Virus record (IMG/VR): IMGVR_UViG_3300017751_000022
Span: 1 to 54,722 of that record
Reading direction: 5' to 3' (one strand)
Length of the DNA stretch: 54,722 nt
DNA from: a virus
The notes under the pieces are model-generated. The model was not told where the DNA came from. It ran no database searches and saw only the letters and a list, made by a program, of their open reading frames with translations. Shown piece by piece: positions 1-54,722 of the stretch (positions are counted from its first letter, which is position 1; every line of letters starts with the position of its first letter). Both the position numbers and the translations under genes were made by a program.

Positions 1-881
1 ACTGCATCTTCTAATTTATTGTCTGTGTTTGTCACGACTGTTCTATAATTTTCGTATAAGTCGTCAACAACTTGTATGCCGGTTGTAAACCTTTCGTTAC
101 TATATTCAAATAATTCACACTTAAGATCATATGTTTGTAATGATCCCATTTGATAGAATATTGCTTCGTGTTCAACATGCATAATTTTAAATATTTTGTT
201 GTTTAAAGGGAAGTAAATCAAATCACCTTCAAGCGGTCTAACTCGTTGATCAGTTACATTAAACGCAATATCTTGCTCCCATGTTCTCATGGCAACAGTG
301 AGTGTCATCGAATCACGAATTTGTAACCCGAACTTAGAAAGGAAATCACCTTCACCTTCGAACCCATCAACATTTTTGACGTACATTTCAATTTCATATG
401 CAGACGTGTAAGCAGGTAAATCATCTTCATTCAATAGATCATCATATCCGCTATCAACAAATTGCAATTGTCCTGTGTTAGTATCTACTACTGATTGAAT
501 TGTTACTACGGGAGGATTATTTTCATCGTAACCTGATCCGCCTTCGGTGATGTTTATTCCTGATACGACACCGTTTGTAAGCGATATTATTCCTTCAGCG
601 GTTGTTCCTGAACCTGGCGCACTAAAAATGACAGTCGGAACACTTAAATATCCGAACCCTCTGTTCAAGAAAGATATTCCCGTTATTGCCCCACCGGTAA
701 TATCGCTAGCATTGACAACAGCGTTTGCTGACTCTCTAGGGGTCGCAATCTTTACTTGTTTTTCTCTAGGTATGTAAAAGCAATCTATTCCGAAGATTTT
801 TATCGACTCGACAACAAGGTCTTCAATGAGAGACTGCTCCATCGAGTTTTCATAGTTTTCGAAATAATAATTTTTAGCCAT
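1..881 (-). CDS. gp14: Neck protein gp14 (T4-like), C-terminus outside window
   Basis: In T4-like phages gp14 forms, with gp13, the neck collar that closes the filled head and joins it to the tail. I read this frame directly: ATG at 879-881 opens a frame that stays open to the left edge (293 codons seen). It begins MAKNYYFENYENSMEQSLIE and later has WEQDIAFNVTDQRVRPLEGD and LIYFPLNNKIFKIMHVEHE, which match the cyanophage/T4-type gp14 pattern (family recognition from memory). Residues about 52-130 are an insertion with two glycine-aromatic units (GFGYLSVPTVIF, GSGYDENNPPVVTI) that is absent from T4 gp14. T4 gp14 is about 256 residues; this one is already longer. An AGGA ribosome site sits in the last codons of gp13, four bases upstream, so the two genes are likely translationally coupled. 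The identity is firm; the role of the insertion is unknown. Confidence 0.85.
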   Translation of the reverse strand, partial: MAKNYYFENYENSMEQSLIEDLVVESIKIFGIDCFYIPREKQVKIATPRESANAVVNASDITGGAITGISFLNRGFGYLSVPTVIFSAPGSGTTAEGIISLTNGVVSGINITEGGSGYDENNPPVVTIQSVVDTNTGQLQFVDSGYDDLLNEDDLPAYTSAYEIEMYVKNVDGFEGEGDFLSKFGLQIRDSMTLTVAMRTWEQDIAFNVTDQRVRPLEGDLIYFPLNNKIFKIMHVEHEAIFYQMGSLQTYDLKCELFEYSNERFTTGIQVVDDLYENYRTVVTNTDNKLEDA

Positions 882-885
882 GAAG

Positions 886-1911
886 CTATCCTATCATGTC
901 CATAACGGGCAAAGAGTATGAAGTAATCATATCCTCTTCCAATCGTTGTATTTCCTCTCTAGCATCGTTTAAAATTTGTTCGCCGTTAAACTGCACATTA
1001 CCGGGTAATGACATGCCATTAAATTTAGTGAGGTTTGAACCCCATTGATACTTGATCTTCGCTGATGCATAGTTTTGCAGCCATCGATCTTTCCACACAT
1101 CTTGATATACATCAGGATCAACGATCTTGTATGCTTCAACAACAATATGTTGTCCGACCTGTAATCTATCCCATTTTGTATCTAGCATAATTCGATTTAT
1201 ATGTCGATTATATCTCATAGGCGTCATACCAACAAGCAACTCTTCCATGAACTGCAGATTTTGCATTGACATATAAAAATGTGCCAAATTGTAGTTGACA
1301 ATATCGTGTAAGTTGTTTAGAACAAATTGATATTGAACATTAAACATACCTGAACCAGCAGTGATATTAGATCCTAACTCAAAAACCTTAACTGCGCCAA
1401 TGATGTTTTCCGGCACATCGATATATTGTAATTCTATTGAGTTTTGAAATCTGCTAACAATACTTGCGGCAGGATAATTGCCGCCTGTTGCAAGTTTAGC
1501 TGTGAAAGTATCGCTTGTCACGTATCCGCTTTCGCTAAATGTTCCTTTAGTCGGTTTAGCAAAGAATAACTTTCCTTCAGATGCATCTATTTTAGCAATA
1601 GTTGCAGTTGCACTGCCTTCTTCTTGTCCCGCCAAAGATCCTGATACTTCTCTTAAGACATCGCCGACTTTAAATGCTGGGTCATTAGGATCAGCTAAAT
1701 ACGCTGTGCTGACCTGCACATAAGAATATTGTATCTCATGTTTAAAATATGTTCTTTCTGCACCATCGAAATGATAATCCCAATAATAAGACAATGCCTC
1801 TTCAACACGATCATCAACTTGATCCTGGTCAACATTAATCTCAATGACTGGTTTACCTAGTTTCCTGAGGCACCACTCTTTGAATTCTTTTTTAGTTGTT
1901 GGCTGTGCCAT
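886..1911 (-). CDS. gp13: Neck protein gp13 (T4-like)
   Basis: This is a head-completion/neck protein that assembles with gp14 at the portal vertex. The N-terminus (KKEFKEWCLRKLGKPVIEIN, then VDDRVEEALSYYWDYHFDGA) and the core (YIDVPENIIGAVKVFELGSN, MRYNRHINRIMLDTKWDRL, VEAYKIVDPDVYQDVWKDRW) are typical of T4-like gp13. The length is 341 residues against about 309 in T4. The extra length fits an insertion at residues about 66-155 (FKVGDVLREVSGSLAGQEEG and following) that looks like a small beta-barrel decoration. The ATG at 1911 has GGAG six bases upstream. It follows the gene at 1927 by 15 bases and precedes gp14 by 4, the T4 order 13-14. Identity is from family recognition and synteny; the insertion boundary is an estimate. 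Confidence 0.9.
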   Translation of the reverse strand: MAQPTTKKEFKEWCLRKLGKPVIEINVDQDQVDDRVEEALSYYWDYHFDGAERTYFKHEIQYSYVQVSTAYLADPNDPAFKVGDVLREVSGSLAGQEEGSATATIAKIDASEGKLFFAKPTKGTFSESGYVTSDTFTAKLATGGNYPAASIVSRFQNSIELQYIDVPENIIGAVKVFELGSNITAGSGMFNVQYQFVLNNLHDIVNYNLAHFYMSMQNLQFMEELLVGMTPMRYNRHINRIMLDTKWDRLQVGQHIVVEAYKIVDPDVYQDVWKDRWLQNYASAKIKYQWGSNLTKFNGMSLPGNVQFNGEQILNDAREEIQRLEEDMITSYSLPVMDMIG

Positions 1912-1926
1912 TATTGTCTCCGATTA

Positions 1927-2481
1927 TTATGACCAAGTGGCCAAATTGAGTTCTACACGCTTCCATGTATTCGCTGCAGTACAAACATAAATGTATGAAT
2001 CGTCAACTCTAATTTCGCCTACTGCTCCAGTAGTTGAATTAGTTGCAGGTGCAGTTGCGTTTAAGTTGATGCTCCCTGTTACAGTACCTGACATAAATGC
2101 ATCTCCGTCAATCCAACAATTGCCAGTTACTTGTAATATGTCAGTTGTCGCATTTGCACCTATATTTGAATACTGTGTTGCGGTAGTAGCTTGATATTTT
2201 CCTATCACTACTTGTCCGTTGTAAGGTGCTAATCTTACTAAACCTAAATCATCAACATCAATATTAGGAATACCAGAAACATCGTTTGCAGAAAATAGTG
2301 TTCCTGTTAAATCATTAGTGATAGAAAACAATGTGCCTGAAGTTCCTTCAAAAGATAAAGAACCGTCATCAAGCGTCCTAATGCGTACAGGTGTGTTCGA
2401 TGACCCAGTAAACTCTAATGTAGGATCTCCTGTGGTACCTTTTGCGCCAGTAACTGTAATATTTTTATCAGAATTTGCCAT
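1927..2481 (-). CDS. Small virion structural / fibre-like protein
   Basis: This 184-residue Ser/Thr/Gly-rich protein has no signal peptide or membrane segment. The middle (LTGTLFSANDVSGIPNIDVD, GQVVIGKYQATT) resembles the repeated beta-rich stalk found in marine T4-like fibres. The C-terminus (GEIRVDDSYIYVCTAANTWK then RVELNLATW) is a tail shared by many cyanophage fibre-like structural proteins, where it usually ends the polypeptide. It lies directly upstream of neck gene 13, where T4 carries wac (fibritin whiskers). A whisker-like or collar fibre role is therefore possible, but this is inference from position only. A late promoter octamer at 2510-2517 starts this unit, and AAGAG upstream of the ATG can serve as ribosome site. 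Confidence 0.65.
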   Translation of the reverse strand: MANSDKNITVTGAKGTTGDPTLEFTGSSNTPVRIRTLDDGSLSFEGTSGTLFSITNDLTGTLFSANDVSGIPNIDVDDLGLVRLAPYNGQVVIGKYQATTATQYSNIGANATTDILQVTGNCWIDGDAFMSGTVTGSINLNATAPATNSTTGAVGEIRVDDSYIYVCTAANTWKRVELNLATWS

Positions 2482-2509
2482 GTTACGCTCTTAAATTAGT
2501 TTATTTTAG

Positions 2510-2517
2510 TATTTATA
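2510..2517 (-). promoter_or_regulatory. T4-type late promoter TATAAATA
   Basis: Exact TATAAATA on the minus strand, 28 bases before the ATG at 2481. Its TAA (2513-2515) is at the same time the stop codon of the upstream LamG gene. In T4-like phages this octamer is read by gp55-directed RNA polymerase with the gp45 clamp. No -35 element is expected. Confidence 0.75.
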
Positions 2518-3454
2518 TAATAGGTTTCATCCCGTTATATACATTTTTTATTTCACTATCAGTCAATCTACAATCCCAATGAACTATAGGTCCTATTTGT
2601 CCTTGAAAGGACACTTTAGGGGGATCATTACCTTGGTCTTCTTGAGCACCTATAGAATTTATCATAAAAACTCTTTCATTCAATGGTCTCGGGTTCCCGC
2701 CACTGTCTGTTGTCAAATTTCTTTGATAATCTGATACAATTTTTTCTCCGTTGTACCACACATCATGAGATGTATTTGTTTGCCCTTGTGGTTTATTTCC
2801 TGTTATGATAATTTGAGCCCATTCACCTGGTGCATGTAATTTCTCTCCCGCTTGAGTATTAGCCGATGGTGGGTCATCATATGGATGAAATCGAGGAAGA
2901 GGCCCAGTAGACGTGTCAATATATGAAATTTCAACAGACTTATTAGTAGTTGGCCTGCCTGCAGGATTTGAAGTCGTCGAGCCTGTCACACTTATCATAC
3001 TGTGATACTCGTTATACGGGGCAGCACCAACGCTGTTACTGAATACACCAAAAATGGGCATGCTACCTTGAAGTGCTGATGAATATTCATTAGCCGTAAC
3101 AAAACCTGTTTTTGCTTGGAACCAAAAACTAAATGTGCATCCTATCTCTGTTTGAAAATCTAAATACAAACCATCATCTGAATTTGAAGGATCTTGTTCA
3201 TCAAATTCTGCGTGATATTCACACCCACGAAGCGCCACATCATTAAAATCAGGAATAGGAAAATTTAAATACCCACCCTGCTTCAAAATAGAATTAGTCG
3301 TTACTGTTCCGTGGTTCGAACCAAAAAGGTCGTAAAATCGAGTTCCGCTATACGAGTAGTTGTCGTATTCTGGATTACTTCGATTATTCCTAGGATCGTA
3401 GTAGTGCTTCACTTTATCAAATTGAGGCAATGTAAATCCGACAGAAACGCCCAT
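2513..3454 (-). CDS. LamG/concanavalin A-like lectin fibre protein (short)
   Basis: This 313-residue protein is built like a LamG (laminin-G/concanavalin A-like) jelly roll, a fold that phages use to bind glycans. Recognisable pieces are CTFSFWFQAKTG (the inner strand 'fsFWfk'), GEWAQIIITGN, VWYNGEKIVSDYQRN (the 'vYvnGe' strand) and the closing GQIGPIVHWDCRLTDSEIKN. The N-terminus (KVKHYYDPRNNRSN) matches the 'DP.N' opening of the next two genes upstream. It is the smallest of three tandem LamG genes and is separated from the next by one base. The ribosome site GGGAG is five bases before the ATG. Probable role: virion-borne glycan binding at the tail or fibres; the ligand is unknown. Confidence 0.7.
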   Translation of the reverse strand: MGVSVGFTLPQFDKVKHYYDPRNNRSNPEYDNYSYSGTRFYDLFGSNHGTVTTNSILKQGGYLNFPIPDFNDVALRGCEYHAEFDEQDPSNSDDGLYLDFQTEIGCTFSFWFQAKTGFVTANEYSSALQGSMPIFGVFSNSVGAAPYNEYHSMISVTGSTTSNPAGRPTTNKSVEISYIDTSTGPLPRFHPYDDPPSANTQAGEKLHAPGEWAQIIITGNKPQGQTNTSHDVWYNGEKIVSDYQRNLTTDSGGNPRPLNERVFMINSIGAQEDQGNDPPKVSFQGQIGPIVHWDCRLTDSEIKNVYNGMKPII

Positions 3455-3455
3455 A

Positions 3456-4724
3456 TTAACTCCCTTGTTGATCGAAATAATATTTAAACGCTTGATATGC
3501 AGCTTGTATTTCGCTACCAGTCAACGCTTTTTGCCAAACTGCAATAGGACCAATTTTTCCTCTAAACCCTGCATAGTTGCTGGAATTCCCGCTCACAGGC
3601 TGACCTATATCAGTAAAGTTTACAGAGTGGGCCAATTGAGCGCCAGAATGATGAACCACTCCATCAATATAAAACGCCATATTCCATCCTCCGCCAGGTC
3701 TGTAATACCCTCTTGTGCGTTCATGAGACCTCTCATCCTCAACTTCAGTTCCATCGTACTGAGAGAAGGATAAAGTAGTAACACCCAAACCGTTGTTCTG
3801 TTCGTTATCAAAATGTTCGAACGCCCCTGAACTGAAAGTCACCCAGTCACCTGAGACATATGTACCATCTGGGGTTGTGTCGTTCCAATATTGCCGATTG
3901 ATCGCACTTCTCGCTCCAGATCTTGCACATCTAACATAAGTTAGACAATACCACTGATTATAATTAAAAGTTGCTTGTGGTTGAAGTGTATCAGCAGGAT
4001 CTCGAGTATTACTCGTATGATACGGTCCTAGGACGTTCACTTGTATTGAACAATCACCTATCAATCTAAATTGATTGTTTCCAATATCTACAAATTTTAG
4101 TGTGCGATGCCCATATTCCGGGTCACCTTGAGAAGAACCCTCAGGAATGCCGCTTGCCACATAAAAGGGTCTTGAAGACCCATTTAACTCGTCTGACACC
4201 CACACCCACATCATAAATGAACTTTCTTTCGGAACCAACCCTACCTGACAATCCTGATTATACTCGGATACGAATTCAGTTTTTGAAAATTGGCAAAGTA
4301 TATCAATATGATCTATATCATGATCATGTGCAACAAACTTGTCATACCCAAATGCAGATCCAGCTATTGTATTAGAAGACGCAACCAATTTATCTTGTCT
4401 TAATTGAGATGTACTGTAATCATTATCAACACTTAAATCATGATATTGTTCAGGTGAAGTAGATGTTAATCCAAAATCAAAATATCCTTCACTTGCTGCC
4501 CTAGAAGTCATTAATGATGTTGCGGCTGCTACGCCGGGCGCAGAATTCCCAGGCTGAATAGTGTATGATTGATTAGATAAAGTAGGATCAACATCAGTAT
4601 TTGCTTTATCAACAAGATTATTTGCAGTAGTAGCAGAAACAGATGCATCAAAACATTTATTGTTTTTGGGGTCAATAAATAACCTTAGTCCTTCTTTTGG
4701 AAAATATTTAAATGTTGATGTCAT
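3456..4724 (-). CDS. LamG/concanavalin A-like lectin fibre protein (middle)
   Basis: The 422-residue paralogue in the LamG trio. It opens with LRLFIDPKNNKCFDAS, and its middle shows SSFMMWVWVSDELNG, FRLIGDCSIQVNVLG and NQWYCLTYVRCA, typical of jelly-roll strands. It closes with the diagnostic FRGKIGPIAVWQKALTGSEI, nearly the same as the downstream gene's ending. It probably binds a surface glycan on the host from the tail or a fibre tip (inference from fold). AAGGA lies nine bases upstream of the ATG. It is 12 bases from the 1394-residue gene and in the same late unit, which begins at 15508. Confidence 0.7.
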   Translation of the reverse strand: MTSTFKYFPKEGLRLFIDPKNNKCFDASVSATTANNLVDKANTDVDPTLSNQSYTIQPGNSAPGVAAATSLMTSRAASEGYFDFGLTSTSPEQYHDLSVDNDYSTSQLRQDKLVASSNTIAGSAFGYDKFVAHDHDIDHIDILCQFSKTEFVSEYNQDCQVGLVPKESSFMMWVWVSDELNGSSRPFYVASGIPEGSSQGDPEYGHRTLKFVDIGNNQFRLIGDCSIQVNVLGPYHTSNTRDPADTLQPQATFNYNQWYCLTYVRCARSGARSAINRQYWNDTTPDGTYVSGDWVTFSSGAFEHFDNEQNNGLGVTTLSFSQYDGTEVEDERSHERTRGYYRPGGGWNMAFYIDGVVHHSGAQLAHSVNFTDIGQPVSGNSSNYAGFRGKIGPIAVWQKALTGSEIQAAYQAFKYYFDQQGS

Positions 4725-4736
4725 GATTAATTATCC

Positions 4737-7700
4737 TTACACAAAACAATAAAGTCGTATATTTTGATCATTACGGGTTCCCCATCTTTCATCACCGTTC
4801 GTAAAATTACCACCTGGATTATCACTGGCATTAAAGTTTGCAACGCCATACAAGTCATCTTGATCGATATTGCCGTTAGATTGACTTGTCCAGATAGTTT
4901 GACTGTTACCTGCATAAAATCCGTCTAAAATTACACCCCACACTCCATCATCATTCGAAAATTTAGTAGCACTATAATATCCTTTAGAATTTGGTTTAGA
5001 ATTTCCGCTAAAAATCCAACTATTTAATCCAGCGTTTGATTGTGTATACACATTGGGACTTTCAACGGAACTTGTATTTGTATCATGAACCTTTGATATG
5101 ATACCAAATGACCTATTGACAAAGCTAGTGGTGCTACTATATGACCAAATGGTGGAACTATTCAAATTTCCGTTTGCTGTAAACATTTCTGACAAAGTTC
5201 CGGGTTGTTGCAAGCGATCAGGAACATTAGCAGGGAAACATACAAATATTACTCCTAATAAAGTTGTACCTGAATATGCGACATACCCCAAATACGGCAA
5301 CCCATTAAATGTGCCATCAGTAAATCCGCTCAAAGTTTTTAATCCTATTTCATTGTCAAAATATGCTTTCCAGAATCCCGGTGCAGTTAGATGCGTTGAG
5401 CCAACATTATTACTTGTTAAACTCTCCGCTGAATCGCCTCTACCTACAACAGCAAAAACCCTAGGATTATGTGAAATACCTGCCGAATCATCAAAAGTAA
5501 CATCTTCCTGCAAAGCTTGAACAATTGTTGATATATCGTTTGAAGTTCCGTCTAAAGAGTCAGATATGTCGTCAAGTGCATCAACGACAAGTTGATACGG
5601 TTCAGTTACTTCAGGTCCGTCACCCTGTCCACCGCCGCCAGTAACAGCACCCTCACCTGCAACATTTTCAGCACCATCAACAACAACAGTAACAGTTTTT
5701 GTAATATCATCCTCACCCGCCTTTGATGCAACTATGTTCACTGTATATAATCCAATGCGAGGTTCAATTGCTGGCGGATTTTCAATTAAGGTTAATACGC
5801 CTGTACTTGAATTTATATAAAACTTAGATGAATTGTAAATATTTTCTAATGCAAATGATGCATTTGCTAAATTTACTGTAGCGGTGTAAACGGGTCGATG
5901 GGCTCCAGAAAGTGGTTGAATTGTTACTGAATCAGGTGATGTGAATGCAAAACCCTGTACCGTACCTGTACCCTTTCCTACAAGATTATTATCATCAACC
6001 ATAGAATCTATAGGACTTTCATAATTTTGATTTTCGGGTACATATTTAGGTTTTTGTGAACTATATATTTGTTTAATTTCACTGGCAGAAAGCGCCGTAT
6101 ATTTGTACAGCATTGTTGCACCTAAACATGCAGGAAAAACCCTTTCAAATTCTTTTGAATAATCCAATTGCCCGTCTATTTCTCCCCTAAGGCCATTTCC
6201 GCTTAGATTATTTGCCGGTATTCCGCCTTCGGCACCTATAAACCATCTTGTTCTCCTAGTAGTGTAAGCGCCAATAGAGCAGCCTTCACTGGTGTCGCAT
6301 CCGACATTGAAGGAAGTGTTGCTTACATTCGTGAGTCTATTAAATGTGTGCTCAAGATTTCCGTCAATGTATAATTTTACATATGAATCTTCTCGACCAA
6401 AATCAAGAGATACGGCGATATGATGCCACTTATAATCTCCCCCTCTTGATATTTTAGGTCCTTTACACAGCAATACTGGCGACCAGGTTGAACCATCGGT
6501 TCCGCCAGACTGACCAAAATCTGTGTCTGATGCGTACCACCCGTCTCTGAGTTGGATTTTAAAATAAATATAAATTTGACCTGTTCCCCAAATGCCGACC
6601 TCAAAATATTCATTCGATAGGATAGGATTTCTCGCTTCATCTGCATCAGAATATGATGAAGTAATAGGATCCCATAACCCATACCCATTACTGTCAGTAA
6701 ATTTTGCTCCGTTCAAAGCATAGTTCGGTTCCCATGGGCCCGGCGTTGTGGTCCCAGTAAATTGATTAACATTCGATTCATTTAATCTAGGAAAAACAAA
6801 CGGATCAAGTTCTTTAAACCAGGTACTAAAAGTCAACTTGTCATAGCTATAGGGAAACGCAGACTGTGAAGTGCCAGAGCCAACTGCCGCATCAGCTGAA
6901 ACTGTAAAATTGTTCATTGGCAGCATTATTCTTCCAGGAAATGTATGATTTTTTGTTTTTACTGGAGGATATTCAATGTCTAACTCTTTGTAAATTAATA
7001 AAGTAAACTCTTGCGTTGCATCAACATGATCCATATATGTGTATTTAGGGTTTGTGTACAATAAATTCCAACTACTATACACATGCGATCCGTCACCAAG
7101 ATTAGCTCTATCAGAATTGGTCTTTGGAGTCGGGAATTTCTTTCCTAAAACTCCTCGACTAAACATTCTAACCATCTCTCCTTCAGAATCATAAACATAG
7201 ACATAATAACCCGTTGAGGTATCATCAAAACTAAAATCTGATGGGTTTAAGTAAATTGTTTCTTCATTCCAACCTTTACTGTGGGAATATGCCTCAGAGC
7301 TTGTTGTTCCATAATCTATTTCGCCGTCAAACAGTGCTTCTTGATAAGTATTACCTAGAACTGCAAACTTTCCTTGGGTTACTTTTTCACTAATTCCACC
7401 AGATGTCCAGTTTGTGTCTGCATTGTTAGTATATGTTGCTTGACCAAAGAGTCTAGCTGTCCCTCCTGCACCAGCGGGCTGCGCAGCTCTCCATGTTGAT
7501 CTGATTGTTGCAGTTGATTCATATGTCACAGTCAAAACCGTGCAATCTCCTATAGGTTGCAACGGAAGTTCTGGAGAATGGCCCTCACCTAATGAAAACG
7601 GGGAATCATACTCTGCCCCGCCAGCGTAATCTAAGTAAACGGGATCGTTATAAGATGCTTGCTTTAGCGGGCGTATAACTTCTATATTGAACCGGTCAGA

Positions 7701-8921
7701 TGAGTATCGATCATTATCCGGACTTTCAAATAAAACAGGTCCAATTTCTTTGTCATATAAAGGCCAAAAGAATGTGCGTGGGTTATAACCACCAATATTA
7801 GGTTCTTGCCAATGTTTGTACCACCCTTTAGATCTATTATCATAAGTAAATGGAATATTCATACCAGTCATAGGCGATAATGTGAAATGAGTATCATCAG
7901 TATCGTATACCGGATCATCGCCAGATTGCTTTCCGCCCTTCAATCTTTTACTGGTCATACCTTGAAAGATAGAATTATTTTGAAAATTCCGTGTTTCTTG
8001 AAAATAGGCGCTGCCAGTTTCATCAACCTCTTGTGTCTTATCTTCCTCGTTATCGGCAACATTGCCCATGGAATAATTTCTGTTTTCGACTGTGGATGAC
8101 GTAGTACCCCATTCTAATCTTGCTATAGGATTGCTATTCCTTGTACCCCCACATGCGTGATTAGCATAAAATATTTCAAGGGGGTAAATGCCGCCGCCGT
8201 CATTTCCTTTAGGAAGAAATGCCCACTTTTTATCAACTTCCCATAAAGGATGCTCTACAGGAAACCGGGTAATGCCACCAGCACCGGAAGCAGTGTATAG
8301 GGTTTGCGTTTCATAATTATCCCAGATTTGACCGGAAGAATAGTTTGGGTAAAAGCCCCTGCCAGAAACATCTGAGAACCCGGCAGAACCAAATCCGCCA
8401 TTATAAATGCTGTTTACCATACTTGAAATTACGGTTATAACTGAATTTTGAGTTTCAATCATACTTTGCGGTTCGTATTTCAAAGAATATTTTTGTGGGC
8501 CCACAGGGGCAAGAAATGGCGGTGTTTTTTCACGCCTAACAGTTGGCGTGTCATCGTTATGTGAGGTGAAGTCATTAGTCGTGTCAACTGTCTCATCAAT
8601 TGAACCTTGTTCAGTGCCCTCTGCTTGAATATTATAGGTAGTGCGAACCATGTGATGACCGTTAACTGACAAGTCACGCAATCCTGCCTGCTTTTTGACA
8701 TAAGATGATATTGAGGACGTCTTTTCATCGAGTTTTACGATGTACCCTTCATAACCTTTATCGAAATCACTATAAGTAAAATCTTGTGAATAACTAACGC
8801 CAGCATCATTAGTCTTATTATCAAATGTTTTCCAATTGATACATTTGGGATTACAGGGATCAAAATAAAATTCTAAATACTCTAATTTTGGAGGTGTCTT
8901 TGACCTATATATTTGACCCAT
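4737..8921 (-). CDS. Large LamG plus cadherin-like fibre protein
   Basis: This 1394-residue virion adhesin candidate opens like its neighbours (LEFYFDPCNPKCINW). Residues about 690-950 form a LamG domain: KLTFSTWFKELDPF, DYKWHHIAVSLDFGREDSYV, KLYIDGNLEHTF and the closing YTALSASEIKQIYSSQKPKY. Residues about 985-1085 look like a cadherin/Ig-type beta sandwich (FYINSSTGVLTLIENPP, GLYTVNIVASKAGEDD, TKTVTVVVDGAENV). A Gly-rich linker (about 1094-1103) follows, then a C-terminal domain of about 290 residues ending NIRLYCFV that I do not recognise. Residues 100-650 are Trp/Tyr-rich and also unassigned. The start overlaps the stop of the upstream gene (TAATG at 8919-8923), so translation is probably coupled. 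Confidence 0.7.
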   Translation of the reverse strand: MGQIYRSKTPPKLEYLEFYFDPCNPKCINWKTFDNKTNDAGVSYSQDFTYSDFDKGYEGYIVKLDEKTSSISSYVKKQAGLRDLSVNGHHMVRTTYNIQAEGTEQGSIDETVDTTNDFTSHNDDTPTVRREKTPPFLAPVGPQKYSLKYEPQSMIETQNSVITVISSMVNSIYNGGFGSAGFSDVSGRGFYPNYSSGQIWDNYETQTLYTASGAGGITRFPVEHPLWEVDKKWAFLPKGNDGGGIYPLEIFYANHACGGTRNSNPIARLEWGTTSSTVENRNYSMGNVADNEEDKTQEVDETGSAYFQETRNFQNNSIFQGMTSKRLKGGKQSGDDPVYDTDDTHFTLSPMTGMNIPFTYDNRSKGWYKHWQEPNIGGYNPRTFFWPLYDKEIGPVLFESPDNDRYSSDRFNIEVIRPLKQASYNDPVYLDYAGGAEYDSPFSLGEGHSPELPLQPIGDCTVLTVTYESTATIRSTWRAAQPAGAGGTARLFGQATYTNNADTNWTSGGISEKVTQGKFAVLGNTYQEALFDGEIDYGTTSSEAYSHSKGWNEETIYLNPSDFSFDDTSTGYYVYVYDSEGEMVRMFSRGVLGKKFPTPKTNSDRANLGDGSHVYSSWNLLYTNPKYTYMDHVDATQEFTLLIYKELDIEYPPVKTKNHTFPGRIMLPMNNFTVSADAAVGSGTSQSAFPYSYDKLTFSTWFKELDPFVFPRLNESNVNQFTGTTTPGPWEPNYALNGAKFTDSNGYGLWDPITSSYSDADEARNPILSNEYFEVGIWGTGQIYIYFKIQLRDGWYASDTDFGQSGGTDGSTWSPVLLCKGPKISRGGDYKWHHIAVSLDFGREDSYVKLYIDGNLEHTFNRLTNVSNTSFNVGCDTSEGCSIGAYTTRRTRWFIGAEGGIPANNLSGNGLRGEIDGQLDYSKEFERVFPACLGATMLYKYTALSASEIKQIYSSQKPKYVPENQNYESPIDSMVDDNNLVGKGTGTVQGFAFTSPDSVTIQPLSGAHRPVYTATVNLANASFALENIYNSSKFYINSSTGVLTLIENPPAIEPRIGLYTVNIVASKAGEDDITKTVTVVVDGAENVAGEGAVTGGGGQGDGPEVTEPYQLVVDALDDISDSLDGTSNDISTIVQALQEDVTFDDSAGISHNPRVFAVVGRGDSAESLTSNNVGSTHLTAPGFWKAYFDNEIGLKTLSGFTDGTFNGLPYLGYVAYSGTTLLGVIFVCFPANVPDRLQQPGTLSEMFTANGNLNSSTIWSYSSTTSFVNRSFGIISKVHDTNTSSVESPNVYTQSNAGLNSWIFSGNSKPNSKGYYSATKFSNDDGVWGVILDGFYAGNSQTIWTSQSNGNIDQDDLYGVANFNASDNPGGNFTNGDERWGTRNDQNIRLYCFV

Positions 8922-11878
8922 TACGATTCACCATATTCGACAACTAACTTATTTACATCTTTCCGTTCAGCGAATACTGTGTAAAAACATTTAGTGTTTT
9001 GTCCTCCAACAATGACAACATTATCACAAATATCTTCAACGAATAAGTTTTGTGATTGTCCTATGGGCGTTAAATTTACTGTGATTGATTGCTCATCAAC
9101 TAAACCTAACCAATAGTCAGGTAATTCAATTATATTACCGTCTATTAATTTTCCACGAACATATACTCCGTTTTCAGGTCCTTCTAGTGATGCATATTGC
9201 AATTTACAATCAGGTTTAGTCGGGTGATCAATTAAGAATGATTTTGTTGTTGCAGACAAAGTGCCTGATAATGTGACATCTCCTGTTACAGTCAATTCAC
9301 CAGTTGAAGGATTGAACCTTAAATTAGAGTTTGTCAAAGGTCCTTGAGCGACATTGCCTACTGTTGTGCCTTCATCAGCAAACACAATATATTGATCTTC
9401 ATTTGAAGTATCATCAGAAGTTATTATTTGACCAACGCCAATCGAAGATATATCTGATGTAAGTGCAATAGTGCCGCTTGCATTCGGGAATACAATAGTT
9501 CTATCTGCGTCCGGATCAGTGAATTGAACATATGTTTCATAGTTAGTTCCATCATAAATTATTTCAGAATAATTTCTTAGGACTAAACCATCTTCTGTAA
9601 CACTTAATCTTCTTGCAGTAAGATTATCAGGAGTTGATACTGTATCAGACACATCGAAATCAATATTATTATGACCCCAAATCCGTATGCCTGATTTAGT
9701 TGTTTCGCCATCAAAGTTAGTCTCTGATTGTTTTGTCGTTATTTCGCCTTGACGATCTCCTGAAGTGGCATCTCTTGCAGTGCCGGTGTTTAAAAATGAC
9801 ATCCATGCACAATTATTAGGATTGCCGTTTTTGTCTATCTCAATTGTTACGACACCACCATTAACACCCAATGGGTACACATCAGGGGATGTCTGTGCTA
9901 TATCTTTTCTTTTAAAGTATGCAACAGCACCATGTGTACCAGATTCTGCATTAATTGCCAATCGATCTGAAACAATGTCAACATTTTGCGGTGTAGTTCC
10001 CGTACTAGGCGCTAAACGATCAACAATTAATTCAGCACTGGAATCTTGCAAGGTTACGCTATCATTTAAATCTATTGTTACTCTGCCTGTAGCAGCAGGA
10101 ATGCTTGCCTGAACATTGCCGCTATATTCCCACTGTACGATCTGAGGATTATTTTGATCATTACTGGCAGTAAGCGATAAATCTAGTACATTACTTGTAA
10201 AACTTTTATCTATAGTATATGTTATCGGGGTAACACCACTTCCGTCAATAGTTATTGTAGCATTCGTTGCTGTGCCACCTGGGCCGCCTGATGCTGTTGC
10301 AGCAGTTGTTTCCACTCCTATTCCGCCATTGACATTAATGTCAACAATTTGAGCGGATCCGCCTACTGCAGTCAAAAATAGTTGCGACTGTTGCTGAGTA
10401 CTCGCAGTATTTGTGTCTATCACATAAGTGGTATTATTGTCACTTGTACTATATGAAGTACTATCAATTGACCCATCAGATCTCAACAAACCTAACCCTG
10501 CTGCATTATCATCTATGTAATCTTGATGAATAAATCCTGCCGCTGCAATTTTTTTATTAGCTAATAGATACGGATGTGTTGCGTGATGATACCATTTGAT
10601 TGAAGGGGGTAAATTACTGCTGTTCCATTCATAATCGACTGCTGGTGAAGTAGGAGTCCCTACATTGTTACCAAAAATAATACCAGCGGTATCTGTAGTA
10701 ACAGAAGTATCTGCATTTTTAGCAACAACAATGTCTAAATCAGCAACTTCTAAAGTTGTCGAGTTAATTGTTGTCTGCGTACCTAATACTTCTAAGTTAC
10801 CTTTAATTCTAACTAATCCTGTATTGTCACCTAGCCCAGCTGGATCTAATACTAATACGGGATTAGTGTATATATATGATTCAGATGGCGTGCTATAAAC
10901 AGGATCAGTGCCTGTTATTGTTTCGGCGGCATGTACACTACCTAAGAAAATCCTAGAAATTTGTTTACCGGTACTATGATTAACATTTTGATAGATAGAA
11001 AACGCTTTTTGTTGATTAACTGATCCATCAGCCGCACTATACTGCGCACTAGTTGCTGAGATGTCCTCATACCCTATACGGAATTCTGTTCTTGTATTGA
11101 GCCCATCGACATCAAAAATAGAAGTTATTGTATTGTCACTATGGGCGTCCGCACTACCTTTAAATGTTATATTTTCCTGGTCGTCCATGTACAATGTTTT
11201 ACCGACACTTAACCCGCCAGTAACACTAACAGCACCTGTCCCAACATCAGTGGCGTCAGTAGTGTTTGTAAACGATACTGCTACATTACTAGTATTTCCT
11301 GCATTAGTTGTTTCTTGTAAATCTGAAGCATCAATTGTCTCGCTAATGATATTTTGAGTAGCGCCATCTGCGAATTTAATTTTGTACTCGCCATTTACCA
11401 ACTCTAGATCTAAGTCCTCACCTAAACTTACAAGTTTTCGTGAACCCGTTGGTGTTGTTGTTAATAAAGTAGTTTGTCCTATGTAATGCGTACCTGCTCC
11501 ACCTGATCCGCTTAAAGCATGAATTTGACCATTGGTTGCATTGTCTTTTGTTGTTGCTAAGTTAATAACTGTATCGTTTACACGAATTGTATAGTATGTT
11601 GCTCCAGTTGTCAGCGATCCAACATCACTTGCGGCACCAGTTCCGTCATATACAACTTTGTCACCTGTTGTTAATCCGTGATTAGACGCAAAGGTTATTG
11701 TGTTGGCATTAGTATCGACATTTGAATTAGTAAATGATAAAGCATATTGTGAGGCAGAAGTGCCTAAATTAGGTTCTGCTTGATCGAGACCAAGGTAATC
11801 ATATCGGTCACTTGTCGCTTCCGATGGCGGTTTGACCCTTACACGGCCAGAAAGATAATTACTTGCGAACCTACGCAT
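8921..11878 (-). CDS. Tail fibre with HGL module and conserved C-terminal assembly-like domain
   Basis: A 985-residue fibre. Residues about 53-134 are one copy of the shared module (NHGLTTGDKVVYDGTG, ATYYTIRV, VINLATTKDNA). Residues about 360-410 carry the stalk motif GNLEVLGTQTTINSTTLEV, which recurs in marine phage fibres. The C-terminus (about 870-985) has TKSFLIDHPTKPDCKLQYAS, LEGPENGVYVRGKL and ELPDYWLGLVDEQSITVNLT. This is a widespread terminal domain in T4-like cyanophage structural proteins and some bacterial fibre-like proteins, and it may act in trimerisation or chaperoning (inference). The start overlaps the preceding 113-residue gene by 8 bases; GGAA lies about eight bases upstream. 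The gene belongs to the late unit that starts at 15508. Confidence 0.75.
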   Translation of the reverse strand: MRRFASNYLSGRVRVKPPSEATSDRYDYLGLDQAEPNLGTSASQYALSFTNSNVDTNANTITFASNHGLTTGDKVVYDGTGAASDVGSLTTGATYYTIRVNDTVINLATTKDNATNGQIHALSGSGGAGTHYIGQTTLLTTTPTGSRKLVSLGEDLDLELVNGEYKIKFADGATQNIISETIDASDLQETTNAGNTSNVAVSFTNTTDATDVGTGAVSVTGGLSVGKTLYMDDQENITFKGSADAHSDNTITSIFDVDGLNTRTEFRIGYEDISATSAQYSAADGSVNQQKAFSIYQNVNHSTGKQISRIFLGSVHAAETITGTDPVYSTPSESYIYTNPVLVLDPAGLGDNTGLVRIKGNLEVLGTQTTINSTTLEVADLDIVVAKNADTSVTTDTAGIIFGNNVGTPTSPAVDYEWNSSNLPPSIKWYHHATHPYLLANKKIAAAGFIHQDYIDDNAAGLGLLRSDGSIDSTSYSTSDNNTTYVIDTNTASTQQQSQLFLTAVGGSAQIVDINVNGGIGVETTAATASGGPGGTATNATITIDGSGVTPITYTIDKSFTSNVLDLSLTASNDQNNPQIVQWEYSGNVQASIPAATGRVTIDLNDSVTLQDSSAELIVDRLAPSTGTTPQNVDIVSDRLAINAESGTHGAVAYFKRKDIAQTSPDVYPLGVNGGVVTIEIDKNGNPNNCAWMSFLNTGTARDATSGDRQGEITTKQSETNFDGETTKSGIRIWGHNNIDFDVSDTVSTPDNLTARRLSVTEDGLVLRNYSEIIYDGTNYETYVQFTDPDADRTIVFPNASGTIALTSDISSIGVGQIITSDDTSNEDQYIVFADEGTTVGNVAQGPLTNSNLRFNPSTGELTVTGDVTLSGTLSATTKSFLIDHPTKPDCKLQYASLEGPENGVYVRGKLIDGNIIELPDYWLGLVDEQSITVNLTPIGQSQNLFVEDICDNVVIVGGQNTKCFYTVFAERKDVNKLVVEYGES

Positions 11879-12212
11879 CTAATGTTTCCAAGAAACTAAG
11901 AGTTAAGTCAAGGGCACTATTGTGTGATGCTATACCTAATATCTTGTCCCCGGGTTGCAATACAAGTTTACCTGTTGCTAAGTTAGCGGCATCATTGATC
12001 GGAATGACTAAATCATCTACCAACACTGAATCTGTATCAGATGGCGTACCAGGTTTCCTTAATTTGAATGATACTGTAACATCTGCTGTATGTTTGTTTG
12101 CACACTGAGCATTCAAAATAATAGCAGTGTATCCGACAGGTGCTGTGTAAATAACTGCTTCACTACTTGTAAATGTGTATTGTAACGATTTAAACGTATT
12201 TAATTGTGCCAT
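11871..12212 (-). CDS. Small conserved fibre-associated protein
   Basis: This 113-residue protein starts MAQLNTFKSLQYTFTSSEAV and continues IYTAPVGYTAIILNAQCANK. It ends with an LQPGDKILGIASHN segment followed by LSFLETLDA. This compact beta-sandwich-like pattern occurs beside fibre genes in T4-like marine phages (recognised from memory, function not established). 'LQPGDKI' is typical of a turn in capsid- or tail-decorating domains. It sits between two large fibre genes, overlaps the downstream one by 8 bases and follows the upstream one by 2, so it is likely made in proportion to them. An accessory, connector or fibre-assembly role is plausible. GAAGG lies nine bases upstream of the ATG. Confidence 0.6.
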   Translation of the reverse strand: MAQLNTFKSLQYTFTSSEAVIYTAPVGYTAIILNAQCANKHTADVTVSFKLRKPGTPSDTDSVLVDDLVIPINDAANLATGKLVLQPGDKILGIASHNSALDLTLSFLETLDA

Positions 12213-12214
12213 TT

Positions 12215-15200
12215 TTAGTTGCCTTCAATTGCTAGTATGTAAGGAGTCATAACAGAGAACAATGATCTGTTAAATGCATCTCCTTCAATTCTTCCATCAG
12301 TTCTATTTATATGCAGTTCAGATCCAATTCTAAAATCACCTTTGTGATCCGTTGATGTGAAATAAACTGCACCTAAGTTTGTTGTTGAATCCTGGATTAC
12401 TTCATTTTCTGTTTTTGGGAAATCATCTGTTCTAGGTCTATTATATAAATCATCTGTATTTGCCCCTGAATCAGTCAAACCTCGTATTTCTGTGCCAGTT
12501 CCTACGTATTCAAATGTCATCGAACTTGCTGCGATTAAACTTCTCTTTTTAAATCTTGTCTCTAAGGAACCGGTGTAATCAATTCTGATATCCTCTAGTG
12601 GTGCTACACGATACACATCTATATTAGACGAAACGCTGGTTTGTATAGAAGATTTTGCTGTTAATATTGCATTCCTTGCAGTTATTTGTAAACCTTCCAT
12701 TGCACTACCTGGTGATGGATGAGCACCGGCATCATTTGTAAACTTAAGTCCTGCGAGTTGCGGTAAAGCATGTCCACCAGCATCAATGAAACTAACAATT
12801 TCACCTATTGATCGTGATATTTGCTCTCTAAGGCCACCAACAATTTGATACCCAGAAGAAACGGCGGGATCAGATACAGACAGTGCAATGCCATTTAGTG
12901 CGTTGTAATGAGATGAAGCAAAGTTAATAGTATTATCATCTATACGAATAATATAATATTTTCCTCCATCTACAAGTCCTGTAATATTAGACCCACTAGT
13001 GACAGTATAAACTATAGAATCACCCGTATTGTATAAGTGACCTGTTATTGCTATATCACTATCACCTGATATTTGTGTATTAGTAAAAGATGTGGTAATA
13101 TCAGATGATGCGAGTTGTGCAAGGATTCTCGTTTTAAGGAAATTATTATATGCCTCTTCCGTTTGCTCGCCATTACTACCTAACTGCAAATTTCCGTCAA
13201 CCCTATAACTACTTGCTGCTCTTATGGTTGCAGTATTAGTATTATATAGCACATCATATGTCATTGCATCAACAATAAACCCAATATCTCTTTTACATCT
13301 ATCTTTATCAGCAGCACCATTAGGGCCATAACTAAAATTATACCACAATGTGCCAATGCCTGCACTAGTGACCGCCGCATCGATGTCAGCTATAACATTG
13401 TCAATGATTGTTTGTCTATTTGTTTGCAATGCATTTTTAGCATCTATATATTTTTGAGGGCGAGCAAGGGCAGTTGGAAATGTTAGTGCAGGAACTGTAC
13501 CATCACCTGGCTGCGAGGTGCTTTGAGATCCGTTTATCAAAGTATTACTAATTATTCCAATGTTGTTTGTGACAGCTTGTTTCCAAAGACCATTGTCCGA
13601 ATGAAGGGGTTTAATGCGTCTTGAAATTTCATACATCATTGCAAGAGTAGGATTTTTTTGATAAGTCGTACCGAATCCGCCAGTATATACGCTACCTCTT
13701 TGATACGCTAATCCTGTATATACAGAATTAAAGTTTGTTCCTAATGCATTATCATCTGCAATTGCATCTATTATATATCCCGCATCACGACTACATTTTG
13801 TCGTGTTATAAAAGAATTTCGGAACAATATAATGACTCCCATTGTTAGCAATGGGTTGCACAGGTTCAGGTGCTTCGCCAACAGTTGTAACTAATTGGAA
13901 TTTATTTGTGTTATCAGAGACGCCTGCTAAGTTTACAAAATAAACAGTATTTGCGGTCAATCCACTTATACCTGAATATTCAACATTTCCATCAGAGTCT
14001 ACAGGTATAAAATATTTTACAGGTTGATCTTGCTGGAACCCGTGATTAGGAATTGTTATTGTCTTTGCTGCTGTTGAAACCCCATTAGATGTTGGATCGA
14101 AAGTCGCCAAAGTGTTCCCTGCATATGTTGTACCCGTGAAGTCAATTGAAGATACTACTTTTTCAACAGAGTAATGCTCAAGTGATTCATCGGAAACATT
14201 GTGCCCACCTAAACCACCCGTTTCAGCAACTGAAAATGCATCTCCGTATTTAGGCGGAGTCGAAGTTGCAATCTCAAAATACTCACCAAAAGTTTGTGAC
14301 TGAGCATTTGTTGCACCTGCATATAAATCCTCAGATGAACCTGTTGACTTTAATCCGAAAGTACCAAATGATGCATTTGAATTTGTCAATGAGCATTGCC
14401 CACCTGATTCACATAAAACAGCATGTTCACACGAAACAGTAAAGATAGAAACAAGTTGAGCATACCCACGATTAATGATGTGAACACCTGTACCGCCCGC
14501 ATTGATTTGCGTAAACGAATCAGATACCATTGATCTTAATCCTGCAGTCAAACTTCCGTCAATCAACATGCCTGTTGCAGTTGTATTGAATGCTGTGCAG
14601 TTTTCTACATAAGGACTTGTTTGAATTAGTTGCGGGACATTGCCGGGTTGTAACTGTAATGGAGGAAACGAAACAGCAGCAGGTGCTCTAGGTTCACCTC
14701 TTGCTGTGCCAGTTTTCATACCTATAAATGTTACATTTGTTATGTATGATGCGTTCTGTACATAGAACAAATCATGATATTGATCACTGCCTTTAATTTT
14801 TGTTGTTCTTAAATTGTCGCCAACAATTGATACATTAGGCGGGACAACCAAACCACCCATATCATATTCACCTGACGCAAATTGTCCTCTACCACCAACA
14901 TTTCCTATTATATATGTCCCGCTTTTTACAAAGATTGTTGTTCCTTCAGTTTCTCGTGTAAGTGAGTGAGAAGTGCCGGCGCCGTAAGCAGCGAGTGTAA
15001 TAGGACTTGTATTACTAATAGCGAATGCTTTACTTGCATGTAATGAAACGATACCTGTAGCAGTTTTTCTTACATAGTATTTTTGCCCATCAAGCAAAGA
15101 TGAATATGCGCCATTTTCGCCTTGATTATATACAACCTCATCACCTGTATCAAAGATATTGCCAGGTAATGCTATTGTGTCGTTTGAAATTATTGTATTT

Positions 15201-15508
15201 CCTTGAGAAAGATCAAATGTGACACTCGCAGGTGTTGCCCTCATTAATGCTTGATCAATAGTAAGAAAAGCAGTGCTTAATGTTTTGCCGTCATTATCAT
15301 CATTACCAGATTTAGAAACATAGAACACATTTTCTGCTTCAGAACTTTTGGCCACTTCATGAAGTGAAACATCGCCAAACTCATCCTTTTTGAAATACAT
15401 TTTGCCATCATGGGTATTGATTGCAATTTCGCCAAGTTCGAGTTCGTTGTTCTCTAAATCAGGTAGTAAACCTTGTACAGAACTTCTTTTTACTTTAATA
15501 GTTGACAT
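12215..15508 (-). CDS. Beta-helix tail spike with three HGL modules
   Basis: A 1097-residue protein. The N-terminus (VKRSSVQGLLPDLENNELEL then GEIAINTHDGKMYFKKD) resembles the Mtd_N-type virion-attachment head. FYVSKSGNDDNDGKTLSTAF at about 62-80 is the classic opening of a pectate-lyase-like right-handed beta helix, followed by helix-like coils at about 190-400 (SIVGDNLRTTKIKG, NASYITNVTFIGMK, GTGVHIINRGYAQLVSIFTV). No catalytic residues can be assigned with certainty. HGL-type modules occur at about 100-183, 477-562 and 812-890. A second duplicated motif, C-x-R-D-x-G-[YF]-I, is at about 572 and 738. A late promoter (15538-15545) precedes it. It is likely a receptor-binding spike, possibly with depolymerase activity (inference). 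Confidence 0.7.
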   Translation of the reverse strand: MSTIKVKRSSVQGLLPDLENNELELGEIAINTHDGKMYFKKDEFGDVSLHEVAKSSEAENVFYVSKSGNDDNDGKTLSTAFLTIDQALMRATPASVTFDLSQGNTIISNDTIALPGNIFDTGDEVVYNQGENGAYSSLLDGQKYYVRKTATGIVSLHASKAFAISNTSPITLAAYGAGTSHSLTRETEGTTIFVKSGTYIIGNVGGRGQFASGEYDMGGLVVPPNVSIVGDNLRTTKIKGSDQYHDLFYVQNASYITNVTFIGMKTGTARGEPRAPAAVSFPPLQLQPGNVPQLIQTSPYVENCTAFNTTATGMLIDGSLTAGLRSMVSDSFTQINAGGTGVHIINRGYAQLVSIFTVSCEHAVLCESGGQCSLTNSNASFGTFGLKSTGSSEDLYAGATNAQSQTFGEYFEIATSTPPKYGDAFSVAETGGLGGHNVSDESLEHYSVEKVVSSIDFTGTTYAGNTLATFDPTSNGVSTAAKTITIPNHGFQQDQPVKYFIPVDSDGNVEYSGISGLTANTVYFVNLAGVSDNTNKFQLVTTVGEAPEPVQPIANNGSHYIVPKFFYNTTKCSRDAGYIIDAIADDNALGTNFNSVYTGLAYQRGSVYTGGFGTTYQKNPTLAMMYEISRRIKPLHSDNGLWKQAVTNNIGIISNTLINGSQSTSQPGDGTVPALTFPTALARPQKYIDAKNALQTNRQTIIDNVIADIDAAVTSAGIGTLWYNFSYGPNGAADKDRCKRDIGFIVDAMTYDVLYNTNTATIRAASSYRVDGNLQLGSNGEQTEEAYNNFLKTRILAQLASSDITTSFTNTQISGDSDIAITGHLYNTGDSIVYTVTSGSNITGLVDGGKYYIIRIDDNTINFASSHYNALNGIALSVSDPAVSSGYQIVGGLREQISRSIGEIVSFIDAGGHALPQLAGLKFTNDAGAHPSPGSAMEGLQITARNAILTAKSSIQTSVSSNIDVYRVAPLEDIRIDYTGSLETRFKKRSLIAASSMTFEYVGTGTEIRGLTDSGANTDDLYNRPRTDDFPKTENEVIQDSTTNLGAVYFTSTDHKGDFRIGSELHINRTDGRIEGDAFNRSLFSVMTPYILAIEGN

Positions 15509-15537
15509 CTATGATCGCCTTGTATATAGTACAATTA

Positions 15538-15545
15538 TATTTATG
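15538..15545 (-). promoter_or_regulatory. Late promoter CATAAATA
   Basis: Minus-strand CATAAATA fits the NATAAATA late consensus reported for T4-like cyanophages. It lies 29 bases before the ATG at 15508, and its TAA (15541-15543) is the stop codon of the upstream 637-residue fibre gene. Confidence 0.6.
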
Positions 15546-17454
15546 ACCCGTAAGTTCCGCCATCAACAGTATCTATTGATACCCACCCATCTTGAATATT
15601 GAAGTTTTCCGAGCTAAATGATGCAACACCACGATTTGATTTCCATTGTTCCACATAATTATTATCATTAGTGTCTGTGATCGGAGGCGCTGCTTGCGTG
15701 GTCGCAATAGCAACTTCAACTGTCACATGATCACCTTGACCTGTAGCACCTTGACCATTCGCACTACCAATAATAATTGAACTTCCTGCAGGGTCTGCTA
15801 AGAATGTATCATCAGTGCCTGCATCATTATCATGATCGGCGATAGTGCCAGGAACAGTAACATCCAGAACATATTCACCCAGCAAACTATCAACTGTTTG
15901 TGCCAGTGATGTGCTTATCTCCACATCCGCATTACCAAGAAAATCAATATTACCAGTAACAGCACCTGTTAATTCAATGTTAGCAGCGGCCGCCAGTTGA
16001 GTGGCAGTGTCAGCGTTACCTGTAACGGCACCCTCAACATTTGCTACAATAGTTCCTACTGTGCCAGAAAGGCCGTTAGAATCAACATTTTGCGCATCAG
16101 TCAAAAATCTGAATTTACCGCCGGCACTAGCAGTATCATCAACAGCGTTTCTAACATCATACCCGAAGAATCCGACTTTGTTTGAACCTTCCTTATAGTT
16201 AAACTTGATACCACGACCCAATCCGTCATAATCAGTAGTTGTCGTGCCTAATTCAAGAACAGGATCATCAACTTGAACAACAGTAGAATTGACTGTAGTG
16301 CTCGTACCATTTACTGTTAAGTTACCAGCAATTACTGTATTTCCGCCAACTGTCAAATTATCTTTAACAGCAACCGTGCTGTAAACAGTAGAACCTAAAT
16401 TGATAGTATCTGAAGTTGTGAATAAATCAACAGGATTCGAAACTGATCTAATTATATCTTTAGTGCTACCTTGTGTGCCGAAATCAGTGATTGCATTAGC
16501 GCCTGATGTTATTCGTAATTTAAAGGCATCATCACTGACTTTATCGATGAAGTATGTTCCGCCGTCTGTTAAATTGGTGAAAGGAACAACACTTTCATAA
16601 ATAACCTCTTCGTTATTATCAAGACCATGACCTGTGACATTGAATATGTGAGGGCCAGGACTTCCTGTAATAACACCGGCAGTTTCTGTATTGATTTCTA
16701 AATAAATAGCAGGGTTAATTTGTTCTAAGGAATCGCTCGCTATTTTTACTTGTGAACCTAATGCACCTGTTGTTAAAGATGCGAATGCAACCTCAGCATT
16801 ATCACCAATTTCTTGTTGCAATCCAATGCTTAACGTATTGGTTGCATCATCGAATGAAGTTGTTACAGATTGTGTCCCATCAATAATAAAGTGAGCCCCA
16901 TTCTCAATAGTACCCTGGGTTCCGTCTTCATCTTGTATGAGCATTCCACCTGCAACACCATCAACATATGCCTTGGTTGCAGCATCAGAATTTGCTGTAG
17001 GTGCGGCCAATCCTGTAATCTTTTGAGTTGAGAGTGCTATATCACCGCCACTAATTGTGAATCCTGGCGTAGCAGGGTCCTGACCTTGCCCAGAAACATT
17101 TGCGGGCAATGATAATGTGCGATTTGTTAAACTTAAGGTTGCTGTGGTATCAGTCGCTGAGTTTCCGCCTAAAATAATCTGATTTATTTTACTATTATCA
17201 TCAGCTATAAGAGCACTATTAGCAGTCAATGCACCTGCTGTGTGATCAAGCATTCCTGTATAAAACTCACCACCAATAGCAACAATATTAGGTGCTTGTC
17301 CTGGGGTTGTTTCGTCTCCTGACCCGATATATAATTTTTGCCCTTCATTATTTGGTGCGGTCGTATTATACACATATGCCATTTCACCTGTTGCAAGCGT
17401 TGTAGCATCAGGTTTACCTGCACTGCCTGTTCTTTTTATCTTAATGATACTCAT
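15541..17454 (-). CDS. Tail fibre with Mtd_N-like head and HGL module
   Basis: A 637-residue Ala/Thr/Gly-rich fibre. The N-terminus (MSIIKIKRTGSAGKPDATTL, ATGEMAYVYN, KLYIGSGDE) fits the 'LxxGExa...kLyiG' head that anchors many phage fibres. Stalk motifs include KITGLAAPTANSDAATKAYV (the T4-like 'DAATKaYVD' repeat) and LTVGGNTVIAGNLTVNGTST. One HGL module lies at about 263-335 (VTGHGLDNNEEVIYESVV, GGTYFIDKVSDDAFKL). The C-terminus ends DGWVSIDTVDGGTYGS with no S74 or other chaperone visible. The start overlaps the stop of the 74-residue gene upstream (TAATG at 17452-17456). It is probably a side or tail fibre; receptor unknown. Confidence 0.7.
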   Translation of the reverse strand: MSIIKIKRTGSAGKPDATTLATGEMAYVYNTTAPNNEGQKLYIGSGDETTPGQAPNIVAIGGEFYTGMLDHTAGALTANSALIADDNSKINQIILGGNSATDTTATLSLTNRTLSLPANVSGQGQDPATPGFTISGGDIALSTQKITGLAAPTANSDAATKAYVDGVAGGMLIQDEDGTQGTIENGAHFIIDGTQSVTTSFDDATNTLSIGLQQEIGDNAEVAFASLTTGALGSQVKIASDSLEQINPAIYLEINTETAGVITGSPGPHIFNVTGHGLDNNEEVIYESVVPFTNLTDGGTYFIDKVSDDAFKLRITSGANAITDFGTQGSTKDIIRSVSNPVDLFTTSDTINLGSTVYSTVAVKDNLTVGGNTVIAGNLTVNGTSTTVNSTVVQVDDPVLELGTTTTDYDGLGRGIKFNYKEGSNKVGFFGYDVRNAVDDTASAGGKFRFLTDAQNVDSNGLSGTVGTIVANVEGAVTGNADTATQLAAAANIELTGAVTGNIDFLGNADVEISTSLAQTVDSLLGEYVLDVTVPGTIADHDNDAGTDDTFLADPAGSSIIIGSANGQGATGQGDHVTVEVAIATTQAAPPITDTNDNNYVEQWKSNRGVASFSSENFNIQDGWVSIDTVDGGTYGS

Positions 17455-17678
17455 TAGAAAGTGCCTCCTTCAAGCACAGTATTTTCGTTGTCAAGATCAA
17501 CTGACGCCTCCCATCTTTGATTACTCGCATTGTAAATTAAAATAGCGCCATCTCCTAATCCAGAAACATTAACATCAAACAAATCTCCTACTCTTATACT
17601 ACCTGCTGTTTCACCTACAGCATAATTAGTAACTAACAACCTGTTTTGTGGTGTAAGCGTTGCTTTTATGTTCGACAT
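17454..17678 (-). CDS. Small fibre-like structural protein
   Basis: This 74-residue protein opens MSNIKATLTPQNRLLVTNYA. It has VGDLFDVNVSGLGDGAILIY followed by NASNQRWEASVDL, a motif ('L.DGavLvYn...~kWea') seen in stalk heads of T4-like marine fibres. Here it stands alone as a full gene: AAGGA is upstream of the ATG, and its own TAA overlaps the ATG of the 637-residue fibre. This could be a detached fibre head or a small attachment subunit for the following fibre, translated coupled to it (inference). It sits 16 bases after the 124-residue gene. Confidence 0.6.
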   Translation of the reverse strand: MSNIKATLTPQNRLLVTNYAVGETAGSIRVGDLFDVNVSGLGDGAILIYNASNQRWEASVDLDNENTVLEGGTF

Positions 17679-17694
17679 TTTAAATCCTTGTTAT

Positions 17695-18069
17695 TCAGGG
17701 TGTTACTGTTGCGGTGCCTTGTACAACTCGTGTTGTTTGTCCGGGCGTTTGACCAACTGCGGGTTCTGTTATTTCAACATCATATAAATACCTTCCTGGT
17801 TCAAGTGATGTTGTTCCAGAATGCGTGATTATCGGGTCAGTGCCTTCAGTGTAATCTGATTTAGGTAAACTAATAGTTATTTGACCGCCCACACTATTAT
17901 GAGAAGTTTGAAATGTGGCGGCAGCAGTTTCAGTGGCGTAATTTTTACGCATTTGTGATTTAATAACATAATCTGTCAAATCTACAGGGCCACCACTTGA
18001 GTTGGTTAAATCTATAGTTGCATCAAAATCAGTACCTTGATCTATTGTTATATTCGCCTTTACAGCCAT
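17695..18069 (-). CDS. Small Ig-like virion protein (BppU_N-like)
   Basis: A 124-residue protein when started at ATG 18069. The pattern is MAVKANITIDQGTDFDATID, GGPVDLTDYVIKSQMRKNYA, GRYLYDVEITEP and TRVVQGTATVTP. It resembles the beta-sandwich of small phage proteins such as the N-terminal domain of baseplate upper proteins: charged dipole, 'PvDLTgy..ks~iR', then 'G.Y.YDve.....g....v.~G...v.p'. I chose ATG 18069 because GGAG (18075-18078) is six bases upstream. A longer reading starts at TTG 18081, but its second codon is the GAG of that ribosome site. Transcription probably starts from the minus half of the bidirectional late promoter 18096-18107. It is likely a minor virion component. Confidence 0.65.
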   Translation of the reverse strand: MAVKANITIDQGTDFDATIDLTNSSGGPVDLTDYVIKSQMRKNYATETAAATFQTSHNSVGGQITISLPKSDYTEGTDPIITHSGTTSLEPGRYLYDVEITEPAVGQTPGQTTRVVQGTATVTP

Positions 18070-18095
18070 GATTTTCTCCAATTAATGTTAATTAG

Positions 18096-18103
18096 TATTT
18101 ATA
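18096..18103 (-). promoter_or_regulatory. Late promoter TATAAATA, minus half of a bidirectional site
   Basis: TATAAATA on the minus strand, 26 bases before the ATG at 18069. It shares four bases (18100-18103) with an identical octamer facing the other way. Confidence 0.75.
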
Positions 18104-18107
18104 AATA
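18100..18107 (+). promoter_or_regulatory. Late promoter TATAAATA, plus half of a bidirectional site
   Basis: TATAAATA on the plus strand, 34 bases before the ATG at 18142. It overlaps the minus-strand octamer, making the palindrome-like 12-mer TATTTATAAATA at 18096-18107. Confidence 0.75.
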
Positions 18108-18141
18108 ATATAAACACTACCTTCTTAACTCGAGGAAAAAA

Positions 18142-20961
18142 ATGACAGTTTCAAAATACACAAAGTTTGGTTTACGAGCAGATAGAAACCTATCAGATTT
18201 ACCTGATGCAAATACTGCGTTAGGCAATGTATTAGACGATTTCGATATTAACGCAGAATTCGTTCCTGCTGATTTAAATGTTATAGACGGGTTAAGAACA
18301 ACGAATCTATATGTTGAAGATTTTACTGAATTAGAAAACGGTCTACAGCAATATCAACCTATTGTGCAGAATGCTGACGGAATCAATATCGTAGGCATAA
18401 GAGAACCTGTCAATCCTTTAGTGACTGTTAGAGATAATCTTTTAAATAAGAAATCTGTATTAGGTGATCCGCCTTACGGTGTTGGGGGAACTGGTCCTAC
18501 TACAAAAGTCGTAGCTTCTACTATTCTTAGAGACGGTGTACTGGGTGATGGCGATGACGCTATTGATGCAGATCATCTTAAAGTATTGACTGTTACCGCA
18601 ATTGATTCTGGTGCCACTATTACTGTTGATCAAGCATCGTACAATGTTCGTATAGGCGATTTGATTACAATAACAGGTACAATCACTAACGGTGCAATAC
18701 CTGGATACACAACAGGAAAACAATACTTAGTTACTGCTATAAATTCTCTTGCAGGACAAGTTATTGCGTTCGATATTAAAGATGCTGATACTGGAGCAGC
18801 AATCACATCAGCGACAGCAGGAACACTCGCAGGCGCAACATTTACAGTAATTCGAAATTCTGCAAATATCAGCCACGATTTGTCTGCCACACCTGATGAT
18901 ATCTTTGATACGGCAAATGAAACTGTTATTACTAATGACGAGTATTGGGTAAATGGTATTTTTGCATTCAGTAACAGATTGCATCAGACATTTAAAGATG
19001 AATTTGGAGCATTACATTTTGACGGATACATAGGAAATCCTAATCGCCTTGATATATGGATACAAACAAACGGATTTTTGTTATTTGAAAAGTTTGACGA
19101 AGATGGTCAGCGTGTAATAGTGAAACAAGTGACTCAAGAAGAATTTGATGTGACTATGATTGGTGGCGTGTCAACCAATTATTTTTCAGTTAGCGAAAGT
19201 GATATGACACACCTAATGCGAGGAATGACATTTACTGATGATAATGGGACAGAGATAGAAATAACAAACTTATCTTCGACAAGTAGTTCAAATAATTATG
19301 TGACATGTAGCCCCAATCCTGTATTGGCTACTAACTCTATAATCACAATATCGTATGATTATGGCAACACAAACGTAATTACCGAGCGCTATAAACCTGA
19401 TGATTTGCTAAGAGGAGAAAATCAAAGACACAGATTGACACTATGGTGGCCTAATGTTACTAAATTTAGTCCTCAAAAAACAAGAGGGTTTTATTCATCT
19501 GCATATGCAAAAATTGATATTGCGGACGGATCAACATCATTGTATGATGGAATGCCTTACTTCTATTGGTACAAAGAAAAGCAAGGTGCGCCAAAATCAG
19601 TTCCTAAACAATATACGTTTGAGAAATTTAAAAGGGATCGTATAAGTTATACTAACACTCAAACTGAAGAGCATGTTTCAAACGAAAATCCGGTATTCAT
19701 TAGATATACTCCACCTGCACCAACTGAACTTAGTTCAATTTCTCGTAATACTTTTTCAAGTAGTCAATTTTACGTAGAGGGTGGCATCCAATGGAACGGT
19801 CAGTATAAGTTTGCGGTTCCTGGTTCGTTGGGAGTACAGGTTGGTGATTACATGTATATGACTCCCGGTAATGCATCATATACAAATCACTATCTTTTAC
19901 AAGTTGTTGAAATAAAAAATAATATTGCAACAATGAATCCTCACCAAGCAACAGATATTGATACTATAATGAGTTATTATGGTTTGTCTGAGGGTGATGC
20001 AGTTAATTCTTGGTGGATTCGAGGTGATTCAGGTATAGCAGGAATTTACAGTAGTGTAAGTGGAATTTCATTAACCGGGGCATCAGAAGTTGCAACACAT
20101 TCAATTAAACCTGTTTTGAATCATGCTGATTATGGTTTCACTACCGCAGATCCTGTTGTTGGTGATTATGTAGCAGAACTATCGGCATCAGGACATGATC
20201 AAATGAGAAGAATATCAGGATTAAGTATTAACTTAAGCAATCCTGGTGCTGACGGATCATTTACTTCAACACACATAGGAGGTCCTGCAACTTATTCGGT
20301 AGGTGCCGCACCTAGTCCTGTTGTTGTGATTGCACATCGTGGGTTGGTTGACAGATCGATTGCCGAGGTTTGTACTGATGTGTACGGCCTTGAAGTGACT
20401 GCTAATACTGCAGGTGGTGTAGCAACCAGTGACGAAATAACAGTAACTGATACATCAGCAATTCTTGTTGGTGATTATATTCAATTTGAAGGTTTGGGTG
20501 GCGCAAATGATCCGGTAATCCCAACAGGAACAACAGTAGCAAGTGTTGACTCGGCAACTCAAATAACAATTAGTAACGCAATTCCTTCAGGTAAAACTCT
20601 TAATGCTGCTTCAACCGTTGTATTGATTAGGGCAAATGCAGGACCTAATACCGATGCATGGGGAAATAATGGAGGATATTCTAATAAAGAGGCATGTGTT
20701 CTCCCATTAAACACCGCACCGCCCTTTGTTGGGACTAATTTAGGTCTAGCAACAACTAGCACTCACCCTCATATTGTTGTCGGGGGAGAATTTGGTGTGA
20801 CAGGATTGAAAATTGCGCCTCCGCCAGAAACTGGCGATTCTACGACAGTTGATGAAGTTGCTGCTGGAGACGTAAAAGCAACTAAAGGAATGCTAGTCAA
20901 AAACAAACCTAATAATATTGACCCGCTAAATTCATATTGGGTTTTAATGGAAGATGCTTAA
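18142..20961 (+). CDS. Large virion structural protein, only plus-strand gene
   Basis: A 939-residue protein. The N-terminus (KYTKFGLRADRNLSDLPDAN then TALGNVLDDFD) and VGIREPVNPLVTVRDNLLNK with GDPPYGVGGTGP resemble a conserved large structural protein of T4-like marine phages (from memory, function not established). The middle is Tyr/Trp-rich with WWPNVTKFSPQKTRGFYSSA and MPYFYWYKEKQGAPKSVPKQ. Residues about 755-835 carry a beta module (ITVTDTSAILVGDYIQFEG, TTVASVDSATQITISNAI) of the 'GD.i...gi..gTtVasVds.tqitlS' type seen in marine fibres. The ribosome site GAGG is at 18132-18135. Its stop (20959-20961) overlaps the stop of the convergent gene by sharing TTAA. All other genes here are on the other strand, so this gene is a local inversion. 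Confidence 0.75.
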   Translation: MTVSKYTKFGLRADRNLSDLPDANTALGNVLDDFDINAEFVPADLNVIDGLRTTNLYVEDFTELENGLQQYQPIVQNADGINIVGIREPVNPLVTVRDNLLNKKSVLGDPPYGVGGTGPTTKVVASTILRDGVLGDGDDAIDADHLKVLTVTAIDSGATITVDQASYNVRIGDLITITGTITNGAIPGYTTGKQYLVTAINSLAGQVIAFDIKDADTGAAITSATAGTLAGATFTVIRNSANISHDLSATPDDIFDTANETVITNDEYWVNGIFAFSNRLHQTFKDEFGALHFDGYIGNPNRLDIWIQTNGFLLFEKFDEDGQRVIVKQVTQEEFDVTMIGGVSTNYFSVSESDMTHLMRGMTFTDDNGTEIEITNLSSTSSSNNYVTCSPNPVLATNSIITISYDYGNTNVITERYKPDDLLRGENQRHRLTLWWPNVTKFSPQKTRGFYSSAYAKIDIADGSTSLYDGMPYFYWYKEKQGAPKSVPKQYTFEKFKRDRISYTNTQTEEHVSNENPVFIRYTPPAPTELSSISRNTFSSSQFYVEGGIQWNGQYKFAVPGSLGVQVGDYMYMTPGNASYTNHYLLQVVEIKNNIATMNPHQATDIDTIMSYYGLSEGDAVNSWWIRGDSGIAGIYSSVSGISLTGASEVATHSIKPVLNHADYGFTTADPVVGDYVAELSASGHDQMRRISGLSINLSNPGADGSFTSTHIGGPATYSVGAAPSPVVVIAHRGLVDRSIAEVCTDVYGLEVTANTAGGVATSDEITVTDTSAILVGDYIQFEGLGGANDPVIPTGTTVASVDSATQITISNAIPSGKTLNAASTVVLIRANAGPNTDAWGNNGGYSNKEACVLPLNTAPPFVGTNLGLATTSTHPHIVVGGEFGVTGLKIAPPPETGDSTTVDEVAAGDVKATKGMLVKNKPNNIDPLNSYWVLMEDA

Positions 20962-22424
20962 GACCACAAATTGTTAGTAGTTGCGACATCATCATCTAGA
21001 AGCAATAGGTAATATGTTTCACCATCTACCTCTATTTCAACTTTGTGTGTCCAATTATCGGCGACAGAAAATCCTGTTCCTGCAGTAGATGTGTTTACTG
21101 CAGTATTATCAACAACTAAAGATGGGTTAGGACCTTCGAATATAAGATTAAACACGTCTGCATTCTGTGAATCACTAACTGACCCATCATCATTAACTGT
21201 ACGCAACACGTTCAAAGACCCATGAGTCCCTACAGTTTCAGTTGCAACCGCCCATGGGTTTTTTAAACTTGAAAATGCTCTTTCTTTTAACCCATCTGCC
21301 ATAATGTACAACCCAGGCATAGTGTCGTCAGTTACTCCGCCGACATTTAATTCCAGCGAATCATCATTAGAGATAACAGTCTTACCTAAAACTTCCAGAG
21401 TTTTCTTTAACACCGTGGGTTTGTAATTAACAACACTTTTTGATTCTTTATTATAAAATATATTAATTGCAATATCTATTTCTGCATCACGACCATTCAA
21501 AGTCTCTCTTTTCAAAAATGTGACCGATTTTGAAGGATCTCTTGGGTCAGTAAATCTTTCAACTTCATCATACGGCGATGATCCATCATCTAATGTTGGG
21601 CGATCTTTTGATAGATTTGTCATAGCTTCAAAAGTGACTGGATCTTCCCGCCTAAATACTTTTTCATTTAAATATTCAAATGCGTGCCAGGTTGCGAGTG
21701 CGCCGTATCCGCCAACAGCAGTAGGATCATATGTGTATAATCTAAACCTATCAACAGAGTTGCTTTCTCTTACTTTATAAAATGTTCTGATGCCAGAGTT
21801 ACTTACTGTATAAACTAATGTTCCATTAGTGAAGGGTTTGTAACCAACTGTTGTTGAAGGTATGACAATATATGTCAATGCATCAGGATCCGATGAAGGT
21901 AAATCAATTGCAGCCAAATCTAACCTGTGCTCTTCACCTGTCGTAGTTGCACCGCCAAATGTTAATGTTGTAGGAACTGCAGCAATTGCATCATTGTAAT
22001 TCGCCGCTAATTTTATAGTATTACTCGTTTGAACAACAACATAAAACACATCACCTTGGGCCCATCGTCCGCCCGATTTACTTACTGCAGTTCCGCCAGC
22101 ATTATCATATACAACTTTTTCACCTGTTTTAAATCTATGGTTCGGTACAGTGAGTATGTTATTAACAATTGCAGTACTAGGGTTAAATGTTACTGCTCTG
22201 AAAACAACTTCATCAGTTGAATAATACGCCTTTGAACTAGCAGTGTAATTTCCATCACCAACAGAAGATCCATACCTAACTAAAGATGTTGTTTTAAGGT
22301 TATTAGAAAATAATAGAATGTCACTAGATATACCCTCTCCGCCAAGGTTATTGAATATGCCTTGTGCAGAAAGTGCATTCTCTGATTCCGCTAAATTTAA
22401 TGATTTTGCAAATCCTAACGCCAT
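20958..22424 (-). CDS. Virion structural protein with HGL module
   Basis: A 488-residue protein. The N-terminus (MALGFAKSLNLAESENALSA then QGIFNNLGGEGISSDILLF) resembles a conserved cyanophage structural family. The HGL-type module is at about 85-168 (TVPNHRFKTGEKVVYDNAGG, VFYVVVQTSNTIKLAANYND). A later segment (VLKKTLEVLGKTVISNDDSL, MPGLYIMADGLKERAFSSLK) is shared by marine T4-like virion proteins of unknown function. The C-terminus (HKVEIEVDGETYYLLLLDDD) looks like a closing beta strand pair. It lies nine bases after the 1567-residue adhesin gene with AGGAAA upstream, so it could be an adaptor or partner of that adhesin (inference). It converges with the plus-strand gene. Confidence 0.65.
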   Translation of the reverse strand: MALGFAKSLNLAESENALSAQGIFNNLGGEGISSDILLFSNNLKTTSLVRYGSSVGDGNYTASSKAYYSTDEVVFRAVTFNPSTAIVNNILTVPNHRFKTGEKVVYDNAGGTAVSKSGGRWAQGDVFYVVVQTSNTIKLAANYNDAIAAVPTTLTFGGATTTGEEHRLDLAAIDLPSSDPDALTYIVIPSTTVGYKPFTNGTLVYTVSNSGIRTFYKVRESNSVDRFRLYTYDPTAVGGYGALATWHAFEYLNEKVFRREDPVTFEAMTNLSKDRPTLDDGSSPYDEVERFTDPRDPSKSVTFLKRETLNGRDAEIDIAINIFYNKESKSVVNYKPTVLKKTLEVLGKTVISNDDSLELNVGGVTDDTMPGLYIMADGLKERAFSSLKNPWAVATETVGTHGSLNVLRTVNDDGSVSDSQNADVFNLIFEGPNPSLVVDNTAVNTSTAGTGFSVADNWTHKVEIEVDGETYYLLLLDDDVATTNNLWS

Positions 22425-22433
22425 CTTTATTTC

Positions 22434-25400
22434 CTACGCATTGATTGAAAGCTGCCAATTGGCAGTTGTTGTTAATTTTTGTATAATCCCAGCAAGGACT
22501 GGGTTTTCTACCAGTTGTGATAATGAAATTTGCGGATTACCAAGCAAGTTAATATTTACATTGCCTCGCTTTGCGTTTTCATAATTCTGTTCAAGGTCTC
22601 TAAGAAGCCTTTCTGCTGATCCCGCAGACAATTGGTTATTGCTCAAGTTTAATGAATTTAACGATGTGCAATCAGGAAGAGAGCCCAACAAATATTCAAT
22701 TAAATTGTTATCTTGCAAATATATCTCTTGTATATTTAAACAATTGTCAAACCTTGGGACGATACCTGCAATGTTATTGTTGTTCGCTTTAAACTTCCAC
22801 AACTGCGCCGCTTCTAAATTTGCAACTTGAGATAACTGGTTATTGTCTATTGATATTTCATCAACAAAAGCGTTCGATATTGTAAACGCACCTGAGAACT
22901 TGTTATTACTTAGTGTCAAAGTAGATAAACTTCCCGCACCAGAGAAGTCAGGTATTTGGCCAGTCATTTCTGTATTAGTAATTTTAAATGTTGAAATTGA
23001 TGCAAGGAATGTCACATTCGGGAACTTTCCACGAATGTTTTTTGAAGTTGCAGATGCATTCTTTCCTTTGCCTTCAAGTTCGAATGTTGCCAAATTAGCA
23101 CAGTTAGCAAATGTCGCAGATGTACCTTGTATTTCAACAGCAGTTCCCGCTACTAACGGCACTCGTCTTACAGGTCTAACATAATATACATGATTCTTGT
23201 TTTCTAATATTTCTTTGCCGTCTATAAAACTCTTAGCGTATCCGTCAACATTATTATTAGCACTTGTTGATGTCCAGTAGTAACCTGTGCGATTGGTAAT
23301 AGAAACATTATCAATTGTGAAATTGCAGTTGTGTGATTCTACTCTCACATGAATTTGCGTTGATGCATTTACTGCAAATGTTCCTGAAACTGGACCTGAA
23401 CCTGCTGATGCTAAAACTTCACCTGTACCTAAAACATCACCTGCAGTTGGCGAACTTCCTGTAGCAACTGTTAAAACTGCTTTGTCTTGCTCAGCATCTG
23501 TTCCCCCGTCATAAAGCGTAGCTGAAGCGCCATTAATTGCGGCACCATCATTTGCGGCAGTGAATAGGTCGCCTAATGTTGGCGACCCTGAAAGGCCAGC
23601 GGCATTCCAGTCGAAGGCGTGATTAGATGTGAAATCATACCTGTTATTCGATCTTGATACAATAGCAATCAAGCCTCCCATTGCACTGTGGAATTGGCAA
23701 CCATAGTTAATGGCAACAATAGTCCCATCAGTTGCAGTAATTGTTGAAATGCCGTTAGACGTTGAAACAGTGACTCCTGAAGAAGAAGTAAACTGTAGAG
23801 GGTGATTAACACTGCCAATATAATTTGCATTGGAAGGATCCGTTCTGTTGTCAATTATTAAAGTGTCGCCAGTATATAATTTGAGAGAAGGATCATTCGA
23901 TGAACTGTATGAACTTTCAGAATCAGTGCCCGACAATATGTAATTGCTATTGCCGTCTGCACCAGTTATTGTTAAAGTATGCGTTTGCGGAGAATTGTCT
24001 TCAGTAAATTCATGAACTACAGGAGTTGCTGCAGTTGCATTTGCATAACTAGTTGCTAGTTTAAATGTATTAGTGCCTGTTTTAATTGTATAATAATCTG
24101 CATTTGCACTCAAACCTGTAACTGAACCCACTTGTCCCGAATCAAGCGAAAATTCAACTCGACCACCTGTAACAAAAGGATGTCCATTCGATGTGATTTG
24201 ATTGTTGCCAAAATCTAAATTAGCGTACGGAACATTATTAACACTGGCACGCTGAGTTCCAACGGATACAACCTTATACTCTTCACCAGTAACAAAGTTT
24301 CCTCCAGTTACAACATTTTGGTCACACGTAATAGCAGCAGAGAAGTCATATGTCCCCTTAGGTAGAACTATAACTTGATATACACCTGCATCGCCGTCTC
24401 CGTCCTGTGTCACAGATAAGTTTTGTCCTGCCGTGACTGCTGTCGAACCACCAGAGAATGGCGACCAGTTCGCTGATGTGCCTGAGATAAATGTTCCGTT
24501 TAACACTTTTTCATCTGGTGTATCAACATTAAATGCTTGCGCTCCACCTGCTTGGAATGCACTTGATGAGGTTTGCCCTGGATTTCCTTGTGTATAAGTT
24601 GCGTTATATGAGGGAACTGAATTCAAATTATTTCCCTGTGTTATGTCGTTTGCATCTGAACTAGGTTTCAAGTTTCTGTATATTACCTCTAATTCATCTT
24701 GTGACGGCAAATACCAATCAGTAAAATTCTGTCCGCCATTGATAGAACTGTCAGTATTATTGATATCCAATGCATCAGCAAAGGCAGCTGCTTCATAAGA
24801 AACTCCGCCCGCTGCTTCCGGCGTTGTATTAACCCAACCATTTGCACCGTCAACGCCACCTGCTGAGGCATCACCAGCGCCAGAATATCTAGCCAAAAAC
24901 CTTTCGTGTGATTTATCAGCTACAATAAGATAATATGTGTCAGATGCGAGCGTTCCAGAATTATCCTTCATAACTCCGCCGTAATAACCGCCTTGGAAAC
25001 TACTACCATAAGGTCCTGCGGGAGGAACAACAGTTTGCAATTGGAAATCGTTTGCAAAGAAATTGTATTCTGCATCGTCAAGTATGTGATTTACACCGTT
25101 ACTATCAGTGAAGTCATGATTGCCATCTGTCATTTTGAAGTATGACAAACTAGTTGTTCCATTAAATGTGTCGGGAGACAACCTTCCTGTGAACCTAGTG
25201 TTACCCAGACTCAAAGTTGTTAATGATGGCAAATTTTGAAAAGTATTATTGATTCTGCCATTAACATAACTATTTGCTAAATATACTGCTCCTAATGATT
25301 CACATCCGCTAAAGTAACCTTCAATGCCCGTTGACGTGGGCGGATTTGCATATGAATACAACTCAGATAATGTGACACTTTCTAAATACTTTTTACCAGA

Positions 25401-27137
25401 AAAATCAGGAACAGAAATGTTGTTGCCTACTAAAGACACCTTTGTTAAAGGATGTTCACCTGCCTGCCCAGCAGAGTTTGTATTAGGAAATGTCAATACG
25501 CTTTGATTGGTTCCATTTGCAAGCTTTTGACCATCAATGTTGCAGTATGCGACATCTATGTGTGTCAACTTTAATGAAGACATTACACTATAAGATAATT
25601 TCGTGTATCTGTGATTTCTTACATGATAAACTTTGATCGTGTTTGAATTAACTTTAGGTGTCTCGCCGGTATCAAACATTGTTCTAGTGGGAGAACCTGA
25701 ATAATACGCATTCCAATATAAATGAGTCAATGAACTATCAGTTAATTTTGTTATTTTATAATCGAAACCTGATGATGGCGGTGTCAATGTAAGAGAACTT
25801 CCACCAGAACTTCCAGAAAGTTTTACGCTATCACTATCAGCACTTACGACATAATATTGGCCATAGTTTGTCAAATTTGATATTGCTGAATTTGATTCTT
25901 GCTCATACACAACCACATCACCGTTTTGCAACCCGTGTCCCGCTGATACGATTTCATTATTGCTGACACTAGCAACATTAAATGTTATTGATTGTGTTGT
26001 TTTTAATGATGATAAATCAATAAAAGTACTGTCAGAGAATGTCGCATTGATACTCAACTTTGTTACTGATGCAGGACACCTTGTTAAAAGTTGTGTGTGC
26101 GCTGTCAAAGAGTTATCTTTTGTACTGAAACCGTTACCTGACATAGAAATTTCTCTCAAATTCTGAGAATGCCCATTAATGTACCCGCCTGCTATTTTAA
26201 AGAAGTCAGGAAATTCATTAAATAGGTTTGCTGGCGCACTAAATAGATTAAGGTTTTTCAATTCAGCATCTGGAAGATTTCTCAATCCCATGGATGAAAA
26301 TTTTAATTGTATAACACCAGAAGGATTATAGAAAAGTTCTAATTTCTTATCAGCGGGTGATGATTCAAATGATGCTGTCTGTAATGCACTACTATTTGCT
26401 GACCCAAAAACTGCAACCCTTTGCACAGGATCTATGTTTTCGTTGACAAATTCAACCGCAGGAGTAACGCTCGTGGGCGATACTTTATATTCAAGTTTTC
26501 CTAACTGCCAAAAACCTTCGAATGTCAACGGAATGTTTTTCATCGCATATAATTTTCTATTAGTTCCGTTGATGTTCATTGTGATTTGATGCGTTGCAAC
26601 CTCAGCGTCAAATTTCCTAGGTGTAACTTCACCTTTAAAAATTATATTGTCTGTTTTTACGACACTTTTTGTAGAATGTGCGTAGGATGTTGTGCTTGAA
26701 TCATAAGGGTTTATTTTGAGGTCAGCATTATAGAACACAGGACCATCACCAATTTGTGACCAAGATGATATACGACTTGTGGATATATCTGCACTTTTTG
26801 TTGCACCTAAACTGTCAACATAGTTGTATTTTATTGCACCTGCTCTAAGTTGATGATCAATTCTTAAGTCAGATTGTAATCCATCAGTAGTATCTGAAAG
26901 TGCAGTAAGTTCGCCAGTCACATACTCAGATGATTTAAACAAACTAAATTGTTGTTTTTCTTGATCTAGGTCAAGATTTCCCAACAGGTGTAGCATTTGT
27001 TTTGTTAAACCTGCAGAGGCAATACCACGAATATGGTCAAGGTCATCTCTATTTACACCCAAATTCTTCAATGACAGTTCTAAGTCATTGACATCGTTGA
27101 GGTAAAACCCTGTATTTAGACCTATAAATTTTGCCAT
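22434..27137 (-). CDS. Giant nested adhesin: LRR, split DUF1566, jelly roll, cupredoxin-like domain
   Basis: 1567 residues. Residues about 1-240 form an attachment-type N-terminus (DLELSLKNLGVNRDDLDHIR; TSRISSWSQIGDGPVFYNAD). Leucine-rich repeats run at about 275-375 and 515-675 and again at 1340-1510 (SLTTLSLGNTRFTGRLSPDT; SLNSLNLSNNQLS). HGL modules lie at about 385-462 and 973-1057. A DUF1566/Lcl_C-type lectin-like domain starts near 735 (NFTDWYLPSQDELEVIYRNL) and resumes at 1287 (YYWTSTSA ... YYVRPVRR). Between these is a CBM-like jelly roll (VLNGTFISGTSANW; GVYQVIVLPKGTYDF; then NCNFTIDNVSI). A cupredoxin-like domain at about 1063-1161 has candidate copper ligands His1112, Cys1147, His1150 and Met1153. 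It is probably a receptor-binding virion protein; a copper role is inference. The ATG overlaps the upstream stop (TAATG). Confidence 0.7.
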   Translation of the reverse strand: MAKFIGLNTGFYLNDVNDLELSLKNLGVNRDDLDHIRGIASAGLTKQMLHLLGNLDLDQEKQQFSLFKSSEYVTGELTALSDTTDGLQSDLRIDHQLRAGAIKYNYVDSLGATKSADISTSRISSWSQIGDGPVFYNADLKINPYDSSTTSYAHSTKSVVKTDNIIFKGEVTPRKFDAEVATHQITMNINGTNRKLYAMKNIPLTFEGFWQLGKLEYKVSPTSVTPAVEFVNENIDPVQRVAVFGSANSSALQTASFESSPADKKLELFYNPSGVIQLKFSSMGLRNLPDAELKNLNLFSAPANLFNEFPDFFKIAGGYINGHSQNLREISMSGNGFSTKDNSLTAHTQLLTRCPASVTKLSINATFSDSTFIDLSSLKTTQSITFNVASVSNNEIVSAGHGLQNGDVVVYEQESNSAISNLTNYGQYYVVSADSDSVKLSGSSGGSSLTLTPPSSGFDYKITKLTDSSLTHLYWNAYYSGSPTRTMFDTGETPKVNSNTIKVYHVRNHRYTKLSYSVMSSLKLTHIDVAYCNIDGQKLANGTNQSVLTFPNTNSAGQAGEHPLTKVSLVGNNISVPDFSGKKYLESVTLSELYSYANPPTSTGIEGYFSGCESLGAVYLANSYVNGRINNTFQNLPSLTTLSLGNTRFTGRLSPDTFNGTTSLSYFKMTDGNHDFTDSNGVNHILDDAEYNFFANDFQLQTVVPPAGPYGSSFQGGYYGGVMKDNSGTLASDTYYLIVADKSHERFLARYSGAGDASAGGVDGANGWVNTTPEAAGGVSYEAAAFADALDINNTDSSINGGQNFTDWYLPSQDELEVIYRNLKPSSDANDITQGNNLNSVPSYNATYTQGNPGQTSSSAFQAGGAQAFNVDTPDEKVLNGTFISGTSANWSPFSGGSTAVTAGQNLSVTQDGDGDAGVYQVIVLPKGTYDFSAAITCDQNVVTGGNFVTGEEYKVVSVGTQRASVNNVPYANLDFGNNQITSNGHPFVTGGRVEFSLDSGQVGSVTGLSANADYYTIKTGTNTFKLATSYANATAATPVVHEFTEDNSPQTHTLTITGADGNSNYILSGTDSESSYSSSNDPSLKLYTGDTLIIDNRTDPSNANYIGSVNHPLQFTSSSGVTVSTSNGISTITATDGTIVAINYGCQFHSAMGGLIAIVSRSNNRYDFTSNHAFDWNAAGLSGSPTLGDLFTAANDGAAINGASATLYDGGTDAEQDKAVLTVATGSSPTAGDVLGTGEVLASAGSGPVSGTFAVNASTQIHVRVESHNCNFTIDNVSITNRTGYYWTSTSANNNVDGYAKSFIDGKEILENKNHVYYVRPVRRVPLVAGTAVEIQGTSATFANCANLATFELEGKGKNASATSKNIRGKFPNVTFLASISTFKITNTEMTGQIPDFSGAGSLSTLTLSNNKFSGAFTISNAFVDEISIDNNQLSQVANLEAAQLWKFKANNNNIAGIVPRFDNCLNIQEIYLQDNNLIEYLLGSLPDCTSLNSLNLSNNQLSAGSAERLLRDLEQNYENAKRGNVNINLLGNPQISLSQLVENPVLAGIIQKLTTTANWQLSINA

Positions 27138-30100
27138 TATTGTTCCTTAGATGTAATAGTCATTTGCACATCTGCCGAAGCAGTTATATCTCCCGTAGGT
27201 ATTATCGGTTGTGCAGTAAACACATAAGCAGTATTATTATATAACCCTGATGTTAAAAATGCTCGATCATAACCAAAAATATTATCAAGATCAAACTTAA
27301 CAGATTCATTCTCTCCTACATAGAATGAATACAATTTTACTCCGTCAACTAACGGATTAGTTGTTTGTGTATCGTATGTAACTGCTGCTAATGGATCAAT
27401 AGACAAAAAGTTTGATGGCGAATTAGCAGATGATACACCTGGATCTGATCTTAGCGTTATATTTGATGTCGTACTAAAACTAGAATCGAGATCATGCCCT
27501 CTAAAGTTAGGCACATGTGTCGTTGATGATAATGCTCCTATCTCTTCAACAATAATATTATTTATTCGAGCGTTTGATTTCATTGCCACAAACATATATA
27601 ACGGTTGAGCATTAAATCTGAACACCTGTGAATAACTGAAATTCTTTCTATTATCAGTTCCTGTCAATTTATTATCATCTGTTAATGTAACAACTTTGCC
27701 TAATATTTTTCCTGTTCCATTATCAGGTACAGCGTCAATAGCAGCAGTGTTGCCTCCGCCAGAATCTTTCACATATGCGACATTTCTTGTTACGGTTTCT
27801 GATTGTGATTGTCCAGTCAGAATTACCTCTTGATTAGGCAACACTTCACTTGCAAACACATATCCGGTTGCAGTTTCTTGTTCGTTATACATCACGCCGA
27901 CTTCTGCAATATTTAAATATCCCGAAGTGATAGGAGGAACATTACCTGTTCTAAATATTATCCTGCGATCTGCATCAATATCACCCGGAATAACGCTATC
28001 TATTTGCTCAATTTCGTATGATATTGTTCTTACTTCACCTTGTATGCATGACAGCACGCCATTAGTTGCAATTTGCCCGTTAGATAGTCGTCTACTGAAT
28101 GGCAATTCCATTCCTCGAATACGATAATCCTGTTCTAATCGTGTACCATAAGGGGAATCAGATTCTGAGTTATCAGCGCCAGTCATCAAATTTGCAACGT
28201 GAGTAGAATTTGCCCACTCAACATGCAATTGATCGTCAACTTTAAATGGTCGCAACCCTGTTGTTGGTTCGATCGCAGGTTCATTTTCAGGATATACTCT
28301 AAACCCATTCTCATCACCAAAACGCAGATATCCTAAATTTGTACCTGTTGATGAATCAACGTGTGTGCTAGGAGCATCAGAAGTTACGCCAATTGCAAAA
28401 TCAGAAAAATACGATCCTCGTCTTAACGGATTCAAAAAATGAATCTTAAATTTACCTGATGAAATCGGGGTATCAGATGCAACAATACTTCTGTATCCTA
28501 CTGCCTTTGTTTCAAATACGTGTTGCTCTGCTTGCGCAGTTGTAAAATCAACTTCTGTTCCATCAGGTTTAATAACAAGATCATTGAGTTCGTTAATAAA
28601 CGATGAACCTGTAAACACATAACTATTTCTTCTTATTACATCTCCTTGAGCAGTCGATCCTGATGTCGTATCAATATCTTTGATATACATATTGTATAAC
28701 CCGTCACCAATTATTTTTACTTTTTGATCAAGGTATGTTAAAGAATCAGGTGAATCTGCAGTCAATGATATTTTAGTTTTTTCTTGAACAATATTAAATT
28801 TAATATCTTTTTCAAATGCACTACCTGAATATAAATCGACAGATTTAGAACCATGATGCCCATCAGGAGAAACTCTTATCTGTGAAATATCAATTCTAAC
28901 ATCGTTAGAAGAAAACGCATTCAGCGTCAAAGGATAGATCTTCTTATTATTCCTTATCCCATCATATGTCGCATCTAGTTGCTGTGAGTTAGGATCAGAA
29001 TTATTAATGCCGAATGAATTAAATATCTTTTCTTTAGGGTGAATGCCGACAATTGAACCAGTTGCAGGCAAAGTTGTTGATGCTGTAAATGTTTTAGTAT
29101 CACTTGTGACACTATTGATTGTCACAGTTCCTTCATCGCCACCATCAATATAGTAGGACGATCCGTACTTATAAACAAATGTCGGTTCAGTGAGATTTTT
29201 TGTAACTTTATTTTGTAACACATACCTAAATTTAAAATCGGCATTTTTTAAAGCAGGTTCATTTAATTGATTTTCGATAACAAGAGTATGCATTCTAACC
29301 CATCTACATTCACCGCTACCTATGGGAATATATGCATAGAATTTTGCGCCAATAGCACCATACCAAGAGTATTCAATCTTGTACATAGTAACATTTTCAA
29401 CATCAATACTGTATCCAGATTCACCTGTTCCATCCAAAGGATCGCCATTCCACTTTTCTCGAGGAATAGTTAATGTGTACATAGGTTGTGAATTGTCACG
29501 ACTCGGAGGGACTTCAGGTCCTGTTTGGTCGCTTTCTTTCATTCTATATCGCCCAGTAATGACTTCATTAGGAATCGCATTAACTGATCGGCGAACAATG
29601 TTTAACCTTGTACCTGATGCTTGGAACATATATTGATCTGTTTCGTTTGCTGCACCCCATTCAACTTTGTCTGCAGTAGATGCCCTGTTGTTTTTCAATC
29701 TTAATCCAAACGTAAATCCTGAAACACGACCAGGTTGATACCTGAATGATTTTTTACTCTCAAGAACACCTATCGATTCATTCTGATCAGTTCCTCCTGG
29801 TCGACTTACATCAGGACTACACCATGCACGAATATTGCTGTATTGACCTACACCCGGAATCGGGAATGCAGAATACCCTTCATATTTGAAATCATACGAA
29901 GTTCCATTATACAAGTAAGGTGGGTAAGTGTCAATGTCATTTTGTATTCTATAATAAAATAATTGCCATTTTTCAATTTGATCCATTGAAAATTGTGAAC
30001 TATCGTTTGTTTCAGATCCGTAAACAACTGTTCGCCATAACGCTATACTCTTAAATCCGCCGCCGAGTTTTGCACTGTCCCACACATTAAAAGGAGAAGA

Positions 30101-30796
30101 TGAACTCGGCGCAAAGGTAATCGGAATAGGGTTTCTTTGTCGATCTTGAAATGTTAGGCAATCAGAAATGAAATTGTTGTCAGCAAATACACGATCAACA
30201 TCTTTCCATACTTCATACAACCATCTACCCAAAGCAAGAAACTTTAAATATTTTCCGAAATTGTCACTATAATCGGGTTGATTGTCTAGGTTTCTTCTGG
30301 GATGTCCTGGCCACCCATATTGAACAGGAAAGGATTTTAGGTAAAGTGCTTGCTCGTCTGTTCCTTCATAAAATCGAACATCACCTCTGTTGCCGAATAC
30401 AGGGTGCGCTCTATTATACCATTGATACGGATAACCTTGTGATCCAACTATGTAGTAATTCCAATTCGATCTGTCTAACCCATATGTCGATACATCAGAA
30501 AACAAACTTAGTTGTTCTTCTGCACGAGTGACACCTAACAGTGTTGAACTAACTTCTGATTCAGTTGGGAATTGTTCTTCTATCGGAATTGCTTCATTTG
30601 ATTTAGCATTTGCGATAAAACTCGACAACGCTTGATCAGCAGTTACAAACTCTGATAATTGTGCGCCTTCTTCTGTTACAAGTGGTTTACCCGCCTGGTC
30701 AACAAGCGGGGTACCAAATATATCTACTAATTGTTGAAATTGTTTGACTTTAGGTGATGCTACCTTATCAAATCCAATTTTTACCTGTCTTGGCAT
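27137..30796 (-). CDS. Large tail/fibre protein, paralogue of the next gene
   Basis: A 1219-residue protein. It shares with the 1475-residue protein immediately upstream a head segment (SEVSSTLLGVTRAEEQLSLF), the motif SFRYQPGRVSGFTFGLRLKN (about 355-374), a core TMYKIEYSWYGAIGAKFYAY with IPIGSGECRWVRMHTL (about 480-515), SSYYIDGGDEGTVTI, and a similar C-terminal strand layout. This family is common in T4-like marine phage virions but has no assigned function that I can name. A Trp/Tyr-rich stretch at about 110-170 is unique to this copy. The two genes abut, with one starting where the other stops, which suggests tandem duplication. They may form a heteromeric tail structure (inference). Confidence 0.65.
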   Translation of the reverse strand: MPRQVKIGFDKVASPKVKQFQQLVDIFGTPLVDQAGKPLVTEEGAQLSEFVTADQALSSFIANAKSNEAIPIEEQFPTESEVSSTLLGVTRAEEQLSLFSDVSTYGLDRSNWNYYIVGSQGYPYQWYNRAHPVFGNRGDVRFYEGTDEQALYLKSFPVQYGWPGHPRRNLDNQPDYSDNFGKYLKFLALGRWLYEVWKDVDRVFADNNFISDCLTFQDRQRNPIPITFAPSSSSPFNVWDSAKLGGGFKSIALWRTVVYGSETNDSSQFSMDQIEKWQLFYYRIQNDIDTYPPYLYNGTSYDFKYEGYSAFPIPGVGQYSNIRAWCSPDVSRPGGTDQNESIGVLESKKSFRYQPGRVSGFTFGLRLKNNRASTADKVEWGAANETDQYMFQASGTRLNIVRRSVNAIPNEVITGRYRMKESDQTGPEVPPSRDNSQPMYTLTIPREKWNGDPLDGTGESGYSIDVENVTMYKIEYSWYGAIGAKFYAYIPIGSGECRWVRMHTLVIENQLNEPALKNADFKFRYVLQNKVTKNLTEPTFVYKYGSSYYIDGGDEGTVTINSVTSDTKTFTASTTLPATGSIVGIHPKEKIFNSFGINNSDPNSQQLDATYDGIRNNKKIYPLTLNAFSSNDVRIDISQIRVSPDGHHGSKSVDLYSGSAFEKDIKFNIVQEKTKISLTADSPDSLTYLDQKVKIIGDGLYNMYIKDIDTTSGSTAQGDVIRRNSYVFTGSSFINELNDLVIKPDGTEVDFTTAQAEQHVFETKAVGYRSIVASDTPISSGKFKIHFLNPLRRGSYFSDFAIGVTSDAPSTHVDSSTGTNLGYLRFGDENGFRVYPENEPAIEPTTGLRPFKVDDQLHVEWANSTHVANLMTGADNSESDSPYGTRLEQDYRIRGMELPFSRRLSNGQIATNGVLSCIQGEVRTISYEIEQIDSVIPGDIDADRRIIFRTGNVPPITSGYLNIAEVGVMYNEQETATGYVFASEVLPNQEVILTGQSQSETVTRNVAYVKDSGGGNTAAIDAVPDNGTGKILGKVVTLTDDNKLTGTDNRKNFSYSQVFRFNAQPLYMFVAMKSNARINNIIVEEIGALSSTTHVPNFRGHDLDSSFSTTSNITLRSDPGVSSANSPSNFLSIDPLAAVTYDTQTTNPLVDGVKLYSFYVGENESVKFDLDNIFGYDRAFLTSGLYNNTAYVFTAQPIIPTGDITASADVQMTITSKEQ

Positions 30797-33700
30797 TTAC
30801 TGTTCTTCCCATGTCAATCCTATTGCTATGTCATTTGTTGTGTCGCCGACTTTTTTATCAGAGTCTATCGCAAAGTATAACGTCTCTGGTACATCAGTTA
30901 ATGGGTAAGATAAATACTCTTTGTTGTAATCAAAATACGTATTCAAATCAACTTGCTCAGTACCTTTATTCATGTACAGTGTTGCAATGTTTGTTCCAGT
31001 ATTCGGAATAGGTGTAACAACATTACTTACAACATTTATAGAAGTTAGTGTATCTGCCAAAGGTTGAATTGCTGCAGTTTCAACGCTTGATTGTGTGACT
31101 GTAGCGTTTCCACCTGTGCCAGCAGTAAAGAATCGCTTATCAGGCAAAAACGCACCGCTTACATTTAACGTAACTGCTTCGTTATATGATTCTAATACTT
31201 CAAAGTAATATAAGCCTGATTTCTTATATAGCCTTCCAAATATTGTTTCATCGTTGACTTCACCGACTTTACCTTGGAACCATCCATAAATAGATTCGCT
31301 ATTTTGAATATATCCAGCATTGCTTATAGACAAAGCATTGTTTGCTGCTGTAACAGCGTATTCTGCTGTCAATGTTAATGTGCCAGTAGGTGTCACGAGA
31401 GTCTGGAAAATTGGCGTTCTTTTCATACGCAACCTAACAGGATCATCGTTTATATTTGATGTTGACATCTTTGTAGGATAAACTTGAACACGGTTACGAA
31501 CGGGATTACCTTCTTCCGTACTGTAAATAACATCTTTCGTTTCAAGACCGTATACTGTATTTGCACGATCAGGAATCAATGTTATGCCTTGACCTTGAGG
31601 TTGTTTGCTTAAAGTTATAACTTTAGTCGTGTTGTCCACCCAAACTACCTTGATACCTGTATCTGATGCAAGAGTTGTCTTAACCTCTGCACCCATAAAG
31701 TATACTAAATCAGGCAATGTCTCGCTATCGGTTGTTGCGGTTATACCTAAAGCAGTAAGATCAATTGTCGTATCAGTATGATTATAAAGAGTTGACAACT
31801 CCCATTTTTTACCATAACTTGTAACAACATCGTTATTGTTGTGGCTGTATAGGCGAACAGTACCACGGTCACCACCATCGATATAGTATGAAGCACCATA
31901 TTTTACAATGTGGTGACTGTTTGTTCCGTATGTTTGATCTTGTTGCTCATTGTCACCTAAAGTAAGATCTGAGCCGCCGCCCCATATGTTGTATGTGATC
32001 GGCAATGTTGCGTTACCAAGAGATGCAATCTTCAACTGATTCGATGCTCTTAGGTGATGTACTCGTACCCATCGTGCTTCACCGTTACCGATTGGAACAT
32101 AAGCAAGGAACAATGCACCTACCGCACCATACCACGAGAACTCAACTTTAAGCATCGTTACTTTTGTAAAATCAAATTCATATTCTGATGTAGCATCAAC
32201 ATTCAATCCGTTTTCGTCTAGCACATCCATACCTGGTCGTACAATTCCTGTAGGACCTGACGCCAAATCACTATAAACTCTTCTAGATGTTTTTCCGTCT
32301 AGTTTATCATGACTGAATCGTGAACGAGGCACACGATACTCGTAAACACCCCAAAATTCTGGTTTAACATTATTTTTAATCCAGTTTATGTATGCTGGTT
32401 CAAATATAACTGTGTCATATTGTTTTCTGATAGTGTCAATTGTACCATCTGATAGCGGGTTTTCACTTGTGTCGATATATCCTATGTACTTTGCAATTGT
32501 ATCATCTAGATCACCTGTTGATGAATAACGTAATGGCCATTGCATACCTGTCGGGAACGTATCGTTACTTGCACTAAATACAGTTTGTTCATCAGATGTT
32601 CCCACATAATTTTGTATTGTTCCAGACGCCCGACCATTCGCACCAGGAGATTGTCTATAATATGCAGGATTATAAACTTGATCACCTATAAATGGAACAA
32701 CTGTTTCAACATAAATTTCATCGCTGACAAGATGATCAGTTATATCAGAAGGTGTAGTAACTCCATCCGTATCTTCGGCATATGCATAAATGTCAACACC
32801 ATCTTCGTCTTGTAGAGAGAACTCTGACCCCGTAGGACCGTAAACTCTGCTTACAGTAAATATTTGACCATACTTTTGTGGTTTTAGTTTAAAGTTAGCA
32901 GGGTTTGTTTGATCAGGGTCTTGATTCAGATTATTTGTTGCGCCAAACGGCTTATATTGAATGCCGTCAGGAACTAAAAATTCTGCAGATGCGTTAGTCA
33001 CAACTTTGACTTTTTGACCAAAAGTCACAGAACCTTTTGTTAATTTGAATACCGTAGGTTGAGTTGTGTCAAATGGTGCTGAGACATGTGTTCTTATTTG
33101 CTCAATATCTTTTAATAAACTCGGGTCATTTACTGCGGCATGAACCATTAATAATCCATCACGGAAAGCAATAATGTTACCTGCAAATCCTCTATCGCCT
33201 AATTCAGCGCCTGCAGTTGTTTCTGTGCTGAAGTTGCCTATGACTATTCTTGCCAAGTCGTCTACTTTGTCTCTAGTTGAAGTTGATCCTACAGAGATAT
33301 TAGCATCTGTTAAGTCATCGTAAATTAACTTGAATAGATGTTTGTGCTTTTTAATTTCTCTTGGAAGCGCAACTAATTCTTGATTAACTGTCGATTCATC
33401 AACCTGAGTAAAGATAGATAATCCATCTGCTTTGTAATACATTGATGCATTATATAAAGTTTCTGAGTTACCTCCACCTGAAACATCATTTCTATACCCT
33501 GTAATAATATACTCAAGATCTCGAGCACATTTGTACTTAATATTTCTATAGAATTCATTTACAGCGAGTGCATCACTAGCGGTAATCAATGTAAATGTAT
33601 TTCCTACGGCACCTACAGTGTCACCTACTGCCCAAGGATAATCTGAGCCATTTAACTCTTTGCCAATCAAATTTGCATTGTAATCTGACGGTAAAAAGTT

Positions 33701-35224
33701 TGCTGCCGCTCTAAATGTGTATGTTTGATAGGTTCCGCCGGCATAAATATTGTCGGTGTCTATAAAATCAGACGCCCCTAATCCTTCATCGATACCTGTT
33801 GGGTTAAACTGAGATACATAGTATGACCAGAAATGTTTTCTGGAATCAAACAACACATCATGTTTTTTCTTAGAACCCCAAGTTATGCCTGAAGTATAAT
33901 TATCAAAAATGCTTTGCGCAACTGTCCAACTCGCACCCGTTAAGTCGTTTGTGCCGCCAGTAGCACCAGCACTATTCTTAATACATGTAAAGAATCCATC
34001 AGTGCCTGGAGTGTTGCCAGTTGTTCCGGCAATCAAAACACTATACAAGTCATTATTTAATTTATTTTTAACGCCAGCAGTTAGCGCAGATAAGTTTGAA
34101 TCTTGTGTGACGCTATGCGCACCAGTTATCAATCCGTTTGCTTGTTTGTGCAAGTCATACTCAAACTGTGCAGGTGCTACAGGATCGCCGCCAGTCGGGA
34201 ATATTTGCGGGAATACGCCTGTATAATAATTTTTAATATTGATTCTTGTATGTGCATCACCGCCCCATTCGAGATCCATTAACATCATTTTAAGAGCAAA
34301 ACCTACGTCACGATGACATTTTCCTTTAAATTCGTATCTCTTGTAATCTGTATTTAAACCTTCATTCTGATCATTGTTACCAGCGTTATTTGAATTGTAA
34401 TAATAATCAGCGAAGTCGTTATTGCCGCCATTGGCACCCAATAGATTATCAAATGCTGTTTTTGCAATATGAATAATATGTTCGCTCAACAATTCTCTGT
34501 CACGAGTATACAGCGTACCCTTTTCTTGTTTACCCTCTTTACCAACAACACGATAATCATCAGTTTGATTGTAAGGTATGGGAGTATCTTCACCTGTCGA
34601 TGAAGGTTTACGTAAATTTTCAACAGTCAAACCAAATGGTGATGACGGAAACTTCAATAACGATTGTGTTCTGCGAATTACGTTAAAGTTATCACCTTCA
34701 CCTGATTGTTTTGTTTCCCAATAATATCCATCGAAGTTGTCGAAGATACCATACTTTCTGATTACGGGATTTTTGGCAAAATCACTTCCTGATACAGTAC
34801 ACTTGATACCAAATGTTGCAGCAGATACACGACCAGGTTGATACCTGAAGAAACGCTTTGATGTTAATACAGCTGATTGATCACGAGGTGCTTCAACAAG
34901 CGCACCCGCTTCATTAGGCAAATGTTTAATGCCAAATCCTGTATTGTAATATTGAGGACTTGATGACCACTCTGATGGGTTCACATCATATGTATTAACG
35001 TCTGCAAAGATACCTAAAGCAACTTCAGAACGTGGTATACCCAGTAATGACAAGGAAACTTCTGATTGCACCTTGTTTTGCTCAACAACCGGAACAGCAG
35101 TTTGGTCGCTTGCAAGTACAACAGGTATCGATTTAGATGCCGGTTGTTGACCTGGAGCAACTGGGGTTGTTCTACCTACATTAACTACCCGAGTGTTATT
35201 GTTAATATTTGTTAAGCTAGACAT
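30797..35224 (-). CDS. Very large tail/fibre protein with duplicated C-x-R-D motif
   Basis: A 1475-residue protein. The N-terminus is low-complexity (TRVVNVGRTTPVAPGQQPAS), then SEVSLSLLGIPRSEVALGIF and KRFFRYQPGRVSAATFGIKC at about 123-142. Two insert domains start with KCHRDVGFALKMMLMDLEWG (about 302) and KCARDLEYIITGYRNDVSGG (about 565). These resemble the duplicated element in the 1097-residue spike, whose copies begin KCSRDAGYII and RCKRDIGFIV. The shared core is at about 1023-1060 (TMLKVEFSWYGAVGALFLAY then VPIGNGEARWVRVHHLRASN), followed by ASYYIDGGDRGTVRL. It is paralogous to the following gene. GAAGGA lies about 12 bases before the ATG. Role: virion structural, probably tail-fibre related; the receptor or enzymatic function is unknown. 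Confidence 0.65.
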   Translation of the reverse strand: MSSLTNINNNTRVVNVGRTTPVAPGQQPASKSIPVVLASDQTAVPVVEQNKVQSEVSLSLLGIPRSEVALGIFADVNTYDVNPSEWSSSPQYYNTGFGIKHLPNEAGALVEAPRDQSAVLTSKRFFRYQPGRVSAATFGIKCTVSGSDFAKNPVIRKYGIFDNFDGYYWETKQSGEGDNFNVIRRTQSLLKFPSSPFGLTVENLRKPSSTGEDTPIPYNQTDDYRVVGKEGKQEKGTLYTRDRELLSEHIIHIAKTAFDNLLGANGGNNDFADYYYNSNNAGNNDQNEGLNTDYKRYEFKGKCHRDVGFALKMMLMDLEWGGDAHTRINIKNYYTGVFPQIFPTGGDPVAPAQFEYDLHKQANGLITGAHSVTQDSNLSALTAGVKNKLNNDLYSVLIAGTTGNTPGTDGFFTCIKNSAGATGGTNDLTGASWTVAQSIFDNYTSGITWGSKKKHDVLFDSRKHFWSYYVSQFNPTGIDEGLGASDFIDTDNIYAGGTYQTYTFRAAANFLPSDYNANLIGKELNGSDYPWAVGDTVGAVGNTFTLITASDALAVNEFYRNIKYKCARDLEYIITGYRNDVSGGGNSETLYNASMYYKADGLSIFTQVDESTVNQELVALPREIKKHKHLFKLIYDDLTDANISVGSTSTRDKVDDLARIVIGNFSTETTAGAELGDRGFAGNIIAFRDGLLMVHAAVNDPSLLKDIEQIRTHVSAPFDTTQPTVFKLTKGSVTFGQKVKVVTNASAEFLVPDGIQYKPFGATNNLNQDPDQTNPANFKLKPQKYGQIFTVSRVYGPTGSEFSLQDEDGVDIYAYAEDTDGVTTPSDITDHLVSDEIYVETVVPFIGDQVYNPAYYRQSPGANGRASGTIQNYVGTSDEQTVFSASNDTFPTGMQWPLRYSSTGDLDDTIAKYIGYIDTSENPLSDGTIDTIRKQYDTVIFEPAYINWIKNNVKPEFWGVYEYRVPRSRFSHDKLDGKTSRRVYSDLASGPTGIVRPGMDVLDENGLNVDATSEYEFDFTKVTMLKVEFSWYGAVGALFLAYVPIGNGEARWVRVHHLRASNQLKIASLGNATLPITYNIWGGGSDLTLGDNEQQDQTYGTNSHHIVKYGASYYIDGGDRGTVRLYSHNNNDVVTSYGKKWELSTLYNHTDTTIDLTALGITATTDSETLPDLVYFMGAEVKTTLASDTGIKVVWVDNTTKVITLSKQPQGQGITLIPDRANTVYGLETKDVIYSTEEGNPVRNRVQVYPTKMSTSNINDDPVRLRMKRTPIFQTLVTPTGTLTLTAEYAVTAANNALSISNAGYIQNSESIYGWFQGKVGEVNDETIFGRLYKKSGLYYFEVLESYNEAVTLNVSGAFLPDKRFFTAGTGGNATVTQSSVETAAIQPLADTLTSINVVSNVVTPIPNTGTNIATLYMNKGTEQVDLNTYFDYNKEYLSYPLTDVPETLYFAIDSDKKVGDTTNDIAIGLTWEEQ

Positions 35225-35227
35225 AAG

Positions 35228-38200
35228 TTATTTAATCCTTCCTGTTGCGATTACGAACACATCTTCAACCTCTAATGTTCCGCCCACACCTGGGATCGCT
35301 GTGTTATTGTTCAGATTGGCATCTTGCCATTTAATTACTACTGTAACAGTTGTTGCATCAACTTGTGTTATTGATTTAATGACACCATATGAGGCCGCTA
35401 CGCCGCCTGATGCTACAAATTCTAAGTGAGGAGTGCTACCTGCAGCTGCTGGCCTTACTTTTAATCCTACAGATAAGTATTTATAGTCTTTTACTTTAAC
35501 GGTATAATCAGCATATGTTAAACCATCACCTGGGTCAACATATTGATTAGACCAGGTTGCTTGTTGTCCTGCCGCTGCTGTGTTTTGTATGATACCGGCA
35601 GGTGATAACCATTGTGTTATTGATGCTGACCACCCAAGTCCTACATGATTTTTATTACTTAGTGTCGAAGCAGGCACACCATTTCCGTCTAGGTGATAGA
35701 TAGTGTTTGTTCCTGCGCCTGCCGCATCCGCCGCTTTTAAATAATTATAACTATAAATCCCGCCGACATCTTTTATCTTATCGATACTTGAAGGTGGTAT
35801 TGCAAACTGGAATCCGCCTTCAGTAGAAGGATTATCTGAGCTGTAATATGATCCCATGTTTATATATGCACTTCTTTCAATTTTATGTGTGCCTGCAGTC
35901 GTTGATACTGCTAATGTCACCTTACCGCTTGCCGAATTATTTATTGCGTTTGTCTGTGAAGTATATAACGTAATTTCAGTATCACTATTAGGATATACGA
36001 AATATTGAACAGCAGGATCTAAACTTGAATATGCTGTATCTGTAGTCGTGTATTTGACAGGATCACCTGCTGTGAAACCATGTGATGCAACTGTTGCAGG
36101 CAAATTAAAAGTTATCGTCTTATTACCTGCATCAATTTGTGTTGAATCACCAGGATTAAATGTCATCTTAATATCATCAACAGGAGGATTTGTTGAGTAG
36201 TTTGTATGCGGCGCAATTAAGTCATGTAACCAAATTGACTCTTGCCCCTCTGCATCTTTTTCTACAGCAAATAATCTGTATCTTAATTCTGACCCCGACA
36301 AGTCATATACTTCACCATTCTCTTGATACTTGAACGGTCCTGACTGATATGTTTGTCCAGGTGAAATCGCTGAAGATGAAATTGACGGCCCATACAAATC
36401 AACATTGATTGAATCATATTCTGAATTGTACGCATCAGGATTAGGTAAAAATTCTCCACCAGGTCCTGTCAATACGTTCGGTGAGGTCACCATAAATCGT
36501 GAACCGAAAACTAACAAACCTGATCCGCAACCTGAAATGATATTACCTTCAATGACACCTTTATCTGTTATAGAAACATCAAGCGCATCTGTAAAGTTTT
36601 CAAATCTGTTTGATGCAATAAATGAATTCGTTCCGCCATCAGCGATAAGTGGAGAGAAAACGTGTCGATCTGTTACACCCGAATCAGCAACTTCGCAAGA
36701 AGTGATTCGCAAATTTCCTGCGCCTGTTGCGTACACACCACCGCCTATCGGTGAATGTAATCTTATTTTGTCCATCAATACTTTGTCAGACAATGCGCCA
36801 AAATTAAACGTATAATTCAATCCTGAATCTGCAGCATCATCAAACATAATCTGATTACATGCGTTTCCGTCAATATCAAAACCAACAAAACTTGTATTAC
36901 TTAGTCGTCCGCCAGTGACTGCTATCATGCCGCCTGATGATCCCCCTTGAGCATATCCTGACCAAGGCAGTTTAGTAAGTTTTGTACTATAAGGAAATCC
37001 ATTTACGCTGAAATTACTAGGTACTTCGATTTCACTAATTATATAATTTTTCGGATTTAATTGTATTGCTTTTCGCCCAGTTGATGAGTTAGTGCTAATA
37101 GCATTCCTGATCGATTGCGTATTATCGTGTGAAATCCAAACCCCTGCTTGTGAACCAGTTTTTGCGACAACAGCATTGTCGAGTTTAATTCGAATAAACT
37201 CACTTGTTGCAGGATTAAGAGGATCTTGATAAACAACATCTTCAATCTGTCTATCAACCCAACCTAAACCATAAACAGAAGGTTTGATTTGCGGTTTGAA
37301 GTGAACAGTGTTTGTAGCATTATATGAGTTATCACCTTGTAACTTTTTAGAGTAATCTAAAATATCATCAGTATGATAATCAATGAAACTATTACCTTGA
37401 AGATCTTTGGGTCCTAAAACAGCAATAAGTTTCGCTGCACCTTGCACATCAGGATCCGTGCTGTTAATTTGACCCACACTTCTATACACAAGAATGCCTT
37501 TACCTGGACTAGGACCATTTTCATTGGCACCAGTTACAGAGTTTGTGTGTGTAAAGTTTAACTTAACAAAGTTTTCAACGCCAAAGTCCTTAAGTATTCT
37601 TTCATTATCAATAACCAAATAATTTTTGATCTCTTCATTATCTGTAACAGATGAAGGATGGCTCACATTAACATTAATGCCGCTAGGATTCATAGGTGTA
37701 ATGTGTCCATTTAGCATGTCCCATTCAGCAGTATAGTATGTTATTGGCTGATAAGGTATACTTCCTGTAGGCGCTTTAATAGGTGTTAAGAATTGATCTC
37801 CCGTTCCGCCTGTCCCTAAAGCTATGAATTGATCAGAGTTTGCATTATCAGCATTTGTTGCTAGTTGCAGTTGTGAAGCTTCTCCATCAACAAGTCCTAC
37901 GTAATATGTTGCACCATCAACTAATCCAGGCACAACAGTATTGCTCGAACCGTTTCTGCTATATATTACAGGATCGCCATCTAATAAACCATGTGCAACA
38001 GGAGCCCCATTACCATCTACTATTTCTATAATACTGTTGTCTGCGATTGTAGCACTTACAGCACTGAATGATTTTGATAATTGCGTATTTGTGGCGTCTA
38101 CGAAACCAAACACTTGACCTATAGTGACCAAACTATTTTCAATAGTAATATTATCATCATTTGTTTCAGCATTATAAATTCTAACAACTTGCCCTTTTTG

Positions 38201-38971
38201 ATACGATGGAAATCTTGATGTTTGATCTTTTTGAATTACAGGTGTTGTTCCAGGAACTGCAGCATCCTCGCCATCAATTCGCAACCATTGACCTGATTTA
38301 TATACAGGATCGTTTAACGGCACCCATGCATCTGATCCGTCAATTTCTAATTCAGTTTCTGCGTAAGCAACAGTATCAAAATAACTGTCATTTACATTGC
38401 CTTCATCAAATGTTGTGCCATATGTATTAAAGTATCTAGCAAAGTTTCCATCAAAGAAATCTTCTACTCTATCATCGGTATAGTATAAATTAGATCCTTG
38501 AGGATCTTCTCTAAGAACGCTCGTATCAAGGATAACAGAACCAAGGCTTTGAATAACGCCTTGATTCAAACTTAGTTGATCATATATTAAATCAGTGCCT
38601 TGTCCTTCGGTTGTTCTTGTACTTACATACCCACCGCCGGCGCCGTTGTCATTAGATAAATCAAATAATGATGTAGGCGAATTGTCATTAAAATATTGCT
38701 CTGTATAAGTTTCGAAATACGCCTTATTTGCTCCACCCAATGTTCCTGCATCTAGTGCTAAAGGATCACCTTGTCCGGGAGTGTAAGCATTTAAAGCGGT
38801 TACCATGAGCGCAGTATTATCGTTACCGAATGTATCAGCATCTACGATAATGTCTTTCAGTGTGTCAAATGTGATCTTTAAAGACAGATTTTGATCAACA
38901 TCTGAAACAACAAATACATCACTACCTGCTAATGTGCTTGTGGGATTTAATTGAGTAAATTTTATTGACAT
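35228..38971 (-). CDS. Beta-helix tail fibre with two HGL modules
   Basis: A 1247-residue protein. The head (MSIKFTQLNPTSTLAGSDVF then VVSDVDQNLSLKITFDTLKD) is an attachment motif common in T4-like marine fibres. It is followed by the T4-like stalk motif NLYYTDDRVEDFFDGNFARY. Residues about 635-830 are right-handed beta-helix-like, with short N/G-rich coils (GGRLSNTSFVGFDIDGNACN, AGNLRITSCEVADSGVTDRH, GVIEGNIISGCGSGLLVFGS), as in pectate-lyase-fold spikes. No catalytic triad can be assigned. HGL modules are at about 311-396 and 947-1032. A late promoter at 39004-39011 begins this unit, which continues through the LRR adhesin. Possible glycan-degrading or glycan-binding spike (inference). Confidence 0.7.
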   Translation of the reverse strand: MSIKFTQLNPTSTLAGSDVFVVSDVDQNLSLKITFDTLKDIIVDADTFGNDNTALMVTALNAYTPGQGDPLALDAGTLGGANKAYFETYTEQYFNDNSPTSLFDLSNDNGAGGGYVSTRTTEGQGTDLIYDQLSLNQGVIQSLGSVILDTSVLREDPQGSNLYYTDDRVEDFFDGNFARYFNTYGTTFDEGNVNDSYFDTVAYAETELEIDGSDAWVPLNDPVYKSGQWLRIDGEDAAVPGTTPVIQKDQTSRFPSYQKGQVVRIYNAETNDDNITIENSLVTIGQVFGFVDATNTQLSKSFSAVSATIADNSIIEIVDGNGAPVAHGLLDGDPVIYSRNGSSNTVVPGLVDGATYYVGLVDGEASQLQLATNADNANSDQFIALGTGGTGDQFLTPIKAPTGSIPYQPITYYTAEWDMLNGHITPMNPSGINVNVSHPSSVTDNEEIKNYLVIDNERILKDFGVENFVKLNFTHTNSVTGANENGPSPGKGILVYRSVGQINSTDPDVQGAAKLIAVLGPKDLQGNSFIDYHTDDILDYSKKLQGDNSYNATNTVHFKPQIKPSVYGLGWVDRQIEDVVYQDPLNPATSEFIRIKLDNAVVAKTGSQAGVWISHDNTQSIRNAISTNSSTGRKAIQLNPKNYIISEIEVPSNFSVNGFPYSTKLTKLPWSGYAQGGSSGGMIAVTGGRLSNTSFVGFDIDGNACNQIMFDDAADSGLNYTFNFGALSDKVLMDKIRLHSPIGGGVYATGAGNLRITSCEVADSGVTDRHVFSPLIADGGTNSFIASNRFENFTDALDVSITDKGVIEGNIISGCGSGLLVFGSRFMVTSPNVLTGPGGEFLPNPDAYNSEYDSINVDLYGPSISSSAISPGQTYQSGPFKYQENGEVYDLSGSELRYRLFAVEKDAEGQESIWLHDLIAPHTNYSTNPPVDDIKMTFNPGDSTQIDAGNKTITFNLPATVASHGFTAGDPVKYTTTDTAYSSLDPAVQYFVYPNSDTEITLYTSQTNAINNSASGKVTLAVSTTAGTHKIERSAYINMGSYYSSDNPSTEGGFQFAIPPSSIDKIKDVGGIYSYNYLKAADAAGAGTNTIYHLDGNGVPASTLSNKNHVGLGWSASITQWLSPAGIIQNTAAAGQQATWSNQYVDPGDGLTYADYTVKVKDYKYLSVGLKVRPAAAGSTPHLEFVASGGVAASYGVIKSITQVDATTVTVVIKWQDANLNNNTAIPGVGGTLEVEDVFVIATGRIK

Positions 38972-39003
38972 TTATCCTTGCCTTTTATTTTGTAATATAT
39001 GTT

Positions 39004-39011
39004 TATTTATA
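39004..39011 (-). promoter_or_regulatory. T4-type late promoter TATAAATA
   Basis: Exact TATAAATA on the minus strand in a 60-base gap, 32 bases before the ATG at 38971. Unlike three others it does not contain a stop codon of the upstream gene, which ends at 39032. Confidence 0.7.
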
Positions 39012-39031
39012 ATATTTGTGTGAGTTTAGTT

Positions 39032-41173
39032 TCATCGGGATCTGCTTGTATAGTATTGACCATCATTAACGCCATAAACTTTATTTCCATCTTTTTCTAC
39101 CTGAATGCCTCTATCAGTATTAGGTATGGTACCTTTGACGGGATCCACGTATGGCCACTGGTAAAATGGACCATTTGCGGCCACATGAGCAGCGTATGCA
39201 GCTTGATAGTCGTAATTAATAAATAATGCTTTTCCTGGGTTGCCGCCATCGGAATTTTCGTTAGAATTCGCACCTAGACCCCTTCCGCCAGTTCCACCGA
39301 ATCCTCCGCCGCCGCCGCCGGCACCAATGGCTTGACCATTCTCTCCAGATTTGCCTGCAACTTGCCCATCACCACCAAATCTTTTCCCTGAGGAGGTAGC
39401 AGTGCTAAAAAATGTTTGAATACCCTTAACCCAACTTTGAGTACTGAAGCTGTTCCCGCCTGGTGCACCACTTTGCACATATGCCAAGGAAAAGGCAGAT
39501 TGTTCTGTATTAAAAAATCCAGGTATTGCTTTTTCCGTCCACCTAACGCCATGATGCCTTGAATATCGGCCGGCGCTACCACCGGTGCCACCCGTGGCAT
39601 AACTGCCGTAATCTTGCAGTGATGAAGCAGTAATACGCCCATCAGAAGAGGTAACTGTGTATTTCGTCCAACGGCCTTGGTTGTATATTATATTACCTTT
39701 AATTGTGACAGTTGTATAACTTTCAGATAGCTCAGTAACACTTTTCCAACAAGTGAAACAAGAACTGTCATTTCCACGATCTTGTTCACCTAAAACATGT
39801 TGATGATTAGTTCGATACGGACTCTTACCTTGTGAATCCTGACTGAATTCTCTATCTCCTCCCACGTCATAGTCGGTAATCCATCCGCCGCCGCAACCGC
39901 CACTAAGGGATAATACGTTAGTGAAAATTTGTACGTCTTGATAATCAGACCTGTCATTATACGCATCATACTTAAATGAATCTGTTTGATACCATAGTGC
40001 CTTTTCTCTTCCAGAAGGCTTAGCATTTATGCTTTCGATTTTAGCATTAGCGGGTATGTTGTGTGTAGATCCTTTAACATCCCATAAAGAACCGCCTCCA
40101 CGTCCATGTCCAGCACCGCCTCCGCCGCCACAACCCATTCTGACAAGCTGGTTGCCGGAACCAGAGGAGAAAAGCCCAGCACCTCCGCCTCCGCCGCCGC
40201 CGCCAATTTGATTTTCTTTCTGTTTATTGCTCGAAAGATTATCGCCGTCTACGGCTTCTCTAAAATCTATTGCACAATACTCGAACGGATGATCTATGTA
40301 TATAGCATGCCCACCATCACCGCCTCTGCGGGAGGCGGGTGAATAAGCAGTATCTGTTACTGTTCCGCCATCTCCTCCAGCGCCATGGAAATTGCATCCG
40401 ATAAATTGAAAATTCATTTCAATAGTTTGCCATTCAGATCGAGCAGAGTAATTGGAATTTAGTGTAAATGCTGCTACAGCCGTATCAATTGACCAGAAAG
40501 TGACATTGATGAATTTTATACTAACAGCACCGACATCTCCGGTAATCGCTTTAAAGTCTGCATTATTACTTATTGCTCGAATAACGTCAAAATTTTCATA
40601 TTCTTTGTCTTTATATTCGAGCTCAAAAATAGAATATCGTTCTCTTACTGTTAAATTGCCGGACCCATCAACTTTTTTTGCGCCGTAGAAATCAGAAAAT
40701 GATATTCCGTTCGCATCAGATTTATCAGGAATATAAATGTTAGTATCTCTGCGTCTACGTATTCTATAATAAGATGCTCCGCCTGATGTTGTGATAACAA
40801 CAGAGTCAACCTCATATACCCATCCGTTGTGTACGAAAGATCCGCCTGGAGATACTTCAAATTCAGTTGCAGTACTGATCTTAGAACCTAAATCTGATTC
40901 ATTATAAAGGACTTCTAAATGATTTGCAGTTGTCACTGAACGAACTCTTGCCCAGTTCGCAGTGTTTGTTCCCAAATTGCCTTCATACCAAGTGTCTTCA
41001 TAATCTAATTCATATCGACCGACTTTTACACGGCTGCCGCCACGAAAATACTCGCCTAAAGAAGGGTTGGAATCGCCTGTAAATTCTGCTTTGATCTCAG
41101 ACATCTTTAAAGATGAGGTCGGATCAAAGGTTGCAGCATTTCCGTCTGAATCTATATATGACTTAATGGTCAT
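39032..41173 (-). CDS. Glycine-rich adhesin, gp38-like polyglycine domain
   Basis: A 713-residue protein. The N-terminus (SLKMSEIKAEFTGDSNPSLG then EYFRGGSRV) is the 'MSeIkaEFg...sLgeYyRGG' motif of phage fibre tips. GISFSDFYGAKKVDGSGNLT at about 156-174 is a second such motif. From about 264 there are glycine runs typical of polyglycine-helix adhesins: GGGGGGGGAG at 324-333, CGGGGGAGHGRGGG at 348-361, SGGCGGGW at 424-431 and GAGGGGGGFGGTGGRGLG at 617-634, with loops rich in Tyr, Trp and His between them. This resembles the design of T-even gp38 receptor-binding adhesins (structural analogy, not proven homology). Four or more Cys near Gly runs could form disulfides. It lies 11 bases after the S74 fibre gene and probably forms a fibre tip. 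Confidence 0.7.
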   Translation of the reverse strand: MTIKSYIDSDGNAATFDPTSSLKMSEIKAEFTGDSNPSLGEYFRGGSRVKVGRYELDYEDTWYEGNLGTNTANWARVRSVTTANHLEVLYNESDLGSKISTATEFEVSPGGSFVHNGWVYEVDSVVITTSGGASYYRIRRRRDTNIYIPDKSDANGISFSDFYGAKKVDGSGNLTVRERYSIFELEYKDKEYENFDVIRAISNNADFKAITGDVGAVSIKFINVTFWSIDTAVAAFTLNSNYSARSEWQTIEMNFQFIGCNFHGAGGDGGTVTDTAYSPASRRGGDGGHAIYIDHPFEYCAIDFREAVDGDNLSSNKQKENQIGGGGGGGGAGLFSSGSGNQLVRMGCGGGGGAGHGRGGGSLWDVKGSTHNIPANAKIESINAKPSGREKALWYQTDSFKYDAYNDRSDYQDVQIFTNVLSLSGGCGGGWITDYDVGGDREFSQDSQGKSPYRTNHQHVLGEQDRGNDSSCFTCWKSVTELSESYTTVTIKGNIIYNQGRWTKYTVTSSDGRITASSLQDYGSYATGGTGGSAGRYSRHHGVRWTEKAIPGFFNTEQSAFSLAYVQSGAPGGNSFSTQSWVKGIQTFFSTATSSGKRFGGDGQVAGKSGENGQAIGAGGGGGGFGGTGGRGLGANSNENSDGGNPGKALFINYDYQAAYAAHVAANGPFYQWPYVDPVKGTIPNTDRGIQVEKDGNKVYGVNDGQYYTSRSR

Positions 41174-41184
41174 TTGTAATAACC

Positions 41185-42714
41185 TTATTTGTTATTTTTT
41201 AAATCTTGCACTTGTTGTTGCAGTTCTTTAATTGCCTCAATAAGTAGTGCAATAGTGTTGTCATACCTAACTGCTTTTTTGCCATCATTTGTTTCATAAA
41301 CTGCTTCAGGTAACACTTGCTCTAACTCCTGAGCAATCACGCCAGGAACTCGACCCTTTTCAGGTGAATCAATATAATTAAACGTGTAACCTGAAATAGA
41401 ACTTACTTTATCGAGAGCATTCTGTATAGGTTCAATATTTTCTTTTAATGATTCATCAGATGCAGTGCCAAATGCAGTAATATCACCTTGACAAATTAAA
41501 TTTCCAGTTGTCGTTTCAAATTCAAACTTAACCGTATCGCCAGTTGCATTATCACCAATTACAACTCTATTTTTTGATTTTAAAATCAGATCTGGGCATG
41601 TTGCAATTATATTGAAGTTGTCATCAGCAGCATTTTGGCCTTTGTCGTACATAATATATGATTCGCCAGATAAATGCTCTCCGGCTGCTGCTACATTACT
41701 TCGACCGAATGATAACTTAATATCATCACCGACTTTAAGGCCGTTACCTGAAATCGTTGACCTTTGTGCATTAGAAGATGGATTTGACAAAACAAATCCG
41801 CCTAAGTCAATCGAACTTGCTGCGGTTACGTGGCCATACGAATCAAATGTTAAATTAGTAACTGCTTGACCCGATGAAGTATCTGATGCTACAGTCGCAG
41901 GAGTATAGTGATCTATAACATTAGTGCTATTAATTGTTGTGAATCCATCAGAGGCCGCAATAACGGTGTTATCACCAGTCGCTACTGTGCCTATAAGACC
42001 TCCACCCAAAAATACTTCAGTTGTATCGCCTCCAACTCCTGCACCCAATGACAATCGTGCTGTTACATCAGCAGAACCATTGATAGAAAATGTCCCTATA
42101 ACATCTGATGCAACATCATCTACCGTCCCAAATGTAATTGTTCGTGTGTTTGCCCAAGCGGTGGCTGTAGCCGCAGCAATATCATCTGGCAAAATTGTGT
42201 TACTTATCTCTATATTAGTGCCCGATACTATACCTTTTGTTCCTGTACCTAAAGGACCTGATGGTTGTGCAATTGTAAGTTCGGTTTCAGGTTGGCTATT
42301 AACAGCATTACGACCAATTATTTGAAATTTAGTATGTGTTGATTCGTGTGGGCCCATGCGCCATGTATCCACATACACATCGTTACCTGCATCACTATCA
42401 CCTTGATCCTCAAAATATTGAAACTGTAAACTTGAATTGTCACCTGCTTTTGGAACACGAATCGTTTGTGTCTTTGTTGTGAATAATGCATCGACAACAA
42501 TATCAGTTCCTGAGTGCGGTTCAATTAAATTAGTTTTAACCCTATCTTCAGTTTCTAAAAATTGATCAACATAAATTGAACTATTATTGTTTTGATCAGC
42601 GCCGCCCATCGTAACAACATTCGACAGAGATGCTCCAATAGAATTTGTCCTATTCAGCCAATCTTGAAATGTTTGATCAGCTGTTATGTTAGTTGTAAAA
42701 GAATTAATCGCCAT
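41185..42714 (-). CDS. Tail fibre with C-terminal S74 intramolecular chaperone
   Basis: A 509-residue fibre whose last 95 residues are an S74 peptidase / intramolecular chaperone domain: TASDESLKENIEPIQNALDK, ISGYTFNYIDS, GVIAQELEQVLPEAVYETND, KKAVRYDNTIALLIEAIKEL, and a coiled-coil tail (QQQVQDLKNNK). The known Ser-Lys dyad of the family maps to Ser419 and Lys424 (spacing of five, as expected), so the trimeric chaperone should cut itself off after folding the fibre. The N-terminal part has beta-rich stalk sequence (MAINSFTTNITADQTFQDWL, then NRTNSIGASLSNVV, a motif common at heads of marine phage fibres). It overlaps the upstream 64-residue gene by 11 bases. The S74 assignment is strong; the receptor is unknown. 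Confidence 0.85.
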   Translation of the reverse strand: MAINSFTTNITADQTFQDWLNRTNSIGASLSNVVTMGGADQNNNSSIYVDQFLETEDRVKTNLIEPHSGTDIVVDALFTTKTQTIRVPKAGDNSSLQFQYFEDQGDSDAGNDVYVDTWRMGPHESTHTKFQIIGRNAVNSQPETELTIAQPSGPLGTGTKGIVSGTNIEISNTILPDDIAAATATAWANTRTITFGTVDDVASDVIGTFSINGSADVTARLSLGAGVGGDTTEVFLGGGLIGTVATGDNTVIAASDGFTTINSTNVIDHYTPATVASDTSSGQAVTNLTFDSYGHVTAASSIDLGGFVLSNPSSNAQRSTISGNGLKVGDDIKLSFGRSNVAAAGEHLSGESYIMYDKGQNAADDNFNIIATCPDLILKSKNRVVIGDNATGDTVKFEFETTTGNLICQGDITAFGTASDESLKENIEPIQNALDKVSSISGYTFNYIDSPEKGRVPGVIAQELEQVLPEAVYETNDGKKAVRYDNTIALLIEAIKELQQQVQDLKNNK

Positions 42715-42898
42715 TTTTTTCTATCTCTTCTATTCTAAGTTTTAAATTTTCAACGCACAATTCAAGCCTTTCAACTTTCTGTATTAGTTGGCGGTGGTCT
42801 GTTTCCTTTTGCATTCTAATCCGTGCAGCATTATATTGCACATTGTCTGTATTGACTAGAGCCTGGGAATCTGTTCTTGTAAGATTAAGTGATTTCAT
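42704..42898 (-). CDS. Small coiled-coil protein
   Basis: 64 residues, highly charged. Residues about 28-60 (RMQKETDHRQLIQKVERLEL then CVENLKLRIEEIEK) form heptads with Leu/Ile/Val at a and d positions, so a dimeric or trimeric coiled coil is likely. Its ATG overlaps the stop of the 1830-residue gene (TAATG at 42896-42900), and its end overlaps the S74 fibre start by 11 bases. No good ribosome site is visible, so translation is probably coupled. It could be a fibre-assembly chaperone or a short tail-fibre bundle (inference from size, coil and position next to a trimeric fibre). It is well placed and free of rare features, so I believe it is a real gene. Confidence 0.6.
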   Translation of the reverse strand: MKSLNLTRTDSQALVNTDNVQYNAARIRMQKETDHRQLIQKVERLELCVENLKLRIEEIEKNGD

Positions 42899-45800
42899 TA
42901 TGTCAACGCTATCGCTCGGTAATCATACACATGTGGGAACAGATTTGTGCCTGATGATGACCCAGAGTGTTTCAATACAATTTTAATCTGGAAGGCATCA
43001 AAGAACTCAAAAGGTAACCCACTGCTATCTGTTGTATCACCTTCCGTTAATGTATATTCAAATTCACGATAATCAGATGTGTTAGCTGACGATGAGAACA
43101 TATCAGTCGAGGCATTCACTAATGACTCCCAATCAGAGTAATTGTCAGGATTATTAGGATACAAGAATCTCGCTTGAACGTCAATTACTGTCCCTGTAGG
43201 TCTGAATGCTGATAACAATACCTTTAACCCATGTGCAGGAACGCCAGGATCTAATACAATTTGTTTTGATACGTATTTAGATGTATTAGATTCTAAATCA
43301 TCAATTGTATAGTTGTATGCTTGTATTGTTGACAGAGCATTATCAATTACAGGAGTAACAAATCGATACCCGCCGTTGTTAAGATCTAATCTTAATCTAA
43401 ATCGATCAACATCACCAGTTGTATCTTCGGTTAATAGATTTTGTCTTGAAGGAATAAATCTTTGTTCAGCGGTTAGATAAGTTGTTGAATGTAGACCAAT
43501 ACCTTGCCCAATTTCTGTATCAGCATCAGCATCAGCAGGAACAGGTCCTTTGAACAGTCCTAATTCTGTAGATGTTCGCAAAGTATTCTGTTGCATAACA
43601 AATGGTTGCATATATGATACAGGTGCATTGAATACACTAGTTACATCTGCAGTCGCACCAGAAATTGATCCGATGAGTTGCTGATTTGCAGAAAACAGAT
43701 TTGTTGCAGTTGTTGTACTTTCTTTAATATGTATTGTTGTTCTTTGTTTATCATTAAAGTATGATACCTTGCCGCCGATTGCTAATTTAATATCAACAAC
43801 AACAGAGTCATCTGTGATTGTACCTCTAACAGGCGCTTCCCTTAACGTGACAACTTGCCCCGATCCGTTAGCATTATCAGATATGTCGGTGATTACGGAT
43901 ACGTGTCGATAAACGCTTCCTGTTGCAAATGAAATCTGTATCATATCACCTTCTGAGAAACTAAGTATCGTTGCATCACTTGTAGCAACAACAATCTTAT
44001 TAACATAGTCAGGATTTGACGGAGCAGAAAAATACAATGTCCCTGAATTAGTAGATCCTTCAAGCGCATACGCATATTCATCGTTCCTAAAGAATTCATT
44101 TGTTGAAGTGCCTGCAGTTGCATTTACGATATTAATAAATTCCATATCATTCGGTACAAGATCAACATGCCCACCGGTTGTAGAGAAAACTGATTTATAC
44201 AAAGTAAACTTAATGTCTTCGTTTTGATATGATTGCCACGCTTTGTTATTTGTTGATGTGAACAACATACCTGAACCCCAGTCAGATGATATTTGCACAC
44301 TTTCATCAGTGATACTGTTTTCACCAACTTTAGCAGTATAGATAAAGTAATCAGGATCTGTTGCATCTGGTTCGATAACAATAGCGTATTCTTTACCCAC
44401 TTCAAGTTTTACCGGATTATCAAATAATACCTTAGTTGCCGTAGACGCATCATCTGAAGTTGTAATTTGACTCCAGTCGACATGCTTTTCACCGAATTGT
44501 AAAACTTTTGCAGTAGGATATCCGTTCTCAACTTCTCTTAATTGAACAACGACACCATTACGTCTGTCAGCAGGTGATTTCTTCTTAAACCATAGATCAA
44601 GTTCATCGATGAATACAAACGAAGCATATTCTGCTTGTGCAGGTTGAATGCTAAATGTTTGCGCTAATGGATCATCATTGAACCACCATCTACGTGTCCA
44701 CGGGAAAAATCTCCTGATCGGTGTTTGAGGAGCAGGTGCCGGAGCAGGCGGCGGTGGCGGTGGCGGAACAAATTCTCGCACTTCACGATCTGTTGTGAAT
44801 GTTGATGAACCTACATCAAAATCAAGCGATCTAACATCGCTACCGATGCTTGTTGTGTTCATAGCAAAACTATATGCTCTGTATGTCTCTTTCGCAATAG
44901 AAGTACCTGCGGATTCAATACTACCAAATTGATCAGAGTCAGAAATAATTAGATCAGCATCACCGACAAAGAATGTTCTTGGTGGCAGTTGGAACACGGC
45001 AAATAATCTGCCGTATTCGTCCGAAGTAACAGCATCGCCACGATCACCAACGGAAAATACATCTGTTGCCTTTATACTTCTTGTGGTCAAATCATTTTCA
45101 TATACACCGCCAGGTGCAACATGAACAGAAACAGGAACATCATCGAAATAGAAATAATGTCTAGTATTTGGTCGCAATCCGCCAACGGCAACTTTTATAA
45201 CCTTAGAATTCATATAAGGTTTCATTGTGAAGTCAGTAAGATACGAACCCAAATCTTGTTGCGTACTAAACGCATTCATTTGCAATGTATCAGTTCTGAA
45301 TGTATCAGTAGTAGTTGTTACACGGAAGTTTCCTTCCATTGCACTGCTTGTTTGAGAGTTTGTTTGTGTTGTAGTTGTTAATGGAACAAACTCTTGAATA
45401 TTATCAACAAGATCAGTTAAAGGTGATTCTAGATCGATATTGATTGTTACATCAGGATTTTCTGTTACATCATACTCAGCATCAAATCTTGGGAACATCG
45501 ATACGTTACCCTTGTATTTGTAGAAGTTAGACGCTAAGTTTCTGAATGTCGTTGCATATTCTTGTGCTAATAATTCTTCTTTTTGTGCTGCTTGTCGCAA
45601 TGTTGTCACATCATCAAACGATGTTATATTATTTGACGAACCTGAATCAACTTTAAGATCAACAGGGAACTGATGCACTTTAGGTGTTAAAACAGTTGCT
45701 CCCTTATCAATAGAAGCGTTGAATGCACTATCAGCCAAATCAGCAACTTTTAAGTTACGGAATTGATCAACCAAGATTCCGTTTTTGAATCTGTTATTTC

Positions 45801-48390
45801 CTGATGCATCAGGAATGAATAAATCATTTGTCTGTTGCTCAAGCATAGAAACAGCAAGTATATCGTATGCCTTATCTACTCTCTTTTCAATGCGTTCAAT
45901 GTCTTTCATCGTGTAATTCTTAACAGTATTTCTCTCAACACGAATAGGATTGGCCGCTGATTTAGATGCGTCCTTACCTGGGATATAAACATCTGCAAGA
46001 CCGAACACACTGCTATTGACAACTTTTTGTGGGTTATCGGCAGGTTGACCCTTTACGAGAACAAATGTCTGTGACTTATCAATCGCAAGCTTATCAATCC
46101 TACCCATATAGTATTCTTGAGATGACAAGATACGTGTTCCTGGCGATACTGCAATAACCTGTGATTCATTCAGTATCAGTGTCCCGTTTGTTTGAATGTC
46201 CGTTGTTGGCGGATTTGCAGAACTTGCTGACGGTGTTGCGCCGCCATCAGCGTAAGGCCTGAAATCAAAACAATTCAATGGGTTATACGTTTGACCATTT
46301 CGACCTGTATATGAACTTATATAATCAGCAACATTTGTAACTGTATCATAACTATTCGGAGAAATATATCCGCCTACAACAGTTCTTCGCAAATATGATA
46401 ATTGTATTTTTAGATTACCTGTTGGCGCTATTTCGCCGTCTTTCTTTTGCATGTATGACACACCAAAATATCCATCCTTCTGGTTATTCTGCAAGACGAA
46501 TCTATTTGTAACATCTACATTATCTGAATCTAAAACCTTGTGTAACCTAACAACATTTGCTACGCCTAACCAAACAGTTCCGTTAGAATTATAAGCACCT
46601 GTAACCCATTTGTTCTCTTCTAAACGTAACTGATCTGGGTGTATACCTGAAACTTCTTCATCGTAATAAACGTAATCGATATTAGTTTGAGAACCAAAGG
46701 TTAAAACAAGGTTTCCGTTAGAGATACTTTCGCCACTAGGGAAAACATATTGATTACTAGCGTTTACAGCAAATGTTTGACCTGTCACGGGAACAGAAGT
46801 AAACCCACCAGTACTACTAGTAGCAGGGACAGTTACACTATTTGTGGATGTGTCAGCATCTCTATAATATCTTGCTCGTCTAATGAACTTGACATCTGAT
46901 ACGGCTTTCATTCCAGATCTACCAGTATCAAAAATTGCTATACCTTCGTTTGCTCTTGCAACTTGAGTTGTTCCCAACACCTGTGTTTTTACGGATGCTC
47001 CACCAAGGCTGATAGCACCGATTTGCATTGCTTTATAAGCATCATACTTTGTGACGCCATATACATAAACTTTTAATTTGCCGTTGCCCATTGCCCGAAT
47101 ATTTCGAATACTGCATTCACCTATTTCCGGATTTGATGCTGATGTTGCGCTACCGTTGACATATAGTTTATATCTTTGTGTGAAATCAAAAGGTTGAATT
47201 GTAGTTGCAATTGAATTATCGTTAACTGCTATTTCAAAGAAACTTCCATAATCAACACCTGTAGATTGTTGTGCTTTCGTATTGGTCGTTTCTGCAGATT
47301 CAATTTTTACACGAGTTTTACCAATGTTGTTTATCTCATATCCAAATGCATATGCTTTACCTGCATCAACAACACAATAAAAATTGCCGTCTGCGTCTTT
47401 TTCAGTAGTAACGTCTAATCCATTAACAACATAGCTGCCTGACTCATCGTCAGTTCTTTTTGCTAATTCTTTTTTGATAGAATTAAATTGAGTATCACCA
47501 CGAACAAAAACTGTTTCGCCACGTTCAATTCTTAACAATGCGAAAAAGTCTTCGGGTCGTTCGGATGTATTATATACTGCGAGTTTCGGTTCAAGTTTTA
47601 ATCTATCTGCGCCAGGGGCGTTTTGATTGTTAAACCCTTGAGCATTGTCAAGTAGAGATGAATCCAATGAAGAATCGATAACACTTTCGACAATATTAAA
47701 TCCTATTGAGATATCGAAAGGTGTAATATCATACTTAGATGCTATGATCAGTTGAGGAGCAACATAATTAAAATGCCCGTGTTGATATATAACACCATCT
47801 GATACACGAACAGCTAGAGATGAACCGACATGTGTGGGATCACCTGTTGTTGCAGTGTCTGTAACAGCAGTAACTGTAACAACGTCTGATTCGACTGTAT
47901 CAGCAGATGCTTTTTTAGAAATCGTTAAAACTTCACCACTAATAAATTGTTTAACATCTGCTAAGCCGCTTTGTGACGTATTCAAATACTTTAAAAAGAA
48001 TGTCTTAAGATTAGGCGCTTCAGTTTCGAAACCATTTGCACCTGCAATGATCTTTGCTTTTAGTCGAGATGTTTCACCAGTAATGAAAAATGATATGTCA
48101 TCAGTTGATGCAAATGCAGTCATATCATCAAGCGAAGTACCTGATTGATCTTTAATTTTAACGAAGTTAACTTCTTTATCAACGGTAGGGTTCACACCCT
48201 CAATGATTGTTCCTTCCTGGAATATATTATTACCAAATCTTTCTATTTGGTTTTGCAGGATTGATTGAAGTTGTGTTAGCTCTCGTGCCTGAACTGCTCG
48301 TGCAGGTTTAAACAGAACACGAATGAACTGTTTAGTTTCATCAAAATCGTCATGATATGGAGCAGTGTTTAAGTTAGTATTAATACCCAT
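42898..48390 (-). CDS. DUF4815-type virion structural protein
   Basis: 1830 residues. The N-terminus (NLNTAPYHDDFDETKQFIRV then LFKPARAVQARELTQLQSIL, QNQIERFGNNIFQEGTIIEG) is a DUF4815-type structural protein, common in T4-like marine phages and probably part of the baseplate or tail periphery. The middle has a Pro-rich linker at about 1207-1222 followed by RRFFPWTRRWWF, a cluster of Arg and aromatic residues. The block DDPLAQTFSIQPAQAEYASF, DELDLWFKKKSPA, GVVVQLREVENGYPTAKVL then follows, which is also conserved in marine T4-like virion proteins. The C-terminus is beta-rich (YEFTLT-type strands). It sits after gp8, where T4 has genes 9-12; a gp10-like role is suggested by position only. It follows gp8 by 16 bases. 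Confidence 0.7.
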   Translation of the reverse strand: MGINTNLNTAPYHDDFDETKQFIRVLFKPARAVQARELTQLQSILQNQIERFGNNIFQEGTIIEGVNPTVDKEVNFVKIKDQSGTSLDDMTAFASTDDISFFITGETSRLKAKIIAGANGFETEAPNLKTFFLKYLNTSQSGLADVKQFISGEVLTISKKASADTVESDVVTVTAVTDTATTGDPTHVGSSLAVRVSDGVIYQHGHFNYVAPQLIIASKYDITPFDISIGFNIVESVIDSSLDSSLLDNAQGFNNQNAPGADRLKLEPKLAVYNTSERPEDFFALLRIERGETVFVRGDTQFNSIKKELAKRTDDESGSYVVNGLDVTTEKDADGNFYCVVDAGKAYAFGYEINNIGKTRVKIESAETTNTKAQQSTGVDYGSFFEIAVNDNSIATTIQPFDFTQRYKLYVNGSATSASNPEIGECSIRNIRAMGNGKLKVYVYGVTKYDAYKAMQIGAISLGGASVKTQVLGTTQVARANEGIAIFDTGRSGMKAVSDVKFIRRARYYRDADTSTNSVTVPATSSTGGFTSVPVTGQTFAVNASNQYVFPSGESISNGNLVLTFGSQTNIDYVYYDEEVSGIHPDQLRLEENKWVTGAYNSNGTVWLGVANVVRLHKVLDSDNVDVTNRFVLQNNQKDGYFGVSYMQKKDGEIAPTGNLKIQLSYLRRTVVGGYISPNSYDTVTNVADYISSYTGRNGQTYNPLNCFDFRPYADGGATPSASSANPPTTDIQTNGTLILNESQVIAVSPGTRILSSQEYYMGRIDKLAIDKSQTFVLVKGQPADNPQKVVNSSVFGLADVYIPGKDASKSAANPIRVERNTVKNYTMKDIERIEKRVDKAYDILAVSMLEQQTNDLFIPDASGNNRFKNGILVDQFRNLKVADLADSAFNASIDKGATVLTPKVHQFPVDLKVDSGSSNNITSFDDVTTLRQAAQKEELLAQEYATTFRNLASNFYKYKGNVSMFPRFDAEYDVTENPDVTINIDLESPLTDLVDNIQEFVPLTTTTQTNSQTSSAMEGNFRVTTTTDTFRTDTLQMNAFSTQQDLGSYLTDFTMKPYMNSKVIKVAVGGLRPNTRHYFYFDDVPVSVHVAPGGVYENDLTTRSIKATDVFSVGDRGDAVTSDEYGRLFAVFQLPPRTFFVGDADLIISDSDQFGSIESAGTSIAKETYRAYSFAMNTTSIGSDVRSLDFDVGSSTFTTDREVREFVPPPPPPPAPAPAPQTPIRRFFPWTRRWWFNDDPLAQTFSIQPAQAEYASFVFIDELDLWFKKKSPADRRNGVVVQLREVENGYPTAKVLQFGEKHVDWSQITTSDDASTATKVLFDNPVKLEVGKEYAIVIEPDATDPDYFIYTAKVGENSITDESVQISSDWGSGMLFTSTNNKAWQSYQNEDIKFTLYKSVFSTTGGHVDLVPNDMEFINIVNATAGTSTNEFFRNDEYAYALEGSTNSGTLYFSAPSNPDYVNKIVVATSDATILSFSEGDMIQISFATGSVYRHVSVITDISDNANGSGQVVTLREAPVRGTITDDSVVVDIKLAIGGKVSYFNDKQRTTIHIKESTTTATNLFSANQQLIGSISGATADVTSVFNAPVSYMQPFVMQQNTLRTSTELGLFKGPVPADADADTEIGQGIGLHSTTYLTAEQRFIPSRQNLLTEDTTGDVDRFRLRLDLNNGGYRFVTPVIDNALSTIQAYNYTIDDLESNTSKYVSKQIVLDPGVPAHGLKVLLSAFRPTGTVIDVQARFLYPNNPDNYSDWESLVNASTDMFSSSANTSDYREFEYTLTEGDTTDSSGLPFEFFDAFQIKIVLKHSGSSSGTNLFPHVYDYRAIALT

Positions 48391-48406
48391 TTAATTTCTC
48401 GTTCCC

Positions 48407-50269
48407 TTAAAAATCGAAGATCAGTTTGACTTTTTCTTTCGTTGCTTCAGTCCTCGTGATAGGATCAAAATCAACAAAGTGCATCAACTCGCCTGAATAA
48501 GCCTGATATTTATTTTGTACAACTGTATTTATGTTCGCAGATGTTATAGTTATAGGATTTGCTGAATTTAATGTTGGCGTGACAGTAAGAACAGGAGGAT
48601 TTACTACTGTTTCAGATCCTTTGAATTTTACATTATGATTGCCGTCAACATCAACAAGATAAATCTGTGTCGTGTTATCGCCGTAAGTTACTTCATGCAC
48701 AATTCCAGTAACAGTTTGTGTCGAATCAATAACCTGAGTGACAATAAACCCTGCAGCTAAATCAGTAACAGGTATTGTTCCTGTGATATTTATTTTTACT
48801 CTGTTGTCAAAAGTAATGGGCAACATTTCAACTAATCCACCAGCAACAGAAATTGATGGAGAGTCAGCAGTAAATGTGGTTCCTATTTCATAATCTTGCC
48901 CAGTTGTTCCGCCAATTATATTCCATTGTGCAGATGTGCCTGCACCCAAATTCAATACTTTATATTGCACACCAGGAGTAACTTCATTAGTTGCAAATGT
49001 TTTAAAGGTCGGGTTTTTGATTAACCCAACTTTTGAATATACGTTTGTTGCAGGTATTTCGCTATTTGCATCAGAGTAAAAGGTTGATACTGTTGCAATA
49101 CGACTCATAAACAACTCATGAGGTGCATTAGAACCGTGACCACCTTTAGGTGAAGAAATCGCTCTTACGTGAGCTCCCTTTACTTGTTCATCAAACGCTG
49201 GAGGCGTGGATACCGAGGCAGTAACAGAATCGTATTTGGAACCTTTAGTCACAAAATTAATACTCTTTATCGTGCCTTGATAATCTAAAATTGCATATGC
49301 AACTGCTTGTTCGCCGCCGGATCTTGTTGGCGGAGAAATAATAATTTTAGGAACGATTTGACAAGTAGAACTTTGACCCACATCACCTTGAATATCAGCT
49401 GATGTTTTAATGTATATTAATGCTTTATTACTTTGTGCAGAAACAGTGTCATAACCACTATTGATAATATCATACGGTTTTCCGTCTATCAATATATACA
49501 TTCCTTGATATGCATTGTCAGTTGTTTTAACGTCTTGTGTCGATGTGACCTGTAAAGTGAACACAGGATCATCGTCATAATTTGTGTCTCGTGCGACAGA
49601 ATTAATTACACCATTAGTTGGCGTTAGTGAATTTGTTGTCACATCGCCAAATAAATAATCACTAAACGCACCAGTATCAACATTCTCGATAATAATATCT
49701 GATACCCCATCCTTAGCAGCATTAATAACCGATGCATTTCTTAACCAAGGAAGATATTTGCTTGTCCCAAAAAGTATATATTCTGATGCAACAATATCAA
49801 ACATATATTTCCACACATACCCGTCACCAGATATTGTTTCGAATTGTGCATCGGATTGTGTAACTGTTGGAGCAGTTGTCGATACGGCACCGCTATTATT
49901 ACGAATGCATTTAAATACATTGTAATTAGCAGAGTTTAAATCACCAGTTAATACAGTAACATAAAAGTTTTTATTGCTCATATCTTGAGTGTCATCGTAA
50001 GCATCATATACGACACCTTCCGCCCAAGGTTTAATGTCAAACATGTACCTGACATTATCCGAATCTATTTTATTTCCAAATACAACTCTATTTTGGAAAT
50101 CACGTTTCGATTTCTGAGTATTTGTGATTGTATCGTCTTTGGGTGCTGTCGTTTCATTGACAATAGAAGATCCCATGATGTAGTAACAATTTCCCGTGCT
50201 TTGTTGGAACGAATCAAAAAATTCATTCGCAGATTCCAATCTAAAATTTTCAGTTACAACCTTTGCCAT
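48407..50269 (-). CDS. gp8: Baseplate wedge protein gp8
   Basis: gp8 is a wedge subunit of the T4 baseplate. MAKVVTENFRLESANEFFDS, YVWKYMFDIVASEY (the 'DGYvWKYMytI' motif, here in ISGDGYVWKYMFDI) and the turn SPKGGHGSNAPHEL match gp8 of T4-like cyanophages. At 620 residues it is far longer than T4 gp8 (334). Part of the extra length is the insert at about 430-482 (QYKVLNLGAGTSAQWNIIGG then TTGQDYEIGTTFTAD), a module that recurs in the neighbouring gene. The promoter at 50296-50303 precedes the gene. The order gp6, gp7-position, gp8 supports the call. Confidence 0.8.
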   Translation of the reverse strand: MAKVVTENFRLESANEFFDSFQQSTGNCYYIMGSSIVNETTAPKDDTITNTQKSKRDFQNRVVFGNKIDSDNVRYMFDIKPWAEGVVYDAYDDTQDMSNKNFYVTVLTGDLNSANYNVFKCIRNNSGAVSTTAPTVTQSDAQFETISGDGYVWKYMFDIVASEYILFGTSKYLPWLRNASVINAAKDGVSDIIIENVDTGAFSDYLFGDVTTNSLTPTNGVINSVARDTNYDDDPVFTLQVTSTQDVKTTDNAYQGMYILIDGKPYDIINSGYDTVSAQSNKALIYIKTSADIQGDVGQSSTCQIVPKIIISPPTRSGGEQAVAYAILDYQGTIKSINFVTKGSKYDSVTASVSTPPAFDEQVKGAHVRAISSPKGGHGSNAPHELFMSRIATVSTFYSDANSEIPATNVYSKVGLIKNPTFKTFATNEVTPGVQYKVLNLGAGTSAQWNIIGGTTGQDYEIGTTFTADSPSISVAGGLVEMLPITFDNRVKINITGTIPVTDLAAGFIVTQVIDSTQTVTGIVHEVTYGDNTTQIYLVDVDGNHNVKFKGSETVVNPPVLTVTPTLNSANPITITSANINTVVQNKYQAYSGELMHFVDFDPITRTEATKEKVKLIFDF

Positions 50270-50295
50270 TTAAAATATTTCCTAGTATTTGTTTT

Positions 50296-50303
50296 TATTT
50301 ATG
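50296..50303 (-). promoter_or_regulatory. Late promoter CATAAATA
   Basis: Minus-strand CATAAATA, 26 bases before the ATG at 50269. Its TAA (50299-50301) is the stop codon of the upstream 926-residue gene. Confidence 0.6.
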
Positions 50304-53079
50304 TACCTGTGTCATCAAACGCAACTGTTGTCACTTCATTCGATTCAAACAATGTAACAAGTTGTGCCGATATGCCTCTAGTTGCTGAACTCAAACTAGA
50401 CCCATTATTTGTTGCTGTAATTAATGACCCTGCTTGATATGTTTGTGCGGTTGTGCCTGCAAGATCGTTCCATCCTGCACCATCATTTTCAAATTTTACG
50501 ATATAGTATGATTGACCTGTGACGTACCCACCCGGAACAATTAATGCATTAGTCAGACCTTCATATGATTCAGGTTCAGGTGTATTCTCATCTTCTGTTC
50601 CGCCGCCTTGTTCAATTAATAATGCAGCACTTCCACTACCTGATTCTGTTATCACGAGCGCCTGTGAAGTTTCTACCGCTACGATACTGCTATCAATTTG
50701 TGGTTGCACATCATCGATTGTTGATATGAGTGGCGCACCAAACATCTTTGTTCCTGCAACATGGACAGTATCTTTAACTGTTTTTTCATACACTGATGGA
50801 TCTAATATAGAAGATATTTCATATGAATACTCTTGATAATAATCATTGTCACGAATATACCTACCATTATCCGATAAGTGTGATTTTGTCGTTTTCCAAG
50901 ACCCTTCTGTTCTGCCTATACCCCCGACATCAAGTTTTGCTCTTCCTACAAGTTGTTGATATTTAGGATTAGGTATCAATGTAGTCGGTTCTTTATTATT
51001 GACTAGGTTTACAGTTTCGCCTGTCCTATACCTAAATCCTGATTTAGAAACATCAACAGATACAATCCTACCAGTAACAGATCTTGCTTGACCTTCGATA
51101 CTAGCATTTTCACCCATGAAAAGATAATTATCGCTAGTTGTTACTGCTTGAATTTTTAATGTTTCGCCTCTAAACGATATTGTTGAAGCATACGTAGGAT
51201 CACTATCGTTATAAACTCTAAAAGGATTAAACGATAATGGTTTAAAAAAGAACGTATTATCAACACTATCGATAAATTCACCCTTTACTGTAATTATTTT
51301 ATCTAACAATCCGCCAGCATTGTTAATTGATGCATTAGACAAATCCTTAACACGAATAGTTTGTGTCATTATATCACCTGCCGTGATACGTATATTTGAT
51401 TTATCAAACCTTAATCCCAATACACCTTTTTTGAATTTGAGCATCAAAGGATGTTTTACAATTGTTCTTGTATTATTCTTGTAATCAGCACCCGCACTTG
51501 TTACAAGCAATTCTTTAATCGATCCAAATTTTTGATCTGTGATACCTAACCCGTCAACAATTCGTGTTGCTGTCCATGCTAACCCGGAATTTACGTTTGT
51601 TGAATCAGGCGATACATTTACGTAGTCGCTAATCAATGTAGATATAATTCTTACATCTTCTACTTCAGAATATGCACCAATTGAAAAATCTGCAGTGTCA
51701 TTAAATCTTGTCATTGCACTTACTGTGTTAAGTACAGGATTTCCCCCGGAAAAGGTTGTACCTGATCTTGATAATGTAACACTTGTTGTGATTGTTCTGA
51801 TGTCTAAATCTCTTGATTCGAATAAATCTAAAGAAGTTGGTATTGTTGTTTTCGTATTAATCGTATTGCCATCGCCATCAGTTTGATTTGTATCAAGACA
51901 AACAAACGCTGAACTTGCAAGAGCGGCATCGTTCTCGGCAACCGCTTCTACAAAAATATTAGGATGTTCATATGCAATGACAGTCCCTGTACCTAAAAAC
52001 TTAATGTTTTGAATAGTAGTATCAACGTCATAATTACCTGATCCATTATTTGCTTTACCTACTACGTCATTCCCCGCACCAGGTGTTTGCAATGTATCTA
52101 AAGGTTGTATCAGAGGTGTTACTCCATCTGCATCAAATAATTCAGGTCCATCTAATACTAATACTTGAGTTGACTTTCGTATTATGTTGTCAGCATTTCC
52201 TGTAGGAAAATCTACTGGTATATTATATTGATTATTCTCGTCAGGTACGATTCCTTCAGGTACATCATATCCCCACCCACCATCAATCAATTGCCATTCA
52301 ACAACACCTGTCGGAGCAGCATCGATTCCGGTTACGATTCCTTCTCCTTCAACGCCGTCTAAATCACTAACAAATTTAACAGGATCGCCGACTTTATTAT
52401 CTGGCGTAGAAGTATCATTTGTTACTTGTGCTGACGTAATAGAACCATAGATTAATTTGCCTGGGAATGTAACTTGTCCGTTACGTGTAACTTTCAATCC
52501 GTCATCTGAAGTAAACTGTCTGTAAACATTTGATATAAACGCTACAGGAACAATTAATCCGTCAATATTATAGAACACGATTTCATCAACAAATGCTTTT
52601 GCCTTCGAAGTATCACCTTCAATCACATCACCTTTCTGTAGATGATAATTGCTAGTATCAGTAACAGGTATGAGTTCGAGGAATGTTCCAAACGACCACT
52701 TAGAATCTGACAAAGTTAAAATAGAGGACGCCGGATGATAATGTTCAACCTCTACCTTATAGAACATCTTGAATAATAACTCAAGTGCCTCTGGTGTACC
52801 TTTACTTAAATAAAGATCACCAATGTTTTTTACGATGAATGGTATGTCTGCTGTTTCAGGAAGTATTAAATCTTTTAAATATTTTTCTTTATAGTATATC
52901 AGAAACCTTTCTAGTGTCGTATCAATGTCACGTAGTTTAGCAAAGTTCCTTTCATTCGACCCGTCAAGAAAGTCATAATATGATTTTACGAAATCAATAA
53001 ACTCAGGGGCATCGTCACGATAGAAACCAGGAAACTGCGTTTCTATACTAGGCGATACTGTCTTGGGTCGATATTGCAT
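50299..53079 (-). CDS. Baseplate-region structural protein in the gp7 position
   Basis: 926 residues. The N-terminus (VSPSIETQFPGFYRDDAPEF, IDFVKSYYDFLDGSNERNFA, LRDIDTTLERFLIYYKEKYL, GDLYLSKGTPEALELLFKMF) is the well-conserved head of a large T4-like cyanophage baseplate-region protein. T4 gp7 (1032 residues) lies at this place in gene order, but I cannot see sequence similarity to T4 gp7 itself, so the name is positional. The middle is beta-rich. The C-terminus at about 858-915 contains GYVTGQSYYIVKFENDGAGW then NDLAGTTAQTYQAGSLITAT, related to the insert in gp8. The ATG overlaps the gp6 stop (TAATG at 53077-53081). It likely contacts gp6 and gp8 in the wedge (inference). Confidence 0.7.
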   Translation of the reverse strand: MQYRPKTVSPSIETQFPGFYRDDAPEFIDFVKSYYDFLDGSNERNFAKLRDIDTTLERFLIYYKEKYLKDLILPETADIPFIVKNIGDLYLSKGTPEALELLFKMFYKVEVEHYHPASSILTLSDSKWSFGTFLELIPVTDTSNYHLQKGDVIEGDTSKAKAFVDEIVFYNIDGLIVPVAFISNVYRQFTSDDGLKVTRNGQVTFPGKLIYGSITSAQVTNDTSTPDNKVGDPVKFVSDLDGVEGEGIVTGIDAAPTGVVEWQLIDGGWGYDVPEGIVPDENNQYNIPVDFPTGNADNIIRKSTQVLVLDGPELFDADGVTPLIQPLDTLQTPGAGNDVVGKANNGSGNYDVDTTIQNIKFLGTGTVIAYEHPNIFVEAVAENDAALASSAFVCLDTNQTDGDGNTINTKTTIPTSLDLFESRDLDIRTITTSVTLSRSGTTFSGGNPVLNTVSAMTRFNDTADFSIGAYSEVEDVRIISTLISDYVNVSPDSTNVNSGLAWTATRIVDGLGITDQKFGSIKELLVTSAGADYKNNTRTIVKHPLMLKFKKGVLGLRFDKSNIRITAGDIMTQTIRVKDLSNASINNAGGLLDKIITVKGEFIDSVDNTFFFKPLSFNPFRVYNDSDPTYASTISFRGETLKIQAVTTSDNYLFMGENASIEGQARSVTGRIVSVDVSKSGFRYRTGETVNLVNNKEPTTLIPNPKYQQLVGRAKLDVGGIGRTEGSWKTTKSHLSDNGRYIRDNDYYQEYSYEISSILDPSVYEKTVKDTVHVAGTKMFGAPLISTIDDVQPQIDSSIVAVETSQALVITESGSGSAALLIEQGGGTEDENTPEPESYEGLTNALIVPGGYVTGQSYYIVKFENDGAGWNDLAGTTAQTYQAGSLITATNNGSSLSSATRGISAQLVTLFESNEVTTVAFDDTGT

Positions 53080-54722
53080 TATACTGGCCTTGTATTAATT
53101 GTCGTATCGACTGTACGTAATTTGAAGATACGATCCTTAGGTGCCGTGAAGTCACGATTCTTTGTCTTGACACTGATCTTAATTGCATCTCCCTCGAACC
53201 CTGATATAAGCAAATCTTTTAAGATGATGACACCAGTATCATAATTGATAGTACCAAGATCAGTTTTTGCAATAGATCGTAAAGAGTCATTTGCCACAAT
53301 CGCTTGAACAACACCCCTACCATTATCTTGTAATGATACAGTCGTATTATTGATAGTAAACTTAGATGATGTCAAACATGGTTTATAATCAATTGAACCT
53401 TGTGTATCGTTATATGGGTATGGTTTAATTAACTGCTGATTAAATGCGAATGTAGGACTTTCTATCTTATTGACAGCGGGTTGATAATCAATAGTAGGTT
53501 CACACGCAATCGAGATTGATTCAATTGCAGGATTAACGGTTGACAAATCATACGCAAGATCCGATAATGACATTGTTACTCCGAACCTATTTAGATTGAT
53601 TGTATTGTATGCCTCTAGTTGCGCTGAAATCATCGTCTTTAATCCAGCAAGCGATGTCATTATGTTATTACGATTATATGCAACATCGATAGTTGTTTTG
53701 CCGTACATGAATTGTGCGTCTTGGAAAACAGGTTCGATGGTCAAAGGACTTTTTGTTTGAATGTAATCTTTATATAATGCTAGTTCAGTTGCAGCAGCAC
53801 CATCACGACCTTGTACATCAACAGCGATAATTACACGACCGAACGGAGGAGGGGATACTTCGTCACCACCAAACACCGAGATATTTTCTATTTCGGGAAA
53901 CTGCGTCTTAAGCAAAACTTCGTAATCCTTAGCGGTCACCGCACGATTCTGAACCTGAAACGCTTTCGGGGCAAACGATTTCACGCTTTCAACTGATTCC
54001 GCTTCTGCGCCTCCGACAGAGGACGAGGTTGGCGTAATAGTAACAGACGATGCGCCAGGTAAAGAACTCGTGTTAAACGCCTTAATGCCATTCGCTTGAG
54101 TCCCACTTGAAATACGATATTGAACTTCTAATACATCTGAAGCAGTTGGTTGATACCCAAATACAGTTTGTCCAAATTGTATCGAATACTTATCATTCAA
54201 TTCTGGTTGTAAGTAATATACTTTATCATTTTCAGTTACGCCAAACACACCAGATGTAAATCTAAACTCTTGTCCATTTACGAATAAACGAATACTGCGT
54301 GTATCAATAAACGAATTAGATAATGTGGTATTGTTTACATCTAATACTTCGTTAATTGTACGACCTTCGAATATAGCAACATCGTCTACTTCGAATATAT
54401 TAGGGGCAACCTTTGCAGCAATATATGTTTTATTTGTAATGAATGTATATGATGCATTACCACATCTACCTAAGAAGGGAGTCCCACGAGGTATAGTAAA
54501 TGAACCTGCATTTGAAGAACTAGTAATACGTAGTTTACATAACGCCCCTGCTGAACGTCTTGAACGTGGTAAATAATTTAATTCTTTTGCGTGAGATACA
54601 ATACTATTCTTTAACTGCGCTGAATCAAGGAATGTTTCTCCTAGTGTCATATTATAGTATTGCATATTATTATACGCATTATATGCCATAATGTCAACTA
54701 GTACATTTAAGTTTGATCCCGA
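53079..54722 (-). CDS. gp6: Baseplate wedge protein gp6 (baseplate J family), 5' end outside window
   Basis: gp6 forms the backbone ring of the T4 baseplate wedge. Motifs include GETFLDSAQLKNSIVSHAKE then LNYLPRSRRSAG, APKAFQVQNRAVTAKDYEVL, KTQFPEIENISVFGGDEVSP and FGRVIIAVDVQG, all typical of the gp6/baseplate J core. An ATG at 54689 would give 536 residues, but the frame stays open to the right edge. The codons before it read GSNLNVLVDIMAYN, matching the conserved 'GSN..VLlDllAYN' segment near the N-terminus of cyanophage gp6. The true start is therefore outside the window and ATG 54689 is internal. T4 gp6 is 660 residues. The stop overlaps the next start by TAATG. Confidence 0.9.
   Translation of the reverse strand, partial: SGSNLNVLVDIMAYNAYNNMQYYNMTLGETFLDSAQLKNSIVSHAKELNYLPRSRRSAGALCKLRITSSSNAGSFTIPRGTPFLGRCGNASYTFITNKTYIAAKVAPNIFEVDDVAIFEGRTINEVLDVNNTTLSNSFIDTRSIRLFVNGQEFRFTSGVFGVTENDKVYYLQPELNDKYSIQFGQTVFGYQPTASDVLEVQYRISSGTQANGIKAFNTSSLPGASSVTITPTSSSVGGAEAESVESVKSFAPKAFQVQNRAVTAKDYEVLLKTQFPEIENISVFGGDEVSPPPFGRVIIAVDVQGRDGAAATELALYKDYIQTKSPLTIEPVFQDAQFMYGKTTIDVAYNRNNIMTSLAGLKTMISAQLEAYNTINLNRFGVTMSLSDLAYDLSTVNPAIESISIACEPTIDYQPAVNKIESPTFAFNQQLIKPYPYNDTQGSIDYKPCLTSSKFTINNTTVSLQDNGRGVVQAIVANDSLRSIAKTDLGTINYDTGVIILKDLLISGFEGDAIKISVKTKNRDFTAPKDRIFKLRTVDTTINTRPV

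Follow-up and report, generated by a model that had tools for sequence, protein, structure and literature searches.

The locus analysed here raises the question whether a virion adhesin can carry a metal site of the blue-copper type, and what such a site would do there. The window, that is, the whole stretch of 54,722 bases of a virus record (IMG/VR record IMGVR_UViG_3300017751_000022) from an uncultured marine phage, contains on its minus strand an ORF of 1567 amino acids (22434-27137), in which the first-pass annotation had recognized a small cupredoxin at residues 1063-1161. Predicted fold and family-profile homology both bear out the presence of such a domain, and the proposed copper ligands, His1112, Cys1147, His1150 and Met1153, are located exactly at the positions assigned to them; only the domain limits need revision, to about residues 1049-1163 (23649-23993, minus strand). 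The features referred to below are as follows.

22434-27137, minus strand: virion adhesin or tail-associated protein, 1567 residues, with leucine-rich repeats, a split Lcl_C domain, inserted modules and again leucine-rich repeats
24522-25034, minus strand: N-terminal part of an Lcl_C-type domain, residues 702-872 (32% identity to PMBT3 residues 15-169)
24324-24500, minus strand: probable first half of a jelly roll of the carbohydrate-binding type, residues ~880-938 (model strands with pLDDT 68-83)
23649-23993, minus strand: cupredoxin domain, residues 1049-1163 (family HMM, motif-free HMM, AlphaFold, Foldseek and VIA)
23802-23804, minus strand: codon of His1112, predicted N-terminal copper ligand, with Pro1113 next to it (alignment and orthologues)
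23697-23699, minus strand: codon of Cys1147, predicted copper ligand (alignment and orthologues)
23688-23690, minus strand: codon of His1150, predicted copper ligand (alignment and orthologues)
23679-23681, minus strand: codon of Met1153, predicted axial ligand (alignment and orthologues)
23289-23501, minus strand: probable second half of the jelly roll, residues ~1213-1283, inferred from the model (strands with pLDDT 82-84 at model residues 549-589)
23142-23288, minus strand: C-terminal part of the Lcl_C domain, residues 1284-1332 (Pfam profile positions 73-117 at residues 1281-1324; PMBT3 residues 168-217)

Architecture of the adhesin

On both flanks of the adhesin ORF, PHROG profiles of baseplate wedge subunits and tail-fibre proteins are matched, as in a T4-like structural module. 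The 1567-residue protein itself yields Pfam matches to Lcl_C (1.1e-6) and LRR_8 (6.5e-6) that both fall under the curated cut-offs, and as a whole it matches no PHROG profile, including PHROG 677, with which it has only the cupredoxin domain in common. Amid the long series of minus-strand structural genes there is also a plus-strand ORF of 939 amino acids (18142-20961), for which neither PHROG nor Pfam returned a match.

The match to the lectin-like domain Lcl_C (PF07603; 29.4 bits, cut-off 34.9) is divided into two separate stretches. Since the corresponding parts are contiguous in a 217-residue protein of Pseudomonas phage PMBT3, which served as comparator, about 411 residues (873-1283) have been inserted in the adhesin. 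The insertion contains two jelly-roll-like segments, a GHPF module and the cupredoxin. The jelly-roll halves flank the cupredoxin and, judging from sequence style, appear to constitute a split domain nested within the Lcl insertion; Pfam DUF5013 weakly matches residues 895-1000 (E 0.004). The GHPF module (pattern NNxIxSxGHxxxxGxxVxxxxxSxxxxxxxLxxxxxYYxxxxxxxxxKLxxS) occurs twice in the adhesin, at residues ~393-443 and, just before the cupredoxin, at ~978-1030 (about 25961-25809 and 24206-24048, minus strand; a two-sequence BLAST gave 7e-7). An AlphaFold model of residues 702-1335 is poor overall (pLDDT 53, pTM 0.36), with the blocks of the cupredoxin mostly at 80-89 in this context.

Predicted fold and homology to cupredoxins

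The motif C-x2-H-x2-M occurs a single time in the adhesin (23679-23699, minus strand), and its combination with a His 20-60 residues upstream arose in 0.075% of 20,000 shuffles of the protein. Single-sequence searches with the domain alone against viral contigs, phage genomes and PDB sequences gave nothing significant, and Pfam, NCBIfam and PHROGs returned no cupredoxin match for it; its relatives were reached via a motif scan and profiles only. When a family profile comprising 113 independent viral domains was compared with the ORFs of the window, the adhesin was the sole match (E 8.7e-8, residues 1049-1163). The same residues were matched at E 1.8e-5 after the profile had been cut before its LYYxCxxHxxMGG end, and hence the match reflects homology and not the motif alone.

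AlphaFold modelling of the domain, with an alignment of 82 family members (A1) as input, predicts a Greek-key β-sandwich of the cupredoxin type with 10 strands (pLDDT 81.2 overall, and 91 in block 101-110 holding Cys-His-Met). In the cupredoxin superfamily, which includes the blue copper proteins active in photosynthesis, such a sandwich has about 7-8 strands. The order of the ligands in the model is canonical: the first His precedes a strand, the Cys ends the next-to-last strand (96-102), and the second His and the Met reside in the loop leading to the last strand. The best PDB matches of this model are all copper proteins. In Foldseek, the four best matches, and the sole ones at E<=0.001, belong to the three-domain copper nitrite reductase of Hyphomicrobium (E 4e-5), below which mostly small laccases and rusticyanin are found, with modest TM-scores (0.47). 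The VIA comparison gave Z-scores of 9.4 and 9.2 to 2dv6 and 6tfo (101 residues at 2.8 Å for 6tfo); values under 8 may reflect a common arrangement of strands, and the top three matches exceed 8. The VIA list likewise consists mostly of cupredoxin-fold chains, from nitrite reductase, laccases and factor VIII. The best structural counterpart is thus the N-terminal cupredoxin domain of the Hyphomicrobium enzyme (2dv6, 6tfo; ~101-104 residues, 17-18% identity), which differs, however, in being part of an enzyme with a catalytic copper, whereas the adhesin comprises no enzyme.

The first-pass annotation had anticipated that a profile search would lead to plastocyanin-like families; with the profile of alignment A1, PDB sequences of copper proteins indeed ranked first, among them cupredoxin domains of copper nitrite reductase, pseudoazurin and plastocyanin, at weak E-values (0.004 to 0.3) and with antibody folds mixed in. 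A search of the motif-carrying genomes with PF00127 (Copper-bind, the plastocyanin/azurin family; cut-off 21.2 bits) provided 22 cellular domains, two of which come close to the window domain: (i) a Prochlorococcus cupredoxin in a 148-residue frame with an apparent signal peptide (L333; 32.7 bits to PF00127), and (ii) a domain of a flavobacterial multidomain surface protein (L330; 28.1 bits). Their BLAST E-values to the window domain are 2e-5 and 8e-7, respectively, in a small set, with the likeness lying in the diagnostic stretch SNYxLSGxDxxxxxSxNDPSxxxxxGD, and the phage HMM matches them at 3e-15 and 7e-13. Profile-profile comparison with the other cellular PF00127 domains, L333 and L330 left aside, gave a probability of 91% (E 9.5e-7) with the ligand columns in register. 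PF00127 gave no match to the window domain itself, and the domains of two orthologous adhesins score slightly under it (20.9 and 20.5 bits).

In plastocyanin, azurin and amicyanin the first His ligand is directly followed by Asn, and His-Asn also prevails in the other cellular PF00127 domains sampled. In contrast, the window domain has His-Pro, as do 74 of the 82 family members; His-Pro at the position of the first ligand is known from multicopper oxidases, e.g., laccases, at their T1 site. Based on sequence, we therefore classify the domain under the cupredoxin superfamily, with which it shares predicted fold, ligand set and ligand order, and neither under PF00127, from which it also differs in being part of a phage adhesin and not a free periplasmic electron carrier, nor under amicyanin. 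The latter had been invoked by the first-pass annotation for its C-x2-H-x2-M loop. This spacing is indeed that of amicyanin and is reproduced by Cys1147, His1150 and Met1153, but the likeness is limited to the loop: because the first His is followed by Pro1113 and not Asn, the domain should not be named amicyanin, which also occurs in a different context. Amicyanin is absent among the sequence or structure matches listed, although nothing is excluded thereby.

Conservation and joint loss of the ligands

Two syntenic orthologues of the window adhesin, one of 1522 residues and 40% identical end to end (L312), the other of ~1550 residues and ~30% identical (L311/L313), carry the domain in the same place. 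Conservation in close homologues, on which the first-pass annotation had staked its reading, is evident in both: all four ligands are kept in L312 (SHP...YVCQIHSSMNG) and in L311 (SHP...YQCSTHPASMKG), although identity to the window domain is just 33% and 25% in the two orthologues. In L311 the His-Met spacing is longer by one, so that the residues have been kept despite a changed loop length. Aligning the window domain with these two orthologues leaves 15 invariant columns out of 95, the four ligands among them (hypergeometric 4e-4).

In the 82-row alignment the four ligands are the sole invariant columns, albeit in rows partly chosen by the motif. A second scan was therefore based on a pattern lying between the ligands (YTTGVTxxGT), so that the sample was chosen independently of them; it comprised 71 complete domains at loci new to the analysis and was biased against the motif, since loci bearing the motif had been collected earlier. 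All four ligands are present in 60 of these domains, three have the first His only, and eight lack it together with Cys-His-Met. No domain among the 71 has Cys-His-Met but not the first His, which is gone as well in 8 of the 11 domains that lack Cys-His-Met. Joint keeping or loss is accordingly pronounced (Fisher 1.6e-8), even if this value, computed over related sequences without a tree-based count of losses, overstates the independent evidence. Ligands kept or lost together are what one expects of a shared metal site, and residues distant in sequence yet kept together therefore fit such a site. This all-or-none behaviour in the sequences argues for a working metal site.

Loop length varies across the family (C-x2-H-x2-M, C-x2-H-x3-M and C-x4-H) while the ligand residues stay. 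Four proteins (L131, L153, L028 and L132) contain tandem cupredoxin domains, with the copies in L131 and L153 being of the C-x2-H-x3-M type. Ligand-free copies belong to several sequence types, e.g., GLPLRF...YYYAEGTA and ASKTLKF...YIYCHESASHG. Cys-His-Met, and usually also the first His, has been lost in L142, L156, L177, L193, L137, L149, L163, L146, L122, L187 and L170. A copy in the cultured cyanophage PSS2 (L324) has lost both His ligands and the Cys and is, together with the other copies in which the ligands were jointly lost, a natural control for the putative metal site.

Distribution in phages

A copper-type site on a virion adhesin had seemed unusual to the first-pass annotation. The domain itself is not: it recurs in tail and baseplate proteins of marine phages. 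Scanning viral contigs for Y-Y-x-C-x2-H-x2-M-G-G identified at least 120 stretches in marine viral contigs, and in nearly all of the open frames the same domain precedes the motif, typically reading ...NKYxIDGxxQxTLxLxxGxTYxFDQSDSSNxxHPLRFSTT...YTTGVT...TLYYYCxxHSGMGG. When one family member was compared with isolate phages, 319 records were returned, all from cyanophages except for three named only as marine viruses; the names given to the proteins include baseplate wedge tail fibre connector (gp9), long tail fibre proximal subunit and tail spike protein. With another family member, the list extends to pelagiphages and a Methylophilales phage, and also to proteins annotated as virion structural. 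Cultured carriers include S-SSM5, Syn1, S-TIM5, HTVC028P and Mosig, and of the 11 isolates read, 10 retain the full ligand set, P-GSP1 being counted with its His-Pro and CTSHAAM; PSS2 is the exception.

The same phage proteins come first in a BFVD fold search with the window domain. This search also returns small proteins termed ‘beta-sandwich proteins’ from Pithovirus (A0A481Z7Q7, A0A481Z6J5) and Marseillevirus (A0A481YVH3).

The cyanophage connector gp9 (PHROG 677) provides a close parallel. Its C-terminal ~100 residues are the same domain, as indicated by a relative (L005) that matches profile positions 307-410 of 412 (E 2.3e-35), and the four ligands are kept in gp9 of S-SSM5. Over its full length, however, the window protein is not gp9: here the domain is internal and located within the split Lcl domain. 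The family constitutes a widespread and apparently undescribed branch of the cupredoxins, added as an extra domain to marine phage proteins of the tail, baseplate or adhesin type. In the open-licence literature we found no description of virion cupredoxins or of cupredoxins in phage tails, the nearest idea being iron bound by HxH motifs. An HxH iron site in the window adhesin was considered and rejected, as the 1567-residue protein contains no HxH motif.

Possible role of the predicted metal site

Taken together, sequence conservation and predicted fold lead us to favour, as the probable explanation, a cupredoxin domain whose type-1 site is intact, and which is loaded extracellularly and acts as a copper-stabilised display or contact module of the adhesin. 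His1112, Cys1147, His1150 and Met1153 of residues 1049-1163 would then form one mononuclear centre of the blue-copper type, presumably with a single copper ion bound per domain. Since virion proteins arise in the copper-poor cytoplasm, the domain would be made in its apo form and acquire its metal outside the cell, either in seawater or at the host envelope, where copper may tighten the loop between the last two strands. A compact, stabilised module for display or contact would seem a more plausible role than electron transfer, because no redox partner centre is seen in the adhesin.

Copper might alternatively serve host attachment directly, with the domain docking on, or baiting, an outer-membrane protein for copper or metal uptake, as a copper counterpart of the ‘Ferrojan horse’ proposed for iron. 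The location of the domain in tail fibres, baseplate-fibre connectors and adhesins would suit such a role, and tail-fibre metal sites together with a Trojan Horse proposal are on record for the HxH iron sites of T4 gp37 and of alterophage R22Y (PMC11705849). Those sites resemble the present one in being proposed for phage tail fibres, but they hold iron via paired histidines in a trimeric fibre and are not of the cupredoxin type. Furthermore, the domain is often located at the base, as in gp9-like connectors, or N-terminally in fibres and not at the tip, bacteria and archaea have it in proteins with no part in infection, and the site has been lost in some phages. We thus regard attachment via copper as unlikely.

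The known cupredoxins carry electrons in the periplasm or form domains of enzymes. A role in redox chemistry has to be weighed as well. Electron-transfer cupredoxins have this same ligand set and many carriers of the domain infect cyanobacteria, so that the site could sense or buffer redox state, e.g., against reactive oxygen at the surface of a phototrophic host. Yet neither a second redox centre nor a partner domain is seen in the adhesin, other carriers infect SAR11 and Methylophilales, and His-Pro in place of His-Asn beside the first ligand may alter the tuning of the site, which makes this role less likely still. Given that the assignment is based on sequence and predicted fold, and that Cys, His and Met could hold other ions, one may also think of zinc or iron, or of a metal-free structural cluster of Cys and His. 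With His, Cys, His and Met in canonical order and place within a cupredoxin fold, and with the nearest cellular relatives exceeding the PF00127 cut-off, we consider this improbable. Finally, a chance motif in a generic immunoglobulin-like β-sandwich devoid of a metal site might be imagined, phage adhesins being rich in β-sandwiches and some of the PDB profile matches being antibodies, but it is hardly credible in view of ligands that are invariant in orthologues at 25-33% domain identity and lost in an all-or-none fashion, and of the homology to PF00127 proteins.

The intact ligand set and the broad occurrence of the domain suggest, but do not prove, that ocean phage particles carry copper. 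Copper binding at this site would make metalloprotein particles of a large share of the marine phages, hundreds of sequenced cyanophages among them, with a bearing on host attachment, virion stability and the trace-metal chemistry of seawater, for which phage-bound iron is already being discussed. One may go further and speculate, with clearly less confidence than for the domain itself, that tailed phages of the ocean commonly bear type-1 copper centres on their virions, in domains of tail fibres, baseplate connectors and adhesins metallated extracellularly, and that copper controls fibre stability or attachment; virions would in that case be a reservoir of protein-bound seawater copper that has so far gone uncounted.

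Occurrence in cellular genomes

The motif is also found in SAR86, Nitrosomonadales, Flavobacteriia, Photobacterium, haloarchaea and marine group II archaea, where some of the contigs may be phage binned with host. The same branch of cupredoxins is used in marine bacteria and archaea, in proteins that are secreted or lie at the cell surface. Within Gammaproteobacteria and Nitrosomonadales a distinct sub-family is discernible that reads HDFYxST...YYxCRNHKxMGG(K/Q)IxIV near the N-terminal half of frames of 270-550 residues (L194, L197, L198, L209, L216, L223, L238, L272 and others), and which is possibly a separate family of secreted copper proteins.
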